NCBI GenBank assembly: GCA_019359235.1
Contig: JAHHHT010000047.1
Span: forward strand, 1-52,878
DNA length: 52,878 nucleotides
Source of the DNA: Oscillatoria princeps RMCB-10
GTDB taxonomy: Bacteria > Cyanobacteriota > Cyanobacteriia > Cyanobacteriales > Oscillatoriaceae
Reading direction: 5' to 3'
A program made the position numbers and the translations under genes. Positions 1-52,878 of this stretch are shown piece after piece. Under the pieces are notes generated by a model, which was not told where the DNA came from, did not search any database, and worked only from the letters and a program-made list of their open reading frames with translations. Each line of letters starts with the position of its first letter. Position 1 is the first letter of the stretch.

Positions 1-3000
1 CGTATTCATACTCAGTAACTTGACCCCTGCTATTTGTCCTGTCAGTTACCAGATTCGACTCATTCCGGGAAACACTTGGCAAAAACCCACCGCCATCCCT
101 TGCGGAAAACGCTTGATTGGCACTGTCGAGAATGGTAGACTTCACATTGCCATTCCCATCCGCTTGGCTTGATTCCGCATCCCCCAAAGCCAACGCCACC
201 GGCGCATTAAACGGGTCAATTGTCTCTTCCGGACGGTACAGCCCTGCCACCTGAACCGGCGCAACTTTCAAAGACTTTCCGTCCTTCTGAGTAGCGCTTA
301 AAGCCCGCCCCGCAAAATCATAAAGCGTCTCCTCCCGATTGTTGCGCTTGTCAACCTCAGCAACTATATGGTGGTCGCTGTCATATTCCCAAGTCCGCGC
401 CGAACCATCCGGGTCCACAATCCGCGTTAAATTTCCCGCCGCATCGTATTCCAGCCGAGTAATTCTACCCGCCGGATCAGTAATAGCGCTAACCTTTCCT
501 CCATTATACGAAAAAGTCGTTTCTAACCCCACCGGGTCGATAATTTTCGCAAGCTTTTGCTCACCATTATAAACGTACTGCGTCTCGTTCCCGTTTCTCT
601 CTGTTACCAACGCTAGCTTATTGTGCCCGTTGAAACTGTAAACCGTTTCGTCCTTCATCGTGCGGCGAAAAGTCCCGTCCGCCAGACGTTCCAGCGTTGA
701 AAAATCCCCCGGAGGAGCCATATAAGCGCCGGTTGCCAGAGGGGAAGCCTCAAATAGCAGCTCACTTCCATCCCCATCAATCAGCAGCACAGAACCGTTA
801 GGATTCTCCACCAATTTCTGCAATCCCGCCAGCCCCCAGCCACTTCCCCACGGACTGTTAATCGTGTTGACACTGAGTATTTTTCCCTGGCTTTCTGTAG
901 AAGAGCCAAAGATAGCTTCGCCGTCAAACAGGTAAACCCCAGAGTTTAAAGAATAGTCATACTCTCCCGAACTTAGAGAGCGCATATCTGCCTGCAGCGC
1001 CGCATCAATTTTGCCTCCTGTCTCCGGAATCTCCCAGAAATGTTCGCCGCCCTTAAGACCGTAATTTCCTCGCTCAAATCCGGGGAGTTGGTACTCAAAA
1101 GACCCCCGGGATACCGTTAAATCAGCAATCAGCCTCCCCTGCGGGTTTGGTACAGTATTGTCGTAGCCGAAATGCAAGATGGGGCGCGGGTCAGCTCTTA
1201 ATGAATCGTAAGTTAGCTGCAAACCTCGCATCGCGCCCAAGGATTGATAAGAGACGAGATTGTGCGTCTCCATTACTGCCCCAGAGTGGAGTTCCGCCAC
1301 CGATGTGAAGTTGCAATTCTCCTTGCATTCATTGCCACCTTCATCTGGATTGCGTTCGTCCTGATTGGGGTCCTGAGGTTGCGCTCCAAAGAAGTGCCAG
1401 CTGCTGTTGCGTATCCCGCCGGAAATGGTCTCAATTACGCTGCCATCCTCGCTGACTTTCCCCGTACCTACGTTGTCAAATAACCCCGTTGTCGGGTTAA
1501 TTGACCACAAATCCATCAATGTTCCTGGCGCATATCCCGCCCGATTGGGCAGGGATAAAGGAGCCGGTGTTGTGAATGCCATCTCTCCCGGCTGAATCGT
1601 CACTACTACGTCGGGGTGCAAGTTAGATGGCAAAGCAGCCGGTGTTAATTCCGCCGGCACTTCAGTTATGCTAAGCTGTCCTGTATAGGGATTTCCCTGC
1701 TGGTCTTTCAAAGACCCCGCCGCCACAAATACTGACGCCCCCGGTATATTCGCAGTTGTTACTGTGACATCCGCCGCCGGGTCAATTGTTTCGGCATTCG
1801 CCGTGTCAATCGGCGGCAAATAAATAGGCCGGCTGATGACATTGTTGACCCCTGTGTAAACTTCGTGTTCTAATAGCAGCGGCAACTTCTCGGCAATGAA
1901 CGGATAGGTCACATCCCCGCTAATTCCCTCGCCGCGAATTTTCAGGGTATTCTCAGGTAAAGCCCCCGGAGTCTCTAGTATAAAAGAGCCATCCGCTGCG
2001 GTGACTGTTTGCAAAGACCCCAGTTCTATAATAACACCGGCAAGCGGTTCTTGCGCCGTATTTTCAATAACTCCAGAAACCCGCGTAGTTGTCACTGGAT
2101 CTGCTGCGACAGTTAAAGTAACTTCTTGGGGAGTCTCTAGCGCCCCGTCACTGGCGACTAGGGTGAAATTATAGGTGCCTACATCATCGGGTGCCGGCGT
2201 GAAAATTAGCTGTCCATTGCCTGTTATTTTGCCTTTGGGGAGCCGGCTACCTGACCGAATTGAGTAGATAACTTTATCTCCATTTGCGTCTGTCGCACTG
2301 AGGGGAATTTCCAGGCGTTCTCCCGGTTTAACAGTTAGCGCCCCCACAGGAGCGAAGTTGGGCGCAGTATTGGGTGCCCCCACAAAAACCGAAGTGATAA
2401 CCGGCACTACGGAAAAGTTGGGATTGCTGAAGATAACCTCAACCGGCGCGGAAGTTTCCCCCGCATCTAACCCCCCGGGCTGAATCGCATTGCGGAGGTT
2501 AATATAAGGTTTGCCCGCCGCATCAACTCCAGAGGCATTTTGCAATTCTACCCCCGCCGGCAAGTTGGCGAAACTGACAGCCACATTGCGACTGGTAGCC
2601 GCGCCATTATTGAGAACTTGCAAAGAAGCTGTATATTTGCCGGTGGCTGAATTCAGTAGCACATCGCTCAAATTCACCTCAAGCGCCTGGGTTTGAGTGA
2701 GATTGCTTATATCCAGTGCCGGTCCTATTGCAGCCTTCTTCTCCTGTACTGGAAAAATCGGGCTGGCAACCCCTTCAGGATCTGTCGTATCTGTCAAGTT
2801 ATTCACCGAGACGGCACTGCCGGTATCCGTGTCGCCGTTAATGATTCGCAGCAGCAGAAAGCCGGTGGGAATCTCTTGCAAACCCGTCAAGTCAATGCTT
2901 ACCCTTGAACCATTATAGCGCACCAGTCCTGGGGTGAATTCTGCCCGATCGCCGGCTAGAGAGAATAGAACTTTTCCGGGAGTCTGTCCGTCTAAAAGTG

Positions 3001-4024
3001 TTGAGTGAGGCGATGCCGTATCCACCAGCCACACCTGAAACCGGTCTTCAGTCAGGGATGTTTTGTCTGTCGTGTCGAACCGAGCGTCTAGTTCAAATTC
3101 CAGGGTGCGGGAGCCTGAAGTTTGGCCTAATTGTATAGGAATTGCTGTTTCTGTCAGCCAACTGTCTCGCTCATGCAGTATAATAGAGTTGGCGGTTTCT
3201 GCCGCCCAGCCGGTGCTGCCTTGTTTGCGGATTAAAAAGTTTTCTGTGACTGAGAAATCCACAGACTGTGAAGCCTGGTTGCCGGCTGTGTCAGTTGCAA
3301 TAACCCCAATATTGTGGTCGCCTAGTCCTAACCCATTAGAAGCAATCGCGGCGTCAAACTTTCCCGCTGCACTCACCGGCACTGGGGATGAGCTACCGCC
3401 ATCGAGGGAGTATTTAATATTGGGAACTCCCCCACCGGTATCGCCGGCTGAACCAATCAGCCGCGCTGTGGAACTGTGCGCCCAACCGGCAATCGGCGCT
3501 GTTAAGGAGAGAGAGGGGGCACTCGTATCAATTGTAACAGTTAGTGGTGCGGAGGACGCCAGCACACTGCCCGCAAGATTTAAGGCTCTCGCCACCAGAA
3601 CATGTGGGCCATCTGTCAGGGGAATTGAGGTAATTTGTGTGCTATTTCTTCTTGTTGTTTCCCCTACGAATTGCCCGTTTGCGTACAGCTGCACTTTCGC
3701 CACCCCCACAGGCGAACCCGTCAATAAGTCTGCCGCAAAGGTAGGCGTGCTGTCATTGGTTATATTGTCGGTGTTGCTGGCACCGCTGTCACTGGATGGC
3801 AGTAAATCCAGACCTATAGATAGTAGAGGGGGCAGCAGGTACTGGGGGAGTGAGGGATCTCTGAACTGGGGGGACAAGAAAGCCCCCTCATCGGCTTCAG
3901 GGAAGTTCAATAAATTGCTTGAATCGCTCTCAGAACCCGATGGAATCCATTGGGAGCCAATCTCTAGTTCCTGAGTCCCGCCTGACGGGAATGCCAGCAA
4001 ATTTTCCCCGGTGTTTGGTTCCAT
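1..4024 (-). CDS. RHS/YD-repeat surface protein with Ig-like and cadherin-like N-terminal domains (3' end outside window)
   Basis: The frame is open from ATG at 4024 down to base 1 with no stop, giving 1341 codons; the C-terminus lies outside the window. An AGGGGG ribosome site about 9 nt upstream and an in-frame stop further upstream support this start. In order: a low-complexity N-terminus without a clear signal peptide; two bacterial Ig-like stretches (about residues 65-230, including a DTSAP linker); a cadherin/dystroglycan-like domain near 550-640 (NTAPNF, ATDANGDKVIYS); a carboxypeptidase-regulatory-like fold near 645-685 (SGVIENTAQEPLAGV, TAADGSF); and YD repeats from about 1150 (YDAAGNLTRIVDPDG, WEYDSD). 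Such proteins are usually large secreted or surface proteins whose RHS shell encloses a variable C-terminal toxin or adhesin tip. The tip is not visible here, so toxin activity is not claimed. Family assignment is confident; function is inferred. Confidence 0.88.
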   Translation of the reverse strand, partial: MEPNTGENLLAFPSGGTQELEIGSQWIPSGSESDSSNLLNFPEADEGAFLSPQFRDPSLPQYLLPPLLSIGLDLLPSSDSGASNTDNITNDSTPTFAADLLTGSPVGVAKVQLYANGQFVGETTRRNSTQITSIPLTDGPHVLVARALNLAGSVLASSAPLTVTIDTSAPSLSLTAPIAGWAHSSTARLIGSAGDTGGGVPNIKYSLDGGSSSPVPVSAAGKFDAAIASNGLGLGDHNIGVIATDTAGNQASQSVDFSVTENFLIRKQGSTGWAAETANSIILHERDSWLTETAIPIQLGQTSGSRTLEFELDARFDTTDKTSLTEDRFQVWLVDTASPHSTLLDGQTPGKVLFSLAGDRAEFTPGLVRYNGSRVSIDLTGLQEIPTGFLLLRIINGDTDTGSAVSVNNLTDTTDPEGVASPIFPVQEKKAAIGPALDISNLTQTQALEVNLSDVLLNSATGKYTASLQVLNNGAATSRNVAVSFANLPAGVELQNASGVDAAGKPYINLRNAIQPGGLDAGETSAPVEVIFSNPNFSVVPVITSVFVGAPNTAPNFAPVGALTVKPGERLEIPLSATDANGDKVIYSIRSGSRLPKGKITGNGQLIFTPAPDDVGTYNFTLVASDGALETPQEVTLTVAADPVTTTRVSGVIENTAQEPLAGVIIELGSLQTVTAADGSFILETPGALPENTLKIRGEGISGDVTYPFIAEKLPLLLEHEVYTGVNNVISRPIYLPPIDTANAETIDPAADVTVTTANIPGASVFVAAGSLKDQQGNPYTGQLSITEVPAELTPAALPSNLHPDVVVTIQPGEMAFTTPAPLSLPNRAGYAPGTLMDLWSINPTTGLFDNVGTGKVSEDGSVIETISGGIRNSSWHFFGAQPQDPNQDERNPDEGGNECKENCNFTSVAELHSGAVMETHNLVSYQSLGAMRGLQLTYDSLRADPRPILHFGYDNTVPNPQGRLIADLTVSRGSFEYQLPGFERGNYGLKGGEHFWEIPETGGKIDAALQADMRSLSSGEYDYSLNSGVYLFDGEAIFGSSTESQGKILSVNTINSPWGSGWGLAGLQKLVENPNGSVLLIDGDGSELLFEASPLATGAYMAPPGDFSTLERLADGTFRRTMKDETVYSFNGHNKLALVTERNGNETQYVYNGEQKLAKIIDPVGLETTFSYNGGKVSAITDPAGRITRLEYDAAGNLTRIVDPDGSARTWEYDSDHHIVAEVDKRNNREETLYDFAGRALSATQKDGKSLKVAPVQVAGLYRPEETIDPFNAPVALALGDAESSQADGNGNVKSTILDSANQAFSARDGGGFLPSVSRNESNLVTDRTNSRGQVTEYEY

Positions 4025-4411
4025 CTCAAATGTCCCCCTGACGACTCACTCAATGATGCCGGTGGGTTTGGCTTTTAGCAGCCCTCAACCGACACCTGCT
4101 AGTTCTGCTTGCCTTTTTGTGGCTCAACTTTTTTAACTGTAACACCTTAACTTAGCTTTTGTTCTGGTTTTTTGTTAATTTCTCTTACCGTTTTTAGTGC
4201 CGGGGAATTTCTCTCACTTCAGTTTTTGTTAAAGCTTGTGAAAAAATTGTGAGATGTATAGGGTTTGTCTGGGAGCTACAACCAGACAGTGGTAGAATCA
4301 AGGGTTCTCTCGTTCCCAGCCTCAGGCTGGGAACGAGGGATAGAGATGGATAGCAAAAATTAAATGCGCCACAGCTTAGCAAAAGCTCTCGCTCGAGTCC
4401 ACCGGCAACAC
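4025..4411. other. Intergenic region with one hairpin repeat
   Basis: This holds the upstream region of the RHS gene and one copy of the CGTTCCCAG...CTGGGAACGAG inverted repeat (see separate entry). An AT-rich stretch with several short T runs lies at 4120-4200. No gene is supported: the minus-strand frame at 4194-4415 is translated mostly from the repeat itself. Confidence 0.6.
4309..4337. repeat. CGTTCCCAG...CTGGGAACGAG interspersed hairpin repeat
   Basis: Imperfect palindrome with arms CTCGTTCCCAGC and GCTGGGAACGAG. The same family recurs at 22000-22044 and twice at 34717-34854. It often gives false reading frames. Confidence 0.85.
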
Positions 4412-5611
4412 TCACGAATCCAGCAACTCCAAGAGCGCCTTGGCTAGATATTCATACTCCACCGGCGTGTTGTAAATCTGTGCGGAAATGCGAATCAGCC
4501 ACTGGGGGGCTGCCGGCCAGGCAGTAAGCCACACTTCAATCCCAAACTGGTCCAGCAAAATATCGTGAAGCGCCTCAGTGGAACCGTCGGGCAGAGGTAG
4601 AGATGCCATCGAGCCAATCATCTCATCCGGACAGGGCACCGGCACGCCCAGCTTGTCGCAAAGCATCTGTCTCGCCGCCAGGGCCATCGAGCGGTTTCTC
4701 TCCATCAATTCTGGCCAGCCGCCGGCCAGCAGGGAGCCCATGAATTTGACAGCCACCGGCACGCACAGGTATGCTGTGGGGTCATCTGTCCCCATCCAGT
4801 CGAATTCCAGCTGGAAGCGCGACCGGTCAGTGCGGGGGGAGTTGGCCCCGTGGCTGACTGTCAGGGGACGGATAGCCGATTGCTTGTCGCGCCGCACATA
4901 CAGGAAGGCTGCCCCTTTGGGGGCGCACAGCCATTTGTGGCAGTTGCCGGTGTAGTAAGTTGCGCCAATCTCGTGCAGGTTCAGGGGCAGCATGCCGGGC
5001 GCGTGGGCCCCGTCCACGAGGGTATCGACGCCCAGTCCTGCTAGCTGCTGGACAATCTGCCCGATGGGGAAAATCAGCGCCGTCTGGCTGACCACATGAT
5101 CCAGCAAAACCAGCCGCGTTTTCGGGGAAACTCGCTCCATCACTGCCTGGACAATCTGAGCCGGCGATTCCAGGGGAAAGGGCACCTGCGCTGTGATGAT
5201 GCGGGCACCGGCACGCTCGGCCACAAAATTCAGGGCGTTGCGGCAGGCGTTGTACTCCTGGTTGGTGGTCAGGATCTCTTCCCCGGGCTGAAAGTGCCCA
5301 TAAGCGAGCAGGGAGCGCAAGACGGCATTGACGCCGGTTGTGGCGTTGGGGACAAAGGCCAGCTCGGCGGGGTCAGCGCCGGCAAAGCGGGCCAGCTCGG
5401 TGCGAGCTTCATCGAGCAGGGGCTCGAACTCCCGCCCAAAAAAGCGCACCGGCTCTCGTTCCAGCTGTTCCCGCAAGCGCTGCTGGACTTCGAGCACCGG
5501 CAGGGGGCAGGCTCCAAATGAGCCGTGATTCAGATAAGTTACATTTCTGTCCAGCAACCAAAACTCAGCCCAGCTAGCTGGAGCGCTTTGCGATTCGGCG
5601 TTTTGATACAT
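4412..5611 (-). CDS. Class V PLP-dependent aminotransferase, isopenicillin-N epimerase-like
   Basis: A 399-residue protein of the usual length for class V aminotransferases of the isopenicillin-N epimerase (CefD)/cysteine desulfurase-like group. It opens with the family's LNHGSFGACP motif (residues 28-37). The cofactor region is intact: D200 and H203 in VDGAHAPGM, and the Schiff-base lysine K226 in NCHKWLCAPKG. In this fold the enzyme binds pyridoxal phosphate and acts on an amino acid in the cytosol; the CefD name reflects similarity only, and beta-lactam synthesis is not implied because no such genes are nearby. The ATG at 5611 is the natural start. The gene stands alone, downstream of the split tRNA-Asn gene on the same strand, with 130 bp of hairpin repeats between them. 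Substrate is unknown. Confidence 0.88.
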   Translation of the reverse strand: MYQNAESQSAPASWAEFWLLDRNVTYLNHGSFGACPLPVLEVQQRLREQLEREPVRFFGREFEPLLDEARTELARFAGADPAELAFVPNATTGVNAVLRSLLAYGHFQPGEEILTTNQEYNACRNALNFVAERAGARIITAQVPFPLESPAQIVQAVMERVSPKTRLVLLDHVVSQTALIFPIGQIVQQLAGLGVDTLVDGAHAPGMLPLNLHEIGATYYTGNCHKWLCAPKGAAFLYVRRDKQSAIRPLTVSHGANSPRTDRSRFQLEFDWMGTDDPTAYLCVPVAVKFMGSLLAGGWPELMERNRSMALAARQMLCDKLGVPVPCPDEMIGSMASLPLPDGSTEALHDILLDQFGIEVWLTAWPAAPQWLIRISAQIYNTPVEYEYLAKALLELLDS

Positions 5612-5652
5612 TTACAGCACGCTAGCAAATTGGTTAGGAAATGAGACATTGA

Positions 5653-5711
5653 GGTACGGCGCTCACCGTACCTGCGGATAGATATCGTAGGACAGGCGTC
5701 TCGCCTGTCCC
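5653..5711. repeat. Two adjacent hairpin repeats
   Basis: GTACGGCGCTCACCGTAC (5654-5671) and the palindrome GGACAGGCGTCTCGCCTGTC (from 5691) form two short hairpins. The second recurs with a CCC centre at 52376-52396, so it is a dispersed family. Confidence 0.7.
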
Positions 5712-5744
5712 ACTCTCACGAATCCAAAATCCAAAATCTGTTAA

Positions 5745-6091
5745 CTCCCCGGGCAAGATTCGAACTTGCGACCAATCGGTTACACCCTGTCCCAACGTTT
5801 CCGCTAGGGGTGGACTATCTCATCATCCCTTGTGGGATGTCGGGCGCTACTGGATTTATTGGATAGGCTCCTCATCCATAGTCTCTGCACCTTTCTGGCT
5901 ACCTGTGGGTTAACCACTGCCTTTCGCCAGACTTGGCTCAGGGTTCCCGCCACCCGAAGTGCTGCGGCTTCCTTGAGTTCACCCGATTTTCCACTACTCG
6001 TTACCGAGTAGCGCTGCTTGGGGAAGCTGCAAGCTTTATGGCCTGCATTGGTCCCTGACAGCCGACCGCTCTACCACTGAGCTACCGAGGA
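5745..6091 (-). tRNA. tRNA-Asn(GUU), split by a group I intron
   Basis: The two exons are 6091-6058 (34 nt) and 5782-5745 (38 nt). Joined, they make a 72-nt tRNA without encoded CCA. The acceptor stem TCCTCGG pairs with CCGGGGA, including one G-U pair. The D-arm is GCTC-AGTGGTA-GAGC. The anticodon stem GTCGG pairs with CCGAT, and the loop is CTGT|TAA, which gives anticodon GUU after U33. The variable loop has 5 nt, the T-arm is GCAAG-TTCGAAT-CTTGC, and the discriminator is G. The intron interrupts the anticodon between positions 35 and 36. Without the intron the sequence reads as an ordinary cyanobacterial tRNA-Asn, which is what identifies it. This charges asparagine for translation. Confidence 0.93.
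5783..6057 (-). ncRNA. Group I intron (tRNA-Leu/fMet type) in tRNA-Asn
   Basis: A 275-nt insertion with no reading frame. It follows a U at the 5' exon end and ends in G at 5783, the group I rules for both splice sites. Core elements seen on the minus strand: CCTGAGCCAAG (5942-5932), matching the conserved core of cyanobacterial tRNA introns; P7 halves GACTAT (in GCAGAGACTATGG, 5888-5876) and ATAGTC (in GATAGTCCA, 5819-5811), six perfect pairs; a hairpin CTACTCG-GTAA-CGAGTAG with a GNRA tetraloop near the 5' end; and CATCCC-ACAA-GGGATG before P7 3'. A guide pairing GGCUGU with GCAGCU or GCAGGCC could form P1. It should self-splice by the guanosine-initiated route, though activity is inferred. 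Confidence 0.9.
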
Positions 6092-6193
6092 TTGTGATTT
6101 TTATAATAACTACCTGCGGAGGAGTTTGGCAAGTACTTTGGGAAAAATTTTTCAAACTTTTTTTTCGGCTGCTGAGAGGGCCATTTTGGCGCT

Positions 6194-6745
6194 TCACCAG
6201 GGCCGGTTCATCCGCATTTGGGCCAAGCGCTGCTGGGCTTTGGGATCGAGAGAGCTAGCTAAAAAGCGACTGGGCGGTCGTTTGGAGGAGTGCTGTTTGC
6301 CTCTGACGCTGTGCTTTGTGGATTCTACTTCCGAGGCGAGCTGGTGTCCTGAGATCCATTCGGCTCCGTACCCGACGACGGTGAGTTGCTGGGCCCGGTC
6401 TGATGTGGCCACAATCAGCCGCTGCTGAGCGTGGGCCCGTTCGTAGCGAAAGACGGCGCAGGTTTTTTCTATATAGGTATCTGCGGTTTGCCCGAAGTCG
6501 GTGTAGTGGACGCAGAGGTGGCGGGTAATTTCTTCCTTGGTGCTGCGGGTGTCTTGATAGTGGGCGTCGAACACCAGGCGAGTGTCGTAGTCCTTAAAGG
6601 CGCTGTAGTTCACCAAAGTTTCGATCAATTCCCGTCTCGCGGCTTCCAGGCCATCTCGATCGCGGGTTTTTGTCAGGTATGGCCAGATTCCTATGATGTT
6701 GTAGCCGTCCACGAGCAGGACAGCGGGCGGTGAGGGGCGTAACAT
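6194..6745 (-). CDS. NYN-domain endoribonuclease, YacP/Rae1 family
   Basis: A 183-residue protein matching the NYN_YacP family over its first ~150 residues. The family's acidic motif is at the start (LLVDGYNIIG), with VFDAHY and a TSDRAQQ motif further in. The C-terminus ends in a basic tail. YacP/Rae1 of Firmicutes is a ribosome-associated mRNA endonuclease; cyanobacterial and plastid homologues are common but less studied, so RNA cleavage is inferred from family. It starts at ATG 6745 and ends about 100 bp upstream of the split tRNA-Asn on the same strand, so the two could share a transcript. It is one of three NYN-fold proteins in this window. Confidence 0.85.
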   Translation of the reverse strand: MLRPSPPAVLLVDGYNIIGIWPYLTKTRDRDGLEAARRELIETLVNYSAFKDYDTRLVFDAHYQDTRSTKEEITRHLCVHYTDFGQTADTYIEKTCAVFRYERAHAQQRLIVATSDRAQQLTVVGYGAEWISGHQLASEVESTKHSVRGKQHSSKRPPSRFLASSLDPKAQQRLAQMRMNRPW

Positions 6746-7069
6746 ATCGGTTTCAATTGTAATATTTCTACATGAATTATCTTTTTTTATATCCTACTCT
6801 TGACTTTTTTGCTTAAAATTTTTCCATCAGTTGCCAGAACGCCGCTGGTAGCTAGTTAATTTATATTAAATACGGCTGTTTAATTAATGAATGTAACGCC
6901 CGCGCTTCAGGGCATATAAGGATTTCGCCCAGCGTCACTGCGGTTCAGACGGTTGTGCGCAAAAAAAACTAATTTAACGGAAATTTCTGAGGGCTCCCAA
7001 TTGTTGACCTCGGTGCGGCAGCGATGGCAACTCCCTTTGACCGGCACGGATTGCGACTTGCGGCTGGCA
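6746..7069. other. Intergenic region, no gene seen
   Basis: This gap separates the YacP-like gene from the WD40 gene, both on the minus strand. The part next to YacP is AT-rich and probably carries its promoter. No RNA gene or known repeat was recognised. Confidence 0.5.
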
Positions 7070-8551
7070 CTAGCTGGGCTCGACCCATCCGGGCATAGGG
7101 TGACGGAGTAAACTCAGGTCAAGGGTTTGCCCGCTGGGGTTGGGAGTGAGGTTAATCAGCGGGTCTGTATGTCCCGTCAGGGTGCGGCGAAGCGCTCCTG
7201 TCTGCAAGTCCCACAGCTTGATCGTCCTTTCGTTACTGCCGCTGGCGAGGGTTTGGCCATCATCTCTGATGGCCAGCGACCGGACTGTGCCGGCATGCCC
7301 CGCGAAGATATTTCTGCGCTCGCCGGTGTCCAGGTGCCAAATCTCGATGGTGCCGTCCTGAGAGCCACTGGCGAGGATTTGCCCATCAGGGCTGATGGCG
7401 ATGGCCACCACTGGGTCTGGATACACCGGCAGGGTTCGCAGCAACTTGCCGGTGTTTATATCCCATATTTTCAGTGTTTTGTCAATACTGCCGCTGGCGA
7501 GAATCTGGCTGTCGGGGCTAATGGCAAGGGGGCGAACCATGCCGGCATGGGCGGCGATGCGGCGCTCTTTCTCGCCGCCGGCTGGATGCCAAATTTTAAT
7601 CGTACCGTCATAGCCGCCGCTGATCAGGATATGCCCGTCGCAGCTAATGGCAATGGAACTGACGCCGCTGGAATGACCGGCGAGGGTGCCGAGCAACTCG
7701 CCGGTGCCGGAATGGGACAGGTGGAGCTTTTTTTCGATACTGCCACTGGCGAGGGAGTGCCCGCCAGAGCTGGTGGCGGCGGGATACAGCGACCAGCAAT
7801 GCCCCTTCAGCAGGTCGATCAGCTCGCTGTTGCCCAACTTCCACAGTTTAATGCTGCCGTCATAACTGCTGGAGGCGAGGGTTTGGCCATCGGCGCTGAG
7901 CGCGGCGGGATAGAGATAGGTTGACCCGCAGGTGACGGTGCGCAACCACTCGCGGGAGGTTTGCTGAGATTTGAGGGATTCCAGATAGCTGCGCAAACCG
8001 CCGCCATAGAGAAGGTCTGCGATTCCGAATGAAGCCGGAGCGCTGCTGGCTTCCACCTGGAGAGCCGGCAGAAAGCCCGCCAGGATGGCGCTGCACGCTT
8101 CTTGCGCCTCACTGATGTCTTCTGGGAGCAAAATGCAGACAACAGCGGCATTTTGCTTGACTTGTGAGGGGTGAGCCCGCCACCGAACTGAATCAATACT
8201 GCCGTGCGCTGTTTGGATTTGGATGCCGGCGGTTGAGTTTTCGGTGAGGGGAAAATCGACGCCGGTGTTGCTGTCAGGGCGGGTCACCAAAACGTCCAAG
8301 CAGGTGGCGAGCGCTTCTTCACCCAGCTGTTCGAGCAAGTGGTTGCGGATTATATCGCGGACTGGAGCGTTTTGCTCCGCTTCGGTGAGCTGCCGGCACT
8401 GGGAGCGAATTTGCTGCAACCGCTGACCTGAAATCACCATCAATTCACTGTGGCAACCGAGGGTTTGACAGCGCAGCAGATTTGCCGCACCCGACTTGAG
8501 CCGTTTGATGAAGTCAGCCTGTTGAGATTTCAGTGGGGTTGTCCAGTCCAT
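7070..8551 (-). CDS. WD40-repeat protein
   Basis: A 493-residue protein in two parts. Residues 1-205 form a helical N-terminal region with no domain I recognise, including a cysteine pair in LLRCQTLGCHSE. Residues 205-480 hold about six to seven WD40 repeats of roughly 42 residues, each ending in a variant of DGTIKIW or RTIKLWDL with the spacing GH-x-D typical of the fold. The second and third blades are worn (KKLHLSHSG). The repeats likely close a beta-propeller that serves as a protein-binding platform, probably in the cytosol since no signal peptide is visible. ATG 8551 is the start. No neighbour suggests its partner. WD40 proteins are unusually numerous in filamentous cyanobacteria. Confidence 0.88.
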   Translation of the reverse strand: MDWTTPLKSQQADFIKRLKSGAANLLRCQTLGCHSELMVISGQRLQQIRSQCRQLTEAEQNAPVRDIIRNHLLEQLGEEALATCLDVLVTRPDSNTGVDFPLTENSTAGIQIQTAHGSIDSVRWRAHPSQVKQNAAVVCILLPEDISEAQEACSAILAGFLPALQVEASSAPASFGIADLLYGGGLRSYLESLKSQQTSREWLRTVTCGSTYLYPAALSADGQTLASSSYDGSIKLWKLGNSELIDLLKGHCWSLYPAATSSGGHSLASGSIEKKLHLSHSGTGELLGTLAGHSSGVSSIAISCDGHILISGGYDGTIKIWHPAGGEKERRIAAHAGMVRPLAISPDSQILASGSIDKTLKIWDINTGKLLRTLPVYPDPVVAIAISPDGQILASGSQDGTIEIWHLDTGERRNIFAGHAGTVRSLAIRDDGQTLASGSNERTIKLWDLQTGALRRTLTGHTDPLINLTPNPSGQTLDLSLLRHPMPGWVEPS

Positions 8552-8915
8552 GCGCGGGTTGTGTGACTCTCCCCAAGATTTTACCTGTATCTTACAAGCT
8601 CGAGCAGCCGGTTCTTTGGGGAGAGGGAAGGCACAGGGGAGACGCCTGTGCTGCGAGCTGCTCGCGGAAAGCGGGTGCCGGCAGCATTGGACACGCGCCG
8701 GCGCGGATGCGGTGGGGGCTTTGGGCGCAGGCGCTCTGGCCTGTGCTGCCAGGTGCCGGTGGGGAAGGGGTAGATGTCTGCGGCTAAAAATTGGGTTTTA
8801 AGTCGTCCCTGATATCTGCGTTTTGATATATCTGCAAGATTGCTATGCTATCACACACTTGAGCTGGCATTGATTGCAATCGCACTTCTCGCAAGGGAGC
8901 CGGCACCGGCTGCAA
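8552..8915. other. Intergenic region, no gene seen
   Basis: This contains the upstream region of the WD40 gene and a short hairpin around GCACAGGGGAGACGCCTGTG (8630-8650). Plus-strand frames here lack a ribosome site and look like chance. Confidence 0.5.
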
Positions 8916-9258
8916 TTACTGAGAGGGGGAGCTGCGGTCGCGCCCTTCCAGCTGTTTGATTCTCTGCCGCAAATCCAAGTCGTCACTGCCAACAATTGTT
9001 TCTAGGTTGGCGAGGCGCTGCTCGATCTGTTGCAGCTGATTGGCTTGCAGCTGTGGCATGGGATTTTTTGTCGCGCCAAACGACTGCAGTGCCGGATGCT
9101 GCGCCTGCGACGACGGCGACCGGCAGTATGGGACCGCTGTTCGTAATAGCTGAAAGTGGAATGCAGATTCCCAGCATGCCGGTGGCGATTCCCCAGATTC
9201 TTGTAGTCGCGGCGACTCGGACATCTTTTTCTGGGTCTTTTTCTTCTGGGTGAGTCAT
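8916..9258 (-). pseudogene. Small membrane/coiled-coil protein broken by one frameshift at an A6 run
   Basis: Two overlapping frames complement each other. The first starts at ATG 9258 (MTHPEEKDPEKDVRVAATTR), has two hydrophobic segments and reaches VWRDKK. The second frame then continues with a typical coiled-coil tail (QLQQIEQRLANLETIV, LRQRIKQLEG) to a stop at 8916. Dropping one A from the A6 run (complement of T at 9064-9069) joins them into a ~113-residue protein with two N-terminal membrane helices and a C-terminal coiled coil. As written, the first frame ends in a low-complexity tail at 8983. This could be a real mutation, a sequencing error in the homopolymer, or slippage at the A run. 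Function is unknown. Confidence 0.6.
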
Positions 9259-9344
9259 AAGTTTTGCTTTTCTCTATACCCGTTATTTCTATATTGCCAC
9301 GCTCACTTGGGTGATGGCTTCCGGATAGCGGGTTACGGAAATTC

Positions 9345-9369
9345 ACTTAAGTAGTCTTACTTAAGTAAG
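9345..9369. promoter_or_regulatory. Possible operator: repeated ACTTAAGTA with 14-bp palindrome
   Basis: ACTTAAGTA occurs at 9345-9353 and again at 9359-9367, 14 bp apart. The second copy is the core of the perfect palindrome CTTACTTAAGTAAG (9356-9369). It sits about 90 bp upstream of the frameshifted membrane-protein gene start. A dimeric regulator site is an inference. Confidence 0.4.
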
Positions 9370-9828
9370 GGGGCTGTGGCGATGGCGCGGATGTGACCGC
9401 TATCACACGCAACTCGCTCGCCAGCAGCTATAAGCCCTTGTATGAGAGGGGGTTTAGGCTTTGTAAAGAAATGTTACAAAGTTTTTATGAAAAAATGTTG
9501 CGCAGGCTTGATTTCCTTGCTAAGGTGTGCTTAAGGGTGACTCTGGCAGATGCTCGTCTTGAGGAGACGTGCTATCCATGCTCTACATTGAACTGTGCGG
9601 GATGCGTTACGCGCCAGTAACGAACGCGAGTTAGTAAGGAGTTGATTCGAGGGATGACTGAAAGATATTTCTGCAATGGCTCTGTATCAACGTCGCTCAA
9701 GGGCGCTTGAGAAATATCGCGGTGGCTTTTTTGAGGGCGCTGGGGACTGTTCTGTTACTGACTCGCTTCCCTTGCGTCTTGCCGGTGAAACCCGGTTTGT
9801 CGTGAAGTTTTACTGAGAGACATTTTAA

Positions 9829-9862
9829 AGAAACCGGGTTTCTTCAAGAAACCCGGTTTCTC
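9829..9862. repeat. GAAACCGGGTTTC interspersed hairpin repeat
   Basis: AGAAACCGGGTTTCT followed by AGAAACCCGGTTTCT with a three-base loop. Related copies are at about 10909-10922, 24192-24230, 24491-24505, 24700-24738, 26068-26081, 26120-26134 and 35989-36022, often just after genes, where they may act as transcript ends. Confidence 0.85.
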
Positions 9863-9977
9863 ACCCCATTCAAGATTCCTGAAAATTTTGTCTCAGTGCC
9901 GGAATTTAGGATGTGAACTTTTTCGCACCGGCACTGTCTAAAAGTGCGGTGAGACGTCAACTCTGGAGGTTTTACTT

Positions 9978-10802
9978 ATGAAGATTGAAGGAAAGACGGC
10001 TCTGATTACCGGGGCTTCCCGTGGGATTGGGCGAGCGATCGCGCTGGAATTAGCGCGACAGGGAATGAAGCGGCTGCTGTTGGTGGCGCGAGATGGGGCT
10101 CGACTGGCGGAAGTGGCGGCGGAAGTCGAGGCGCTGGGTGCGGAAGCGGTGACGCTGGCGGTGGATTTAACTGAGCCGGTGGGCGTGAATATTGCGGTAG
10201 CGCAAGCTTGGCGGGATTATGGGCCGGTTCACCTGCTGGTTAACTGTGCCGGTGTGGCGCACCAAGCGCCTTTCTTGGAGTCGAAATTGCCGCATGTGCG
10301 GGAAGAAATGGCGATTAATTTGATAGGGATGTACACGATTACTCGTTTAGTTGCTCGGCGGATGGCTGCGCAGCGGGAGGGGACAATTGTGAATGTTTCG
10401 AGTTTGATGGGGAAGGTGGCTGCGCCGACGATGGCGACGTATTCGGCTACGAAATCTGCGATTTTGGGCTTCACGCAAGCGTTGCGCGGCGAGCTCGCTC
10501 AATACAATATTCGGGTGATGGCTTTGCTGCCCTCTCTGACGGATACGGACATGGTGAAAGACTTGCAGTGGTTTCGCTGGGTGGTGCCGGTGACTGCTGA
10601 GCGAGTGGCTGAAGCATTTGTTGCCGGTTTGCGGAAGGATTCGCCGGAGATTTTGGTGGGATGGCAAAGTTATTTTGCGGTGATGTTTAATCGGATTGCA
10701 CCCCGACTGGTGGAGAAGTTTGTGCTGATGGCTGCGCCGGTTTCTAAGGAGAGTCAGAAGCGCTATCCAAAACTCGGAGAGCCTGGGGGAGTCTTGCGAT
10801 AA
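9978..10802 (+). CDS. Short-chain dehydrogenase/reductase (SDR)
   Basis: A 274-residue classical SDR. The dinucleotide-binding motif TGASRGIG is at residues 13-20, the structural NCAG motif follows near residue 89, and the catalytic set is visible as S in VNVSSLMG and YSATK about 14 residues later. It would reduce or oxidise a carbonyl/hydroxyl using NAD(P)H in the cytosol; the substrate is not readable. GGAGG lies 9 nt before the ATG and fixes the start. The gene stands alone, with a GAAACCGGG repeat upstream and tandem TTGGGCTTT repeats downstream. The C-terminal 40 residues after the Rossmann fold are hydrophobic (FAVMFNRIAPRLVEKF), which might aid membrane contact. Confidence 0.9.
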   Translation: MKIEGKTALITGASRGIGRAIALELARQGMKRLLLVARDGARLAEVAAEVEALGAEAVTLAVDLTEPVGVNIAVAQAWRDYGPVHLLVNCAGVAHQAPFLESKLPHVREEMAINLIGMYTITRLVARRMAAQREGTIVNVSSLMGKVAAPTMATYSATKSAILGFTQALRGELAQYNIRVMALLPSLTDTDMVKDLQWFRWVVPVTAERVAEAFVAGLRKDSPEILVGWQSYFAVMFNRIAPRLVEKFVLMAAPVSKESQKRYPKLGEPGGVLR

Positions 10803-10981
10803 GCTGTTTCCCCGCGTTCCGGGGCGGGCACGGGGACCCGCCCCTACGGCGCTGCCTCCTTTGTTACAGCAAGCTGATTAAAAGCCTAACAGCTTAGTAA
10901 GGAAAATCAAGAAACCTGGTTTCTGGCGGCCTACCTGTTAGAATTAATTATTTGCACCGGCTTCTCTAATGCCGGCATCCC

Positions 10982-11084
10982 GTTCGCAGTTGGGCTTTAA
11001 CCCCAAAGTTCGCAGTTGGGCTTTAGCCCCAAAGTTTGTAGTTGGGCTTTAGCCCAAAAGTTTGTAGTTGGGCTTTAGCCCAAC
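10982..11084. repeat. Four tandem copies of a ~26-bp TTGGGCTTTAGCCCAA repeat
   Basis: Four head-to-tail units of the form GTTCGTAGTTGGGCTTTAGC followed by CCAAAA, each with the inverted repeat TTGGGCTTTAGCCCAA; the first unit is the most diverged. The same unit occurs in three copies at 34629-34700. It lies in the gap between the SDR gene and the convergent PaaK-like gene. Confidence 0.85.
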
Positions 11085-11143
11085 CGGGGGGAAGTGGAAG
11101 CAGGTGCTTCCTGTTGAGGGGTGCGGTGCGCCCCAGCTTTCAT

Positions 11144-12610
11144 CTATGACCTAACAATCCCTCTCTGTTTGATGCTTGTTTCCGTTGCCTGAGACAGACC
11201 TGGACATGGCACGAAATTAATCCGGAAAATCCGCTTGTCCGGGTTGCTGTCCCAAGCGCTGTAAACCGCTTTCCATTTATTCAAAAATTCTAAGTTTAAC
11301 CGCCCGATAGACCGCACTATAGAATGATATACCCGCTCAATTGTCGCTCTATCGTCAGAGACACCTTCCCGGATTTCCAGGTCAAATTCAAGATACTGTC
11401 TTTCTTCTTCGTAAATAATCCGGGCGCGGTACAGTCCAGTGAGAATGTCATCCAGTTCTTCGCATTTGACCGCCGCGTCCAGCATATATTCCATGAAATT
11501 AGAGCCGCCAAAGATTAGGGAGCTGTCCCCCCGACCGGTAACAGCTAGCAGATCCGGAAGCCGGTCGCTGGCTGCTGAAAGAATCTTCACCAGAGCTGCA
11601 TCCTCGGAATTCAGCATATCCGAGGTGAGAATGGCGTGTTTCAATTCTTTCCAACTGTATAAAGCTACCCGATCGTAAAGCATGTAGCGCACTAAGGGAA
11701 TTCCTTGCCAGCGGGTAACGCAAAGGTGCCCGTCAGCAGTTTCCAGGTAAACGTCACCAACAAACAAATGAAAAAAGTGAGGGGTCGGAGATTCTATGCC
11801 CAGGGAATTAGCGAGAGCAATATTTCGATAGAGTAATTTTCGCAGGGTGACAGAAGCCAGGGATTCCACTCCAAGTGTCCCCGTATCGGCGCTGGCGTAA
11901 AAGGAAAACATAAATCGTGTGTTATCCCCTACCCCAGCACGTTTCTGGAGAGAAGCTCGCACGCTTTCTGGAAAAGGTTCACCAGTAACCATGTACCTGA
12001 TTTTACTGAACGGTATATCTTGCTTTAACTGACTGGCCTTGAGGTTAATATAAGAAATTGTTGAGGGAACGAGAAACAGGATAAATTGCTCCACAAAGGG
12101 ATTCATTTTGCAGATAAGTTCGAGAATTTCATCGGGATGGCTGCCAGGAGAAAATACCCAAAACGGATAAGGCGTCTCGATCGCTATATTTTTTAAAGCC
12201 CAGGAAAAATAATTCCCCCCGACCCAGCTCCCCAGAGCAAATCCCACAATCGCGAGTGTCTTTTTCTGATGAACGGCGAACATGCCTTCGAGAAACGCCC
12301 TAAATGCGGCGGGTGAGGACTGGTAAGTTGACTTCAGACTGGGCCAATAAAAGCTCTTTCCTGATGACCCTGATGAACGAAAGATGGCAAATATTTCTTC
12401 TGAATTGTCCGCCAGCAGCTCTTCAAATGGGTAAGCTAGGATGTAGGATTCTTTGTCCGACTGGGGGAGCCGGTCAAATGGCTCTCCCCCTTTCAATCCA
12501 TGCTTCTCCAGGAAACGCTTGTAAGCCGGTACAGCCCGTTGAGCCCGTTCGGCCACCTGTTCGGCTATCTCTTTCGCTCCCAGAGCGTTTTTCAAAAATT
12601 CTCTATTCAC
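11144..12610 (-). CDS. PaaK-like adenylate-forming enzyme (phenylacetate-CoA ligase family)
   Basis: A 488-residue protein of the ANL superfamily, nearest in outline to PaaK/coenzyme F390 synthetase-like ligases. The ATP-phosphate loop is SSGSSGKSFYWPS near residue 80, followed by the helical segment with RAFLEGMFAVH. VTGEPFPESVRASL and YASADTGTLG correspond to the family's middle motifs, and the RMLYDR-like turn is LVRYMLYDRV. Such enzymes activate a carboxylic acid as its adenylate, then usually pass it to CoA or a protein thiol. No pathway genes adjoin it and the substrate is unknown. The start ATG at 12610 is preceded by AAAAGGAGT, a good ribosome site. The C-terminal ~130 residues are more divergent than the core. 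Confidence 0.75.
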   Translation of the reverse strand: MNREFLKNALGAKEIAEQVAERAQRAVPAYKRFLEKHGLKGGEPFDRLPQSDKESYILAYPFEELLADNSEEIFAIFRSSGSSGKSFYWPSLKSTYQSSPAAFRAFLEGMFAVHQKKTLAIVGFALGSWVGGNYFSWALKNIAIETPYPFWVFSPGSHPDEILELICKMNPFVEQFILFLVPSTISYINLKASQLKQDIPFSKIRYMVTGEPFPESVRASLQKRAGVGDNTRFMFSFYASADTGTLGVESLASVTLRKLLYRNIALANSLGIESPTPHFFHLFVGDVYLETADGHLCVTRWQGIPLVRYMLYDRVALYSWKELKHAILTSDMLNSEDAALVKILSAASDRLPDLLAVTGRGDSSLIFGGSNFMEYMLDAAVKCEELDDILTGLYRARIIYEEERQYLEFDLEIREGVSDDRATIERVYHSIVRSIGRLNLEFLNKWKAVYSAWDSNPDKRIFRINFVPCPGLSQATETSIKQRGIVRS

Positions 12611-12787
12611 TCAGACACTCCTTTTGCAACTTGAGGGTTCCTGCCGGCTGGACAGAGAAAAATCCGCCCCGCCTTACCGATTATACCTTTTTTAGGATAT
12701 GCCGGCTGCAAGTCTTGTAAAATTATCTAGCACTCACCCTGCAGTTCTCCGCTCACGTTTGGCGAGCCCCATCTCTTATAACTCAAT

Positions 12788-13573
12788 TCACCGGCATCCT
12801 TGCTCCCGCAGCAGCGCATCCGCCCAACCGGCATCCGCCTCCGACAGCGCCGGCACCGGCGAGCCGGTGTAATCGATTCGCAGATCGTAACTCCCCCTAT
12901 CGTACACCAAATCCAGCAGCGCCTTCAAATCCACCACCGGCTCCCTATCCCCCGCACGCAAAGGCAGCGGAAAAGACGGAATTCCATCGGGCAGATTAAA
13001 AGCGTACAAATCTGCTAAAGGCCGGCGGTCGCCCCGACTCACCAATATGCGATAATTCGCCTGTATGCCCTCACTCAAAACCGGCATGGGTTCCCCCGCA
13101 CGCAGCAAATCAATTTCTACCAAATGCGTTAAACTCCCTAACACCCGCTGGCGCTTTAATTCGTATGCCTTGCGCCCTTCTCCTGGACGCTTATTAACGG
13201 GAGAGAGGATTTCAATCGCAGCTACCACTTCTTTTGTCGCCACTTCTCGTATTTCTAAATAGCCCTGCTTGAGCGTCTCAGGCATGGGAACTGCCACCGT
13301 CAAAGGTTGGGCTGCCGGTGCTGCAACAGCGACATTCGACGGCGCAGGATTTCCTGCAGAAAGCGGACGCTGCACCACCACATCGGGAATACCGACAAGC
13401 AGCGAATCTTCCCCACGGGTTTCATACATTCGCACCTCCACCGCGACTAAATACTTAGGGCGCAGTTGGGGAGCCAGCGACTCCGCAATGGCGGCAATTA
13501 GCAAGTGATGCACTCCTGGCCAAAAGTCAGGATGTTCTAAATAGGGATTCATTCCCGGAAATGGAGATGGCAT
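12788..13573 (-). CDS. DUF4058 family protein
   Basis: A 261-residue protein with the DUF4058 hallmark start MPSPFPGMNPYLEHPDFWPG. I chose ATG 13573 over an in-frame GTG at 13594 because the hallmark begins there and AAAGGAG lies 8 nt upstream. The middle carries the family's conserved ISPVNKRPGEGRKAYELKRQ segment; the acidic end DLRIDYTGSPVPAL closes the domain. DUF4058 is abundant in cyanobacteria and planctomycetes; the pattern EILSPVNK with a later basic stretch recalls restriction-endonuclease-like folds, but no activity is established. It is followed upstream by REP elements and the DUF559 gene on the other strand. Confidence 0.85.
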   Translation of the reverse strand: MPSPFPGMNPYLEHPDFWPGVHHLLIAAIAESLAPQLRPKYLVAVEVRMYETRGEDSLLVGIPDVVVQRPLSAGNPAPSNVAVAAPAAQPLTVAVPMPETLKQGYLEIREVATKEVVAAIEILSPVNKRPGEGRKAYELKRQRVLGSLTHLVEIDLLRAGEPMPVLSEGIQANYRILVSRGDRRPLADLYAFNLPDGIPSFPLPLRAGDREPVVDLKALLDLVYDRGSYDLRIDYTGSPVPALSEADAGWADALLREQGCR

Positions 13574-13635
13574 TGATGGAACTCCTTTACTCACTCCACT
13601 TTTAGTCTAGCACTGTTTCTGCCGGCGTCGGAAAG

Positions 13636-13677
13636 AACCCCACCCCCTAACCCCCTCCCCGCGAGCGGGGAGGGGGG
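13636..13677. repeat. REP element (CCCCCTCCCCGC..GCGGGGAGGGGG)
   Basis: A GC-rich palindrome CCCCTCCCCGCGAGCGGGGA with a flanking AACCCCACCCCCTAA arm. Other copies are at 13822-13862 (inside a gene), 14286-14327, 14412-14453, 28182-28223, 52028-52069, 52711-52752 and from 52863 to the window end. Confidence 0.9.
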
Positions 13678-13787
13678 ATCGGAAGGGGGAATGCACAAGA
13701 ATGGCAATCTTTGCTATAATTAGGTTAAAAAATTCAGTCTATTGCTAGGAGAATTGGAACAAAGCTTACTTAATCAGAGAGTCTCAG

Positions 13788-14261
13788 ATGACTAAAGACC
13801 CCTGCATACAGCGTCAGAGAGAACCCCACCCCCTAACCCCCTCCCCGCTTGCGGGGAGGGGGAATGGACAGAAATGGCAAACCTCGCCAGAATTGTGGGA
13901 AAAACTCAAGCCGCTGGCTCGGCAAAAGCGGCGCGAACCAACCCCAGCAGAAGAACAAGTCTGGCAGAAATTGAGAAACAAGCAACTGTTGGGGTTAAAG
14001 TTTCGCCGGCAGCACACAATAGAGCGTTTCATTGTTGATTTCTACTGTCCCGAAGCGCGGTTGGTTCTGGAAGTAGATGGAGCGATTCACGACTACACCG
14101 AAGAGGAAGACGCACGGCGTCAGGAATTCTTAGAAAGTTTCGGGCTGCAGGTACTTCGTTTTACCAATGAACAGGTATTAAATTACCCAGACACTGTACT
14201 CGAACATATTGCTGCCCAATTGCAGAATCCTATTAGATCCGCCGGTAGAGTTACCCCTTGA
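13788..14261 (+). CDS. DUF559 (Vsr-like endonuclease fold) protein with REP-encoded N-terminal peptide
   Basis: A 157-residue protein. Residues 45-145 are a DUF559 domain, related to the very-short-patch-repair endonuclease fold: LRNKQLLGLKFRRQHTI, FIVDFYCPEARLVLEVDG, then IHDYTEEEDARR and LRFTNEQVL. The acidic residues D and E in VDFYCPE and LEVDG are the likely metal ligands. Residues 11-24 (REPHPLTPSPLAGRG) are translated from a REP element that lies in frame inside the gene at 13822-13862. No later in-frame ATG precedes the domain, so the REP is within the coding sequence. DUF559 genes move readily and their function is not settled; DNA cleavage is inferred from fold only. Confidence 0.85.
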   Translation: MTKDPCIQRQREPHPLTPSPLAGRGNGQKWQTSPELWEKLKPLARQKRREPTPAEEQVWQKLRNKQLLGLKFRRQHTIERFIVDFYCPEARLVLEVDGAIHDYTEEEDARRQEFLESFGLQVLRFTNEQVLNYPDTVLEHIAAQLQNPIRSAGRVTP

Positions 14262-14285
14262 GCCGGCACCCCCTTCTCTTCTATT

Positions 14286-14453
14286 CCCCCTCCCCGTTAA
14301 CGGGGAGGGGGTTAGGGGGTGGGGTTCCACCGCATCAAGCAGCCAAAAAACCCTGTGACAAAGCCCACACCGGCACCCCCTTCTCTTCCATGCCCCCTCC
14401 CCCTCTTAATTCCCCCTCCCCGCACGCGGGGAGGGGGTTAGGGGGTGGGGTTC
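14286..14453. repeat. Two REP elements in direct orientation
   Basis: Copies at 14286-14327 and 14412-14453, in the opposite orientation to the two copies at 13.6-13.9 kb, sit between DUF559 and the ubiD-like gene. The second copy abuts the stop of the ubiD-like gene. Confidence 0.85.
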
Positions 14454-15961
14454 TACCTCATCTCATACCCAAACAAATTCGGATTAACCTCCTCCAACTT
14501 CAAATCCGCCAAACCGTACTCAGCCCACCGGCGCTCAACCATCGCCGCCACATCCGCATCCGACTCCAAAGCCGCCCCCCACTCATGCTCAGTTTCCGGA
14601 GGAATCTTCGTCGTCGCATCAATCCCCATGCGCCCGCCCAACCCAATCTTCTCACTGGCAAAATCCAAGCTGTCAAACGGCGTATTCGGCAGAATAAACA
14701 CATCCCGCGACGGGTCAACCTTAGAACTAATAGCCCACACCACTTGACGCGGGTCGCGAATGTTGATATCCTTATCCACAACAATCACAAACTTCGTGTA
14801 AGTGAACTGCGGCAAAGCGCTCCAAAATGCCAGAGCAGCCCGTCGCGCCTGACCCGGATACGCCTTATCAATCGAGATAATCGCCGCCTTGTAGCTGAGC
14901 GCCTCCATTGGCAGGAAGAAATCGGCAATTTCTGACACCTGCTGCCGCAAAATCGGCGTGTAAATGCGATTCAGGGCAATGGCCATCATCGCCTCTTCTT
15001 TGGGCGGACGCCCGCTAAATGTCGTCAAATAAATCGGATCTTGCCGGTGCGTCATGCAGTGGAAGCGAATTAGCGGCGAATCCTCGACGCCGCCGTAATA
15101 GCCCATGTGGTCGCCAAAAGGCCCGTCCGGCATCATTTCCCCCGGCGTAATCGTGCCTTCCAGCACAAATTCCGAGTCCGCCGGCACTTCCAAATCCACC
15201 GTCTTGCACTTCGCCAGACTCACCCCAGAACCGCCATAAAGCCCAGCAAACAGCCATTCTGACAAATCCACCGGAATCGGCGTAGCCGCTGCCATAATAA
15301 TCAGCGGGTCAACGCCCAGGGCGATCGCAATCTCCAATTTCTTCCCGCGCTCCGCCGCCTTGCGCAAGTGCCGCGCACCGCCGCGCACCGACAGCCAGTG
15401 TACCGTCATCGTGTTGCGCGATTGCAGCTGCAGCCGGTAGACGCCAACATTTGGGGTGCCGGTCTCGCAATCCTTGGTAATCACCAAGCCCAGGGTGACA
15501 ATCTTGCCGGCATCCCCCGGATACGGGCGAATCATCGGGATTTTGTTCAAATCCAGCTCATCCCCTTCAATGACCGCCTGCTGGCACGCCGGGAAAAAGT
15601 CGCGCCCCGGTTTCGCCTTGAGCACGTCAAACAGCACCTTGCCAAACTCCACCGCCTGGGAAACCTTCTTGGGCGGTTTGGGTTGCTGCAGCATCCCCAG
15701 TTTTTTGCCCAGCTCCTCCAACTCAGCCGGGTTTGACCTATTCATCGCCCAGCACACCCGCTCCTCTGTGCCCATCAGGTTGATCGCCACGGGATATTCC
15801 GAACCCTTGACGTTCTCAAACAGCAGCGCCGGCCCCCCCGCTTGCAGCATGCGGTTGGAAATCTCGGCAATCTCCAAATCTGGGTCAACCAGGGCTTTAA
15901 TCCGCCGCAACTGTCCCCGTTCTTCTAGCAGTTTGATGAACCCCCGCAAGTCTCTGGCCAT
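14453..15961 (-). CDS. UbiD-family decarboxylase
   Basis: A 502-residue protein matching the UbiD family end to end: MARDLRGFIKLLEERGQLRR at the start, the ALLFENVKGSEYPVAINL segment, GDELDLNKIPMIRPYPGDAG, and the C-terminal part with FVIVVDKDINIRDPRQVVWA. UbiD enzymes use prenylated FMN to decarboxylate aromatic or unsaturated acids. In cyanobacteria the homologue is assigned to 4-hydroxy-3-prenylbenzoate decarboxylation in plastoquinone synthesis, which is an inference here; HPPD of the same broad pathway lies 9 kb away. I chose ATG 15961 (MARDL) over a TTG seven codons upstream because family members start there. No UbiX partner is in the window. Confidence 0.9.
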   Translation of the reverse strand: MARDLRGFIKLLEERGQLRRIKALVDPDLEIAEISNRMLQAGGPALLFENVKGSEYPVAINLMGTEERVCWAMNRSNPAELEELGKKLGMLQQPKPPKKVSQAVEFGKVLFDVLKAKPGRDFFPACQQAVIEGDELDLNKIPMIRPYPGDAGKIVTLGLVITKDCETGTPNVGVYRLQLQSRNTMTVHWLSVRGGARHLRKAAERGKKLEIAIALGVDPLIIMAAATPIPVDLSEWLFAGLYGGSGVSLAKCKTVDLEVPADSEFVLEGTITPGEMMPDGPFGDHMGYYGGVEDSPLIRFHCMTHRQDPIYLTTFSGRPPKEEAMMAIALNRIYTPILRQQVSEIADFFLPMEALSYKAAIISIDKAYPGQARRAALAFWSALPQFTYTKFVIVVDKDINIRDPRQVVWAISSKVDPSRDVFILPNTPFDSLDFASEKIGLGGRMGIDATTKIPPETEHEWGAALESDADVAAMVERRWAEYGLADLKLEEVNPNLFGYEMR

Positions 15962-16030
15962 TTTTGAACTTTTATTAAGCAACGGTTTCTATTATGTAGC
16001 AAAATAAATTTAGTTGAGAACATTGCCAGC

Positions 16031-17470
16031 ATGAAATGTCCCAGATGTGAGTCCCCTGAACTCCGCAAAAATGGCCGCCGGAATGGCCAGCAGCGCTATC
16101 AGTGCAAAGCTTGTGGCAAGCAATTCCTCGCTCCAACCACAACCCAAGCGCTTCCCACTGCCCTTGGCGATGCGGTAGAGTTCGATCGAAACGGACACTC
16201 TGAACCTGCGCCGGCGCTCAGCGCTCCAGAAGCGTCCGCGCCCTCTGCGCCGGGAATCGCCATTTTGCTGCTAGATGCAGAAAACCTGAAACTCGACATC
16301 AAAACTGAAAAATTTCTAGCCAGTCTGTGCTCCTCTCCTTTGCAGGTGAAGATTGCCTTCGCGAATTGGAGAAATCCCAGCTTGGGCAAGTTGGATGCGG
16401 AACTGCACGAGCGCGGATATCAGCTCGTTCATGTGCCGGAGGGCAAGAATAGTGCGGACGCCAAAATGATAGCTGTCGGCTCCTCTCTTTTCTTGCACTA
16501 CCCCAATGTCAAAGAGCTGTTTGTCTGTTCTTCCGATGGGCTGTTAACCCACCTCTGCACTCACTTGCAAAACTTGGGACTGACAGTCTATCGCGCTCGC
16601 ACTAAAAATAAAACCCTGACGGTAGAAAATCGCCGCAGCGGTGAGCTGAAACACTATTCCCTGACAGTGGAAGCGGAAATTCCTTCTTTTGAAGGATTTG
16701 TTAAGCAAGTTGAGGAACTCATCCAGGCGGAACATAACTCGCTCACCGAGCGGATAGCGCAATTTTCTGCTATTTCCGCGCTGTTCCAAGAGCGGCGCAA
16801 CCTGACGCTGAACGCCAGCCGGTCGAATGACTCGCCGGCGATCGCTCCAGAAGCAACATCACTCGCGCCCCCGCCCGAAAAGGAACCGGCACCACCGGCT
16901 GCGCAGGACGCGGATGTGGAATTGAATGTTTCTGCAGCGGCACCACCGCTCCCCACAAGGAGTATTCAGTCCAAGGAAGAATTTGAGGGGGCGCTTCTCG
17001 AAATTATTGAGTCCCTGCACCTCAACAATCCGCTGGAGAAAGTTTCTGTTAGCACTCTCAGCTCCGAGGTGCACAAACTCTGCGGCGAAACGGCTAATTC
17101 CATCATCAAAAAATTTAAACTGGGCGGAAATTTGACTAAATTCTTAAAGGCCAGTCCTGCGCTCACCCTCGCTCTGAATGCCACCCCCTCAACCGTGGCG
17201 GTGGCCGCGTCGCTTTCATCTAAAATTAGCACGCGAGAGCAACTGGAACAGGCTCTGGTAAGAATTGTCAGCTCCTTATCTGCTAAATCTCCTGGCAGCT
17301 ATCTTTGTATTTCAAATATAGGAAGTGAATTTCAAAAGGAATACGGCCAGCCCCTTATCAAAACAATGCGGCAATTGGGGTTAGGCAGTAAATTCCCCCA
17401 ATTTTTGCAGTCCTGCAGCGCTTTCAAGGTGGAGAAAAAAGGCAAGGGCTATCAAGTGGCGCTCGCCTGA
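16031..17470 (+). CDS. Zinc ribbon-NYN nuclease-LOTUS (OST-HTH) protein
   Basis: A 479-residue multidomain protein. Residues 1-32 are an IS1 transposase-type zinc ribbon with C3, C6, C25 and C28 (MKCPRCESPELRKNG, RYQCKACGKQF). Residues 75-215 are a NYN (PIN-like) nuclease domain with the likely catalytic acids D82 (LLLDAENL), D143 (NSADAKM) and D169 (CSSDGLL). After a short helical stretch and a Pro/Ala-rich linker come two OST-HTH/LOTUS-like winged-helix modules at about 318-385 and 405-479, the last ending FKVEKKGKGYQVAL. NYN plus LOTUS is the layout of RNA-handling proteins such as MARF1; RNA cleavage guided by the LOTUS modules is inferred. It lies 70 bp from the divergent ubiD-like start and is followed by a paralogue. 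Confidence 0.85.
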   Translation: MKCPRCESPELRKNGRRNGQQRYQCKACGKQFLAPTTTQALPTALGDAVEFDRNGHSEPAPALSAPEASAPSAPGIAILLLDAENLKLDIKTEKFLASLCSSPLQVKIAFANWRNPSLGKLDAELHERGYQLVHVPEGKNSADAKMIAVGSSLFLHYPNVKELFVCSSDGLLTHLCTHLQNLGLTVYRARTKNKTLTVENRRSGELKHYSLTVEAEIPSFEGFVKQVEELIQAEHNSLTERIAQFSAISALFQERRNLTLNASRSNDSPAIAPEATSLAPPPEKEPAPPAAQDADVELNVSAAAPPLPTRSIQSKEEFEGALLEIIESLHLNNPLEKVSVSTLSSEVHKLCGETANSIIKKFKLGGNLTKFLKASPALTLALNATPSTVAVAASLSSKISTREQLEQALVRIVSSLSAKSPGSYLCISNIGSEFQKEYGQPLIKTMRQLGLGSKFPQFLQSCSAFKVEKKGKGYQVALA

Positions 17471-17697
17471 GAGGAGGCGGCAGGGTACGCCGCTCCCTCA
17501 CCCTGTAATTGTTAAGAAAAATTAATAAATGTAAAAAAATGCTGCGCCGGTCTGCCAGTGCGCCCATCTTGTGGTAAAAGCATCCTGCCTGCGAGCCGAG
17601 CGCAACAGGGGCCGATCGCAGACCGGCAAACCCTTTGCAGGCTGCGATTGAGATTTGTGAATCATCATCTTTTATCATTAGCTACAGAGACCCTCTC
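17471..17697. other. Gap between the two NYN-LOTUS genes
   Basis: A short hairpin (GAGGAGGCGGCAGGGTACGC with matching CCGCTCCCTC) follows the first gene's stop and may end its transcript. The rest is AT-rich and could hold a separate promoter for the second gene. Confidence 0.4.
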
Positions 17698-19158
17698 ATG
17701 CTGCACCCTATGCCAGATCGCCTTATTCGGACGCCCGCCAACGGTTCTGCCACTCTCCACTCAATCAGCCGCTCTGTCTGCCAAGCCATTGTGTCCACCC
17801 GCCAGCAACATCCAGAATGGCTGAAAGAAAAGGTCAGGAACTATTCCTGGCAAAGCGGCACTTTTCAATCTAAGTTAACAGATAAGATAGCAGAAGAACT
17901 CAGCCACTGTCAAGACAGAGATGCTTTAATTCGGAAACTCCTAAAAATCCTGCAATCTTTTCTGAAGCCGAGTTTCTTAGTGTCGGAAGAGTTCGAGCGC
18001 TTAACAGATAAACTGCGTCAAGTGACTCAGGAAGAAATAGAAACCTCGTGGAACAGCCGGCTCCATTATAAGATGCTCGCTCAGCCCGCCGGCACCCTGA
18101 CGCCCGAAGTCGCGCAAAATGGGTACTCCTCAAGCGCCGGCGAGCCGGTTGCCATTTTGCTGCTAGACGCCGAGAACTTGCAGCTCGATGCCAAAACCGA
18201 AAAATTCCTGGCGGGGATCTGCGCCTATCCCATCCAAATCAAAATTGCCTTTGCGAATTGGCGCAGCATGGGCAAACAAGACGATGAATTCCACCGGCGG
18301 CACTACGAACTGATCCACGTCCCCCCGGGAAAAGACAGCGCTGACGTGAAAATGGCCACCGTTGGCTCCTCCATCTTCGTGCACTACCCGACAGCGAAAG
18401 AAGTCTTAGTCTGCTCCTCCGACACTGTTCTGCTCCATCTTTGCACCACCCTGCAGACTCACGGATTAACGGTGTACCTGGTTCGCAAGCAGAGAGAAAC
18501 CATCACCGTCTTAAACAGCAAAACCGGCAAAACACAGACCCACTCCCTCGTACCCGTACCGGAAATTCCCTCCATAGAGGAACTTATCATCCAGCTAAAA
18601 AACCTGATCAAAGCCGAGCAAACCCGCAGCCAAAATTCCTGGTTTAAGCTTTCTGAAATCTCCCAGATTTTTCAGGAAAAGTACCAGCTCAACCTCTCTC
18701 AAGTTGTGTCCGCTCACTGGCCCACTAAAAGAGCCAAAGATATCTTTACCGACAATCCAGCTGATTTTGTCGTGCATCAACCCGCCGGCAAATCCGACAT
18801 CCTGTACGTGACGCTTTTTGAGATTCCCACTCCCCACAAGGGAAATAGAAATGATTCGCCCCAGCTGACAGAGGCCAGCACTGAGGGCCAGCCTTCACCG
18901 GCCATTAACTCCAAAGCCGAACTGGAGAAGGCGCTGGCCAAACTTGTGGGTTCCTTAACGGCCAAATCTCCTGAAAGGTACGTTTCCGTCTCCAAGCTCG
19001 GCAGTGAATTTAACAAAAAATACGGCAAAACGCTGAAAGACGTTCTCGCTGACTTGCAGTTAAACAGTAAAGTCACCACTTTTTTGCAGTCCTCTAAAGC
19101 CTTCAACCTGAAACAAGTTGGAAACATGTTTTTAGTGGCGGTCGCCCAGGAAAGGTAG
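17698..19158 (+). CDS. NYN nuclease-LOTUS (OST-HTH) protein, paralogue of the preceding gene
   Basis: From ATG 17698 this is a 486-residue protein; an in-frame TTG at 17635 and a second ATG at 17710 are alternatives, and none has a strong ribosome site. The first ~145 residues are helical and replace the zinc ribbon of its neighbour. The NYN domain follows with D157 (LLLDAENL), a D in DSADVKM and a D in CSSDTVL. Next is a winged-helix segment (FKLSEISQIFQEKYQLNL), which is shortened in the upstream paralogue, and a C-terminal LOTUS module at about 405-486 (KYGKTLKDVLADLQLNSKV). Both genes share SLTAKSPE(R/S)Y-type C-terminal modules, so they arose by duplication and then exchanged N-terminal domains. 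An RNA-directed nuclease role is inferred from domains. Confidence 0.83.
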   Translation: MLHPMPDRLIRTPANGSATLHSISRSVCQAIVSTRQQHPEWLKEKVRNYSWQSGTFQSKLTDKIAEELSHCQDRDALIRKLLKILQSFLKPSFLVSEEFERLTDKLRQVTQEEIETSWNSRLHYKMLAQPAGTLTPEVAQNGYSSSAGEPVAILLLDAENLQLDAKTEKFLAGICAYPIQIKIAFANWRSMGKQDDEFHRRHYELIHVPPGKDSADVKMATVGSSIFVHYPTAKEVLVCSSDTVLLHLCTTLQTHGLTVYLVRKQRETITVLNSKTGKTQTHSLVPVPEIPSIEELIIQLKNLIKAEQTRSQNSWFKLSEISQIFQEKYQLNLSQVVSAHWPTKRAKDIFTDNPADFVVHQPAGKSDILYVTLFEIPTPHKGNRNDSPQLTEASTEGQPSPAINSKAELEKALAKLVGSLTAKSPERYVSVSKLGSEFNKKYGKTLKDVLADLQLNSKVTTFLQSSKAFNLKQVGNMFLVAVAQER

Positions 19159-19223
19159 CGCTTCATCCCTGCTGAGCGCTTTCGCCTTCATCTCGCTCTT
19201 CTGGACTGGCGCACTGTGCCGGA

Positions 19224-20033
19224 CTATCCAATCAGTCCGCTCAAATAGTCTTGGGTTTGCTTCTTCACCGGCCCAGCAAACAGCGCCGTGGTGCTGTTAA
19301 ACTCCAACATCTCGCCCAAATACATAAAAGCCGTGAAGTCAGAAAACCGCGCCGCCTGCTGCATGTTGTGAGTTACAATCAGAACCGTCACCTGTTTTTT
19401 CAGGTCGCTCATCAACTCTTCAATGCTGGCTGTCGCGATCGGGTCTAAGGCAGATGTCGGCTCATCAAACAGCATCAGCTCGGGCTCCGTTGCCAAAGCG
19501 CGGGCAATGCACAAGCGCTGCTGCTGACCTCCCGAAAGATTAAACGCCAAATCATTCAACCGGTCCTTCACTTCCTCCCAAAGCGCCGCCCCTTGCAGAG
19601 CTTTCTCCACCTTTTCATCAATCGCACTCCGCTTCGACAGACCCCGCACCCTCAACCCGTAAGCCACATTTTCATAAATTGACTTCGGAAAAGGATTGGG
19701 TTTCTGAAACACCATGCCAATCCGCATGCGGACTTCTATGGCGTCAACCCGACGCCCCAAAATATCCATCCGCTCCCTATCTGCTCCCATAAAAATTGAC
19801 CCTTCGTAACGATTTCCCGGGTAGAGATCGTGCATGCGATTGAAACACCGCAACAAAGTAGTTTTGCCGCAGCCAGAAGGGCCAATCAGCGCCGTCACCT
19901 GGTTTTCCGGCACTTTTAGGTTGATGTTCTTGAGCGCGTGAACTGAGCCGTAATAAAAATTGAGATTATTAACCTCAACCTTAGGCTTGATTCCATTTGG
20001 GTCGGACACTTTGTTTTGTGTGACTTCTACCAT
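19224..20033 (-). CDS. pstB: Phosphate ABC transporter ATP-binding protein PstB
   Basis: A 269-residue ATPase with Walker [10 protein letters not shown], the PstB-specific [19 protein letters not shown], signature LSGGQQQR and Walker [13 protein letters not shown], then the switch histidine in VTHNMQQA. It powers phosphate import through PstC/PstA on the cytosolic face of the plasma membrane. I chose ATG 20033 (MVEVTQNK): the start codon overlaps the pstA stop by 7 nt (ATGGTAG), which suggests coupled translation. The in-frame upstream extension is only the antisense-like overlap with pstA. It is the last gene of pstSCAB; no phoU follows. Confidence 0.97.
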
Positions 20034-20950
20034 TTTATACCTCTGCGGAAACGATAGCGCAGATAAATTGCAATTCCATTCATGGCCAATGTCATAACAG
20101 TCAGCACAATACCGGCTGCCGCCGCATTCAGCTGAAATGCCGGCTCCGGACGGGACACCCAGTTGAACATCTGAATCGGCATCACCGTAAAAGGTGCCCG
20201 CAACCATGAAAACGAAATATAAGGAAACTCGCCCTTAAAAGGAGAATCTGGCAAAAAGGCGATGAAAGTCAGAGCCCCAATCGTGATGATGGGAGCAGTC
20301 TCGCCAATCGCCCGCGCCAAACCAATAATCACCCCCGTAATAATGCTGCCGGTGGAGTAAGGCAAAACGTGATCCCAAACCACCTGCCACTTGCTCGCCC
20401 CAACAGCGTAAGCCGCTTCGCGAATACTGCTCGGAATAGCCCGCACAGCCTCGCGAGTCGTAACAATCACTACCGGCAAAATCAGCAGCGCTAGGGTTAA
20501 ACCGGCAGTCAGCACGCTCTCCCCCAAGTTTAACTTATACACAAACAAACCCAGCGCCAGCAGACCGTACACAATTGAAGGAACGCCGGCCAAATTCGTG
20601 ACATTCACCTCTATCAAATCGGCTATCCAGTTTTTCCGGGCGTACTCTTCCAGATAAACCCCCGAAGCCACTCCCAGGGGAATCGCCGCTAGCGCTGTTA
20701 CCAGCATCACCAGCACTGTTCCCACCCAGGCGGAAAGAATTCCCGCTTCTGCCGGTTTGCGGGAGGGAAAGGAAAAAAAGAACTCCCAAGAAAGGCGCTG
20801 CGAACCGTCCCTCGCCAACTGCACCACCAGCGCCAGCAGAACAGCCAGCCCCACCAGCATCGACAGCAAGCCGACAATCGCAAAAATCCCATCTCCCAAC
20901 TTGTTGCGAGCGATAATCCCTCGCATTTTCCGGATCTCTTTCCCTGACAT
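20027..20950 (-). CDS. pstA: Phosphate ABC transporter permease PstA
   Basis: A 307-residue inner-membrane permease with six predicted helices. The typical EAA-type loop is [20 protein letters not shown] near residue 195, and [15 protein letters not shown] follows, a signature shared with PstC. With PstC it forms the phosphate channel driven by PstB. It starts one base after the pstC stop region and overlaps pstB, so the four genes form one operon under the PHO-box promoter at 23.2 kb. Confidence 0.96.
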
Positions 20951-20951
20951 A

Positions 20952-21881
20952 TCAGTAAATTTCCCGATAGCGCTTGCTCAGAAAATGCCCTACAATATTT
21001 AAACACAAGGTCATCAGCACCAGGGTAAGCCCTGCAGCAAAAATCGTTTGGTATTCCAAACTGCCGTGAGGCAGGTCGCCCAGACTCACCTGCACAATAT
21101 AAGCTGCAATTGTAGCAGCCGGCTCCATCGGGTTCCAAGTCAGATTCGGCTGCAGCCCAGCCGCAATCGCCACCACCATTGTTTCGCCCACAGCGCGGGA
21201 AATACCCAAAATGTATGCCGCTGTGATTCCCGAAATGGCAGACGGAAACACCACTCGCACCGCAGTCTGCAAGCGCGTCGCCCCCATCGCGTAAGACCCC
21301 TCCCGCAGAGACACTGGAACCGCCCGCATCGCGTCCTCACTGATAGAGCTGATGAAGGGAATAATCATGATCCCTATCACTATCCCCGCACTCAGCATAT
21401 TAAAACCGGGCAAGTCGGGGATAACTTTCTGCAACAGCGGCGTCACGAATAACAGGGCGAAATAGCCGTAAACTACGGTGGGAACGCCCGCCAGCAATTC
21501 TAAGCAGGGTTTGACGAACTCCCGCAGCCTGGGAGTCGCGAATTCGCTCAAGTAAATCGCAGAAATTGTGCCCAGCGGTAGGGCTAGCGCTAGGGCAACT
21601 GCTGTCGTTACCAAGGTTCCTGAAACTAAGGGCAAAATTCCGTAGTGAGCGTCAGCAAACAAGGGCGTCCACTGGGTGTCCGTGAGGAAGTCTACCAGGG
21701 AGACTTTCTCGAAAAAAGCCAGGGATTCGTAAATCAAGATGGCCACGATTGCCACCGTCGTCGCTACTGACGAAAGAGCCGCCAAAAATAGCAGGAACTC
21801 AATCGCCCGCTCCCGCAAATCGCGCCCTAACTTGGCGAAGAAGCGCTCCCGTCTGGATAGTTGCAGTAGTTTTTCAGCCAT
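20952..21881 (-). CDS. pstC: Phosphate ABC transporter permease PstC
   Basis: A 309-residue permease with about six membrane helices; the first follows a basic cytosolic N-terminus (LSRRERFFAKLGRDLRERA). The coupling loop reads SLREGSYAMGATRLQTAV, followed by ISRAVGETMVVAIAAG, both standard for PstC. It pairs with PstA. pstC and pstA are separated by one base. Between pstC and pstS lies a 170-bp gap filled by hairpin repeats, which may uncouple expression of pstS from the downstream genes. Confidence 0.96.
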   Translation of the reverse strand: MAEKLLQLSRRERFFAKLGRDLRERAIEFLLFLAALSSVATTVAIVAILIYESLAFFEKVSLVDFLTDTQWTPLFADAHYGILPLVSGTLVTTAVALALALPLGTISAIYLSEFATPRLREFVKPCLELLAGVPTVVYGYFALLFVTPLLQKVIPDLPGFNMLSAGIVIGIMIIPFISSISEDAMRAVPVSLREGSYAMGATRLQTAVRVVFPSAISGITAAYILGISRAVGETMVVAIAAGLQPNLTWNPMEPAATIAAYIVQVSLGDLPHGSLEYQTIFAAGLTLVLMTLCLNIVGHFLSKRYREIY

Positions 21882-21976
21882 AAATCCGTTTCATTTCCCC
21901 TCAGTATGGGGTTTTCTCGTTCCCGGGGCGCATCTTTCCTAAGAGGCAGCAGCCCGCTCGATTGGCCTTCCCTGGC

Positions 21977-22044
21977 AAGAGGCAGAGCCTCTTAATTGGC
22001 GTTCCCAGGCGGTAGCCGCAGGCTTCCCGTAGCCTGGGAACGAG
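21977..22044. repeat. Composite hairpin repeat between pstS and pstC
   Basis: AGAGGCAGAGCCTCT (first hairpin) followed by GCGTTCCCAGGC...GCCTGGGAACGAG (second, with a longer centre). The same two-part element occurs twice at 34.7-34.9 kb. Within the pst operon such a structure could stabilise pstS mRNA or stop some transcripts before pstC. Confidence 0.75.
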
Positions 22045-22054
22045 AATTAAATTA

Positions 22055-23056
22055 CTATCTCGCCTCGCGCTGCAGCAGTTCTTGAATCTCTAGCCCGATC
22101 GCTTCTTGACCGCCAAACACAGTACCGAGCTTGCCATTCTTGAAATGCCCGCTCGCAATTGTGTAAGCTTGCGCCGGCAGGGGAATGTACTTGACTTCGC
22201 TCGCCAATTTACTGGCATTGCTCAGGTAATAATTCACAAACTCCTTCACCTCGGGCCGGCTGGCCGCCTTGCTGCTGACATAGATAAACAGAGGGCGGGA
22301 CAGGGGTTGGTAAGTCCCGTTTTCAACTGTCTGTTTTGACGGCAGCACCCCATTAATCGCCACTGCTTTCAGTTTGTCTTTGTTGGCTTCGTAATAGGCA
22401 TAGCCAAAATAGCCCAGAGCGTTTTTATCCCGGCTCACACCCTGTACCAGTACGTTGTCATCTTCACTGGCGGTGAAATCCCCCCGGCTGGCTTTGGATT
22501 TGCCGGCAACGGCTTCGGTAAAGTAGTCAAACGTACCCGAATCCGCACCCGGGCCAAACAGCTTCATAGCCGCATCTGGCCATCCCTGGCGCACTTGATT
22601 CCACTTGGTAACTTTGCCCTGCGCCGCCGGCTCCCACATTTTCTTGAGTTCGGCAACCGTCATGCTGCTCGCCCAGTTATTTTGGGGGTTGACCACGACT
22701 GTTATGGCGTCATACGCCACTGGCAGTTCATAATACTGAATCCCAGCCGCTTTGCACGCTGCCATCTCTTCAGCTTTGATGGGTCGGGAGGCGTCAGAAA
22801 TGTCTGTCTCCCCACGGCAGAACTTTTTGAAGCCGCCCCCTGTCCCGGAAATGCCCACCGTAACCCTCACCGCTCCGCCTTTTGCTTTCTGGAACTCTTC
22901 CGCTACTGCCTCCGTAATCGGAAAAACGGTGCTGGAACCGTCAATCTTAACTGTGCTCGCACTTTGGGACTTAACCGCCGGCACTGACAGCCCAACTGTT
23001 GCAGCTACCACTGCCAGCGCACTGATTAATGTCAAGCGGTTCGCTTTAAATTTCAT
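22055..23056 (-). CDS. pstS: Phosphate-binding protein PstS
   Basis: A 333-residue PstS-family substrate-binding protein. From ATG 23056 it begins [20 protein letters not shown], a Sec signal peptide with likely cleavage near residues 30-36 (AVKSQSA). The phosphate-contact motifs are [39 protein letters not shown] with its SR pair, and [13 protein letters not shown]. It captures phosphate in the periplasm and hands it to PstCA. An ATG five codons upstream is possible but adds residues before the signal peptide. It is the first gene of the operon and has two PHO boxes upstream, so phosphate starvation control is expected. Confidence 0.96.
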
Positions 23057-23178
23057 CGGGCTTCCCACCATAGTATTGCCTACCTGACGCTAAATATCGT
23101 CTGAACCTGACTGACTACACAATACCTGTTACCGGCTAATTTACCTCTAAAAAAAACCTTAATTTATTGGCGCTATTT

Positions 23179-23217
23179 ATTATAAATTTATTATCCTTTG
23201 TTTAAGTTTAGGTTAAA
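23179..23217 (-). promoter_or_regulatory. PHO box and -10 element of the pst operon
   Basis: Read on the minus strand: TTTAACCT-AAA-CTTAAACA-AAG-GATAATAA (23217-23188), three 8-bp repeats spaced 11 bp apart, close to the cyanobacterial PHO box consensus (C/T)TTAA(C/A)(C/T)(T/A). A -10 hexamer TATAAT lies at 23184-23179, about 15 bp after the second repeat, as in PhoB/SphR-activated promoters where the box replaces the -35. The pstS start is about 120 bp downstream. Confidence 0.8.
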
Positions 23218-23248
23218 CAGATGCCCGGTCAACCTTTTTCTTATCAAT

Positions 23249-23278
23249 GTGTTATACTTTGTTTAAGTCTGGGTTAAA
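23249..23278 (-). promoter_or_regulatory. Second, upstream PHO box
   Basis: On the minus strand TTTAACCC-AGA-CTTAAACA-AAG-TATAACAC, nearly the same as the box 61 bp downstream. The tandem arrangement suggests cooperative binding of the response regulator (SphR/PhoB). It also lies between pstS and the divergent SDR gene. Confidence 0.72.
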
Positions 23279-23477
23279 GGAATGGCTGGCTCCACCTCGT
23301 GCAGCGCCCAGAATTAAGCCATTAGTGCCCTTTCCCCCTGCCCTCTCCAACAGGTGAAATATTTCCGCACCCAACTTGTCGGTCAGTGCTCAGAACCGCT
23401 GAAAGCGAGTCAGCATATTGTGTTGGGGTTCCCATCGCTAGTATGATAGACAAAGATGTAAAGAAATGTAAAGAGGC

Positions 23478-24188
23478 ATGCAGGACAAAGTTGTGGTAGT
23501 TGTGGGTGCCACCGGCGGCATCGGGAAAGCAGTGACGCGCAAGCTCGCCGCTGCGGGGGCGAATCTGGTACTCGCCGCCAGAGACAGCAAGCGGCTAGAC
23601 GCCTTAGCCGCTGAATTTCTCGCACCGGCGCAAGTCTTGCCGGTGCCTTGCGACATCACCGACCCCCAGCAGGTGGATATACTGATCAAGAAAGCCACCG
23701 GCCAATTTGGCCACATTGACGCCTTGGTCAACGCTGCCGGTGCCGGCATCCTCAAGCAGTACAGCAAACTCACGCCAGCTGACTTGGACGCCATGCTGGA
23801 CGTTAACCTCAAAGGCAGCTTCTACACCACTCAAGCTGCAGCGGAGGTGATGAAAGAGCGCAAAACTGGCCACATCTGCAATGTGGTGGGGATTTTGGGC
23901 AAGCACTCGATGGCAATGGCGGCGGCGTACTGCGCCTCCAAGTTTGGCGTCGTCGGTTTCAGCAAGTGCGTGGCGGAGGAGGTGCGCCGGTACGGCATCA
24001 AAGTCACCCTGTTCTATTTTGGCGGCGTCGATTCCCCCTTCTGGGATACCGTCAGCTTAAAAGTAGACCGATCCAAAATGCTCACCTGCGAAACAGCTGC
24101 CGGTGCCATTATGTATGCCCTCTCAGCTGAACCGCAAGCTGTGCCAATGGAAATCAACATTCAGCCCGAAAGTCACCTGTTTTTCTAA
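23478..24188 (+). CDS. Short-chain dehydrogenase/reductase (SDR)
   Basis: A 236-residue SDR with the cofactor motif GATGGIG (residues 11-17), an NAAGA motif near 88 and catalytic YCASK near 156. It is shorter than the SDR at 10 kb and not closely similar to it. The product would be an NAD(P)-dependent oxidoreductase with unknown substrate. It is divergent from pstS, with 420 bp between them that carry the PHO boxes, so control by phosphate is possible but unproven; an AAGAGGC sequence before the ATG at 23478 is a weak ribosome site. A strong hairpin follows the stop. Confidence 0.88.
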   Translation: MQDKVVVVVGATGGIGKAVTRKLAAAGANLVLAARDSKRLDALAAEFLAPAQVLPVPCDITDPQQVDILIKKATGQFGHIDALVNAAGAGILKQYSKLTPADLDAMLDVNLKGSFYTTQAAAEVMKERKTGHICNVVGILGKHSMAMAAAYCASKFGVVGFSKCVAEEVRRYGIKVTLFYFGGVDSPFWDTVSLKVDRSKMLTCETAAGAIMYALSAEPQAVPMEINIQPESHLFF

Positions 24189-24189
24189 C

Positions 24190-24231
24190 AGCCAGAAACC
24201 CGGTTTTTTTGGAAAAACCGGGTTTCTCCCC
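24190..24231 (+). terminator. Hairpin at the 3' end of the SDR gene
   Basis: CAGAAACCCGGTTTTTTTGG and the following AAAAACCGGGTTTCT pair into a long stem, right after the SDR stop and before the convergent small gene. It belongs to the GAAACCCGG repeat family and probably acts as a bidirectional terminator. Confidence 0.55.
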
Positions 24232-24234
24232 TAG

Positions 24235-24462
24235 CTAAGACCTGCGGCTCGCGCTTACGGCACTCACAACCAGAAAAGCCACACCCAGACCAATGGCAAT
24301 TTCCTCACTCCAAGGCAAAAAAGACCACTTCACCCAAGAAGAAAAACTTTCAGCAATCCGGGCGAATGCGTATAAAGCTTGAGCTAGTAGCTGAAACAGA
24401 ACATAGGCAATCGCTGCGAGTCCAGCCGCTTTCACAAAGGCATTGTTAAATAAATTCCCCAT
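24235..24462 (-). CDS. Small membrane protein of unknown function
   Basis: A 75-residue protein with two hydrophobic segments (VKAAGLAAIAYVLFQLLAQA and AIGLGVAFLVVSAVSA) around a short polar loop with aromatic residues (WVKWSFLPW). It probably sits in a membrane as a hairpin. I do not recognise a family. It starts at ATG 24462 and ends close to the shared terminator hairpin. Its composition looks coding rather than chance, since hydrophobic segments and charged ends alternate sensibly. Confidence 0.55.
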   Translation of the reverse strand: MGNLFNNAFVKAAGLAAIAYVLFQLLAQALYAFARIAESFSSWVKWSFLPWSEEIAIGLGVAFLVVSAVSASRRS

Positions 24463-24824
24463 GACTTTACTCCCAAAAACTTTCTGAGTGTGAGAAACCG
24501 GGTTTCTTAAACAATACCTTCGCCAAAAGTCCAGCCTGTAGGGTGGATGGATGCGTGCAGTACCTTGGAGGCGGCTGTTGAAAAATCCCTTCCCGAAAAC
24601 CCAGACAGGGTTTTATGCAGGCGGTTTATGAAACCTATAGCCTGTAAGGGTTGTGCTCCCTGGGGACCCACACGGCCTTCTTGGCGACGGTATTGTTAAA
24701 GAAATCCGGTTTCTGGCCTTCCCGAAACCTGGTTTCTGACAGTCGCTCACGCTATTTCTGCCAAAAACTTGCTAAAATTATCTCACAAGTTTGTCTGACA
24801 GTCAAGCAATTTTAACATATCTTC
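24463..24824. other. Intergenic region with GAAACCCGG repeats
   Basis: Repeat copies lie at about 24491-24505 and 24700-24738. The region must hold the promoters of the divergent small membrane gene and HPPD. No further gene is visible. Confidence 0.5.
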
Positions 24825-25928
24825 ATGGAGATTGACCTGGTTCACTTCTGCGTTGAAGACGCAACGGCTTGCCGCGACTGGTTTGTCAGCCAGATGGGCT
24901 TTCAAGCAATTGCCGGTGCGGCGTGCAATCACACCCGCACCGAAATCGTCAAAAGTGGGCCGGTCTGCTTTGTCCTGTCTTCGCCCCAGACACCGGCTAG
25001 CCCCGCTCACCGCTTTCTGGCGCGGCATCCTGCCGGTGTGGCAGACGTGGCTTTTCGCGTCGAAAATATTGAATCCGTCATCGCAAAAGCTGCAGGTGCC
25101 GGTGCCAAAATATTGCAGCCGGTGCGGCAGCTGCAGGATTCTCTCGGACGCCTGAAGTGGGCAAAAATTGCCGGATGGGGAGACTTGAGCCACACCATAA
25201 TCGAGCGCACCGGCATCACCCCCCTCCTGCCACCCGCTACCGATTTTCCCTTTGCCAACCCTCCTTTTTTAAAAGAGGGCAGCGAGGTATCTCTTGAAGG
25301 GGTTTTGGTGACGGATGACTCCCCCTTCACCGGCATCGATCATGCAGTGATCAATGTGGCAGCCGGCGAATTAGAGCCTGTGGTAGCTTGGTATGAAAAC
25401 ACCTTGGGGTTCCAGCGCCTGCAGCGGTTTGACATTCAAACTGAGAGATCGGGATTGCGCTCTCAGGTAATGGTTCACCCCTCGGGTGGGGCGCAGATGC
25501 CGGTGAATGAACCGACATCGGCGAATTCTCAAATTCAGGAATTTCTGGATGTGAATCGGGGATCTGGAGTGCAGCACATTGCCTTGCGCACCGGCAACAT
25601 TGTGCGGCTGCTCGATCGCCTGCGCCGGTGGGGTGTTCCCTTTATCGAAGTTCCTCCCACCTACTACACCCAGCTGCAGCACCGGCACCGAGGTCAGCTG
25701 CCGGCATCCCTGTGCCGGGAAATAGAGCGAGCCCAAATTTTAGTAGACTGGCAAGAGCAGGCTCCTGACGCCTTGCTGCTGCAGACGTTCACGCAGCCAA
25801 TTTTTGGCCAGCCGACTTTCTTTTTTGAGCTGATTGAGCGCCGGTTAGCTGCCCGAGGTTTTGGTGAGGGCAATTTTCGAGCTTTGTTTGAAGCGATAGA
25901 GAGCGAGCAGCTGAAACGAGGAAGATAA
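24825..25928 (+). CDS. hppD: 4-hydroxyphenylpyruvate dioxygenase
   Basis: A 367-residue two-domain vicinal-oxygen-chelate enzyme of HPPD length. The iron ligands are readable: H173 (GIDHAVINV), H251 (VQHIALRTGN) and E335 (FFFELIERR), followed by GFGEGNF, the gating C-terminal helix motif. It turns 4-hydroxyphenylpyruvate into homogentisate, the head group of tocopherol (and of plastoquinone in plants); cyanobacteria use it mainly for tocopherol. The N-terminal domain keeps the fold but not the metal site, as usual. A proline-rich insert around residues 130-155 (FANPPFLKEGSEVSLEG) resembles a translated intergenic repeat of the PLFLKGE type. It stands alone. Confidence 0.94.
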   Translation: MEIDLVHFCVEDATACRDWFVSQMGFQAIAGAACNHTRTEIVKSGPVCFVLSSPQTPASPAHRFLARHPAGVADVAFRVENIESVIAKAAGAGAKILQPVRQLQDSLGRLKWAKIAGWGDLSHTIIERTGITPLLPPATDFPFANPPFLKEGSEVSLEGVLVTDDSPFTGIDHAVINVAAGELEPVVAWYENTLGFQRLQRFDIQTERSGLRSQVMVHPSGGAQMPVNEPTSANSQIQEFLDVNRGSGVQHIALRTGNIVRLLDRLRRWGVPFIEVPPTYYTQLQHRHRGQLPASLCREIERAQILVDWQEQAPDALLLQTFTQPIFGQPTFFFELIERRLAARGFGEGNFRALFEAIESEQLKRGR

Positions 25929-26310
25929 GAAAGAATTAACCGCCATAGACGCGCTTTCTCGGCTTCCCGCAGGGTAGACGCCACAGACGCGAGGCTCGGC
26001 TTCCCGCAGGGTAGGACGCCAAGAATAGCTGTAGCCGGTCTGCCAGAGCGCAGGTCAAGACATCTCAGAAACCGGGTTTCTTTTGGCTTTCCCCCCGACA
26101 AATTGGTCAATACCTGCAGAGAAACCCGGTTTCTTAACCTCGATTTTAATACCAGACCGGCTCCCTGGGGGCACTCGCTAGCCAGAGCCGCCCCTACAGC
26201 CGCTTAAGGATGGATATTTTAGCACTAAAAACCAAGATTAGGGGAATTTGTAATCAAAATTTACATTTTCCCCCTCACCCGGCCAGATGGGCCCGACCGA
26301 GGGCTGAGAG
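25929..26310. other. Intergenic region with several short repeats
   Basis: CGGCTTCCCGCAGGGTAGAC occurs near 25962 and again, slightly changed, near 26000. GAAACCGGGTTTC copies follow at about 26068 and 26120. The gap separates two convergent genes and no coding frame is supported. Confidence 0.6.
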
Positions 26311-26928
26311 CTAGCGCAAGAAGCAACTAACCAGCCAGAGGACTAGAAATGTCACCAAGGTGATGAATTTCTCCGCCGTCAAACCGCTCTGGCCAATTTG
26401 GGAAAGCAGCGCCCCCAGAATTAATCCTGCGATCAAGCCTGTAAGCGTCAGCACCACAGCGCGACCGAAACGGTTTTCCTTGCGATTGAGGAAATAAAGG
26501 GTGGCTCCCACGCCCAGAGCAAGAGCCAGCTGCAGCAGGGACTCACCGGCACTGCCGGCTGCGGTGGTGACGCTGAGGACGCTCAACCCGGAAAACACGC
26601 CTGCTGGCCACAAAATGTCTGGCGGACTGGGGGTGTCGATCAGCTTTTGCAGCCAAGCCGGAGCCTGCTTAGCGGGAGCGGGAGCCACGGAAGGTGGCGC
26701 AGAGGCTATCTTTTCCGGGAACCTAATCCGTTCCGGCACCTTAATTTTCCCCTCCTGGCGCTGCCGCAAGCGATCCATCAGGATGGCGTCGTAAGCGGCT
26801 TCAATTGCCTCCAAACGCCTGCGCTCGCCGCTGTACTGCTGCGCCAAGCGATTCCGCGTATCCTGGATTTCCTCAAACGAAGCGTTTTCCGCTACCCCGA
26901 GCTGTTCGTATGGACTTTGCTCACTCAT
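26311..26928 (-). CDS. CPP1-like J-domain-like membrane protein
   Basis: A 205-residue protein of the CPP1-like (DUF3353) family. Residues 1-60 form a degenerate J-domain (SPYEQLGVAENASFEEIQDT) without the HPD motif. A Pro/Ala-rich linker follows (about 75-95). The C-terminal half has three to four hydrophobic helices (FSGLSVLSVTTAAG, LALALGVGATLYFL, AVVLTLTGLIAGLILGALL, FITLVTFLVLWLVS). Plant CPP1 is a chaperone-like protein for protochlorophyllide oxidoreductase; in cyanobacteria the role is less defined, so thylakoid or plasma-membrane chaperone activity is inferred. Starts at ATG 26928; no operon partner. Confidence 0.87.
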   Translation of the reverse strand: MSEQSPYEQLGVAENASFEEIQDTRNRLAQQYSGERRRLEAIEAAYDAILMDRLRQRQEGKIKVPERIRFPEKIASAPPSVAPAPAKQAPAWLQKLIDTPSPPDILWPAGVFSGLSVLSVTTAAGSAGESLLQLALALGVGATLYFLNRKENRFGRAVVLTLTGLIAGLILGALLSQIGQSGLTAEKFITLVTFLVLWLVSCFLR

Positions 26929-27219
26929 AGTCCTATGTTAAACCTCCCCTTCAACTTAGCTTAGCCTGATATTTGCCTACAAGCGCGGCTTCCAAAAACC
27001 AGTTTGTTAATCAACCCGCTCACACGGTTGCTGAACTTTAACACAGATTGGCTTAATTACCTATTCTCAACTGCACCCGGCCCGGAATTCCCACCGAGCG
27101 GGGGAATTGCTCACTCCAAGGCAAACCCCACCCCCACCACAACCCGACACACTTTCAACCCGTCTTGCCGGAAGGTTAACTCAACATTCTAACACCATCA
27201 ACCCCGACCGGTAAGCGTG

Positions 27220-28059
27220 TCAAATGCTAACAATACCTGACCACTGGACTTTTTTCTGGCTGTCCCGCCGGTAGGAAAAAAAGTGTTCCGGCGACTGGTA
27301 AGTGCAGTGGGGGGCGCAAGCAATTCGCTCAGAGGCAATCCCAAGCTGTTCCAGCTGCAGGGCGATCGCCCGCCGCACATCCAAGCGCACCCGTCCCGGT
27401 TCTGGATCTGCCAGCACCGGCGGCGCGGGAGCGAGCTGCTGCAGGATCTCCAAAATGGCAGCCGCGTCACCCGCCTGACCGTTAGGCACAACAGTGGCTC
27501 CCACCTCAGCCGCCACCTCCAATGACACTTGGTAAACCTCACCGGAAATCGCCGGGCCCATCGCCACGCGCAGATTCTCTAGCTGGCTGCCTTGCTGTTG
27601 CAGTTTCGCAATCGCTTCCCGGACAATTTGACGCGCCGTGCCGCGCCAGCCGGAATGAACCGCCGCCACCTGTCCCGTCTGGGAGTCAGCAATCAGCACC
27701 GGCGTGCAATCCGCACTCGCCACCCACACCGCCTCCAATGCTCGCTCTGTGACCAGCCCGTCGGCCTGCGAAAAAGCCTCCCCTGCGGCGCTGCTGTCGC
27801 TATTCCCGGCTAGCTCCTCTGCCTCGCCGCTCTCAAGCGCCCCCTCCGACACCGGCGTCAGGGTGCCGGTGGCGAGAACCGTGTTGCCGTGCACCTGTTT
27901 CACCCGGTAGACTCGGGCGGTGGGGCGCAGCGCCCCCACCAATTCCTGCGGCGAGCGCGGCCAGAACTGATTTGTAAAAAAGCCGTGCGGCCACTGTTCT
28001 AACAGGCTGCAGGTTAGATAGGGCAGTCCGTTCCAAGTCTGCCAGTGCCAAGTGTGCAT
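27220..28059 (-). CDS. pgeF: PgeF-type laccase-domain protein (purine nucleoside phosphorylase/peptidoglycan editing)
   Basis: A 279-residue protein of the Cu-oxidase_4/YfiH family. I chose ATG 28059 (MHTWHWQTWNGLPYL): the in-frame stretch upstream to 28425 is translated from intergenic DNA and a REP element and has no family match. The metal site is intact: C in VASADCTPVL, H in AAVHSGWRGT, and CAPHCTY followed by FFSYRRD. Early annotations called this family multicopper oxidases; studied members act as purine nucleoside phosphorylase/adenosine deaminase (FAMIN-like) or edit peptidoglycan precursors. A Ser/Glu-rich insert at about 75-100 (SEGALESGEAEELAGNSDSS) is unusual for the family. Confidence 0.9.
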   Translation of the reverse strand: MHTWHWQTWNGLPYLTCSLLEQWPHGFFTNQFWPRSPQELVGALRPTARVYRVKQVHGNTVLATGTLTPVSEGALESGEAEELAGNSDSSAAGEAFSQADGLVTERALEAVWVASADCTPVLIADSQTGQVAAVHSGWRGTARQIVREAIAKLQQQGSQLENLRVAMGPAISGEVYQVSLEVAAEVGATVVPNGQAGDAAAILEILQQLAPAPPVLADPEPGRVRLDVRRAIALQLEQLGIASERIACAPHCTYQSPEHFFSYRRDSQKKVQWSGIVSI

Positions 28060-28468
28060 GGTAAATTCTAGGGAGTTTTGATTGGAAATTTTAGATTTTC
28101 GATTGTCAAGTCGGTAATTCGGCGTCGCCACACTAGAAACAAGATTGAACCTTTTTCCGAGGCGCGAAACCTCCCTCTTACTCCCCCTCCCCGCACGCCG
28201 GGAGGGGGTTGGGGGTGGGGTTCTTCCTCCTTTGTAATGTGCGGCGTCGGGACTTTTTCCAAAATTCGGAGATTCCGGCATTGGCTGGCTGATGGCTTCT
28301 TTATGGTAACTGATTCCCGGAGATTTTGTGCTGCGGGAGAGCGGCATCCCCATCCAGCTGCCCGGCATTGGCGGCGAGCCAGATTCTCTCCCCCACAGCT
28401 GACTCTCGATCGCAAAACAGCTCAAGTTTTGCTGTATAATTATAGATTGGTTTACCGAAATAACGACC
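28060..28468. repeat. Intergenic region with REP element and AATCTAAAA repeat
   Basis: A REP copy (CCCCCTCCCCGCACGCCGGG) lies at 28182-28223. An ATTTTAGATTTTCGATTG copy of the AATCTAAAA family lies next to the pgeF start (28085-28105). The region holds the divergent promoters of pgeF and birA; a CGGGAGA-type site precedes neither gene clearly. Confidence 0.7.
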
Positions 28469-29296
28469 GTGGGATTGAGTCAAGAAGGCTTGGAGGCAGC
28501 CCTCCTGTCAGCTAGTGAATCGATGGGAGGCCAGACTCCCGGGCAATTTTCCATCCATATTTTCGACCGGCTCGCCTCCACGAACCAGACCCTGTGGGAG
28601 CTAATCGACCGAGGGGCGGGTGCTCTGACAGTTTGCATCGCCCGAGAGCAAACAGCTGGGCGGGGTCAGTGGGGGCGCAGGTGGCAGTCGGGTGCCGGCG
28701 GACTGTACCTGTCCCTGGCCATTGAGCCGGACTTGCCCCTGTCCGATAGCGCCCAGCTGACTCTGTGCGGCGCGTTGGGAATTGCCCGAGCTTTGCGAAA
28801 CTGCGGCATTCCCGCCGAGCTGAAGTGGCCCAATGACCTAGTGCTGGCCGGTGGCAAATTAGGGGGCATCCTCACCGAAACCCGAGCCCGCAGCGGCTCG
28901 ATCGCCAAGGCTGTGGTGGGTGCCGGCATCAACTGGGCCAACGAAGTCCCTCCCACCGGCATCAATCTGCAATCCTTCCAAGCCAACTTGCTCCCACCAC
29001 CCATACCCTCCCTGGAAATGCTGGCAGCGGTGACGCTGCTGGGATTAGCCTCCGGATACCGGCAAGCCGCACGCGAAGGTATAGCAGGCTTGCTGCCATC
29101 GTACCTGGAACTGCTGACGAATATCGGCCAGCCCGTTGTCGTGGACGGGCGTGCGGGGGCTGTCACCGGCGTCTCTCCAACCTTAGAGCTGCTCGTCCGC
29201 TTCCCGAACGACTCGGCAGAGTCGAGCGAGCTGCCTGGGCCAGCCGGTGAAATTCGCCTCAAACCCGGTACAATCAGTCTTGGCTACAATCGTTAG
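28469..29296 (+). CDS. birA: Biotin--[acetyl-CoA carboxylase] ligase, catalytic domain only
   Basis: A 275-residue BirA-type ligase without the N-terminal repressor HTH of E. coli BirA, as in most cyanobacteria. The biotinyl-AMP loop is GRGQWGRRWQS (about residues 64-74), with STNQTLWEL before it and the family's KWPNDLVL plus GKLGGILTE further on. The C-terminal SH3-like cap is present (VVVDGRAGAVTGVSPTLEL). It biotinylates AccB, needed for fatty acid synthesis. The first codon is GTG at 28469; an ATG at codon 19 is possible because the catalytic domain begins after it. It reads away from pgeF. Confidence 0.9.
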   Translation: MGLSQEGLEAALLSASESMGGQTPGQFSIHIFDRLASTNQTLWELIDRGAGALTVCIAREQTAGRGQWGRRWQSGAGGLYLSLAIEPDLPLSDSAQLTLCGALGIARALRNCGIPAELKWPNDLVLAGGKLGGILTETRARSGSIAKAVVGAGINWANEVPPTGINLQSFQANLLPPPIPSLEMLAAVTLLGLASGYRQAAREGIAGLLPSYLELLTNIGQPVVVDGRAGAVTGVSPTLELLVRFPNDSAESSELPGPAGEIRLKPGTISLGYNR

Positions 29297-29624
29297 GGTT
29301 GGGTGAGCGCAGGGCCTTTGAGGCAGTGGGGCGCAGTTGGGTGCGACGAGTGCGGGAGAGAAGGAGTCAGAATAAAGAGTTACGCGCCCCCCAGAAGGAA
29401 CGCTTTTGAATTCCCCGCATTCTAAATCAATTATATGTTAATAAGCTATTAGCACCAAGCTCGCTCTATCAGCCTGGAAATTTTGGATGGCAGTTCTAGG
29501 ATTGGGGATTCCCTTGGAATCTCAAATCGGAATCTAAAATCTAAAATCTACCGTGACTCTTAGCAGAGCAGTGAAACGATTTCAGAACACAAGCAGTGTT
29601 TCTTTTCATTAGTGTGGGGATGTT
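29297..29624. other. Intergenic region with AATCTAAAA repeat
   Basis: AATCGGAATCTAAAATCTAA at about 29524-29548 belongs to a dispersed family also seen near 5720, 28085 and 33450. No gene is visible. Confidence 0.6.
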
Positions 29625-31034
29625 ATGCAGCAACGTTCAGGAAAGCCTGGTTCTAATTACAGCCCACTGGTGCGGGGACTGAGTTGGATTGGCAGTATCG
29701 GGATGCTCAGCAGCGGTATGGTTTGGGCTCAAAGCCGGTCTTTACCGGAGGGGGCTATCGATTCGACGGCCTACCAGCAGCCAGTGAGTGTGGAAGCAGT
29801 GCCAGAAGAAGTGCCAGCCGCACCGCCACCGCCCCCGCCACCTGTGGCCAGCGAACCCCTCCCAGAGCCGCCCGCACCGCCACCGCCCCCGCCACCGGTG
29901 GCCAGCGAACCCCTGCCAGAGCCGCCCGCACCCCCACCAGCACCGGAGTGGTGGGTGCCGGAACCTGTGGCTGAAGAAGTCCCAGCCCCAGAGAATCCGG
30001 CAGAACCTCTGGCAGAAGCATCCGCGCCCGAAGAGTGGCCGGAGCCGGGTGCGGAGCCAGCACCCAACGCCTCGGCACCTATAGACTACAGCAATGTCTA
30101 CATAGACTCCACCAGCCTCAGCACTGGTGCGGGGAGAAATTACGAAGCCCCAAATTCGGTGGTTTTGTCTGAACGGGGCGGGGGGAAGCCGCAACCGGCA
30201 GCGAGCACTCCTGTTCCCGCTCCTGCCGAAACAGCCGCCGGTCTGGATCTGCCTTCGCTGCAAGGACTGCCCCTCGCCGAACCTTACTCCTCGCAGGCAT
30301 ACGCGGAACCCTACGCTGAGCCGGCTTCCGCCCAACCTTACTCGGAACCGGCCTACGGCCAAACTGCCTACGCCGAACCTTACTACGAGCCGGCTTACGG
30401 CCAAACTTACTCTGAGCCGGTGGCGGAAATTGCGGCGGTTAATGTCGGTCTGCTTAGCGTTAGCTCCACCGGCATTGGTGTCGCCCCTCCGCCCCCGCCA
30501 AAACCTGGATACTACTACCAAAATTCCAGAGAGTTTGCTGCCATAATGCCAGGAAATGGCAATACCAGATTGCTTTTCCCGCTGTCGATTCCGGCGGCGA
30601 TCTCCTCAGTGTTTGGCTGGCGGACTCACCCGATTTCCGGTCTGAGCAGCTTCCACGACGGCACGGACTTGGCCGCTCCTCTGGGAGTGCCGGTGCTTGC
30701 GGCTTATGATGGCAAGGTGGCTGTGGCAGACTTTCTGGGCGGCTACGGTTTGACCGTTGTCTTGGAACACAACAGCGGCACTCAAGAAACTCTCTACGCC
30801 CACCTCTCAGAGCTGTTGGTCAAACCGGGCGATACCGTGGCTCAGGGAGCTGTCATCGGGCGCGTTGGCAGCACCGGCAATTCCACCGGCCCCCACCTCC
30901 ACTTTGAACTCCGCGAGCTGACGGAAAATGGCTGGGTGACGGTAGATCCGGGCGAGCAGCTGAATTCTGCCCTCGCCAGTCTGACGAAAATGCTGCAAAA
31001 AACCGCCCAGGCAACTCCAAAGCCCAAGAGTTAG
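29625..31034 (+). CDS. Secreted M23 (LytM) peptidase with long proline-rich region
   Basis: A 469-residue exported peptidase. Residues 1-36 are a Sec signal peptide (LSWIGSIGMLSSGMVWA, cleavage before QSRS). Residues 50-250 are a proline/glutamate-rich spacer with two copies of PPPPPPVASEPLPEPPAP and, further on, repeats of the AEPYxEPAYGQ type. The C-terminal ~150 residues are a peptidase M23 domain with all metal ligands: H and D in FHDGTDLAAP and HxH in GPHLHFELRE. It should cut peptidoglycan cross-bridges in the periplasm, with the spacer letting it span the thick cyanobacterial wall. ATG 29625 follows GGGGATGTT, a passable ribosome site. The repeat DNA is prone to slippage, so length may vary among strains. 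Confidence 0.92.
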   Translation: MQQRSGKPGSNYSPLVRGLSWIGSIGMLSSGMVWAQSRSLPEGAIDSTAYQQPVSVEAVPEEVPAAPPPPPPPVASEPLPEPPAPPPPPPPVASEPLPEPPAPPPAPEWWVPEPVAEEVPAPENPAEPLAEASAPEEWPEPGAEPAPNASAPIDYSNVYIDSTSLSTGAGRNYEAPNSVVLSERGGGKPQPAASTPVPAPAETAAGLDLPSLQGLPLAEPYSSQAYAEPYAEPASAQPYSEPAYGQTAYAEPYYEPAYGQTYSEPVAEIAAVNVGLLSVSSTGIGVAPPPPPKPGYYYQNSREFAAIMPGNGNTRLLFPLSIPAAISSVFGWRTHPISGLSSFHDGTDLAAPLGVPVLAAYDGKVAVADFLGGYGLTVVLEHNSGTQETLYAHLSELLVKPGDTVAQGAVIGRVGSTGNSTGPHLHFELRELTENGWVTVDPGEQLNSALASLTKMLQKTAQATPKPKS

Positions 31035-31080
31035 GGTTTGGGAGTTAGGGGTTAGGAGTTAGGGTTTAGGGCTTAGGTGT

Positions 31081-31318
31081 TAACTCAAGTTGCGTTTCAA
31101 TCCCGTTTCCGGGATTCAGCTGGCCAAATATCTTCTCCTCCTACCCCCTGCTGAAATCATTATCGCATTGATATGGGCTTCTTTGCACAACCGGGATGCT
31201 CCCCAAGTTGCTACTTACCCGTGAGTCAGATGAGATCCCCCCCCAGCCGGGGCGTGGCGGGACGCGCCCCGTTTGGGGGGATCTAGAGGTTTAGACTTGT
31301 AGGTAGCAACTTGAGTTA
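31081..31318. mobile_element. Candidate MITE with 13-bp perfect terminal inverted repeats
   Basis: TAACTCAAGTTGC at 31081-31093 and its exact inverse GCAACTTGAGTTA at 31306-31318 bound a 238-bp segment with no gene. Inside are a CCCGTTTCCGGG hairpin and a GC-rich hairpin (CGGGGCGTGGCGGGACGCGC). TTAGGTGTTA occurs at both borders (31073-31082 and 31316-31325), overlapping the ends, which may be a target duplication or part of the local TTAGG repeats. Confidence 0.5.
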
Positions 31319-31412
31319 GGTGTTAGGGGCCAGGTGTTAGGGTAAAGTCAATGCCCCACGCCCGGCACCCCACGCCCGGCACCCCACGCCCCCATTGCCC
31401 CCTCTTTTCTGT

Positions 31413-31482
31413 TATCCGAAAGAATGGTTTTTACAAAAAACCGACTTTAGCCCTGTTTTGTATATATGCTTTCTTCCGGATA
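31413..31482. repeat. 70-bp imperfect palindromic repeat, copy 1
   Basis: Begins TATCCGAAAGAATGGTTTTT and ends CTTTCTTCCGGATA; the ends are inverted repeats of each other and ACAAAA/TTTTGT pairs extend the stem. It can fold as one long hairpin. Confidence 0.7.
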
Positions 31483-31660
31483 TCAGCAAGGTTTTGCTGT
31501 TGGGGCTTGGGTTTAGGGGTTGGGTTTAGGGGTTAAGGGTTAGAGGCTAAGGGTTAGGGGTTAAGTTTCAGGTTTTACCCCATGTCCAGGGAGCCATCCC
31601 CCCCGCCACTAGCCCTCCGCACCCGCTACCGTCGGCCATTCCTGCGCCTAGATTTACAGA

Positions 31661-31729
31661 TATCCGAAAGAATGGTTTTTACAAAATACCGAGTTTAGAC
31701 CTGTTTTGTATATATGCTTTCTTCCGGAA
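31661..31729. repeat. 70-bp imperfect palindromic repeat, copy 2
   Basis: Differs from the copy 180 bp away by only three substitutions over the first 68 bases, in the same orientation. Recent duplication or insertion is likely. Confidence 0.7.
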
Positions 31730-31854
31730 ATAAAAAAAGGTGAGGGGTGAGGGGTTAGGTGTTAGGGCTTAGCTGTTAGGGGTTAGGTGTTGGAGGAAAG
31801 CCAATGCGCCTTGCGATGATGCCCCATGCCCCATACCCCATGCCCCATGCCCAC

Positions 31855-32538
31855 CTAAACAAACCCGTGTTCTGCTAAAAAGGCCGGTGTGATGTCATCG
31901 CCCCACGGTGCCGGTGTCTCTGTTCCGCGAGCTGGCGCGCCGAAGTGCAGGAACTTTTCCACGTATTTGCCGAGGATATCGCCTTCGAGATTGACCCAAC
32001 TGTCCGGTTGCAGGTACTGCAGGTTAGTCTGGAGGTAGGTGTGGGGTATGACTGCCACTTTAAACCGGCTGCCGGTGGGATCGCACTCGGCCACGGTTAA
32101 GCTGACGCCGTTGATGGCGATACTGCCTTTGGGGACGATATAGCGGGCAATCTCTGCCGGTGCGGTAAAGCTCATCTCCCAGGAACTGCCGGTCTGCACC
32201 GACTCCTGCAGGCAGCCAGTGCCATCCACATGGCCGGTGACGAAATGGCCCCCCAGCTTGCTGCCGGCACGCAGCGAGGTTTCTAAATTCACCGGGGCGC
32301 TAGAAGCCTGCCGGTGCCTCAGGGTGGTTCGGCGCAGCGTTTCCGGCGAAGCCGTCGCCACAAAACCCTGGCTTAGTATCTCCACCACCGTCAGACAGAT
32401 GCCATCCACGGCTACGCTGTCTCCCAGGGCTAAATCGCGCAAAATCGCGTCACAGTCAGCTGAGGCGCACAAAACTTCTAATTGGTCTGTTCCTGCGGGC
32501 TTAATTGTGCCCAGTGCCTGAATTAATCCTGTAAACAC
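31855..32538 (-). CDS. ribE: Riboflavin synthase, alpha subunit
   Basis: A 227-residue protein with two lumazine-binding beta-barrel repeats (domain 1 about 1-97, domain 2 about 98-200). Domain starts are VFTGLIQALG and LRAGSKLGGHFVTGHVDG; SVAVDGICLTVVE and SIAINGVSLTVAE are the matching motifs of each half. It joins two 6,7-dimethyl-8-ribityllumazines into riboflavin. I chose GTG 32538 because family members begin (M/V)FTGLI; ATG 32574 would add 12 residues. A ~30-residue C-terminal extension (APARGTETPAPWGDDITPAF) goes beyond the usual end. No other rib genes adjoin and no FMN riboswitch is visible upstream. Confidence 0.92.
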   Translation of the reverse strand: MFTGLIQALGTIKPAGTDQLEVLCASADCDAILRDLALGDSVAVDGICLTVVEILSQGFVATASPETLRRTTLRHRQASSAPVNLETSLRAGSKLGGHFVTGHVDGTGCLQESVQTGSSWEMSFTAPAEIARYIVPKGSIAINGVSLTVAECDPTGSRFKVAVIPHTYLQTNLQYLQPDSWVNLEGDILGKYVEKFLHFGAPARGTETPAPWGDDITPAFLAEHGFV

Positions 32539-32904
32539 GGCTTTTGTGTGATATAATGTAGTGTTTTGCAACATGGTGGGCCCGCTTAACTGCCTGCTGG
32601 CAACCCCCGTCCCAGTTGGGACGTCAACTTTTTTGACAAATTCCGGGATCGGGCGTTGTCGATCGGGGTAAAAATCAAGGCATACTGGAAGTCAGCGCGT
32701 CTCCTGAACGGCTAAATGGCTCAGCTAGCTCCTGTCTTTCTCAGGCCGGTGTCCACCTGTACCTTTTTTACTGTATCGATTAGAAGTAATTTAGCGGTTA
32801 TTCTTGGTTTGTCGTTCGATGATTCGCTGACTGGCACGCCAGCCATTCGTCCATGTCCAGATGTATCCCATCCTTTGCCGACAGTGTTCTAAGAGGCTGA
32901 ACCA
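32539..32904. other. Intergenic region between divergent genes
   Basis: Promoters for ribE and the bifunctional-nuclease gene must lie here. TTGACA at about 32632 is a possible -35 for the plus strand but no good -10 follows. No gene or repeat recognised. Confidence 0.4.
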
Positions 32905-33408
32905 ATGATTGAAATGAAAGTCGCTGGAATTGCACTGGATGCAGCAACGCGGAGCCCAATTGTACTGCTCAGAGATGCTGCAGAACGACGTGCCCTGCCA
33001 ATTTATATTGGACAGGATCAGGCCAAGTCAATTATCAGCGCTCTGGAAAACCACACCCCTCCCCGCCCCCTCACCCATGACCTGATGGTTAATATCCTAC
33101 AGGAATGGAATATGACCTTGGAACGGATAATTATCCATTCCCTCCAGGACAATACTTTCTATGCGGTGCTGACGGTACGCCAGGGGGAGGTCAAGAAAGA
33201 CATTGACGCTCGCCCCAGCGATGCGATTGCGCTCGCCCTGCGCACTAACAGCCCTATCTGGGTGATGGAAGAGGTGATTGCCGACGCCTCGATTCCCGTG
33301 GACAGAGACGCCGACGAGGCAGAACGGCGAGCTTTCCGCGAGTTTATTGCCAAACTCCGACCGGAAGATTTTACCCAGCGAAAACCGTTCAGCGGCGACA
33401 ATTCTTAA
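32905..33408 (+). CDS. Bifunctional nuclease (BFN/DUF151) family protein
   Basis: A 167-residue BFN-domain protein: MIEMKVAGIALDAATRSPIV, then LPIYIGQDQAKSIISALE, RPLTHDLMVNILQ and DARPSDAIALALRTNSPIWV. These blocks define the DUF151 family in order and the length is typical. Plant members have been reported with RNase and DNase activity; the bacterial function is uncertain. The final ~40 residues are charged (DRDADEAERRAFREFIAKLR). An AAGAGG sequence before ATG 32905 supports the start. The aldo/keto reductase gene follows after 78 bp holding an AATCTAAAA repeat. Confidence 0.9.
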   Translation: MIEMKVAGIALDAATRSPIVLLRDAAERRALPIYIGQDQAKSIISALENHTPPRPLTHDLMVNILQEWNMTLERIIIHSLQDNTFYAVLTVRQGEVKKDIDARPSDAIALALRTNSPIWVMEEVIADASIPVDRDADEAERRAFREFIAKLRPEDFTQRKPFSGDNS

Positions 33409-33448
33409 TTTTGGATTGGGCAGTTTGGAGGGCCATTGGTGGCGACAA

Positions 33449-33482
33449 TCTAAAATCTAACATCCAAAATCTAAAATCTTCA
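33449..33482. repeat. AATCTAAAA interspersed repeat
   Basis: AATCTAAAATCTAACATCCA followed by AAATCTAAAATCTT. Related tracts: 5720-5740, 28085-28105 and 29524-29552, usually close to gene ends. Confidence 0.65.
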
Positions 33483-33486
33483 AAAG

Positions 33487-34617
33487 ATGCGTTACCGCCG
33501 GTTTGGCAAAACGAATTTGCACCTGTCGGTGTTTTCCCTGGGAACGATGCGTTACCTGGCATCCGAACACAACGCGATTCTGACGGTGCGCCAAGCCGTT
33601 GCTATGGGAATTAATCACCTGGAAACGGCTAGGGGCTACGGGAAGAGCGAGCTGTATCTGGGTGCGGCTCTGTCCGCTGGGCTGCCGGTGCCGCGAGAGC
33701 ATCTGCATATTACCATTAAAATCCCTCCGGTGGCAGATGCCGGTGAGATGGAGCGGTGCGTGGATGAGTCGCTAGAGCGGCTGGGTTTGGACTGTGCCGA
33801 CTGTCTGGCCATCCACGGTGTCAATACCCGGGAACACTTGGACTTGCTGCTGTCTCCGAGGGGCTGCATGCAAGCTGTGCGGCGGGCTGTTGCTGATGGG
33901 CGGGTGAGACATGTGGGCTTCTCGACCCACGGGCCTTTGGATGTGATTCTGGCAGCTATTAATACAGATTTCTTTGAATTTGTCAATCTGCATTATTACT
34001 ACTTTTTCCAGCGCAACGCACCGGCAGTTGAGCTGGCCCGCCAAAAGGACATGGGGGTGTTTATTATCTCACCGGCAGACAAGGGCGGGCAACTTTACAC
34101 GCCACCGGCAAGCCTCCAGCAGCTGTGCCACCCTTTTTCGCCCCTGGAGTTGAACTACAGGTTTTTGCTGAGCGACTCCCGCATCACCACTCTCAGCTTG
34201 GGCGCGGCGAATCCGGGGGAACTGGAATGGCCTTTGAGTGTGGCTGACTGCGATGGCCCGCTGGTGCCGGTGGAAGCGGAAGTGTTTGAGCGTTTGGAGG
34301 CTCACGCCGCAGAGGCTTTGGGCGCGGACAAGTGCAGCCAGTGCTATGAGTGCTTGCCGTGTCCTGAGAAGATTAATATACCAGAAGTTTTGCGGCTGCG
34401 CAATATGGCAGTTGCTTATGAGATGACGGAGTTTGGCAAATACCGCTACCGGATGTTTGAGAATGCCGGTCACTGGTTTGCGGGGGTGAAGGGGAGCCGG
34501 TGTACTGAGTGTGGAGACTGTTTGCCGAGGTGTCCGGAACAGCTGGACATTCCAGGTTTGGTGAAAGACACTCACGAGCGGCTGAAAGGGCCAGAAGGTC
34601 GCCGGCTTTGGGGGTAG
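33487..34617 (+). CDS. Aldo/keto reductase with C-terminal 4Fe-4S ferredoxin-like domain
   Basis: A 376-residue protein. Residues 1-270 form an aldo/keto reductase barrel (RRFGKTNLHLSVFSLGT, ETARGYGKSE with the catalytic tyrosine, ITIKIPP and LAIHGVNTREHLDLL). The usual Asp of the DTA motif is Glu here. Residues 280-370 carry cysteine motifs of an iron-sulfur module: CSQCYECLPCPEKINIP and CTECGDCLPRCPEQLDIP, enough for two [4Fe-4S] clusters. This fused family is common in bacteria and its substrate is unknown; electrons could come from ferredoxin instead of NADPH. A start at ATG 33487 begins the family's MRYRRFGKTNL motif. Tandem repeats follow the stop. Confidence 0.9.
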   Translation: MRYRRFGKTNLHLSVFSLGTMRYLASEHNAILTVRQAVAMGINHLETARGYGKSELYLGAALSAGLPVPREHLHITIKIPPVADAGEMERCVDESLERLGLDCADCLAIHGVNTREHLDLLLSPRGCMQAVRRAVADGRVRHVGFSTHGPLDVILAAINTDFFEFVNLHYYYFFQRNAPAVELARQKDMGVFIISPADKGGQLYTPPASLQQLCHPFSPLELNYRFLLSDSRITTLSLGAANPGELEWPLSVADCDGPLVPVEAEVFERLEAHAAEALGADKCSQCYECLPCPEKINIPEVLRLRNMAVAYEMTEFGKYRYRMFENAGHWFAGVKGSRCTECGDCLPRCPEQLDIPGLVKDTHERLKGPEGRRLWG

Positions 34618-34625
34618 CTGAGGGC

Positions 34626-34700
34626 TTCAGTTCGTAGTTGGGCTTTAGCCCAAAAGTTCGTAGTTGGGCTTTAGCCCAAAAGTTCGTAGTTGGGCTTTAT
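34626..34700. repeat. Three tandem TTGGGCTTTAGCCCAA units
   Basis: Same ~26-bp unit as at 10982-11084 (GTTCGTAGTTGGGCTTTAGC plus CCAAAA); the third unit is truncated. It follows the aldo/keto reductase stop directly. Confidence 0.85.
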
Positions 34701-34716
34701 AAGCTGTTAGGGTGTT

Positions 34717-34854
34717 AACCTGCTTTTCCGTTGAAAGGAGGCAGAGCCTCCAGATTGCGTTCCCAGGCAGAGCCTGGGAACGAGGGAACCTGCTTTTCCG
34801 TTGAAAGGAGGCAGAGCCTCCAGATTGCGTTCCCAGGCAGAGCCTGGGAACGAG
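34717..34854. repeat. Two exact tandem copies of a 68-bp composite hairpin repeat
   Basis: Unit AACCTGCTTTTCCGTTGAAA, GGAGGCAGAGCCTCC, ATTGCGTTCCCAGGCAGAGC, CTGGGAACGAG; copies at 34717-34784 and 34787-34854 are identical and spaced 70 bp. Each holds two hairpins. Identity implies a recent duplication. Confidence 0.9.
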
Positions 34855-35190
34855 AGAAAAGTCGGCTCCGCCGACTGCTGATGTCCGGTTAATTGCCGGT
34901 TGGGATGCTGCCCATGAAATTGCTGCGAGCTAAGATGAGGGAGTAGTTGGAAAATGGGGCTTGTTTGGGCCGGTTGATGGGTGCGGAACACTTTGGTGGG
35001 GGCGGGAGGCCGGCTTTTAATGGAATGCGCCCTGTTGGATTGGCCGGCAAAATAAGTAAGTGGAGATTTCCCGGCTCCGTCAGGGGGTGCCGGTGCTGGA
35101 TAACACCAGCACTTTGTCAGGAGAAAATGTTTGGCCGGCTGTTGGATGTGACAGGAGTTAGGAACGAGCTGTTTTTGAGGTGAGTTTAAT
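34855..35190. other. Intergenic region upstream of the toxin-antitoxin pair
   Basis: This should carry the promoter of the UPF0175/DUF3368 operon, which many antitoxins autoregulate. A GTCGGCTCCGCCGAC palindrome lies at 34861-34875. No gene is supported. Confidence 0.4.
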
Positions 35191-35457
35191 ATGCAGATTA
35201 CGATTGAGATTCCCGACGAAGTGGCGCAACGATTAAATGGAGAATGGGGCAGTATTTCCCGGAGATTGATGGAGGTGTTTGTGGCTGAAGCCTACCGTTC
35301 CGGTGCGCTAAGTACCGCAGAAGTGCGCCGCCTCCTCCAGCTGCCATCGCGTCTGGAAACCCATGCTTTTTTGCAGCGCATGGGAGTCTATTTGAATTAT
35401 GACTCTGAGGAGCTGGAACGCGACATCCAGACCATTGAAGATATGAGAAATCCATGA
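35191..35457 (+). CDS. UPF0175 family antitoxin
   Basis: An 88-residue protein of the UPF0175 family: ITIEIPDEVAQRL at the start, LMEVFVAEAYRSGALSTAEVR in the middle with a helix-turn-helix-like shape, and FLQRMGVYLNYDSEELERDI, the family's hallmark end. UPF0175 proteins are the usual partner of DUF3368 PIN toxins and are taken as DNA-binding antitoxins. The ORF overlaps the toxin start by 4 nt (ATGA), which implies coupled translation. A TGAGGTGAG sequence precedes ATG 35191. Confidence 0.92.
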   Translation: MQITIEIPDEVAQRLNGEWGSISRRLMEVFVAEAYRSGALSTAEVRRLLQLPSRLETHAFLQRMGVYLNYDSEELERDIQTIEDMRNP

Positions 35458-35924
35458 TCGTTGTTTCTGATACGTCTCCGATTTGCTATCTGTTACTGAT
35501 TGAAAAAATTAACTTACTGCCGCAGTTATATGGGGAGGTGACGATTCCTCAAGCTGTTTTTGATGAACTGGGGGCGGCTGAGTCACCGGCTGCAGTCAAA
35601 AGTTGGATAAGGCAACCTCCTGAATGGCTGGAAATTAAGACAGCCGGTGTTTCCTCTGATGCTGGTTTGGAACTGCTTGATGCAGGGGAACGGGAGGCCA
35701 TCATTTTAGCTGAGCAACTGGCTGCCGGTTTAGTGGTGCTAGATGACAAAGCAGCAAGGCGGATAGCGGTGGCACGCGGTTTGAGAATTATCGGATTGCT
35801 TGGCATTTTGAAGGATGCTGCTAGAGCCGGTTTAATCGACCTAGCAGCCACTTTTGAACGGTTGCGAACCGTTGGTTTTTGGGTTGCGCCGAGCTTACTG
35901 CAACGGCTTCTGGACGAGGAATAA
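35454..35924 (+). CDS. DUF3368 PIN-domain toxin
   Basis: A 156-residue PIN-fold protein. The acidic catalytic set is visible: D6 (VVSDTSP), E38 (VFDELG), E79 (LDAGEREAI) and D97/D98 (VVLDDKAAR), in the order expected for PIN RNases. DUF3368 toxins pair with UPF0175 antitoxins as type II systems and are expected to cleave RNA when freed. The full acidic set suggests an active toxin. A degraded fragment of a second copy lies 700 bp downstream. Confidence 0.92.
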   Translation: MIVVSDTSPICYLLLIEKINLLPQLYGEVTIPQAVFDELGAAESPAAVKSWIRQPPEWLEIKTAGVSSDAGLELLDAGEREAIILAEQLAAGLVVLDDKAARRIAVARGLRIIGLLGILKDAARAGLIDLAATFERLRTVGFWVAPSLLQRLLDEE

Positions 35925-35986
35925 AGACTGTAACAGATTGCGAGCTTGCTGGGGAGATATAGCCTTTCTCATATTAGTGAGGTACT

Positions 35987-36022
35987 CAGAAACCCGGTTT
36001 CTTTAAGAAACCGGGTTTCTGG
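35987..36022. repeat. GAAACCCGGTTTC hairpin repeat
   Basis: AGAAACCCGGTTTCT followed by a short loop and AGAAACCGGGTTTCT, 60 bp after the toxin gene; may act as its terminator. Confidence 0.75.
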
Positions 36023-36479
36023 AGCGTACATCCAACTGAGAACCGCTATATAGGCGCAACCGGGCAAGCAAAAAGCCCCTTGTAGGCCGGCTGCCGGCGA
36101 CTGCCCCCACACGGGGCAAGCACAGGGGGATTGCCCCTACAGTTTTATCCCCAGATTGTGCGACGCCCCCACCGCTAAGAATGCAGTTTTACAATATGGA
36201 TGCACACGGATATGACCGGCTTGCTGGGTGAAGCCGGTTCGGCCTGGATTTTTTTACGATAGAATAGTTTTTGGAACCCCTAGGATTTTAGTTCTTATGG
36301 TGGGAAATTGACTGCGGTAAGCACTCTACTTTTACTGCTTAACCGGCTTCTTTTTCCTTCCTGCGTTGGAGAACAGAGTAAGTCGTGATAGTGGGGGCGG
36401 AACACTTTGGCGAATCCACACCGGCAAGTGAAAATCGCGGGGCAAATATATGCCGGTGATTGCACGTCGCGTCTCTATT
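36023..36479. other. Gene-free stretch with a short hairpin repeat
   Basis: ACGGGGCAAGCACAGGGGGA with TTGCCCCTAC (36111-36141) is a cyanobacterial-type hairpin repeat. The rest has no frame with coding features. Confidence 0.4.
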
Positions 36480-36485
36480 ATAACC

Positions 36486-36537
36486 CGGCGATTGGAAATC
36501 GCAGCTATACAAACAAAGTCCGCCTACGCGGACTTTA
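36486..36537. repeat. AAAGTCCGCCTACGCGGACTTT interspersed repeat
   Basis: GCGATTGGAAATCGC followed by AGCTATACAAACAAAGTCCG and its complement CGCGGACTTT. This two-hairpin sequence is a familiar cyanobacterial intergenic repeat. It gives a false plus-strand frame. Confidence 0.75.
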
Positions 36538-36641
36538 GAGAGCGTGGCAAATACACACCGGCGATTGGAAATTCACGCTCGACTTGCCTTTCGTCCGCCG
36601 GCACGGACGCCAGGAGAAAGCAAGGGCGTGTTATACTTAAA

Positions 36642-36715
36642 GTAGGGGCGGCTGAGTCACCGGCAGCAGTCCAAAATTTGGCAATTAGCCGGTGTTTCCT
36701 CTGATGCCTGAGCAC
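36642..36715 (+). pseudogene. Relic of a DUF3368 toxin gene
   Basis: GGGGCGGCTGAGTCACCGGC at 36646 matches 35574 in the intact toxin, and GCCGGTGTTTCCTCTGATGC at 36690 matches 35644. About 45 bp between the two blocks are missing and stops follow. This encodes only GAAESPAAV and a few residues in frame. Confidence 0.75.
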
Positions 36716-36881
36716 CGGCTCCCCCTGCAAGGTCGATGGCTGCAGTCGATTAGTTTAATCGAGGACTAAAATTGCCAAGGCGCTGGGAATGCACTCCCGG
36801 AAAAATACCGGCAGCGCCACCGGCACGCGAGCTATTTCCTGAAACAGCTGAGCCGCCTGCCACACCGAGCGCTTGAGCCGG

Positions 36882-38222
36882 TTAGTGGGTTTTAGTAGCA
36901 GTTTCACTAGCAATGGCATCCGGCAGCTCATCTTCCAGTAGCCGCAAGCGAGGATACTGATAACCGACAACAGTTGTTAGCATGACCATCGCCCCTGAAA
37001 TTGCCAACAGCAGACCAATGCCGCGACCTGTACCAACGCCGATAATTTGTCCGATGCTTCCTGCTAACAAACCGTTGGTTGCCATTAAAGGTTCAAAGAT
37101 GCGATCAGCTAGAGGGCCAGCAACGAGATAACCAAGCGGTAGGGATGACCCACCGAGCGCTCGTCGAACTGCAAACACCCTTCCCTGCACCTCGGGTGCG
37201 ACTTTGGTCTGTAAAATTGCTTGGCCGGAGCCCAGGAAAAATGCGGCGCTGAAATAGGCACCAAACCCCGCGACCATAATCAGGGGAATCGAAGCCCGCA
37301 CTCCCATGAAGAATATGCTCAGACCGATCAGCAGCTCAAAGCCAAATACCGCGTACATACGGCGTTTCGGGCCTCCCCAAACGCTCATCAGAATGCTTCC
37401 GACTACCATACCGCTGCAAGCAATGGACTGTACAGTACCCAGGACAGCGACAGGTGCGAAAGCTAGGATTACAGGTGCGAACAACACCTGAGCGATGCCG
37501 ATCGCGAAGTTGCCGATCGCGATGAAAATTAGCAGCCCCAGCAGTCCTGGGCGGGCGGTGATGTAAGTCCATCCGTCAGCCATTTCTCGCAGCAGGCTTG
37601 GAGCCCCGGCTTTCCTGACAGTATTAGTATTGGTCTTGGCATCAGGGAAGCGGATACTTATCAGAGTTGCTAGGGAAAACAGAAAGGTGGCAAAGTCGGT
37701 AAGGATGATGCCCGGAAGGTGGATGAGGCTCAGAAGTCCAGCCGCCAGCATCGGCGCGAGGAACTGGGCGGCGGCTTCTCCTAGCTGAATCATCCCGCTG
37801 GCGCGACCCAAATGCTGTTTGGGAACCAGTAGGGTGGTGGCGGCGCTATAGGCTGGCCATTGAAAGGCGCTAAAGGCAGAACTGACGGCGACTGCTAGAT
37901 AGATGTGCCAGATTTCCAAGCGACCTGTAACCAGGAGAAGGGCGATCGCCACCGTACTTAAACCGGCACCGGAATCACTCAGAATCATTGCCCAGCGGCG
38001 GTTCCATCGGTCTATTAGGGCACCCGCGAAGGGAAAGAGTAGGAGCGCCGGTAGCCTAGCAAACACAGAAATGAGAGCGAACTGAGTGACTGAGCCAGTG
38101 CGTTCATAGACCCACACCCCAAGAGCAAAGCTCGTCAGACCCGACCCTATCAGGGAGACAAGCTGTCCGCACCAGATGAGGAGGAAAACCCGCATTCCTT
38201 GAGCTACAGGGCGTTTTGCCAT
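36882..38222 (-). CDS. MFS exporter of the NRPS locus
   Basis: A 446-residue transporter with about 12 helices, of the MFS_3/EntS-like exporter group: LIWCGQLVSLIGSGLTSFAL at the start, the inter-helix motif DRWNRRWAMILSD, and GRVFAVRRALGGSSLPLGYL in the second half. Members export siderophores, macrolides or peptides with proton exchange in the plasma membrane. The ATG at 38222 lies five bases after the stop of the thioesterase relic and ~370 bp after the NRPS stop on the same strand, so it is the probable exporter of the NRPS product. Basic cytosolic ends and an acidic C-terminus (EDELPDAIASE) are visible. Confidence 0.9.
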   Translation of the reverse strand: MAKRPVAQGMRVFLLIWCGQLVSLIGSGLTSFALGVWVYERTGSVTQFALISVFARLPALLLFPFAGALIDRWNRRWAMILSDSGAGLSTVAIALLLVTGRLEIWHIYLAVAVSSAFSAFQWPAYSAATTLLVPKQHLGRASGMIQLGEAAAQFLAPMLAAGLLSLIHLPGIILTDFATFLFSLATLISIRFPDAKTNTNTVRKAGAPSLLREMADGWTYITARPGLLGLLIFIAIGNFAIGIAQVLFAPVILAFAPVAVLGTVQSIACSGMVVGSILMSVWGGPKRRMYAVFGFELLIGLSIFFMGVRASIPLIMVAGFGAYFSAAFFLGSGQAILQTKVAPEVQGRVFAVRRALGGSSLPLGYLVAGPLADRIFEPLMATNGLLAGSIGQIIGVGTGRGIGLLLAISGAMVMLTTVVGYQYPRLRLLEDELPDAIASETATKTH

Positions 38223-38226
38223 CTTA

Positions 38227-38386
38227 TTAATTCTCTGCTTTGAGGTTAGTTGCTAGCTGTTGAGCTAAAAGCTGAACGTGGGGGGCTCGGAGAATGGCAT
38301 AGTGATCGCTTGGAATTGAGTGAATATCTTGGCTGCCAGTTGCTAATTCATATCCTGTCCGATAGCATCGATTGTGTTTTGTACCC
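38227..38386 (-). pseudogene. Thioesterase (NRPS release domain) C-terminal relic
   Basis: On the minus strand the frame ending in TAA at 38227-38229 reads GYELATGSQDIHSIPSDHYA, then ILRAPHVQLLAQQLATNL. This is the C-terminal end of an NRPS/PKS type I thioesterase, with the catalytic histidine in the SDHYAILR motif. About 50 codons are open; upstream the frame meets a stop and the serine and aspartate parts are absent. It sits between the NRPS stop and the exporter start, exactly where a terminal thioesterase domain would end. It is taken as the leftover of a deletion. Confidence 0.72.
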
Positions 38387-38590
38387 TGATACAAAGAACC
38401 TTAAATTTTCTTGGGCCTAGCTTCCGCGCTCCCCCGCTATCCACAAACGAAGTAGTCGGACACGATATCACAAGGGTGGCTGTGTTGGATATCAAATGGA
38501 TAGCGGCGTAGTAAGCCGCGTCGCCAGAGTAGACAATGGTGCCACCAGGAATAGGGGTAGATGATCGCGCTTGTTTAGGGTCTGCACTAG
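38387..38590. other. Junction between NRPS stop and thioesterase relic
   Basis: Contains the inverted repeat CCGCTATCCA (38435-38444) and TGGATAGCGG (38497-38506) and no coding frame that matches A, T or TE domains. It is a candidate deletion or insertion scar. Confidence 0.45.
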
Positions 38591-41500
38591 CTAGTGTAGT
38601 TCACGAACAAAATCTCCCAGTATAATTTTTAAATCCTCAAGTATCTGAATAATTGTTGATGGCTCAAAGCAGCGGAGATCGCTTGTGATACGCAGCAACA
38701 ATTCCGTATCTGGTTCAACCACAAGGTTGAGTGGATAGTGCCAGAAGTCAACACCATCAAAGTCAGAGAACTCCAAACTATTCTCTGAGTTCTGTTGTGC
38801 CAACTTCTCGCGAGTTGGGTAGTTTTGAAAGCGCAAGTTGCTTTCAAACAAAGGAATTTCCTGGGGTATATTACCCATCCAGTGAATCTCCATCAAGGGG
38901 GTGTATGAGTAATACTCGCGTTCTATCTGCTGAGCTTGCAACAGCATAAGCCAGGGCAACAGCTCAGTTTCTTCAGGCACTTGTACTCGCACGGGTAAAG
39001 TATTAATGAACATTCCCACCATTGATTCGACTCCAGACAAAGCAGGAGGGCGACCGGACACAGTAGACCCAAATACAACGTCAGACTGACCGCTGTAACG
39101 GCTCAACAACAGAGCCCAAGCGCCCTGCACCAGAGTGTTAAGCGTCAGATTATGCTGCTGTGCAACGAACCTGAGAGCGGCTGTCGCCGTTGCCGATAGC
39201 TGTAGCCGCTCGTGGTAGTAGAGTGGCTTTTGGCCATCTTGATGCTCCAGCGCTCGGCGTACTCCCAGAGGAGTAGGAGAAAAGCCTAAGATAGCCTGCT
39301 GCCAAAACGCCTCGGCACCGGAGAGGTCTTGTTCAAGCAACCACCCAATGTAGTCACGATATGGACGGGGAGGAGTATAGTGCAAAGTCTCATCTTGGTT
39401 AAGGGCTTCATAAAAAGCAAAAACTTCTTGCATAAGTATGGGCGCACTCCAACCATCTATCAGCAAGTGATGGCATGTCCAAACAAATTTGTAGCGCTCA
39501 GACGACAGCTTAACGAGGGCCAAGCGCATCAAGGGAGCCTGGTTTGGTTGAAAGCCTAACTCAAGCTCTTTTCTGAGAAAAACCTCTAACTGCTGTTGTT
39601 GCTCACTTGCTGTCAAACTCTGCCAGTCATAATGCGACCAAGGTAATTCTATTGTTGAATGGACGACTTGAAGGGGCTTGTCGAGTTCTTGCCAGCGGAA
39701 AGAGGTGCGGAAAACCTGGTGCATTGTTACTAATTGTTCCCATGCCTGTTTGAACGCCGAACAGTTCAACTTCCCATGTATCGTGAAGCTCGTTTGCACG
39801 AAATATGCACTATCCTCTGGGGTACGAACAGTATGAGAGAGCATGACTTGCTGCTGTGGCGAAAGTGGATAGATGTCCTCTATATCCTTTTCGTCTGCCA
39901 GTAAGCGCTGAAGTTTTGGGCGATCTAGTTTTGCAAGTGGGAAGTCTGAAGGCGTGTATCCTCCAGCATCAGGAGACTGGCAGTGTGCAATGAGCGATCG
40001 CAGCGCTTCTATATATTCCCGCGCCAGTTCCTCAATTGTGGCACGTTGGTGATAGTTAGCGCTGTAAGTCCAATCCAGTTGTAACTGACCTTCGGCTACA
40101 AGCCCGTTAACATCTAGCAGATGACTGCGGTGCTCTTGCAGGCTATGTGCAGAGCCGACTGATTCTTTTGCTGGTTTAAATAGAGAATCTTTAAGCATTC
40201 CCCAATCGAATTGCCCCAGGTAGTTGAAACTTACCTCAGCCGTTGGCAGCGCTTGCAGCTTCTCGGCAACCTCTGCATCTTCACTCAGGAAGCGTAGCAA
40301 CCCGTAGCCGATGCCTCGGTTGGGTACGGCACGGAGTTGCTCTTTGATAGACTTTAAAGTTTCCCCTAGATTGTCCGTTGCTTCCAGCTCTAAAAGCACG
40401 GGGAAGATCGTCGTAAACCAACCGATTGTGCGCGACAAGTCCACGTCTGACAAAATTTCTTCTCGCCCATGACCTTCGAGATCGACTAGCACAGAACGTG
40501 AGCCGCTCTTTGCAGCCAAGACCTGCACCAATGCAGTCAGCAGTACGTCGTTAATCTGGGTGCGGTAGGCTCTTGGAACATCTTGAAGCAGGGCGCGGGT
40601 TTCTTCAACATTAAGGGATACCGACACGGTGCGGGCATCCGCTACGGTGTTAGCACCGACTGTATAGTCCACTGGCAGACGAGTTATCTGCTTGCGTGAA
40701 ATGTCTTGCCAATAAGTTAGTTCTTTCCGGGCTGCATCGGAGCGTGCGTACTCGTTCAGTTTGATAGCCCAATCCCTGAAAGAGGTAGTTTTGGGAGGAA
40801 GTTGAATTGGTTTGCCGGTTTGGAGTTGCTGGCAGGCTGTTTGCATATCTTCTAGTAGAATTCGCCAGGAAACTCCATCAACTGCTAAGTGATGGATGAC
40901 TAGCAGCAGGCGAGAGGGTTTGTGAGAACCCAGATTGAAAAGAGCAACCCGCACGAGTGGCCCATTCGATAGGTTCAAGCTTGCTTGCAATTCGGAAGCT
41001 TTAGCTTCCATCTTTAATATTGAGGCGGTTTCTGGCAGTGCCGACAAATCCACTTGGGAGAAAGGCACAGCCTCATCGGGTAAGGCATTGACTTGCTGCC
41101 AGCCTTCTGAAGTTTGACTGTAACGCAAGCGCAGGGCATCGTGATGTACTAACAATTGTTGCACCGCTCTTTCTAACAAAGCGGGATCGAGCTCTTGTGG
41201 TACTTCCAGTAGGAACGCTTGGTTAAAGTGGTGCAGTGCGGGTAGATTTTTTTCAAAGAACCAGTGCTGGATGGGTGTTAGCGGTAATGGCCCCCCAACC
41301 AAACCTTGTTCTGCTTTTGCCGTTTCAGTGGCCATCGCCACTGATGCCAACTCAGCGATTGTCTGGCGTTCAAATAGCTGCTTGGGAGTGAGTTGCAGTC
41401 CGGCTTGATTGGCTTTAGAAATAATCAGAATACTGAGAATAGAATCTCCACCCAATTCAAAAAAGTTGTCGTAAATGCCTACTTGCTCTAAGTGGAGAAC

Positions 41501-44500
41501 CTCACGCCAAATTTTTGCCAATGTTTGTTCTGACTTTGTAGCCGGTGCTACTTTGAGGGCTTTTTCTTGACGAGTTGTTTGAGGTCTTGGTAGCGCCTTA
41601 CCGTCTACCTTGCCGTTGGGTGTTAGTGGTAAAGAATCCAGCATCACGAACGCTGCAGGTATCATGTAATTGGGCAGTTTCTCTTTAAGAAAATCGCGCA
41701 AATCTTTGCTGGCGATCGCTTCGGAGTGGTTAGGGACAATGTAAGCTGTCAGATATTTTTGACCGGGAAAATCTTCTCGCGCTATAACCGCATTTCCTCG
41801 CACGCCTGGATACTGCGCGATCGCTGTTTCAATTTCTCCAAGTTCAATACGGAAGCCGCGAATTTTTACTTGGTTGTCAATGCGACCCAGAAATTCGATG
41901 TTTCCGTCTGGTAGGTAACGGGCTTTATCGCCAGTTTTGTAGAGACGTTCACCTGGTTTATCGCTGAAGGGATGCGGAATAAATTTCTCATTAGTCAAAT
42001 CGGGTCGATTCAGATATCCCCGCGCCAGACCATCTCCACCAATGTACAGCTCGCCAGGAACTCCGACAGGCACCGGTTGCATCTGGGTGTCGAGCAAATA
42101 AACCTGCGTGTTGGCTATAGGGCGACCAATAGGAATCGTTGTAGCTTCTTCTGGAACATCCTGTACCAAGTACCAGGTAGTAAATGTTGTGTTTTCGGTA
42201 GGCCCATACACGTGAAGCACTCGCTGAGGTGAACCCTTCTTGAGTACCTCTTTGACCCATTTAGGCTCGACCGCTTCTCCTCCAAATAGAAGATAGCGCA
42301 CCGATTGAATTGCCGAGGGCACTTCTCTAGTTAGCAAATTAAACAAAGCAGTTGTTAAGAATAATACGGTAACGCCTTGATCGTGAATTTGAGCTGCAAA
42401 GTCATTAGGAGAAAGGGCTACATTTTGGGTTATAATAACGAGTTTTGCCCCGTTAACTAAGGCTCCCCAAATCTCAAATGTAGCGGCATCGAATGAAAAG
42501 TTTGAGGCAAAAGCCACTACATCTAGAGGTTGTAAGTTGATGTAGTTTGTATTGAGTACCAAGCGGTTTACTGCTTGGTGTGGCACAGCAACTCCTTTAG
42601 GTTTCCCTGTAGACCCTGACGTGTAGATAACATAGGCCAGGTTATCGGGCGCTACTGTGCTGCTGGGGTTTTTCTTACTGTGGAAAGCAATTTTTTCTAT
42701 GTCCCTATCCAGACAGACAACACGCGCAGAGTTTAGGGGAAGTTTCTCGACCAGCTTTTCTTGGGTGAGCAGCACCGATACCGAGGAATCTTCTAGCATG
42801 AAAGCCAATCGCTCTTGTGGATAAGCAGGGTCAATAGGGACGTAAGCACCACCGACTTTGAGAATGCCTAAGATTCCTATAACCATCGCCAAGGAACGCT
42901 CTACACACAGACCGACCAATACTTCTGGCCTTACACCCAGCGACCGCAGGTAGTGGGCGAGTTGATTTGCCCTTTCGTTCAGTTCCCTATAGGTGAGATG
43001 TTCCCCTTCAAACACTACTGCCACAGAAGAGGGCGATCGCGTAACCTGTTCCTCAAACAACTGATGGATACACTTATCGTTGGGATACTCTGTTTGATTG
43101 TTATTCCAGTCTATCAGTAGCTGGTGCCGCTCTCGATCTGCGAGCAGTGGTAAAGCGGAAATCATTTGTTGAGGATTAGCTGCGATCGCCTCGAGTAAAG
43201 TCTGGAAATGTCCAGCCATCCTCGCGATGGTAGTCTCATCAAAAAGGTCAGCATTATATTCCCATTCGCCTACCAATCCATCAGCAGTATTATCCATTGA
43301 TAGGGTCAAATCAAACTTTGCTGTGCCGATTTTCACTGGATACAAGCTTCCTGTTAACTCAGGCAGTTTCAGAGAAGGAACTCCTGCGTTGTCGAGGGCA
43401 AACATCACCTGAAATAGTGGCGTATAGCTTAAGTCTCGCGTTGGTTGCAATATCTCTACCAACTGCTCGAAGGGCAGGTCTTGATGTGTGTAAGCTTGCA
43501 GCGCCACTTCCCTGACTCTGCGGAGTAACTCCTCAAAACTGGGGTCGCCGTCGAGGTGGGTTCGCAGCACTAAAGTATTGACAAAAAAGCCAATTAATCC
43601 TTCAATTTCCCTTCGGTTGCGACCAGCTACCGGCGTACCCACTACGATGTCATCGGAACCTGATAAGCGGTAGAGTAATGTTTGAAACGCTGCAAAAAGC
43701 GTCATAAACAGAGTGACTCCCGTTCGCTTGCTCAGAGCGGTAAGTTTCGCGCTCAACTCTTTGTCAAGGGCTGCATAGTGATATCCTCCCTGAAAAGTAA
43801 AAACAGCTTTTCGCGGTCGGTCTGTCGGCAATTCTAATAAATCCGGAGCGTTCTTGAGTTGTTCCTTCCAGTAGTGAAGCTGAGTTTCCAGTATTTCTCC
43901 AGAGAACCACTGTCGCTGCCAAACCGCAAAGTCGGCATATTGTACTGGCAACAGAGGTAAAGCTGGAGGCTTTCCAACGCTGAAGGCTTTATAAAGTTCT
44001 GTTAATTCTCGTATGAATATGCCCAGTGACCAACCATCAGAAATAATGTGATGCATGGTGAGCAGCAAGACATACTCTGTTTCACCTAATTGCAGCACCG
44101 TACCTCGAAGTAAAGGCTCTTGCTCCAAGTTAAAAGGCCGATTACCTTCTTCATTTGCCAATTGTTGTGCCTCGATTTCTCGCGAACTTTCAGGTAAATG
44201 AAGCAAGTCCACGACAAGCAGTTTCAAATTCAAAGTCGAGGCGATAATCTGAACAGGTTGACCTTCTTCTCCTGTTGTGAAGTTTGTGCGGAAGGCTTCA
44301 TGCCTCTGGATAATTTCGTTGATGCTGCTCTGTAGCGCCGCTATATTTAGCTGACCGCTAAGGCGCAAAGCCAGCGGGATATTGTAAAGTGAACTGTTTG
44401 GCTGTAACTGATCGAGAAACCACAGCCTAGCTTGAGCGAAAGATAATGGGATGCTCTTTGACCTTGGAATTGATAGAAGAGGCAGAGTTTCTACAGATTG

Positions 44501-47500
44501 TCCATTTTTGAGCGAATTCTCAATCAGCTCGGCAAATTCAGCAATCGTGGGAGCTTCAAAGAAATTGCGGAGTGGTAATTCCACGGCCAAGATGTCCCGC
44601 ACCCTTGAAATCACTTGAATGGTTAATAAGGAATGTCCGCCTAGTTCAAAAAAGTTGTGGTGAACGCCCACAAGTTCAATTCTCAAGACATCCGCCCAAA
44701 TGCTAGCTAGCATCTCTTCAATAGGAGTTCTTGGGGCTACTAATGACCATTGCAGTTCGGGTTTAAATTCTGGTGCTGGTAGGGCTCGGCGGTCTACTTT
44801 GCCATTAACTGTCAGTGGCAGCGCCTCTAGAATCACAAAAGTAGCAGGCACCATATATTCGGGCAGTTGCTCAAAAAGGAAGCGGCGCAGGTCGCTCCAT
44901 GTTGGTGCGGGCTCCTGTTTGGGGACAACGTAGGCAACTAAGCGCTTGTCCCCCGGAGTGTCTTCCCTGGCAATGACCACTGCTGAGCGCACATCGGGGT
45001 GTTGCACCAGCAGCGATTCGATTTCTCCGAGTTCGATGCGGAAACCGCGAATTTTTACCTGGTTGTCAATGCGACCGAGAAATTCGATGTTGCCGTCGGG
45101 TAGGTAACGGGCTTTATCGCCGGTTTTGTAAAGGCGGGCTTCTCCAGGGGCACCAGCAAAAGGGTTGGCAATAAATTTTTCTGCCGTCAGTTCGGGCCGG
45201 TTGAGGTAGCCTCTTCCCAAACCGGCACCGCCGATATACAGTTCACCGGCAGTACCAACAGGCACCGGCTGGAAGTGGGAATCGAGGATATAAATCTCGG
45301 TGTTTGATATGGGGCGACCGAGAGGAACCGTCTGAGAATCGCGCCTCACTTGCCCGTGCTTCACCTGATAAGTTAGTACCCCTACCGTCGTTTCTGTTGG
45401 CCCGTAGTGATTGAAAATAAGACTGTCTGGCGCACATTCCCACACTTTCTCCACTAACTCCCAGCTCAGCGCTTCCCCACCCAAAATTAACCGCTTGCGA
45501 GGCAAAATTGATGCCGTCTCGGCGAGGAGTGCTTTTAGGTGAGAGGGAACAATTTTCAAGCAGTCGATCGCGTGCTGGCGAAAATATTCTGCTAGCGCTT
45601 TAGGATCGGTTGCCCTGTCTTGGGAGATGATATGCAGGCATCCACCCCCACATAATGCGGGGAAAATTACCGTGTTGCCCAAGTCGGCGGCAAAGGTAGA
45701 AACGGTGGCAAAACTCGCATTTGGCACGTTGAGAATTTGCTGAATGCTGTGGAGGTAATTGAGAAGCTGCCGGTGTTCGATCGCGACTCCTTTGGGGGTG
45801 CCGGTGGAGCCAGAGGTGTAAATTACATAAACCAGATGTTCAGGCCTCACCACACTGACCGGGTTTTCCTCGCTTTCCAGAGCGATCGTCTCCCAGTCTG
45901 TGTCCAAGCAAACCGCATCGGTCTGGCGAGTGAGAAGTCCGTCAACTAAGTGCGAGCTTGTTACAAGCACCGGCACCTGAGAGTCCTCCAGCATAGCAGC
46001 CAGTCGCTGTTTGGGGAAGGCGGGGTCTAGGGGCACGTAAGCGCCACCGGCTTTGAGAATACCCAGCAGCCCCACCATCATTTCTAAGGAGCGCTCTACA
46101 CAGATGCCAACCAGCACCTCCGGTTTAACACCCAATTTTTGCAGATGGTGCGCCAGTTGATTGGCTTTGGCGTTCAACTGGCGGTAGGTGAGTGGCTTGT
46201 CTTCAAACACCACTGCCACAGCATCGGGCGTTAGCTCAACCTGGACTTCAAATAGCTGGTGGACGCACTTCTGAGATTTTAAAGCGAATCCAAGTTGGGA
46301 AGAAGCGTAGTTTTTCCTCTTTTCTCCCCCTCTTCCCTTGAGAGATGGGCTAGCGGTGAGGGCGGCAAAGGAACTTTTAATCTGGACGATGTTTGTGTTG
46401 TTCCATTCCACCAATAACTGATGTCTTTCGGCAGCAGTGAACAGGGGCAACTCTGACAGTTTTTGATGGGGGTTGGCAACAATCCCCTCTAGCAGATTTT
46501 GAAAATGCCCCGCCATTCGAGATATGGTAGCCCCATCAAACAAATCTGTATTGTATTCCCAGCCTACCTGGAAAACTTCTCCCATTTCCATCACCATCAC
46601 ATCCAGGTCAAAGGTTGCCCCCCGTTGATGGCCGATTGGGTATGGCTCCATCTTAAACCCTAGTTCTTTTCCTGACTCACACCAACGTTGCTTTTGCCAA
46701 GTGAAGTTGACTTGGAACAGAGGAGAGCGACTGGGATCTCGTTGAGGCTGAAGTTTCTCAACTAACAGTGGAAAAGGATAATCCTGATGTCTCTGAGCTT
46801 CTTTAACTTTGCTACTTAGCTGAGCCAACAAATCTTGGAATGTCAGGTTTCCCGAAAGGGAAGCCCGCAAAACGACGGAGTTTACGAAATAACCAACAAC
46901 TCCTTTAAATTCTCGACCGGGCCTCCCCAGCATTGGGGTTCCTACAAGGATATCTTCTTGATTTGTATAGCGGTAAAGCAACGCAAAATAAGCTGCCAGC
47001 ATCAGCTTATAAAGAGTTGTACCTGTAGCTCTAGCTACCTCTCCCAGTCCTCGAATTAATTCTTCATTTAGCCGAAAAATATGCGTTTCTCCCCGAAAGC
47101 TCTGCACCGGCGGTCGGGGTCTGTCTGTTGGCAAGTTTAGGATTGGTAACTCACCCGATAATTGTTTTTGCCAGTATTCCCAAAGTTTTTCTCCCTTTGG
47201 ACCCGATAGCATTTCGGACTGCCAATGTACAAACTGGGGATAGGGCGTATTTTTAGGAAGAGAATCTTCTATCTGCTGAAGGCTAACTTGTTCCGTTTCG
47301 GCAGTATACCAGAGTCGCAATTCATTAAAAAGCAAATCGCTAGACCATAAGTCGCTGGCAATATGATGCATTGTCAGCAATAAAATATGTTCTCGTTCTG
47401 AACGAGTAAATAAAGTAACTCGCCATGCTGGTTCTTTTTCTAAATTGAATAGACGCTCTGCTTCTAAGAAAATTTTCTCTTTTAATTCATTTTCATTCCA

Positions 47501-47779
47501 ATGAGAAGCATCTATTTCCTGTAGAGGAAGTTTGAGCTGTTGATGAATAACTTGAAATGTTTTTCCTTTGATGGCGGTATAAGTAGTTCGGAGAATCGGG
47601 TGGCGATTCACAATATTTTGCCACGCACGATGCCAAGCTTTAATGTCTATAGTTGAGTGAATTAGCGCTGCATTAAAAGCGTTATATGCCACGCTTTCAG
47701 GAGCCATCTGGTAGAGAAACCATAAAGCTTGCTGGCCCAGCGATAGAGGATGAAAGGATGCCGGTGTTTCTGGTGTCAT
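38591..47779 (-). CDS. Nonribosomal peptide synthetase, C-A-T-C-A-T-E-C
   Basis: A 3062-residue NRPS. Order and landmarks: C1 with HHIASDL near residue 141; A1 with YTSGSTGTPKG near 655; T1 FFELGGHSLL near 1045; C2 HHIISDGWS near 1245; A2 YTSGSTGKPKG near 1721; T2 FFELGGDSI near 2108; an epimerase domain (HHLAVDGVSW near 2300, EGHGRE, RTIGWFT); and C3 HHLLIDGWS near 2772, ending the protein. By eye the A1 pocket reads D-L-T-K-I-G-H-V-G-K, close to Asp codes, and A2 reads D-A-F-F-L-G-V-T-F-K, an Ile code. The T-E pair after A2 predicts D-(allo)Ile, and C3 should accept a D residue. C1 resembles starter/hybrid condensation domains, suggesting an acyl or upstream partner. No A-T-TE follows C3, and no phosphopantetheinyl transferase is in the window. 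Confidence 0.95.
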   Translation of the reverse strand: MTPETPASFHPLSLGQQALWFLYQMAPESVAYNAFNAALIHSTIDIKAWHRAWQNIVNRHPILRTTYTAIKGKTFQVIHQQLKLPLQEIDASHWNENELKEKIFLEAERLFNLEKEPAWRVTLFTRSEREHILLLTMHHIASDLWSSDLLFNELRLWYTAETEQVSLQQIEDSLPKNTPYPQFVHWQSEMLSGPKGEKLWEYWQKQLSGELPILNLPTDRPRPPVQSFRGETHIFRLNEELIRGLGEVARATGTTLYKLMLAAYFALLYRYTNQEDILVGTPMLGRPGREFKGVVGYFVNSVVLRASLSGNLTFQDLLAQLSSKVKEAQRHQDYPFPLLVEKLQPQRDPSRSPLFQVNFTWQKQRWCESGKELGFKMEPYPIGHQRGATFDLDVMVMEMGEVFQVGWEYNTDLFDGATISRMAGHFQNLLEGIVANPHQKLSELPLFTAAERHQLLVEWNNTNIVQIKSSFAALTASPSLKGRGGEKRKNYASSQLGFALKSQKCVHQLFEVQVELTPDAVAVVFEDKPLTYRQLNAKANQLAHHLQKLGVKPEVLVGICVERSLEMMVGLLGILKAGGAYVPLDPAFPKQRLAAMLEDSQVPVLVTSSHLVDGLLTRQTDAVCLDTDWETIALESEENPVSVVRPEHLVYVIYTSGSTGTPKGVAIEHRQLLNYLHSIQQILNVPNASFATVSTFAADLGNTVIFPALCGGGCLHIISQDRATDPKALAEYFRQHAIDCLKIVPSHLKALLAETASILPRKRLILGGEALSWELVEKVWECAPDSLIFNHYGPTETTVGVLTYQVKHGQVRRDSQTVPLGRPISNTEIYILDSHFQPVPVGTAGELYIGGAGLGRGYLNRPELTAEKFIANPFAGAPGEARLYKTGDKARYLPDGNIEFLGRIDNQVKIRGFRIELGEIESLLVQHPDVRSAVVIAREDTPGDKRLVAYVVPKQEPAPTWSDLRRFLFEQLPEYMVPATFVILEALPLTVNGKVDRRALPAPEFKPELQWSLVAPRTPIEEMLASIWADVLRIELVGVHHNFFELGGHSLLTIQVISRVRDILAVELPLRNFFEAPTIAEFAELIENSLKNGQSVETLPLLSIPRSKSIPLSFAQARLWFLDQLQPNSSLYNIPLALRLSGQLNIAALQSSINEIIQRHEAFRTNFTTGEEGQPVQIIASTLNLKLLVVDLLHLPESSREIEAQQLANEEGNRPFNLEQEPLLRGTVLQLGETEYVLLLTMHHIISDGWSLGIFIRELTELYKAFSVGKPPALPLLPVQYADFAVWQRQWFSGEILETQLHYWKEQLKNAPDLLELPTDRPRKAVFTFQGGYHYAALDKELSAKLTALSKRTGVTLFMTLFAAFQTLLYRLSGSDDIVVGTPVAGRNRREIEGLIGFFVNTLVLRTHLDGDPSFEELLRRVREVALQAYTHQDLPFEQLVEILQPTRDLSYTPLFQVMFALDNAGVPSLKLPELTGSLYPVKIGTAKFDLTLSMDNTADGLVGEWEYNADLFDETTIARMAGHFQTLLEAIAANPQQMISALPLLADRERHQLLIDWNNNQTEYPNDKCIHQLFEEQVTRSPSSVAVVFEGEHLTYRELNERANQLAHYLRSLGVRPEVLVGLCVERSLAMVIGILGILKVGGAYVPIDPAYPQERLAFMLEDSSVSVLLTQEKLVEKLPLNSARVVCLDRDIEKIAFHSKKNPSSTVAPDNLAYVIYTSGSTGKPKGVAVPHQAVNRLVLNTNYINLQPLDVVAFASNFSFDAATFEIWGALVNGAKLVIITQNVALSPNDFAAQIHDQGVTVLFLTTALFNLLTREVPSAIQSVRYLLFGGEAVEPKWVKEVLKKGSPQRVLHVYGPTENTTFTTWYLVQDVPEEATTIPIGRPIANTQVYLLDTQMQPVPVGVPGELYIGGDGLARGYLNRPDLTNEKFIPHPFSDKPGERLYKTGDKARYLPDGNIEFLGRIDNQVKIRGFRIELGEIETAIAQYPGVRGNAVIAREDFPGQKYLTAYIVPNHSEAIASKDLRDFLKEKLPNYMIPAAFVMLDSLPLTPNGKVDGKALPRPQTTRQEKALKVAPATKSEQTLAKIWREVLHLEQVGIYDNFFELGGDSILSILIISKANQAGLQLTPKQLFERQTIAELASVAMATETAKAEQGLVGGPLPLTPIQHWFFEKNLPALHHFNQAFLLEVPQELDPALLERAVQQLLVHHDALRLRYSQTSEGWQQVNALPDEAVPFSQVDLSALPETASILKMEAKASELQASLNLSNGPLVRVALFNLGSHKPSRLLLVIHHLAVDGVSWRILLEDMQTACQQLQTGKPIQLPPKTTSFRDWAIKLNEYARSDAARKELTYWQDISRKQITRLPVDYTVGANTVADARTVSVSLNVEETRALLQDVPRAYRTQINDVLLTALVQVLAAKSGSRSVLVDLEGHGREEILSDVDLSRTIGWFTTIFPVLLELEATDNLGETLKSIKEQLRAVPNRGIGYGLLRFLSEDAEVAEKLQALPTAEVSFNYLGQFDWGMLKDSLFKPAKESVGSAHSLQEHRSHLLDVNGLVAEGQLQLDWTYSANYHQRATIEELAREYIEALRSLIAHCQSPDAGGYTPSDFPLAKLDRPKLQRLLADEKDIEDIYPLSPQQQVMLSHTVRTPEDSAYFVQTSFTIHGKLNCSAFKQAWEQLVTMHQVFRTSFRWQELDKPLQVVHSTIELPWSHYDWQSLTASEQQQQLEVFLRKELELGFQPNQAPLMRLALVKLSSERYKFVWTCHHLLIDGWSAPILMQEVFAFYEALNQDETLHYTPPRPYRDYIGWLLEQDLSGAEAFWQQAILGFSPTPLGVRRALEHQDGQKPLYYHERLQLSATATAALRFVAQQHNLTLNTLVQGAWALLLSRYSGQSDVVFGSTVSGRPPALSGVESMVGMFINTLPVRVQVPEETELLPWLMLLQAQQIEREYYSYTPLMEIHWMGNIPQEIPLFESNLRFQNYPTREKLAQQNSENSLEFSDFDGVDFWHYPLNLVVEPDTELLLRITSDLRCFEPSTIIQILEDLKIILGDFVRELH

Positions 47780-48106
47780 GGGGGTGATATTATCATTCAG
47801 GACTGGGATATTTTGTTCGGAAGGTATTCTGGGGTTGTAGCTAAAGTGATAAATCTTGGTTTTTGAGTGTCTTTAATTCGGGCTGGCGCATTTAGTCCGA
47901 GCTTTTAGGTAAAGCTCGGACTAAATGTTTGAGGTCAAAGTCGCCAACGCTGGGACGCTTTCAAAGTCGGTCAATTTCAAAAAAGATGGAGGGGCGGAGA
48001 AGCGAGCGCATTTGAATAATGACGGGTCGGGAGATCAAACCATCACTTCTTATTTAGGAGCGCTCACTTATTATTCAAACAAACTTGTGTCCCAACTAAT
48101 TTCGCT
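47780..48106. other. Gap between GMC oxidoreductase and NRPS with two inverted repeats
   Basis: This contains a 17-bp perfect hairpin (separate entry) and TTTGAATAAT (48012-48021) with its complement ATTATTCAAA (48070-48079). It should carry the NRPS promoter. No gene is supported. Confidence 0.5.
47889..47927. repeat. Perfect 17-bp inverted repeat with 5-nt loop
   Basis: CATTTAGTCCGAGCTTT, loop TAGGT, AAAGCTCGGACTAAATG. No T run follows on either strand, so a simple terminator is doubtful; it could pause transcription between the oxidoreductase and the NRPS genes. Confidence 0.8.
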
Positions 48107-49708
48107 TTAATTACGAAGGATATGGTTGGCGGCACGGATAGCTAAGGCAGCAGCCGTTAATGTTGGATTAGCACCATTAGGCTTAGGAATGACACCAGGT
48201 CCTCCCAGATATAGATTGTCAAATCCCCAAACTTTCGAGTGTGCATCCACAACACTTGTCCCATCATCACTTTCACCCATCCGATAGGTTCCCATACTGT
48301 GGAGGGAACTTCCAGGTGCCATAAACTGGGGACGAGCCTCTGGCGTAGGCAGAAATCCACCTATAGATAGCCCAACTTCTGTCATATCTTGCATCATTCG
48401 ATGTGCATTCTCAGCGTCCTGTTCTGGATATTGAAAGTGGAATGTAGGCTGAGGCATACCGTGGATGTCAAAAATCTCTTCTTCAAATGTGACGTAGTTG
48501 GTTGGCATCTGGTCAACAAAACCAAACCAGCGTAGGTCAACAACTAACCGGTCATCAATATTATCTGGAACTATACCGTAACTGAAGTTATCTTTATGGA
48601 TTTGGCAGTGCCACGGACGATCTTTTTGCACAGGTATCCATAGAGTTGGATCTGGATCGTACAAAGGAATATCAATAGGATCTTTTTGGTTTCCAGCAAC
48701 ATGAAACATCTTAGGAGATTCCTTAAAATAAGGTTTTTCTTCAGCCTTTATTTCTGCAACTATCTCTTTACTAAGAACAATTTGCCCGAAAGTCATTATG
48801 TGTTCAGACAGATAACAGCCCAGTGCTTTGGGACGAATCTGAGAGTTCCACAAAAGTTGTGGTGTTTTAATAGCAGCAGCCGCAACGATAAAGATATCAG
48901 CGTAAATCTCTACTTTTTCCCAAGGTTCCGTACTCTGCACCTCTGCATACTCAACTTTACCGCCCTTATGGTGCAACTTTTGCACTATATGATTAGGGAG
49001 AACCCTGATGTTTGGGTTAGGAAGATTTTCCTCGGTAGTTAGCACTGGCTTGAGGATATCATAAGGCCCAGTCCAGTGGATAAAAGCCTCACCTTCTCCA
49101 TCCTCGCGACGCTGTGCTGCCACTGGCAAATTTTGGATAGGATAATTAGGATCGAGTTGGTTGTTATAATGTGCCTCTAGTCGGCGCTTAATAGCCGCAC
49201 CTCGTAAAGAACGCTCAAAAACATTCGTATGGGTGTTAAAATATTTTTCCGCCTGTGCGTATAGTTCATCCCATTCGGTAATATAGTGCCAGCGCTCAAG
49301 CTCTGGATGTAGCCGGGGGGTGGCGCATGTCCAGTGGATACCCATCCCACCAACAGCAAAAGCCGCTTGAGCATAGGGCATATTGGTGTTAGGGTCTTGT
49401 TTTGGGTTCATATTGTTACGAACAGCCCCAGCAGCCCAGTATGCGCTCGGATCGAGATTTGGAAGTTTCACATTACTTGTTGGTATGGACAGCTTATAAA
49501 GCTCCGAATTGACAATTTGTGAGAAGTTGGTCCTATCTTTTTGATAAAGATAAGCGTTTTTGAGATGTTCACCGGGCTGAGGGGATCGTTGAGGCCCCGC
49601 GTCAACCAAAATCACGCTTTTGCCATTCTCAACAAGGTGACGGGCAAAAGTTGCACCAACAGGCCCAGAACCTATTATTACTACTTCAGCGCTGATTTTA
49701 CAGGACAT
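48107..49708 (-). CDS. GMC-family FAD oxidoreductase (pyranose oxidase-like)
   Basis: A 533-residue flavoprotein. The FAD-binding motif VVIIGSGPVGATFARHL is at residues 9-25, AVGGMGIHWTCATPR follows near 120, and the C-terminus has SLHSMGTYRMGESDDGTSVV and NLYLGGPGVIPKPNGANPTL, the GMC end motif with catalytic His and Asn. It oxidises an alcohol with FAD; the layout is nearest to the pyranose 2-oxidase/sugar-oxidase branch. It sits 330 bp upstream of the NRPS on the same strand and could tailor its product or precursor, but no proof exists. The region has lower GC than the housekeeping genes around, hinting at a transferred locus. Confidence 0.85.
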   Translation of the reverse strand: MSCKISAEVVIIGSGPVGATFARHLVENGKSVILVDAGPQRSPQPGEHLKNAYLYQKDRTNFSQIVNSELYKLSIPTSNVKLPNLDPSAYWAAGAVRNNMNPKQDPNTNMPYAQAAFAVGGMGIHWTCATPRLHPELERWHYITEWDELYAQAEKYFNTHTNVFERSLRGAAIKRRLEAHYNNQLDPNYPIQNLPVAAQRREDGEGEAFIHWTGPYDILKPVLTTEENLPNPNIRVLPNHIVQKLHHKGGKVEYAEVQSTEPWEKVEIYADIFIVAAAAIKTPQLLWNSQIRPKALGCYLSEHIMTFGQIVLSKEIVAEIKAEEKPYFKESPKMFHVAGNQKDPIDIPLYDPDPTLWIPVQKDRPWHCQIHKDNFSYGIVPDNIDDRLVVDLRWFGFVDQMPTNYVTFEEEIFDIHGMPQPTFHFQYPEQDAENAHRMMQDMTEVGLSIGGFLPTPEARPQFMAPGSSLHSMGTYRMGESDDGTSVVDAHSKVWGFDNLYLGGPGVIPKPNGANPTLTAAALAIRAANHILRN

Positions 49709-50064
49709 GTAGAATCTCCTAAATTAATAGCTTTCTGTGAATATGTCGTTATGAACTTCGCTGCTCCCGATAAAATCGGTCAAAAGATGTGCCCCTCTTC
49801 CAGCAGAGTTAAGGTGAACAAGCATTTTCTGGCAGCCGAAATCATCCCAGAATCGAGAAGACCACCTAAGGGCGGATTTGGTCATCCGAAATCAGCCAAT
49901 TGGCATCGCCAATCATTACTGATCATCTCGGTTCCTCTACTATAGAGACGCTCTAGAATCCAAATTGTGAATTTTTCAACCGGCTGGTGGTTAGAGAATC
50001 TACTCAACATCAACGATCTCAGGGCTTATGCGCCGCCTTCGCCACTCTCGCGCACTAAGTATCC
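49709..50064. other. Intergenic region, no gene seen
   Basis: It lies between the sigma factor stop and the start of the GMC oxidoreductase gene, so the latter's promoter is expected here. No repeat of the families found elsewhere was recognised. Confidence 0.4.
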
Positions 50065-51729
50065 CTAGTGGACGATCGCCCCCATTCTCCCGCAACTTTC
50101 CCCACCGGCACCCATTGTCGCCCCCACACCACCGGCACCACTCACCCTCACCTCCAACACCCATTCCCTTATGCCATAAAGCAGCTGCGAACCACCGAAA
50201 CAGTGCAGCCACCGAGAGAATGCCCCTACTACCGGCTTCCCGATAAAATTAAATTCGGATAACCTCCCCCCAGAACTCGCCGCAACAGAATCCGACTCAG
50301 AATCCCCCACAGATCCCGCAACCACCGGCAACTCCTGACCGGCAACACACTCCACTTCCGCCACCGCAACAGATTTTGTCACCGGCACCCCCACAACCGG
50401 CTCAACTCCCCCATTCCCCTGGGACATTTCCTCAATTGCCGGCTCCCTTCCCACCGGCATCACCGGCAATTCCATTGTTGTCCCATCCTCCGCTTCCAGA
50501 ATTGCCGGCACTTCACAGAAGCGCTGTCCCACATTCAGGCAAAAAATCTCTTGCCGGTTCCCCATCTCTTGATGAGACACCTCTTCATCTTCCTCTAACT
50601 TGGACAGCCACCGAGAGAATGCCCCTACTACCGGCTTCCCGATAAAACCAAATTCCTCCAACCTCCCCCCATAACTCCCCGCAACAGAATCCGACTCAGA
50701 ATACCCCACAAATCCCGCAACCACCGGCAACTCCTCACCGGCAACACACTCCACTTCCGCCACCGCAACAGATTTTGTCACCGGCACCCTCACAACCGGC
50801 TCAAATTCCCCATTTCCCTGGGACATTTCCTCAATTGCCGGCTCCCTTACCACCGGCATCACCGCCAATTCCATTATTGTCCCATCCTCCCCTTCCAGAA
50901 TTGCCGGCACTTCACAGAAGCGCTCTCCCACATTCTGGCAAGAAATCTCTTGCGGTTCCCCCATCTCTTGATGAGACAGCTCTTCATCTCCCTCTAACTG
51001 TTCCGATAAAGTCACAGTCTCAGGCAGAATCGGTTCAACTTGAGCAGCCTTCTGAGCAGGCTTCTTAGACTTGGCTGGTTTGGCTGCAACCTTGGCTGTA
51101 TCCGGTTCCGTTCCATCCTCCCCGATAAAATATCCCCGCAACTTCTTTGCCAGAATGGCCCGCGCCTGGGAGATGCGCTTGCAGACATTCTGGTAGGGAA
51201 CCTTTTGCCTTTCGGCTATCTCTTGATGAGACAGTTCTTCATAAAAATGTAGCATAAAAGTCTCGCGCATCGTGGCCGGCAACTCATCAATAGCGCGGCG
51301 AATCACCATTTTTTTATCTTCCCGCTCCAAGGCGCTTGCCGGTGTGTCGCCACCAGAAACCAGTCCTACCTCCTCTCGCTCCGCATACACTTCTATATCC
51401 TCAACTTGCTTCGCACAAGGGCGACGCTGCATATCGAGCCAGAAGTTACGAACCAGCGCCGTCACCCAAGATTTGAAGTTAGCGATTTTTCCCGCGTAAT
51501 TTTGCACCTTTTCCCTAGCTTTAAGCATCGCCTGACTCAGCAGGTCTTCCGCTTCCGTTTCGTTGCCGTTCTTCCAACGGATACAGCAACGAAACAGGTA
51601 GTCTTGGTACTTTTGCCAGAGTGGCCAGAAGGCACGGATGTCACCGGCAGCAAGCCGCTGTAACAGTTGCTGATCTTCGTCAGGATTGTCTTGCATGTAG
51701 ATGCTTTCGTTAAACTTACCAACGGCCAT
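50065..51729 (-). CDS. ECF-like sigma factor with long C-terminal extension of duplicated region-4-like repeats
   Basis: A 554-residue protein. Residues 20-105 are sigma region 2 (AFWPLWQKYQDYLFRCCIRW, FKSWVTALVRNFWLDMQRR); residues 148-200 are region 4 with its helix-turn-helix (EELSHQEIAERQKVPYQNVC). ECF factors normally end about here. A Lys/Ala/Pro linker follows, then two tandem copies of a 133-residue unit (about 242-374 and 375-507), then a Gly-rich tail. Each unit opens with a worn copy of region 4 (EELSHQEMGEPQEISCQNVG; EEVSHQEMGNRQEIFCLNVG) and ends FIGKPVVGAFSRWL. The DNA period is 399 bp. It likely directs RNA polymerase to a small regulon, with the tail perhaps as a built-in control. 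No anti-sigma gene adjoins. ATG 51729 is used; ATG 51696 is possible. Confidence 0.85.
   Translation of the reverse strand: MAVGKFNESIYMQDNPDEDQQLLQRLAAGDIRAFWPLWQKYQDYLFRCCIRWKNGNETEAEDLLSQAMLKAREKVQNYAGKIANFKSWVTALVRNFWLDMQRRPCAKQVEDIEVYAEREEVGLVSGGDTPASALEREDKKMVIRRAIDELPATMRETFMLHFYEELSHQEIAERQKVPYQNVCKRISQARAILAKKLRGYFIGEDGTEPDTAKVAAKPAKSKKPAQKAAQVEPILPETVTLSEQLEGDEELSHQEMGEPQEISCQNVGERFCEVPAILEGEDGTIMELAVMPVVREPAIEEMSQGNGEFEPVVRVPVTKSVAVAEVECVAGEELPVVAGFVGYSESDSVAGSYGGRLEEFGFIGKPVVGAFSRWLSKLEEDEEVSHQEMGNRQEIFCLNVGQRFCEVPAILEAEDGTTMELPVMPVGREPAIEEMSQGNGGVEPVVGVPVTKSVAVAEVECVAGQELPVVAGSVGDSESDSVAASSGGRLSEFNFIGKPVVGAFSRWLHCFGGSQLLYGIREWVLEVRVSGAGGVGATMGAGGESCGRMGAIVH
50208..51005. repeat. 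Two 399-bp tandem repeats within the sigma factor gene
   Basis: GCCACCGAGAGAATGCCCCT starts at 50208 and again at 50607. Both copies keep the reading frame. A third, older and partial copy (about 51110-51250) is the true region-4 coding DNA, recognisable by TCTCTTGATGAGACAGTTCT against TCTCTTGATGAGACAGCTCT. Confidence 0.9.
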
Positions 51730-52085
51730 AATCCGGGAAATCGATAACTTTTGCAGTCAATTGGCTGGCGTTACGATAAGCGCTCGCCCCTGCTACAGCC
51801 AGAGCTATAGCCGGTGCTGTGCGCTTCTATTAGCTAGACGTTTTTGTCAGGCAATTTGTGAATTCTGCCGTTGCTTAGCAAAGCGGCTGCGCTAACAGCT
51901 AGGGACGCGGCTTCCGCACTCCCACCCTGCAGATATACCGATACTGCTGGCGAATTGATAGGGGGTTATACCCCTTGAGATGTCGGCGGTGTCGGCAAAT
52001 AGGGCCTCCCACATTTGTGGGATAAAGAACCCCACCCCCCAACCCCCTCCCCGCATGCGGGGAGGGGGAGTAAGAGAGGGTTGTG
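51730..52085. other. Upstream region of the sigma factor, with one REP element
   Basis: The sigma factor promoter should be here. A REP copy (CCCCTCCCCGCATGCGGGGA) lies at 52028-52069. No gene is supported. Confidence 0.5.
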
Positions 52086-52878
52086 GATGAATGCAAAAAG
52101 TTCAATCATCCTTCTACTGTGCAACGCCCATTTTTTCGCATGCGAAATCCCGCGATTCGCACTCCAACAAAAGCGCTCGCGCCACCAATGCTAAACACTG
52201 ATTCAAAGCGAATTTATCCCCACCTATTTTTCAGATGGAAGACAGCCAACACCCCCCACTGTCCGCCCAAACCCTCCAGCACAGTCCAAAAAGCCACCGC
52301 ATCTCCCGCACACCGGCGTCTGGCTCTTTCTGGCCCAGGTGCCCATCCCAGACAGATGCGTCAACCTCTCGGCGTAGGACAGGCGTCCCGCCTGTCCTCC
52401 CGCCTGTCCTCCCGCCTGTCCTCCCGCCTGTCCCCCAACCGGCTTTAAGCTGTGAGAGTGGGGTTCCCAGGACTGTGCAAAGAATTTTCATAATCCTTCC
52501 AGTGTCCAACCCCCCCAAAAGAGGTTCCCCACCGGCAGCAATCCCTAACTCCCCTAATGCCACCTCCCCACAAGCCGGCACCACCGGCACAACAGAAAGC
52601 CCCCCTCGGGGAAACCCACCGGCAACAATGCTTAACGCCCCATCTTCCAGGCGCTGCACAGCACAAGGATAATTGAAACTTTTTCCACAAGATCCAAAAC
52701 CTCTCAAACTCCCCCTCCCCGCACGCGGGGAGGGGGTTGGGGGGTGGGGTTCATCCCGCAATTGCCCACCGGCAACAATGCCTGGCGGCTCCTTTTCTTC
52801 TTGGCATTCCACAGTAGAACGATGATGGAAACTTTTTCCATTCATCCAAAACCCGCTCAAACTCCCCCTCCCCGCACG
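52086..52878. repeat. Repeat-dense intergenic DNA: four ~42-bp repeats, 12-bp tandem repeats and REPs
   Basis: A ~42-bp sequence of type CAAAAAGTTCAATCATCCTT plus CTACTGTGCAACGCC occurs at 52086-52130 and 52471-52512 (plus) and at 52645-52690 and 52803-52842 (minus). CGCCTGTCCTCC repeats four times at 52389-52436. REP copies lie at 52711-52752 and from 52863 to the edge. The 209-residue minus frame across this DNA is composed of these repeats and is not accepted as a gene. Confidence 0.75.

Follow-up and report, generated by a model that had tools for sequence, protein, structure and literature searches.

In Oscillatoria princeps RMCB-10 a housekeeping tRNA-Asn(GUU) gene is, as we hold with high confidence, split by a group I ribozyme inserted after the second anticodon base, between positions 35 and 36. 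The intron is a member of a site-specific family probably spread by homing, whose copy here carries no endonuclease. On a wider scale, we are inclined to think, with distinctly less assurance, that this anticodon position serves, across bacterial phyla and phages, as a homing site that had escaped report, where group I introns of two architectures (one with a hairpin in J7/3, one lacking it) meet endonucleases of two families (LAGLIDADG, placed in J7/3, and HNH, placed in the 5′ leader), and where the decoding of all asparagine codons in several genomes would depend on a ribozyme.

The split gene and the fold of its intron

The gene lies on the reverse strand of the window, the whole stretch of 52,878 nucleotides that was analysed. 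Its parts and surroundings are:

4412..5611, reverse strand: class V aminotransferase, downstream neighbour of the split gene (PF00266, 2.1e-26; synteny)
5745..5782, reverse strand: tRNA-Asn(GUU) 3′ exon, 38 nt, starting at anticodon U36 (ARAGORN on joined exons)
5783..6057, reverse strand: group I intron, 275 nt (Rfam model RF00028; splice sites from exon joining)
5791..5808, reverse strand: P9 hairpin with GAAA loop, the weakest helix (81.3% of cells paired)
5851..5878, reverse strand: P7.1-like hairpin between P7 and P3 (J7/3), two-sided changes in 3/5 pairs in the comparison across introns
5879..5883, reverse strand: P7 5′ strand (3′ strand 5817-5813), GACUA/UAGUC, 5/5 pairs invariant and paired
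5980..5986, reverse strand: P3 5′ strand (3′ strand 5846-5840), 7/7 pairs invariant and paired
5994..6011, reverse strand: P2 hairpin with GUAA loop, two-sided changes in 3/7 pairs
6013..6017, reverse strand: internal guide sequence GCAGC, forming P1 with exon GCUGU (6062-6058), U.G at the 5′ splice site; invariant in 20/20 cyanobacterial introns
6058..6091, reverse strand: tRNA-Asn(GUU) 5′ exon, 34 nt, ending at anticodon U35 (ARAGORN on joined exons; conserved in relatives)
6103..6132, reverse strand: promoter-like site TTGCCA-18-TATTAT, 11 nt upstream of the tRNA gene, proposed from a 10/12 consensus match alone
6194..6745, reverse strand: YacP-like NYN domain protein, upstream neighbour (PF05991, 8.9e-45), kept in relatives with and without the intron

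With default settings ARAGORN calls no tRNA in the window, so that split genes may explain missing tRNA-Asn annotations; when introns are allowed, it returns a tRNA-SeC, a wrong call. Joined, exons 6091-6058 and 5782-5745 give a 72-nt cloverleaf recognized as tRNA-Asn(gtt). The anticodon loop CUGUUAA is restored by one joint alone, CUGU/UAACC, which places the insertion between anticodon bases 35 and 36. A preliminary description had proposed a tRNA-Asn(GUU) gene interrupted at exactly this point by a 275-nt group I intron, and the joined exons, the unique joint, the covariance model and covariation all bear it out. The intron aligns with the full length of RF00028 (model positions 1-253) at 66.3 bits, above the cut-off of 50 (E 1.1e-14), which answers the Rfam check then suggested. 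Also present are P7 GACUA/UAGUC, the GUAA loop of P2, the GAAA loop of P9, a 5′ splice-site U and a G as final intron base. P1 with its U.G and the final G recur in 20/20 cyanobacterial rows, the G being part of the search pattern for rows that came from the pattern scan. No open frame of at least 80 aa in the ORF list overlaps 5783-6057, and hence no endonuclease gene was found within the intron.

To see whether this fold is under selection, 19 further distinct cyanobacterial tRNA-Asn introns were aligned to that of the window, every row extending 10 nt into the 5′ exon and 6 nt into the 3′ exon, and a P1 to P9 pairing scheme was written by hand. These 20 rows come from a set of 26 distinct introns, from which the endonuclease-bearing L120 and L174 as well as four closely related sequences were omitted. 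Standard pairs occupy 96.3% of 1359 cells and two-sided changes occur in 19/68 pairs of the whole structure; a shift of the partners by 1-3 columns lowers these figures to 31.6-43.7% of cells and 0-5 pairs. Of five covariation measures, four lie above every one of 500 shuffles, and one, that of further pair types, reaches 35 where its shuffles average 37.4. The signal is strongest in P2, P6 and the J7/3 hairpin, while P1, P3 and P7, being invariant, give no evidence either way on pairing. A single A-C mismatch stands in P4 of the window copy and recurs in 3/19 other sequences. Judged from these aligned sequences, the intron fold is under selection, with pairing beyond chance.

The hairpin in J7/3 we call P7.1-like after a feature of subgroup IA introns. 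Its origin as a relic of a homing endonuclease gene was considered and judged unlikely, because the stem covaries and the motif recurs in Nitrospirota introns.

Splicing itself we infer from this anatomy and from the chemistry known for the family. In the precursor, the guide GCAGC would pair with exon GCUGU to form P1, with the U.G pair marking the cleavage point; a guanosine occupying P7 would cut after U35, which in turn would attack after the final G of the intron, and joining of the exons would yield the GUU anticodon. Without splicing, the split gene would give no usable tRNA-Asn.

Cyanobacterial distribution and dependence on splicing

The intron is sporadic within Cyanobacteriota. It is present in 7/60 genomes, the source genome included (G000, G002, G005, G008, G015, G038 and G039), and blastn matched it in 7/386 genomes, again with its own, drawn evenly from the phylum. 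The intron is not restricted to the source strain: the pattern scan found the split gene in at least 23 Cyanobacteriota records and in other phyla. The window is an entire contig of a 60-contig draft, a situation in which an assembly error or chimaera deserves consideration; that idea is refuted, its chance being practically nil, by 25 further distinct cyanobacterial sequences with a split tRNA-Asn, including the 99% identical L180. A 99% identical copy exists in Oscillatoria sp. PCC 10802 (G002), an independent assembly.

The NYN and aminotransferase genes flank tRNA-Asn at eight intron-bearing loci (L061, L062, L063, L067, L100, L174, L175 and L182; in L175 the NYN gene stands about 3.5 kb away). 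At the orthologous locus of L078-L081, which belong to the same family as the window, tRNA-Asn is uninterrupted, which implies gain or loss of the intron within the family.

An 898-nt version of the intron with a LAGLIDADG-type ORF occurs in G038, L120 and Argonema antarcticum (L174). Alignment places the ORF of G038 in the J7/3 region, and those of L120 and L174 stand at the corresponding place; PF03161 was found in the intron ORFs of G038 and L174. The tRNA-Arg(CCU) gene of the source genome (C36:70460-71455; L316 1195-2190) is also interrupted, by a group I-like intron scoring 23.3 bits, below the cut-off, which holds in its J7/3 a LAGLIDADG_2 gene 35% identical to that of G038. Cyanobacterial tRNA introns are thus not confined to Leu and fMet, the hosts named in the preliminary description.

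Three observations accompany these. Proteins related to the G038 endonuclease were found in 13/40 genomes searched, G038 and the source genome included. Group I introns in tRNA-Arg(CCU) extend across several cyanobacterial families (L263, L265, L270, L271, L275, L278, L279, L283, L285); their exons, like those of fMet introns, were read by eye since brute-force joined flanks gave ambiguous ARAGORN results. Finally, a sequence resembling a group I intron lies in G012 (C127:10443-10541, L230), outside any tRNA that was recognised; its J7/3 hairpin motif is of a comparable kind.

It had been suggested that all asparagine decoding would depend on the intron if this were the only tRNA-Asn gene. For the source genome (8.49 Mb, 60 contigs, 99.5% complete) the premise fails: an uninterrupted, divergent tRNA-Asn(GTT) lies at C29:117433-117509, inside an array of at least 19 tRNA genes (ARAGORN, 7-kb stretch C29:113500-120500, L033), and loss of splicing therefore need not kill the organism. 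The intron could then be a dead relic, asparagine being decoded by the array gene. A strict pattern for uninterrupted tRNA-Asn, applied to 20 genomes, those holding loci found earlier in this analysis, matched in nine. According to ARAGORN, seven of these copies are inside arrays (G000, G002, G008, G038, G363, G424, G425) and two are lone (G039 and the Clostridia genome G423). Eight genomes were searched with a looser pattern, which revealed one more array copy, in G162, and both a lone and an array copy in G003, the control that has no intron. Besides the source genome, seven split-gene cyanobacteria (G002, G008, G038, G162, G363, G424, G425) thus possess an array copy and G039 a lone one, all of which suits a relic. 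In G039, a one-contig genome also holding the split gene, this lone tRNA-Asn(GTT) is divergent and sits outside arrays (C1:5116492, L227).

Against a relic, compensatory changes keep the fold, the exons match those of relatives, and five other genomes with the split gene show no other tRNA-Asn copy. Neither pattern found an uninterrupted gene in G418 and G419, chromosome-level Nitrospirales records; in G005, G015 and G233 the strict pattern found none and the looser-pattern matches are not tRNAs according to ARAGORN. Three of these five genomes are drafts and the pattern can miss a divergent gene, but as the split gene is the sole tRNA-Asn detected in them, we infer that splicing must work there.

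A parallel from another cyanobacterium also speaks against a relic. In passages of a study of Anabaena sp. PCC 7120, a comparable tRNA array is described as silent under standard conditions, repressed by TrcR and active under translation stress, and a TrcR-related motif, TGTAGTAT, is given (PMC10272220). An exact TGTAGTAT stands upstream of the array of the source genome (L033 6356-6363), but this evidence is weak since, allowing up to one mismatch, five matches are seen against 2.2 expected, a number reached in 15/200 shuffles. We suppose that the split and the array tRNA-Asn genes probably differ in use, and consider a dead relic very unlikely.

The same site in other phyla and viral contigs

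A pattern scan, aimed at the 3′ half of tRNA-Asn with a G directly before it, retrieved at least 117 stretches in genome contigs and five in viral contigs. In at least 94 of the 122 loci listed, tRNA-Asn is split at the identical position, its 5′ half, ending CUGU, lying 183-898 nt upstream. Among the matches listed, the split loci belong to Bacillota (37), Cyanobacteriota (23), Patescibacteria-type genomes (12), Nitrospirota (8), Melainabacteria (3), Elusimicrobiota (1), Myxococcota (1), other Deltaproteobacteria (1), four further bacteria, three viral contigs and one MAG labelled Klebsiella pneumoniae (label as given). The 28 listed loci in which the patterns used did not find a 5′ exon were dropped; they include loci starting near the match, Elusimicrobia (L164 being an Rfam match), archaeal and viral loci, and seemingly uninterrupted tRNA genes such as L184, L213 and L218. 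In Patescibacteria, 4/379 genomes matched.

The guide, P7 5′ and P7 3′ motifs follow in order in 93/94 listed introns versus a mean of 0.45/94 after shuffling; in the remaining one, P7 reads GGCCAU/AUGGUC, complementary by eye. The Rfam cut-off is reached in 8/20 loci tested (L161, L164, L139, L122, L107, L131, L149, L123). The other 12 gave no group I match at this cut-off, clostridial and viral introns staying below it; a relaxed threshold, applied to seven of them, brought out one clostridial intron at 40.8 bits (E 1.7e-7), and six remained without a match. The group I nature of the clostridial and viral introns is therefore proposed on the basis of motifs and alignment, and since the clostridial inserts tested fall below the Rfam cut-off, such introns are easily missed. 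In many Clostridia MAGs (L111, L116, L118, L119, L121, L153, L176 and others) tRNA-Asn is interrupted at this position by roughly 215-251 nt, and the clostridial split gene is often near a 5S rRNA gene.

Eleven introns longer than 500 nt, from Patescibacteria, Melainabacteria, a Nitrospira, a Deltaproteobacterium and one further bacterium, contain ORFs of 112-142 aa, alike by eye, with frames opening in the first 15 nt. HNH PF01844 was detected in the four ORFs scanned (E 0.00015 to 0.0084), one of them above the curated cut-off. The tRNA-Asn intron family probably spreads by homing endonucleases, LAGLIDADG in J7/3 in some cyanobacteria and HNH in the 5′ leader elsewhere. The window copy, devoid of such a gene, is probably inherited vertically or moved in trans only.

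In three viral contigs (L216, L217 and L219) this tRNA-Asn site is occupied by a 183-nt group I-like intron, with P1, P3, P7, P8 and P9 elements visible by eye; L216 and L217 gave no Rfam group I match. Their assignment to phages rests on their presence in the IMG/VR collection and on the gene content of L216, namely six other tRNA genes, Hsp20 and phosphohydrolase genes with PHROG matches and, about 50 nt downstream of the split tRNA-Asn (7829-8083), a gene matching an HNH PHROG (E 1.9e-5). Searched by blastn against 50,697 phage records, the window gene and the viral gene found no match. A passage of a review states that all phage introns observed by 2014 were in protein genes (PMC3984707).

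Where the cyanobacterial intron came from was addressed with a tree of 73 introns and 200 columns, built with L120, L174 and many near-copies left out. Four of its rows carry the provisional label ‘nrd’. Fourteen cyanobacterial tRNA-Asn introns form one clade (92/99), and the cyanobacterial Leu, fMet and Arg introns a separate group (99/95). AU tests reject neither a single clade of all Asn introns (p 0.486) nor a grouping of the cyanobacterial Asn introns with those of Leu, fMet and Arg (p 0.534), and so favour neither one nor several origins; p is 0.104 for cyanobacterial Asn with Leu alone and 0.342 with Melainabacteria Asn introns.

One could imagine that a resident intron, for instance that of tRNA-Leu(UAA) or tRNA-Arg(CCU), was retargeted to this site, instead of an intron arriving from a different tRNA-Asn gene, an idea compatible with the test just given and with the relatedness of the LAGLIDADG genes of Asn and Arg introns, both located in J7/3. 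Yet identity reaches at best 66% with Nitrospirota and 69% with Deltaproteobacteria Asn introns (median or best 65-69%), compared with 47-52% (median or best) for the cyanobacterial Leu, fMet and Arg introns, and the J7/3 motif, near-identical in Nitrospirota Asn introns, is missing from Leu and fMet introns. For the resident tRNA-Leu intron in particular, identity and the missing hairpin weaken the case, although the AU tests do not reject it. Retargeting appears unlikely, then; anatomy and identity point to an origin of the intron toward Nitrospirota and Deltaproteobacteria.

Bacterial tRNA group I introns have so far been described for few tRNAs. An anticodon site common to distant phyla and viral contigs offers a clean system to study the movement of introns between phyla, as well as swaps of endonuclease genes between introns. 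It also raises the question of how cells whose sole tRNA-Asn depends on a ribozyme sustain translation.

Comparison with known tRNA introns

The tRNA-Leu(UAA) intron of cyanobacteria and plastids is likewise a group I ribozyme in the anticodon loop, and the source genome has it too (L001/L051, RF00028 82 bits). It is inserted after base 34 (exons of L051), whereas the tRNA-Asn intron follows base 35, and its J7/3 is short where the tRNA-Asn intron has the P7.1-like hairpin; identity between them is 51% or less. The window intron, by its host tRNA and insertion point, thus falls outside the tRNA-Leu(UAA) family. The cyanobacterial tRNA-fMet and tRNA-Arg(CCU) introns are also anticodon-loop group I introns, with hosts read by eye. 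The alignment with tRNA-Leu and tRNA-fMet introns proposed in the preliminary description was carried out: the five fMet introns compared are devoid of the J7/3 hairpin, as are those of Leu, and identity of fMet and Arg introns to the tRNA-Asn intron is at best 51-52%. The tRNA-Arg(CCU) intron of the source genome resembles some tRNA-Asn introns in carrying its LAGLIDADG_2 gene in J7/3. The window intron has a covarying hairpin in J7/3, the place of P7.1 in subgroup IA introns, and is by this element a candidate for that subgroup, whose definition takes in other peripheral elements as well.

Group I or putative group I introns are reported elsewhere in bacteria, in tRNA-Ile2(CAU) of Acidovorax and Burkholderia and in tRNA-Arg(TCT) and tRNA-Leu(TAA) of Beggiatoaceae (PMC8450103, PMC4853749); these concern other host tRNAs, and the passages concerned contain no bacterial tRNA-Asn case. 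The tRNAscan-SE 2.0 paper mentions fMet and Ile2 introns (PMC8450103). Mohanta et al. 2017 give Leu and fMet introns as known and claim others in Arg, Gly and Lys with inserts of 22-49 nt (PMC5733544), in our judgement too short for a group I core. Within the open-licence literature, as covered through titles, abstract openings and passages, no report of a group I intron in bacterial tRNA-Asn was found. The mechanism, a group I intron in a tRNA, is already known; what appear to be new are tRNA-Asn as the host, the precise insertion point, the wide range over which it is occupied and the two types of endonuclease associated with it.
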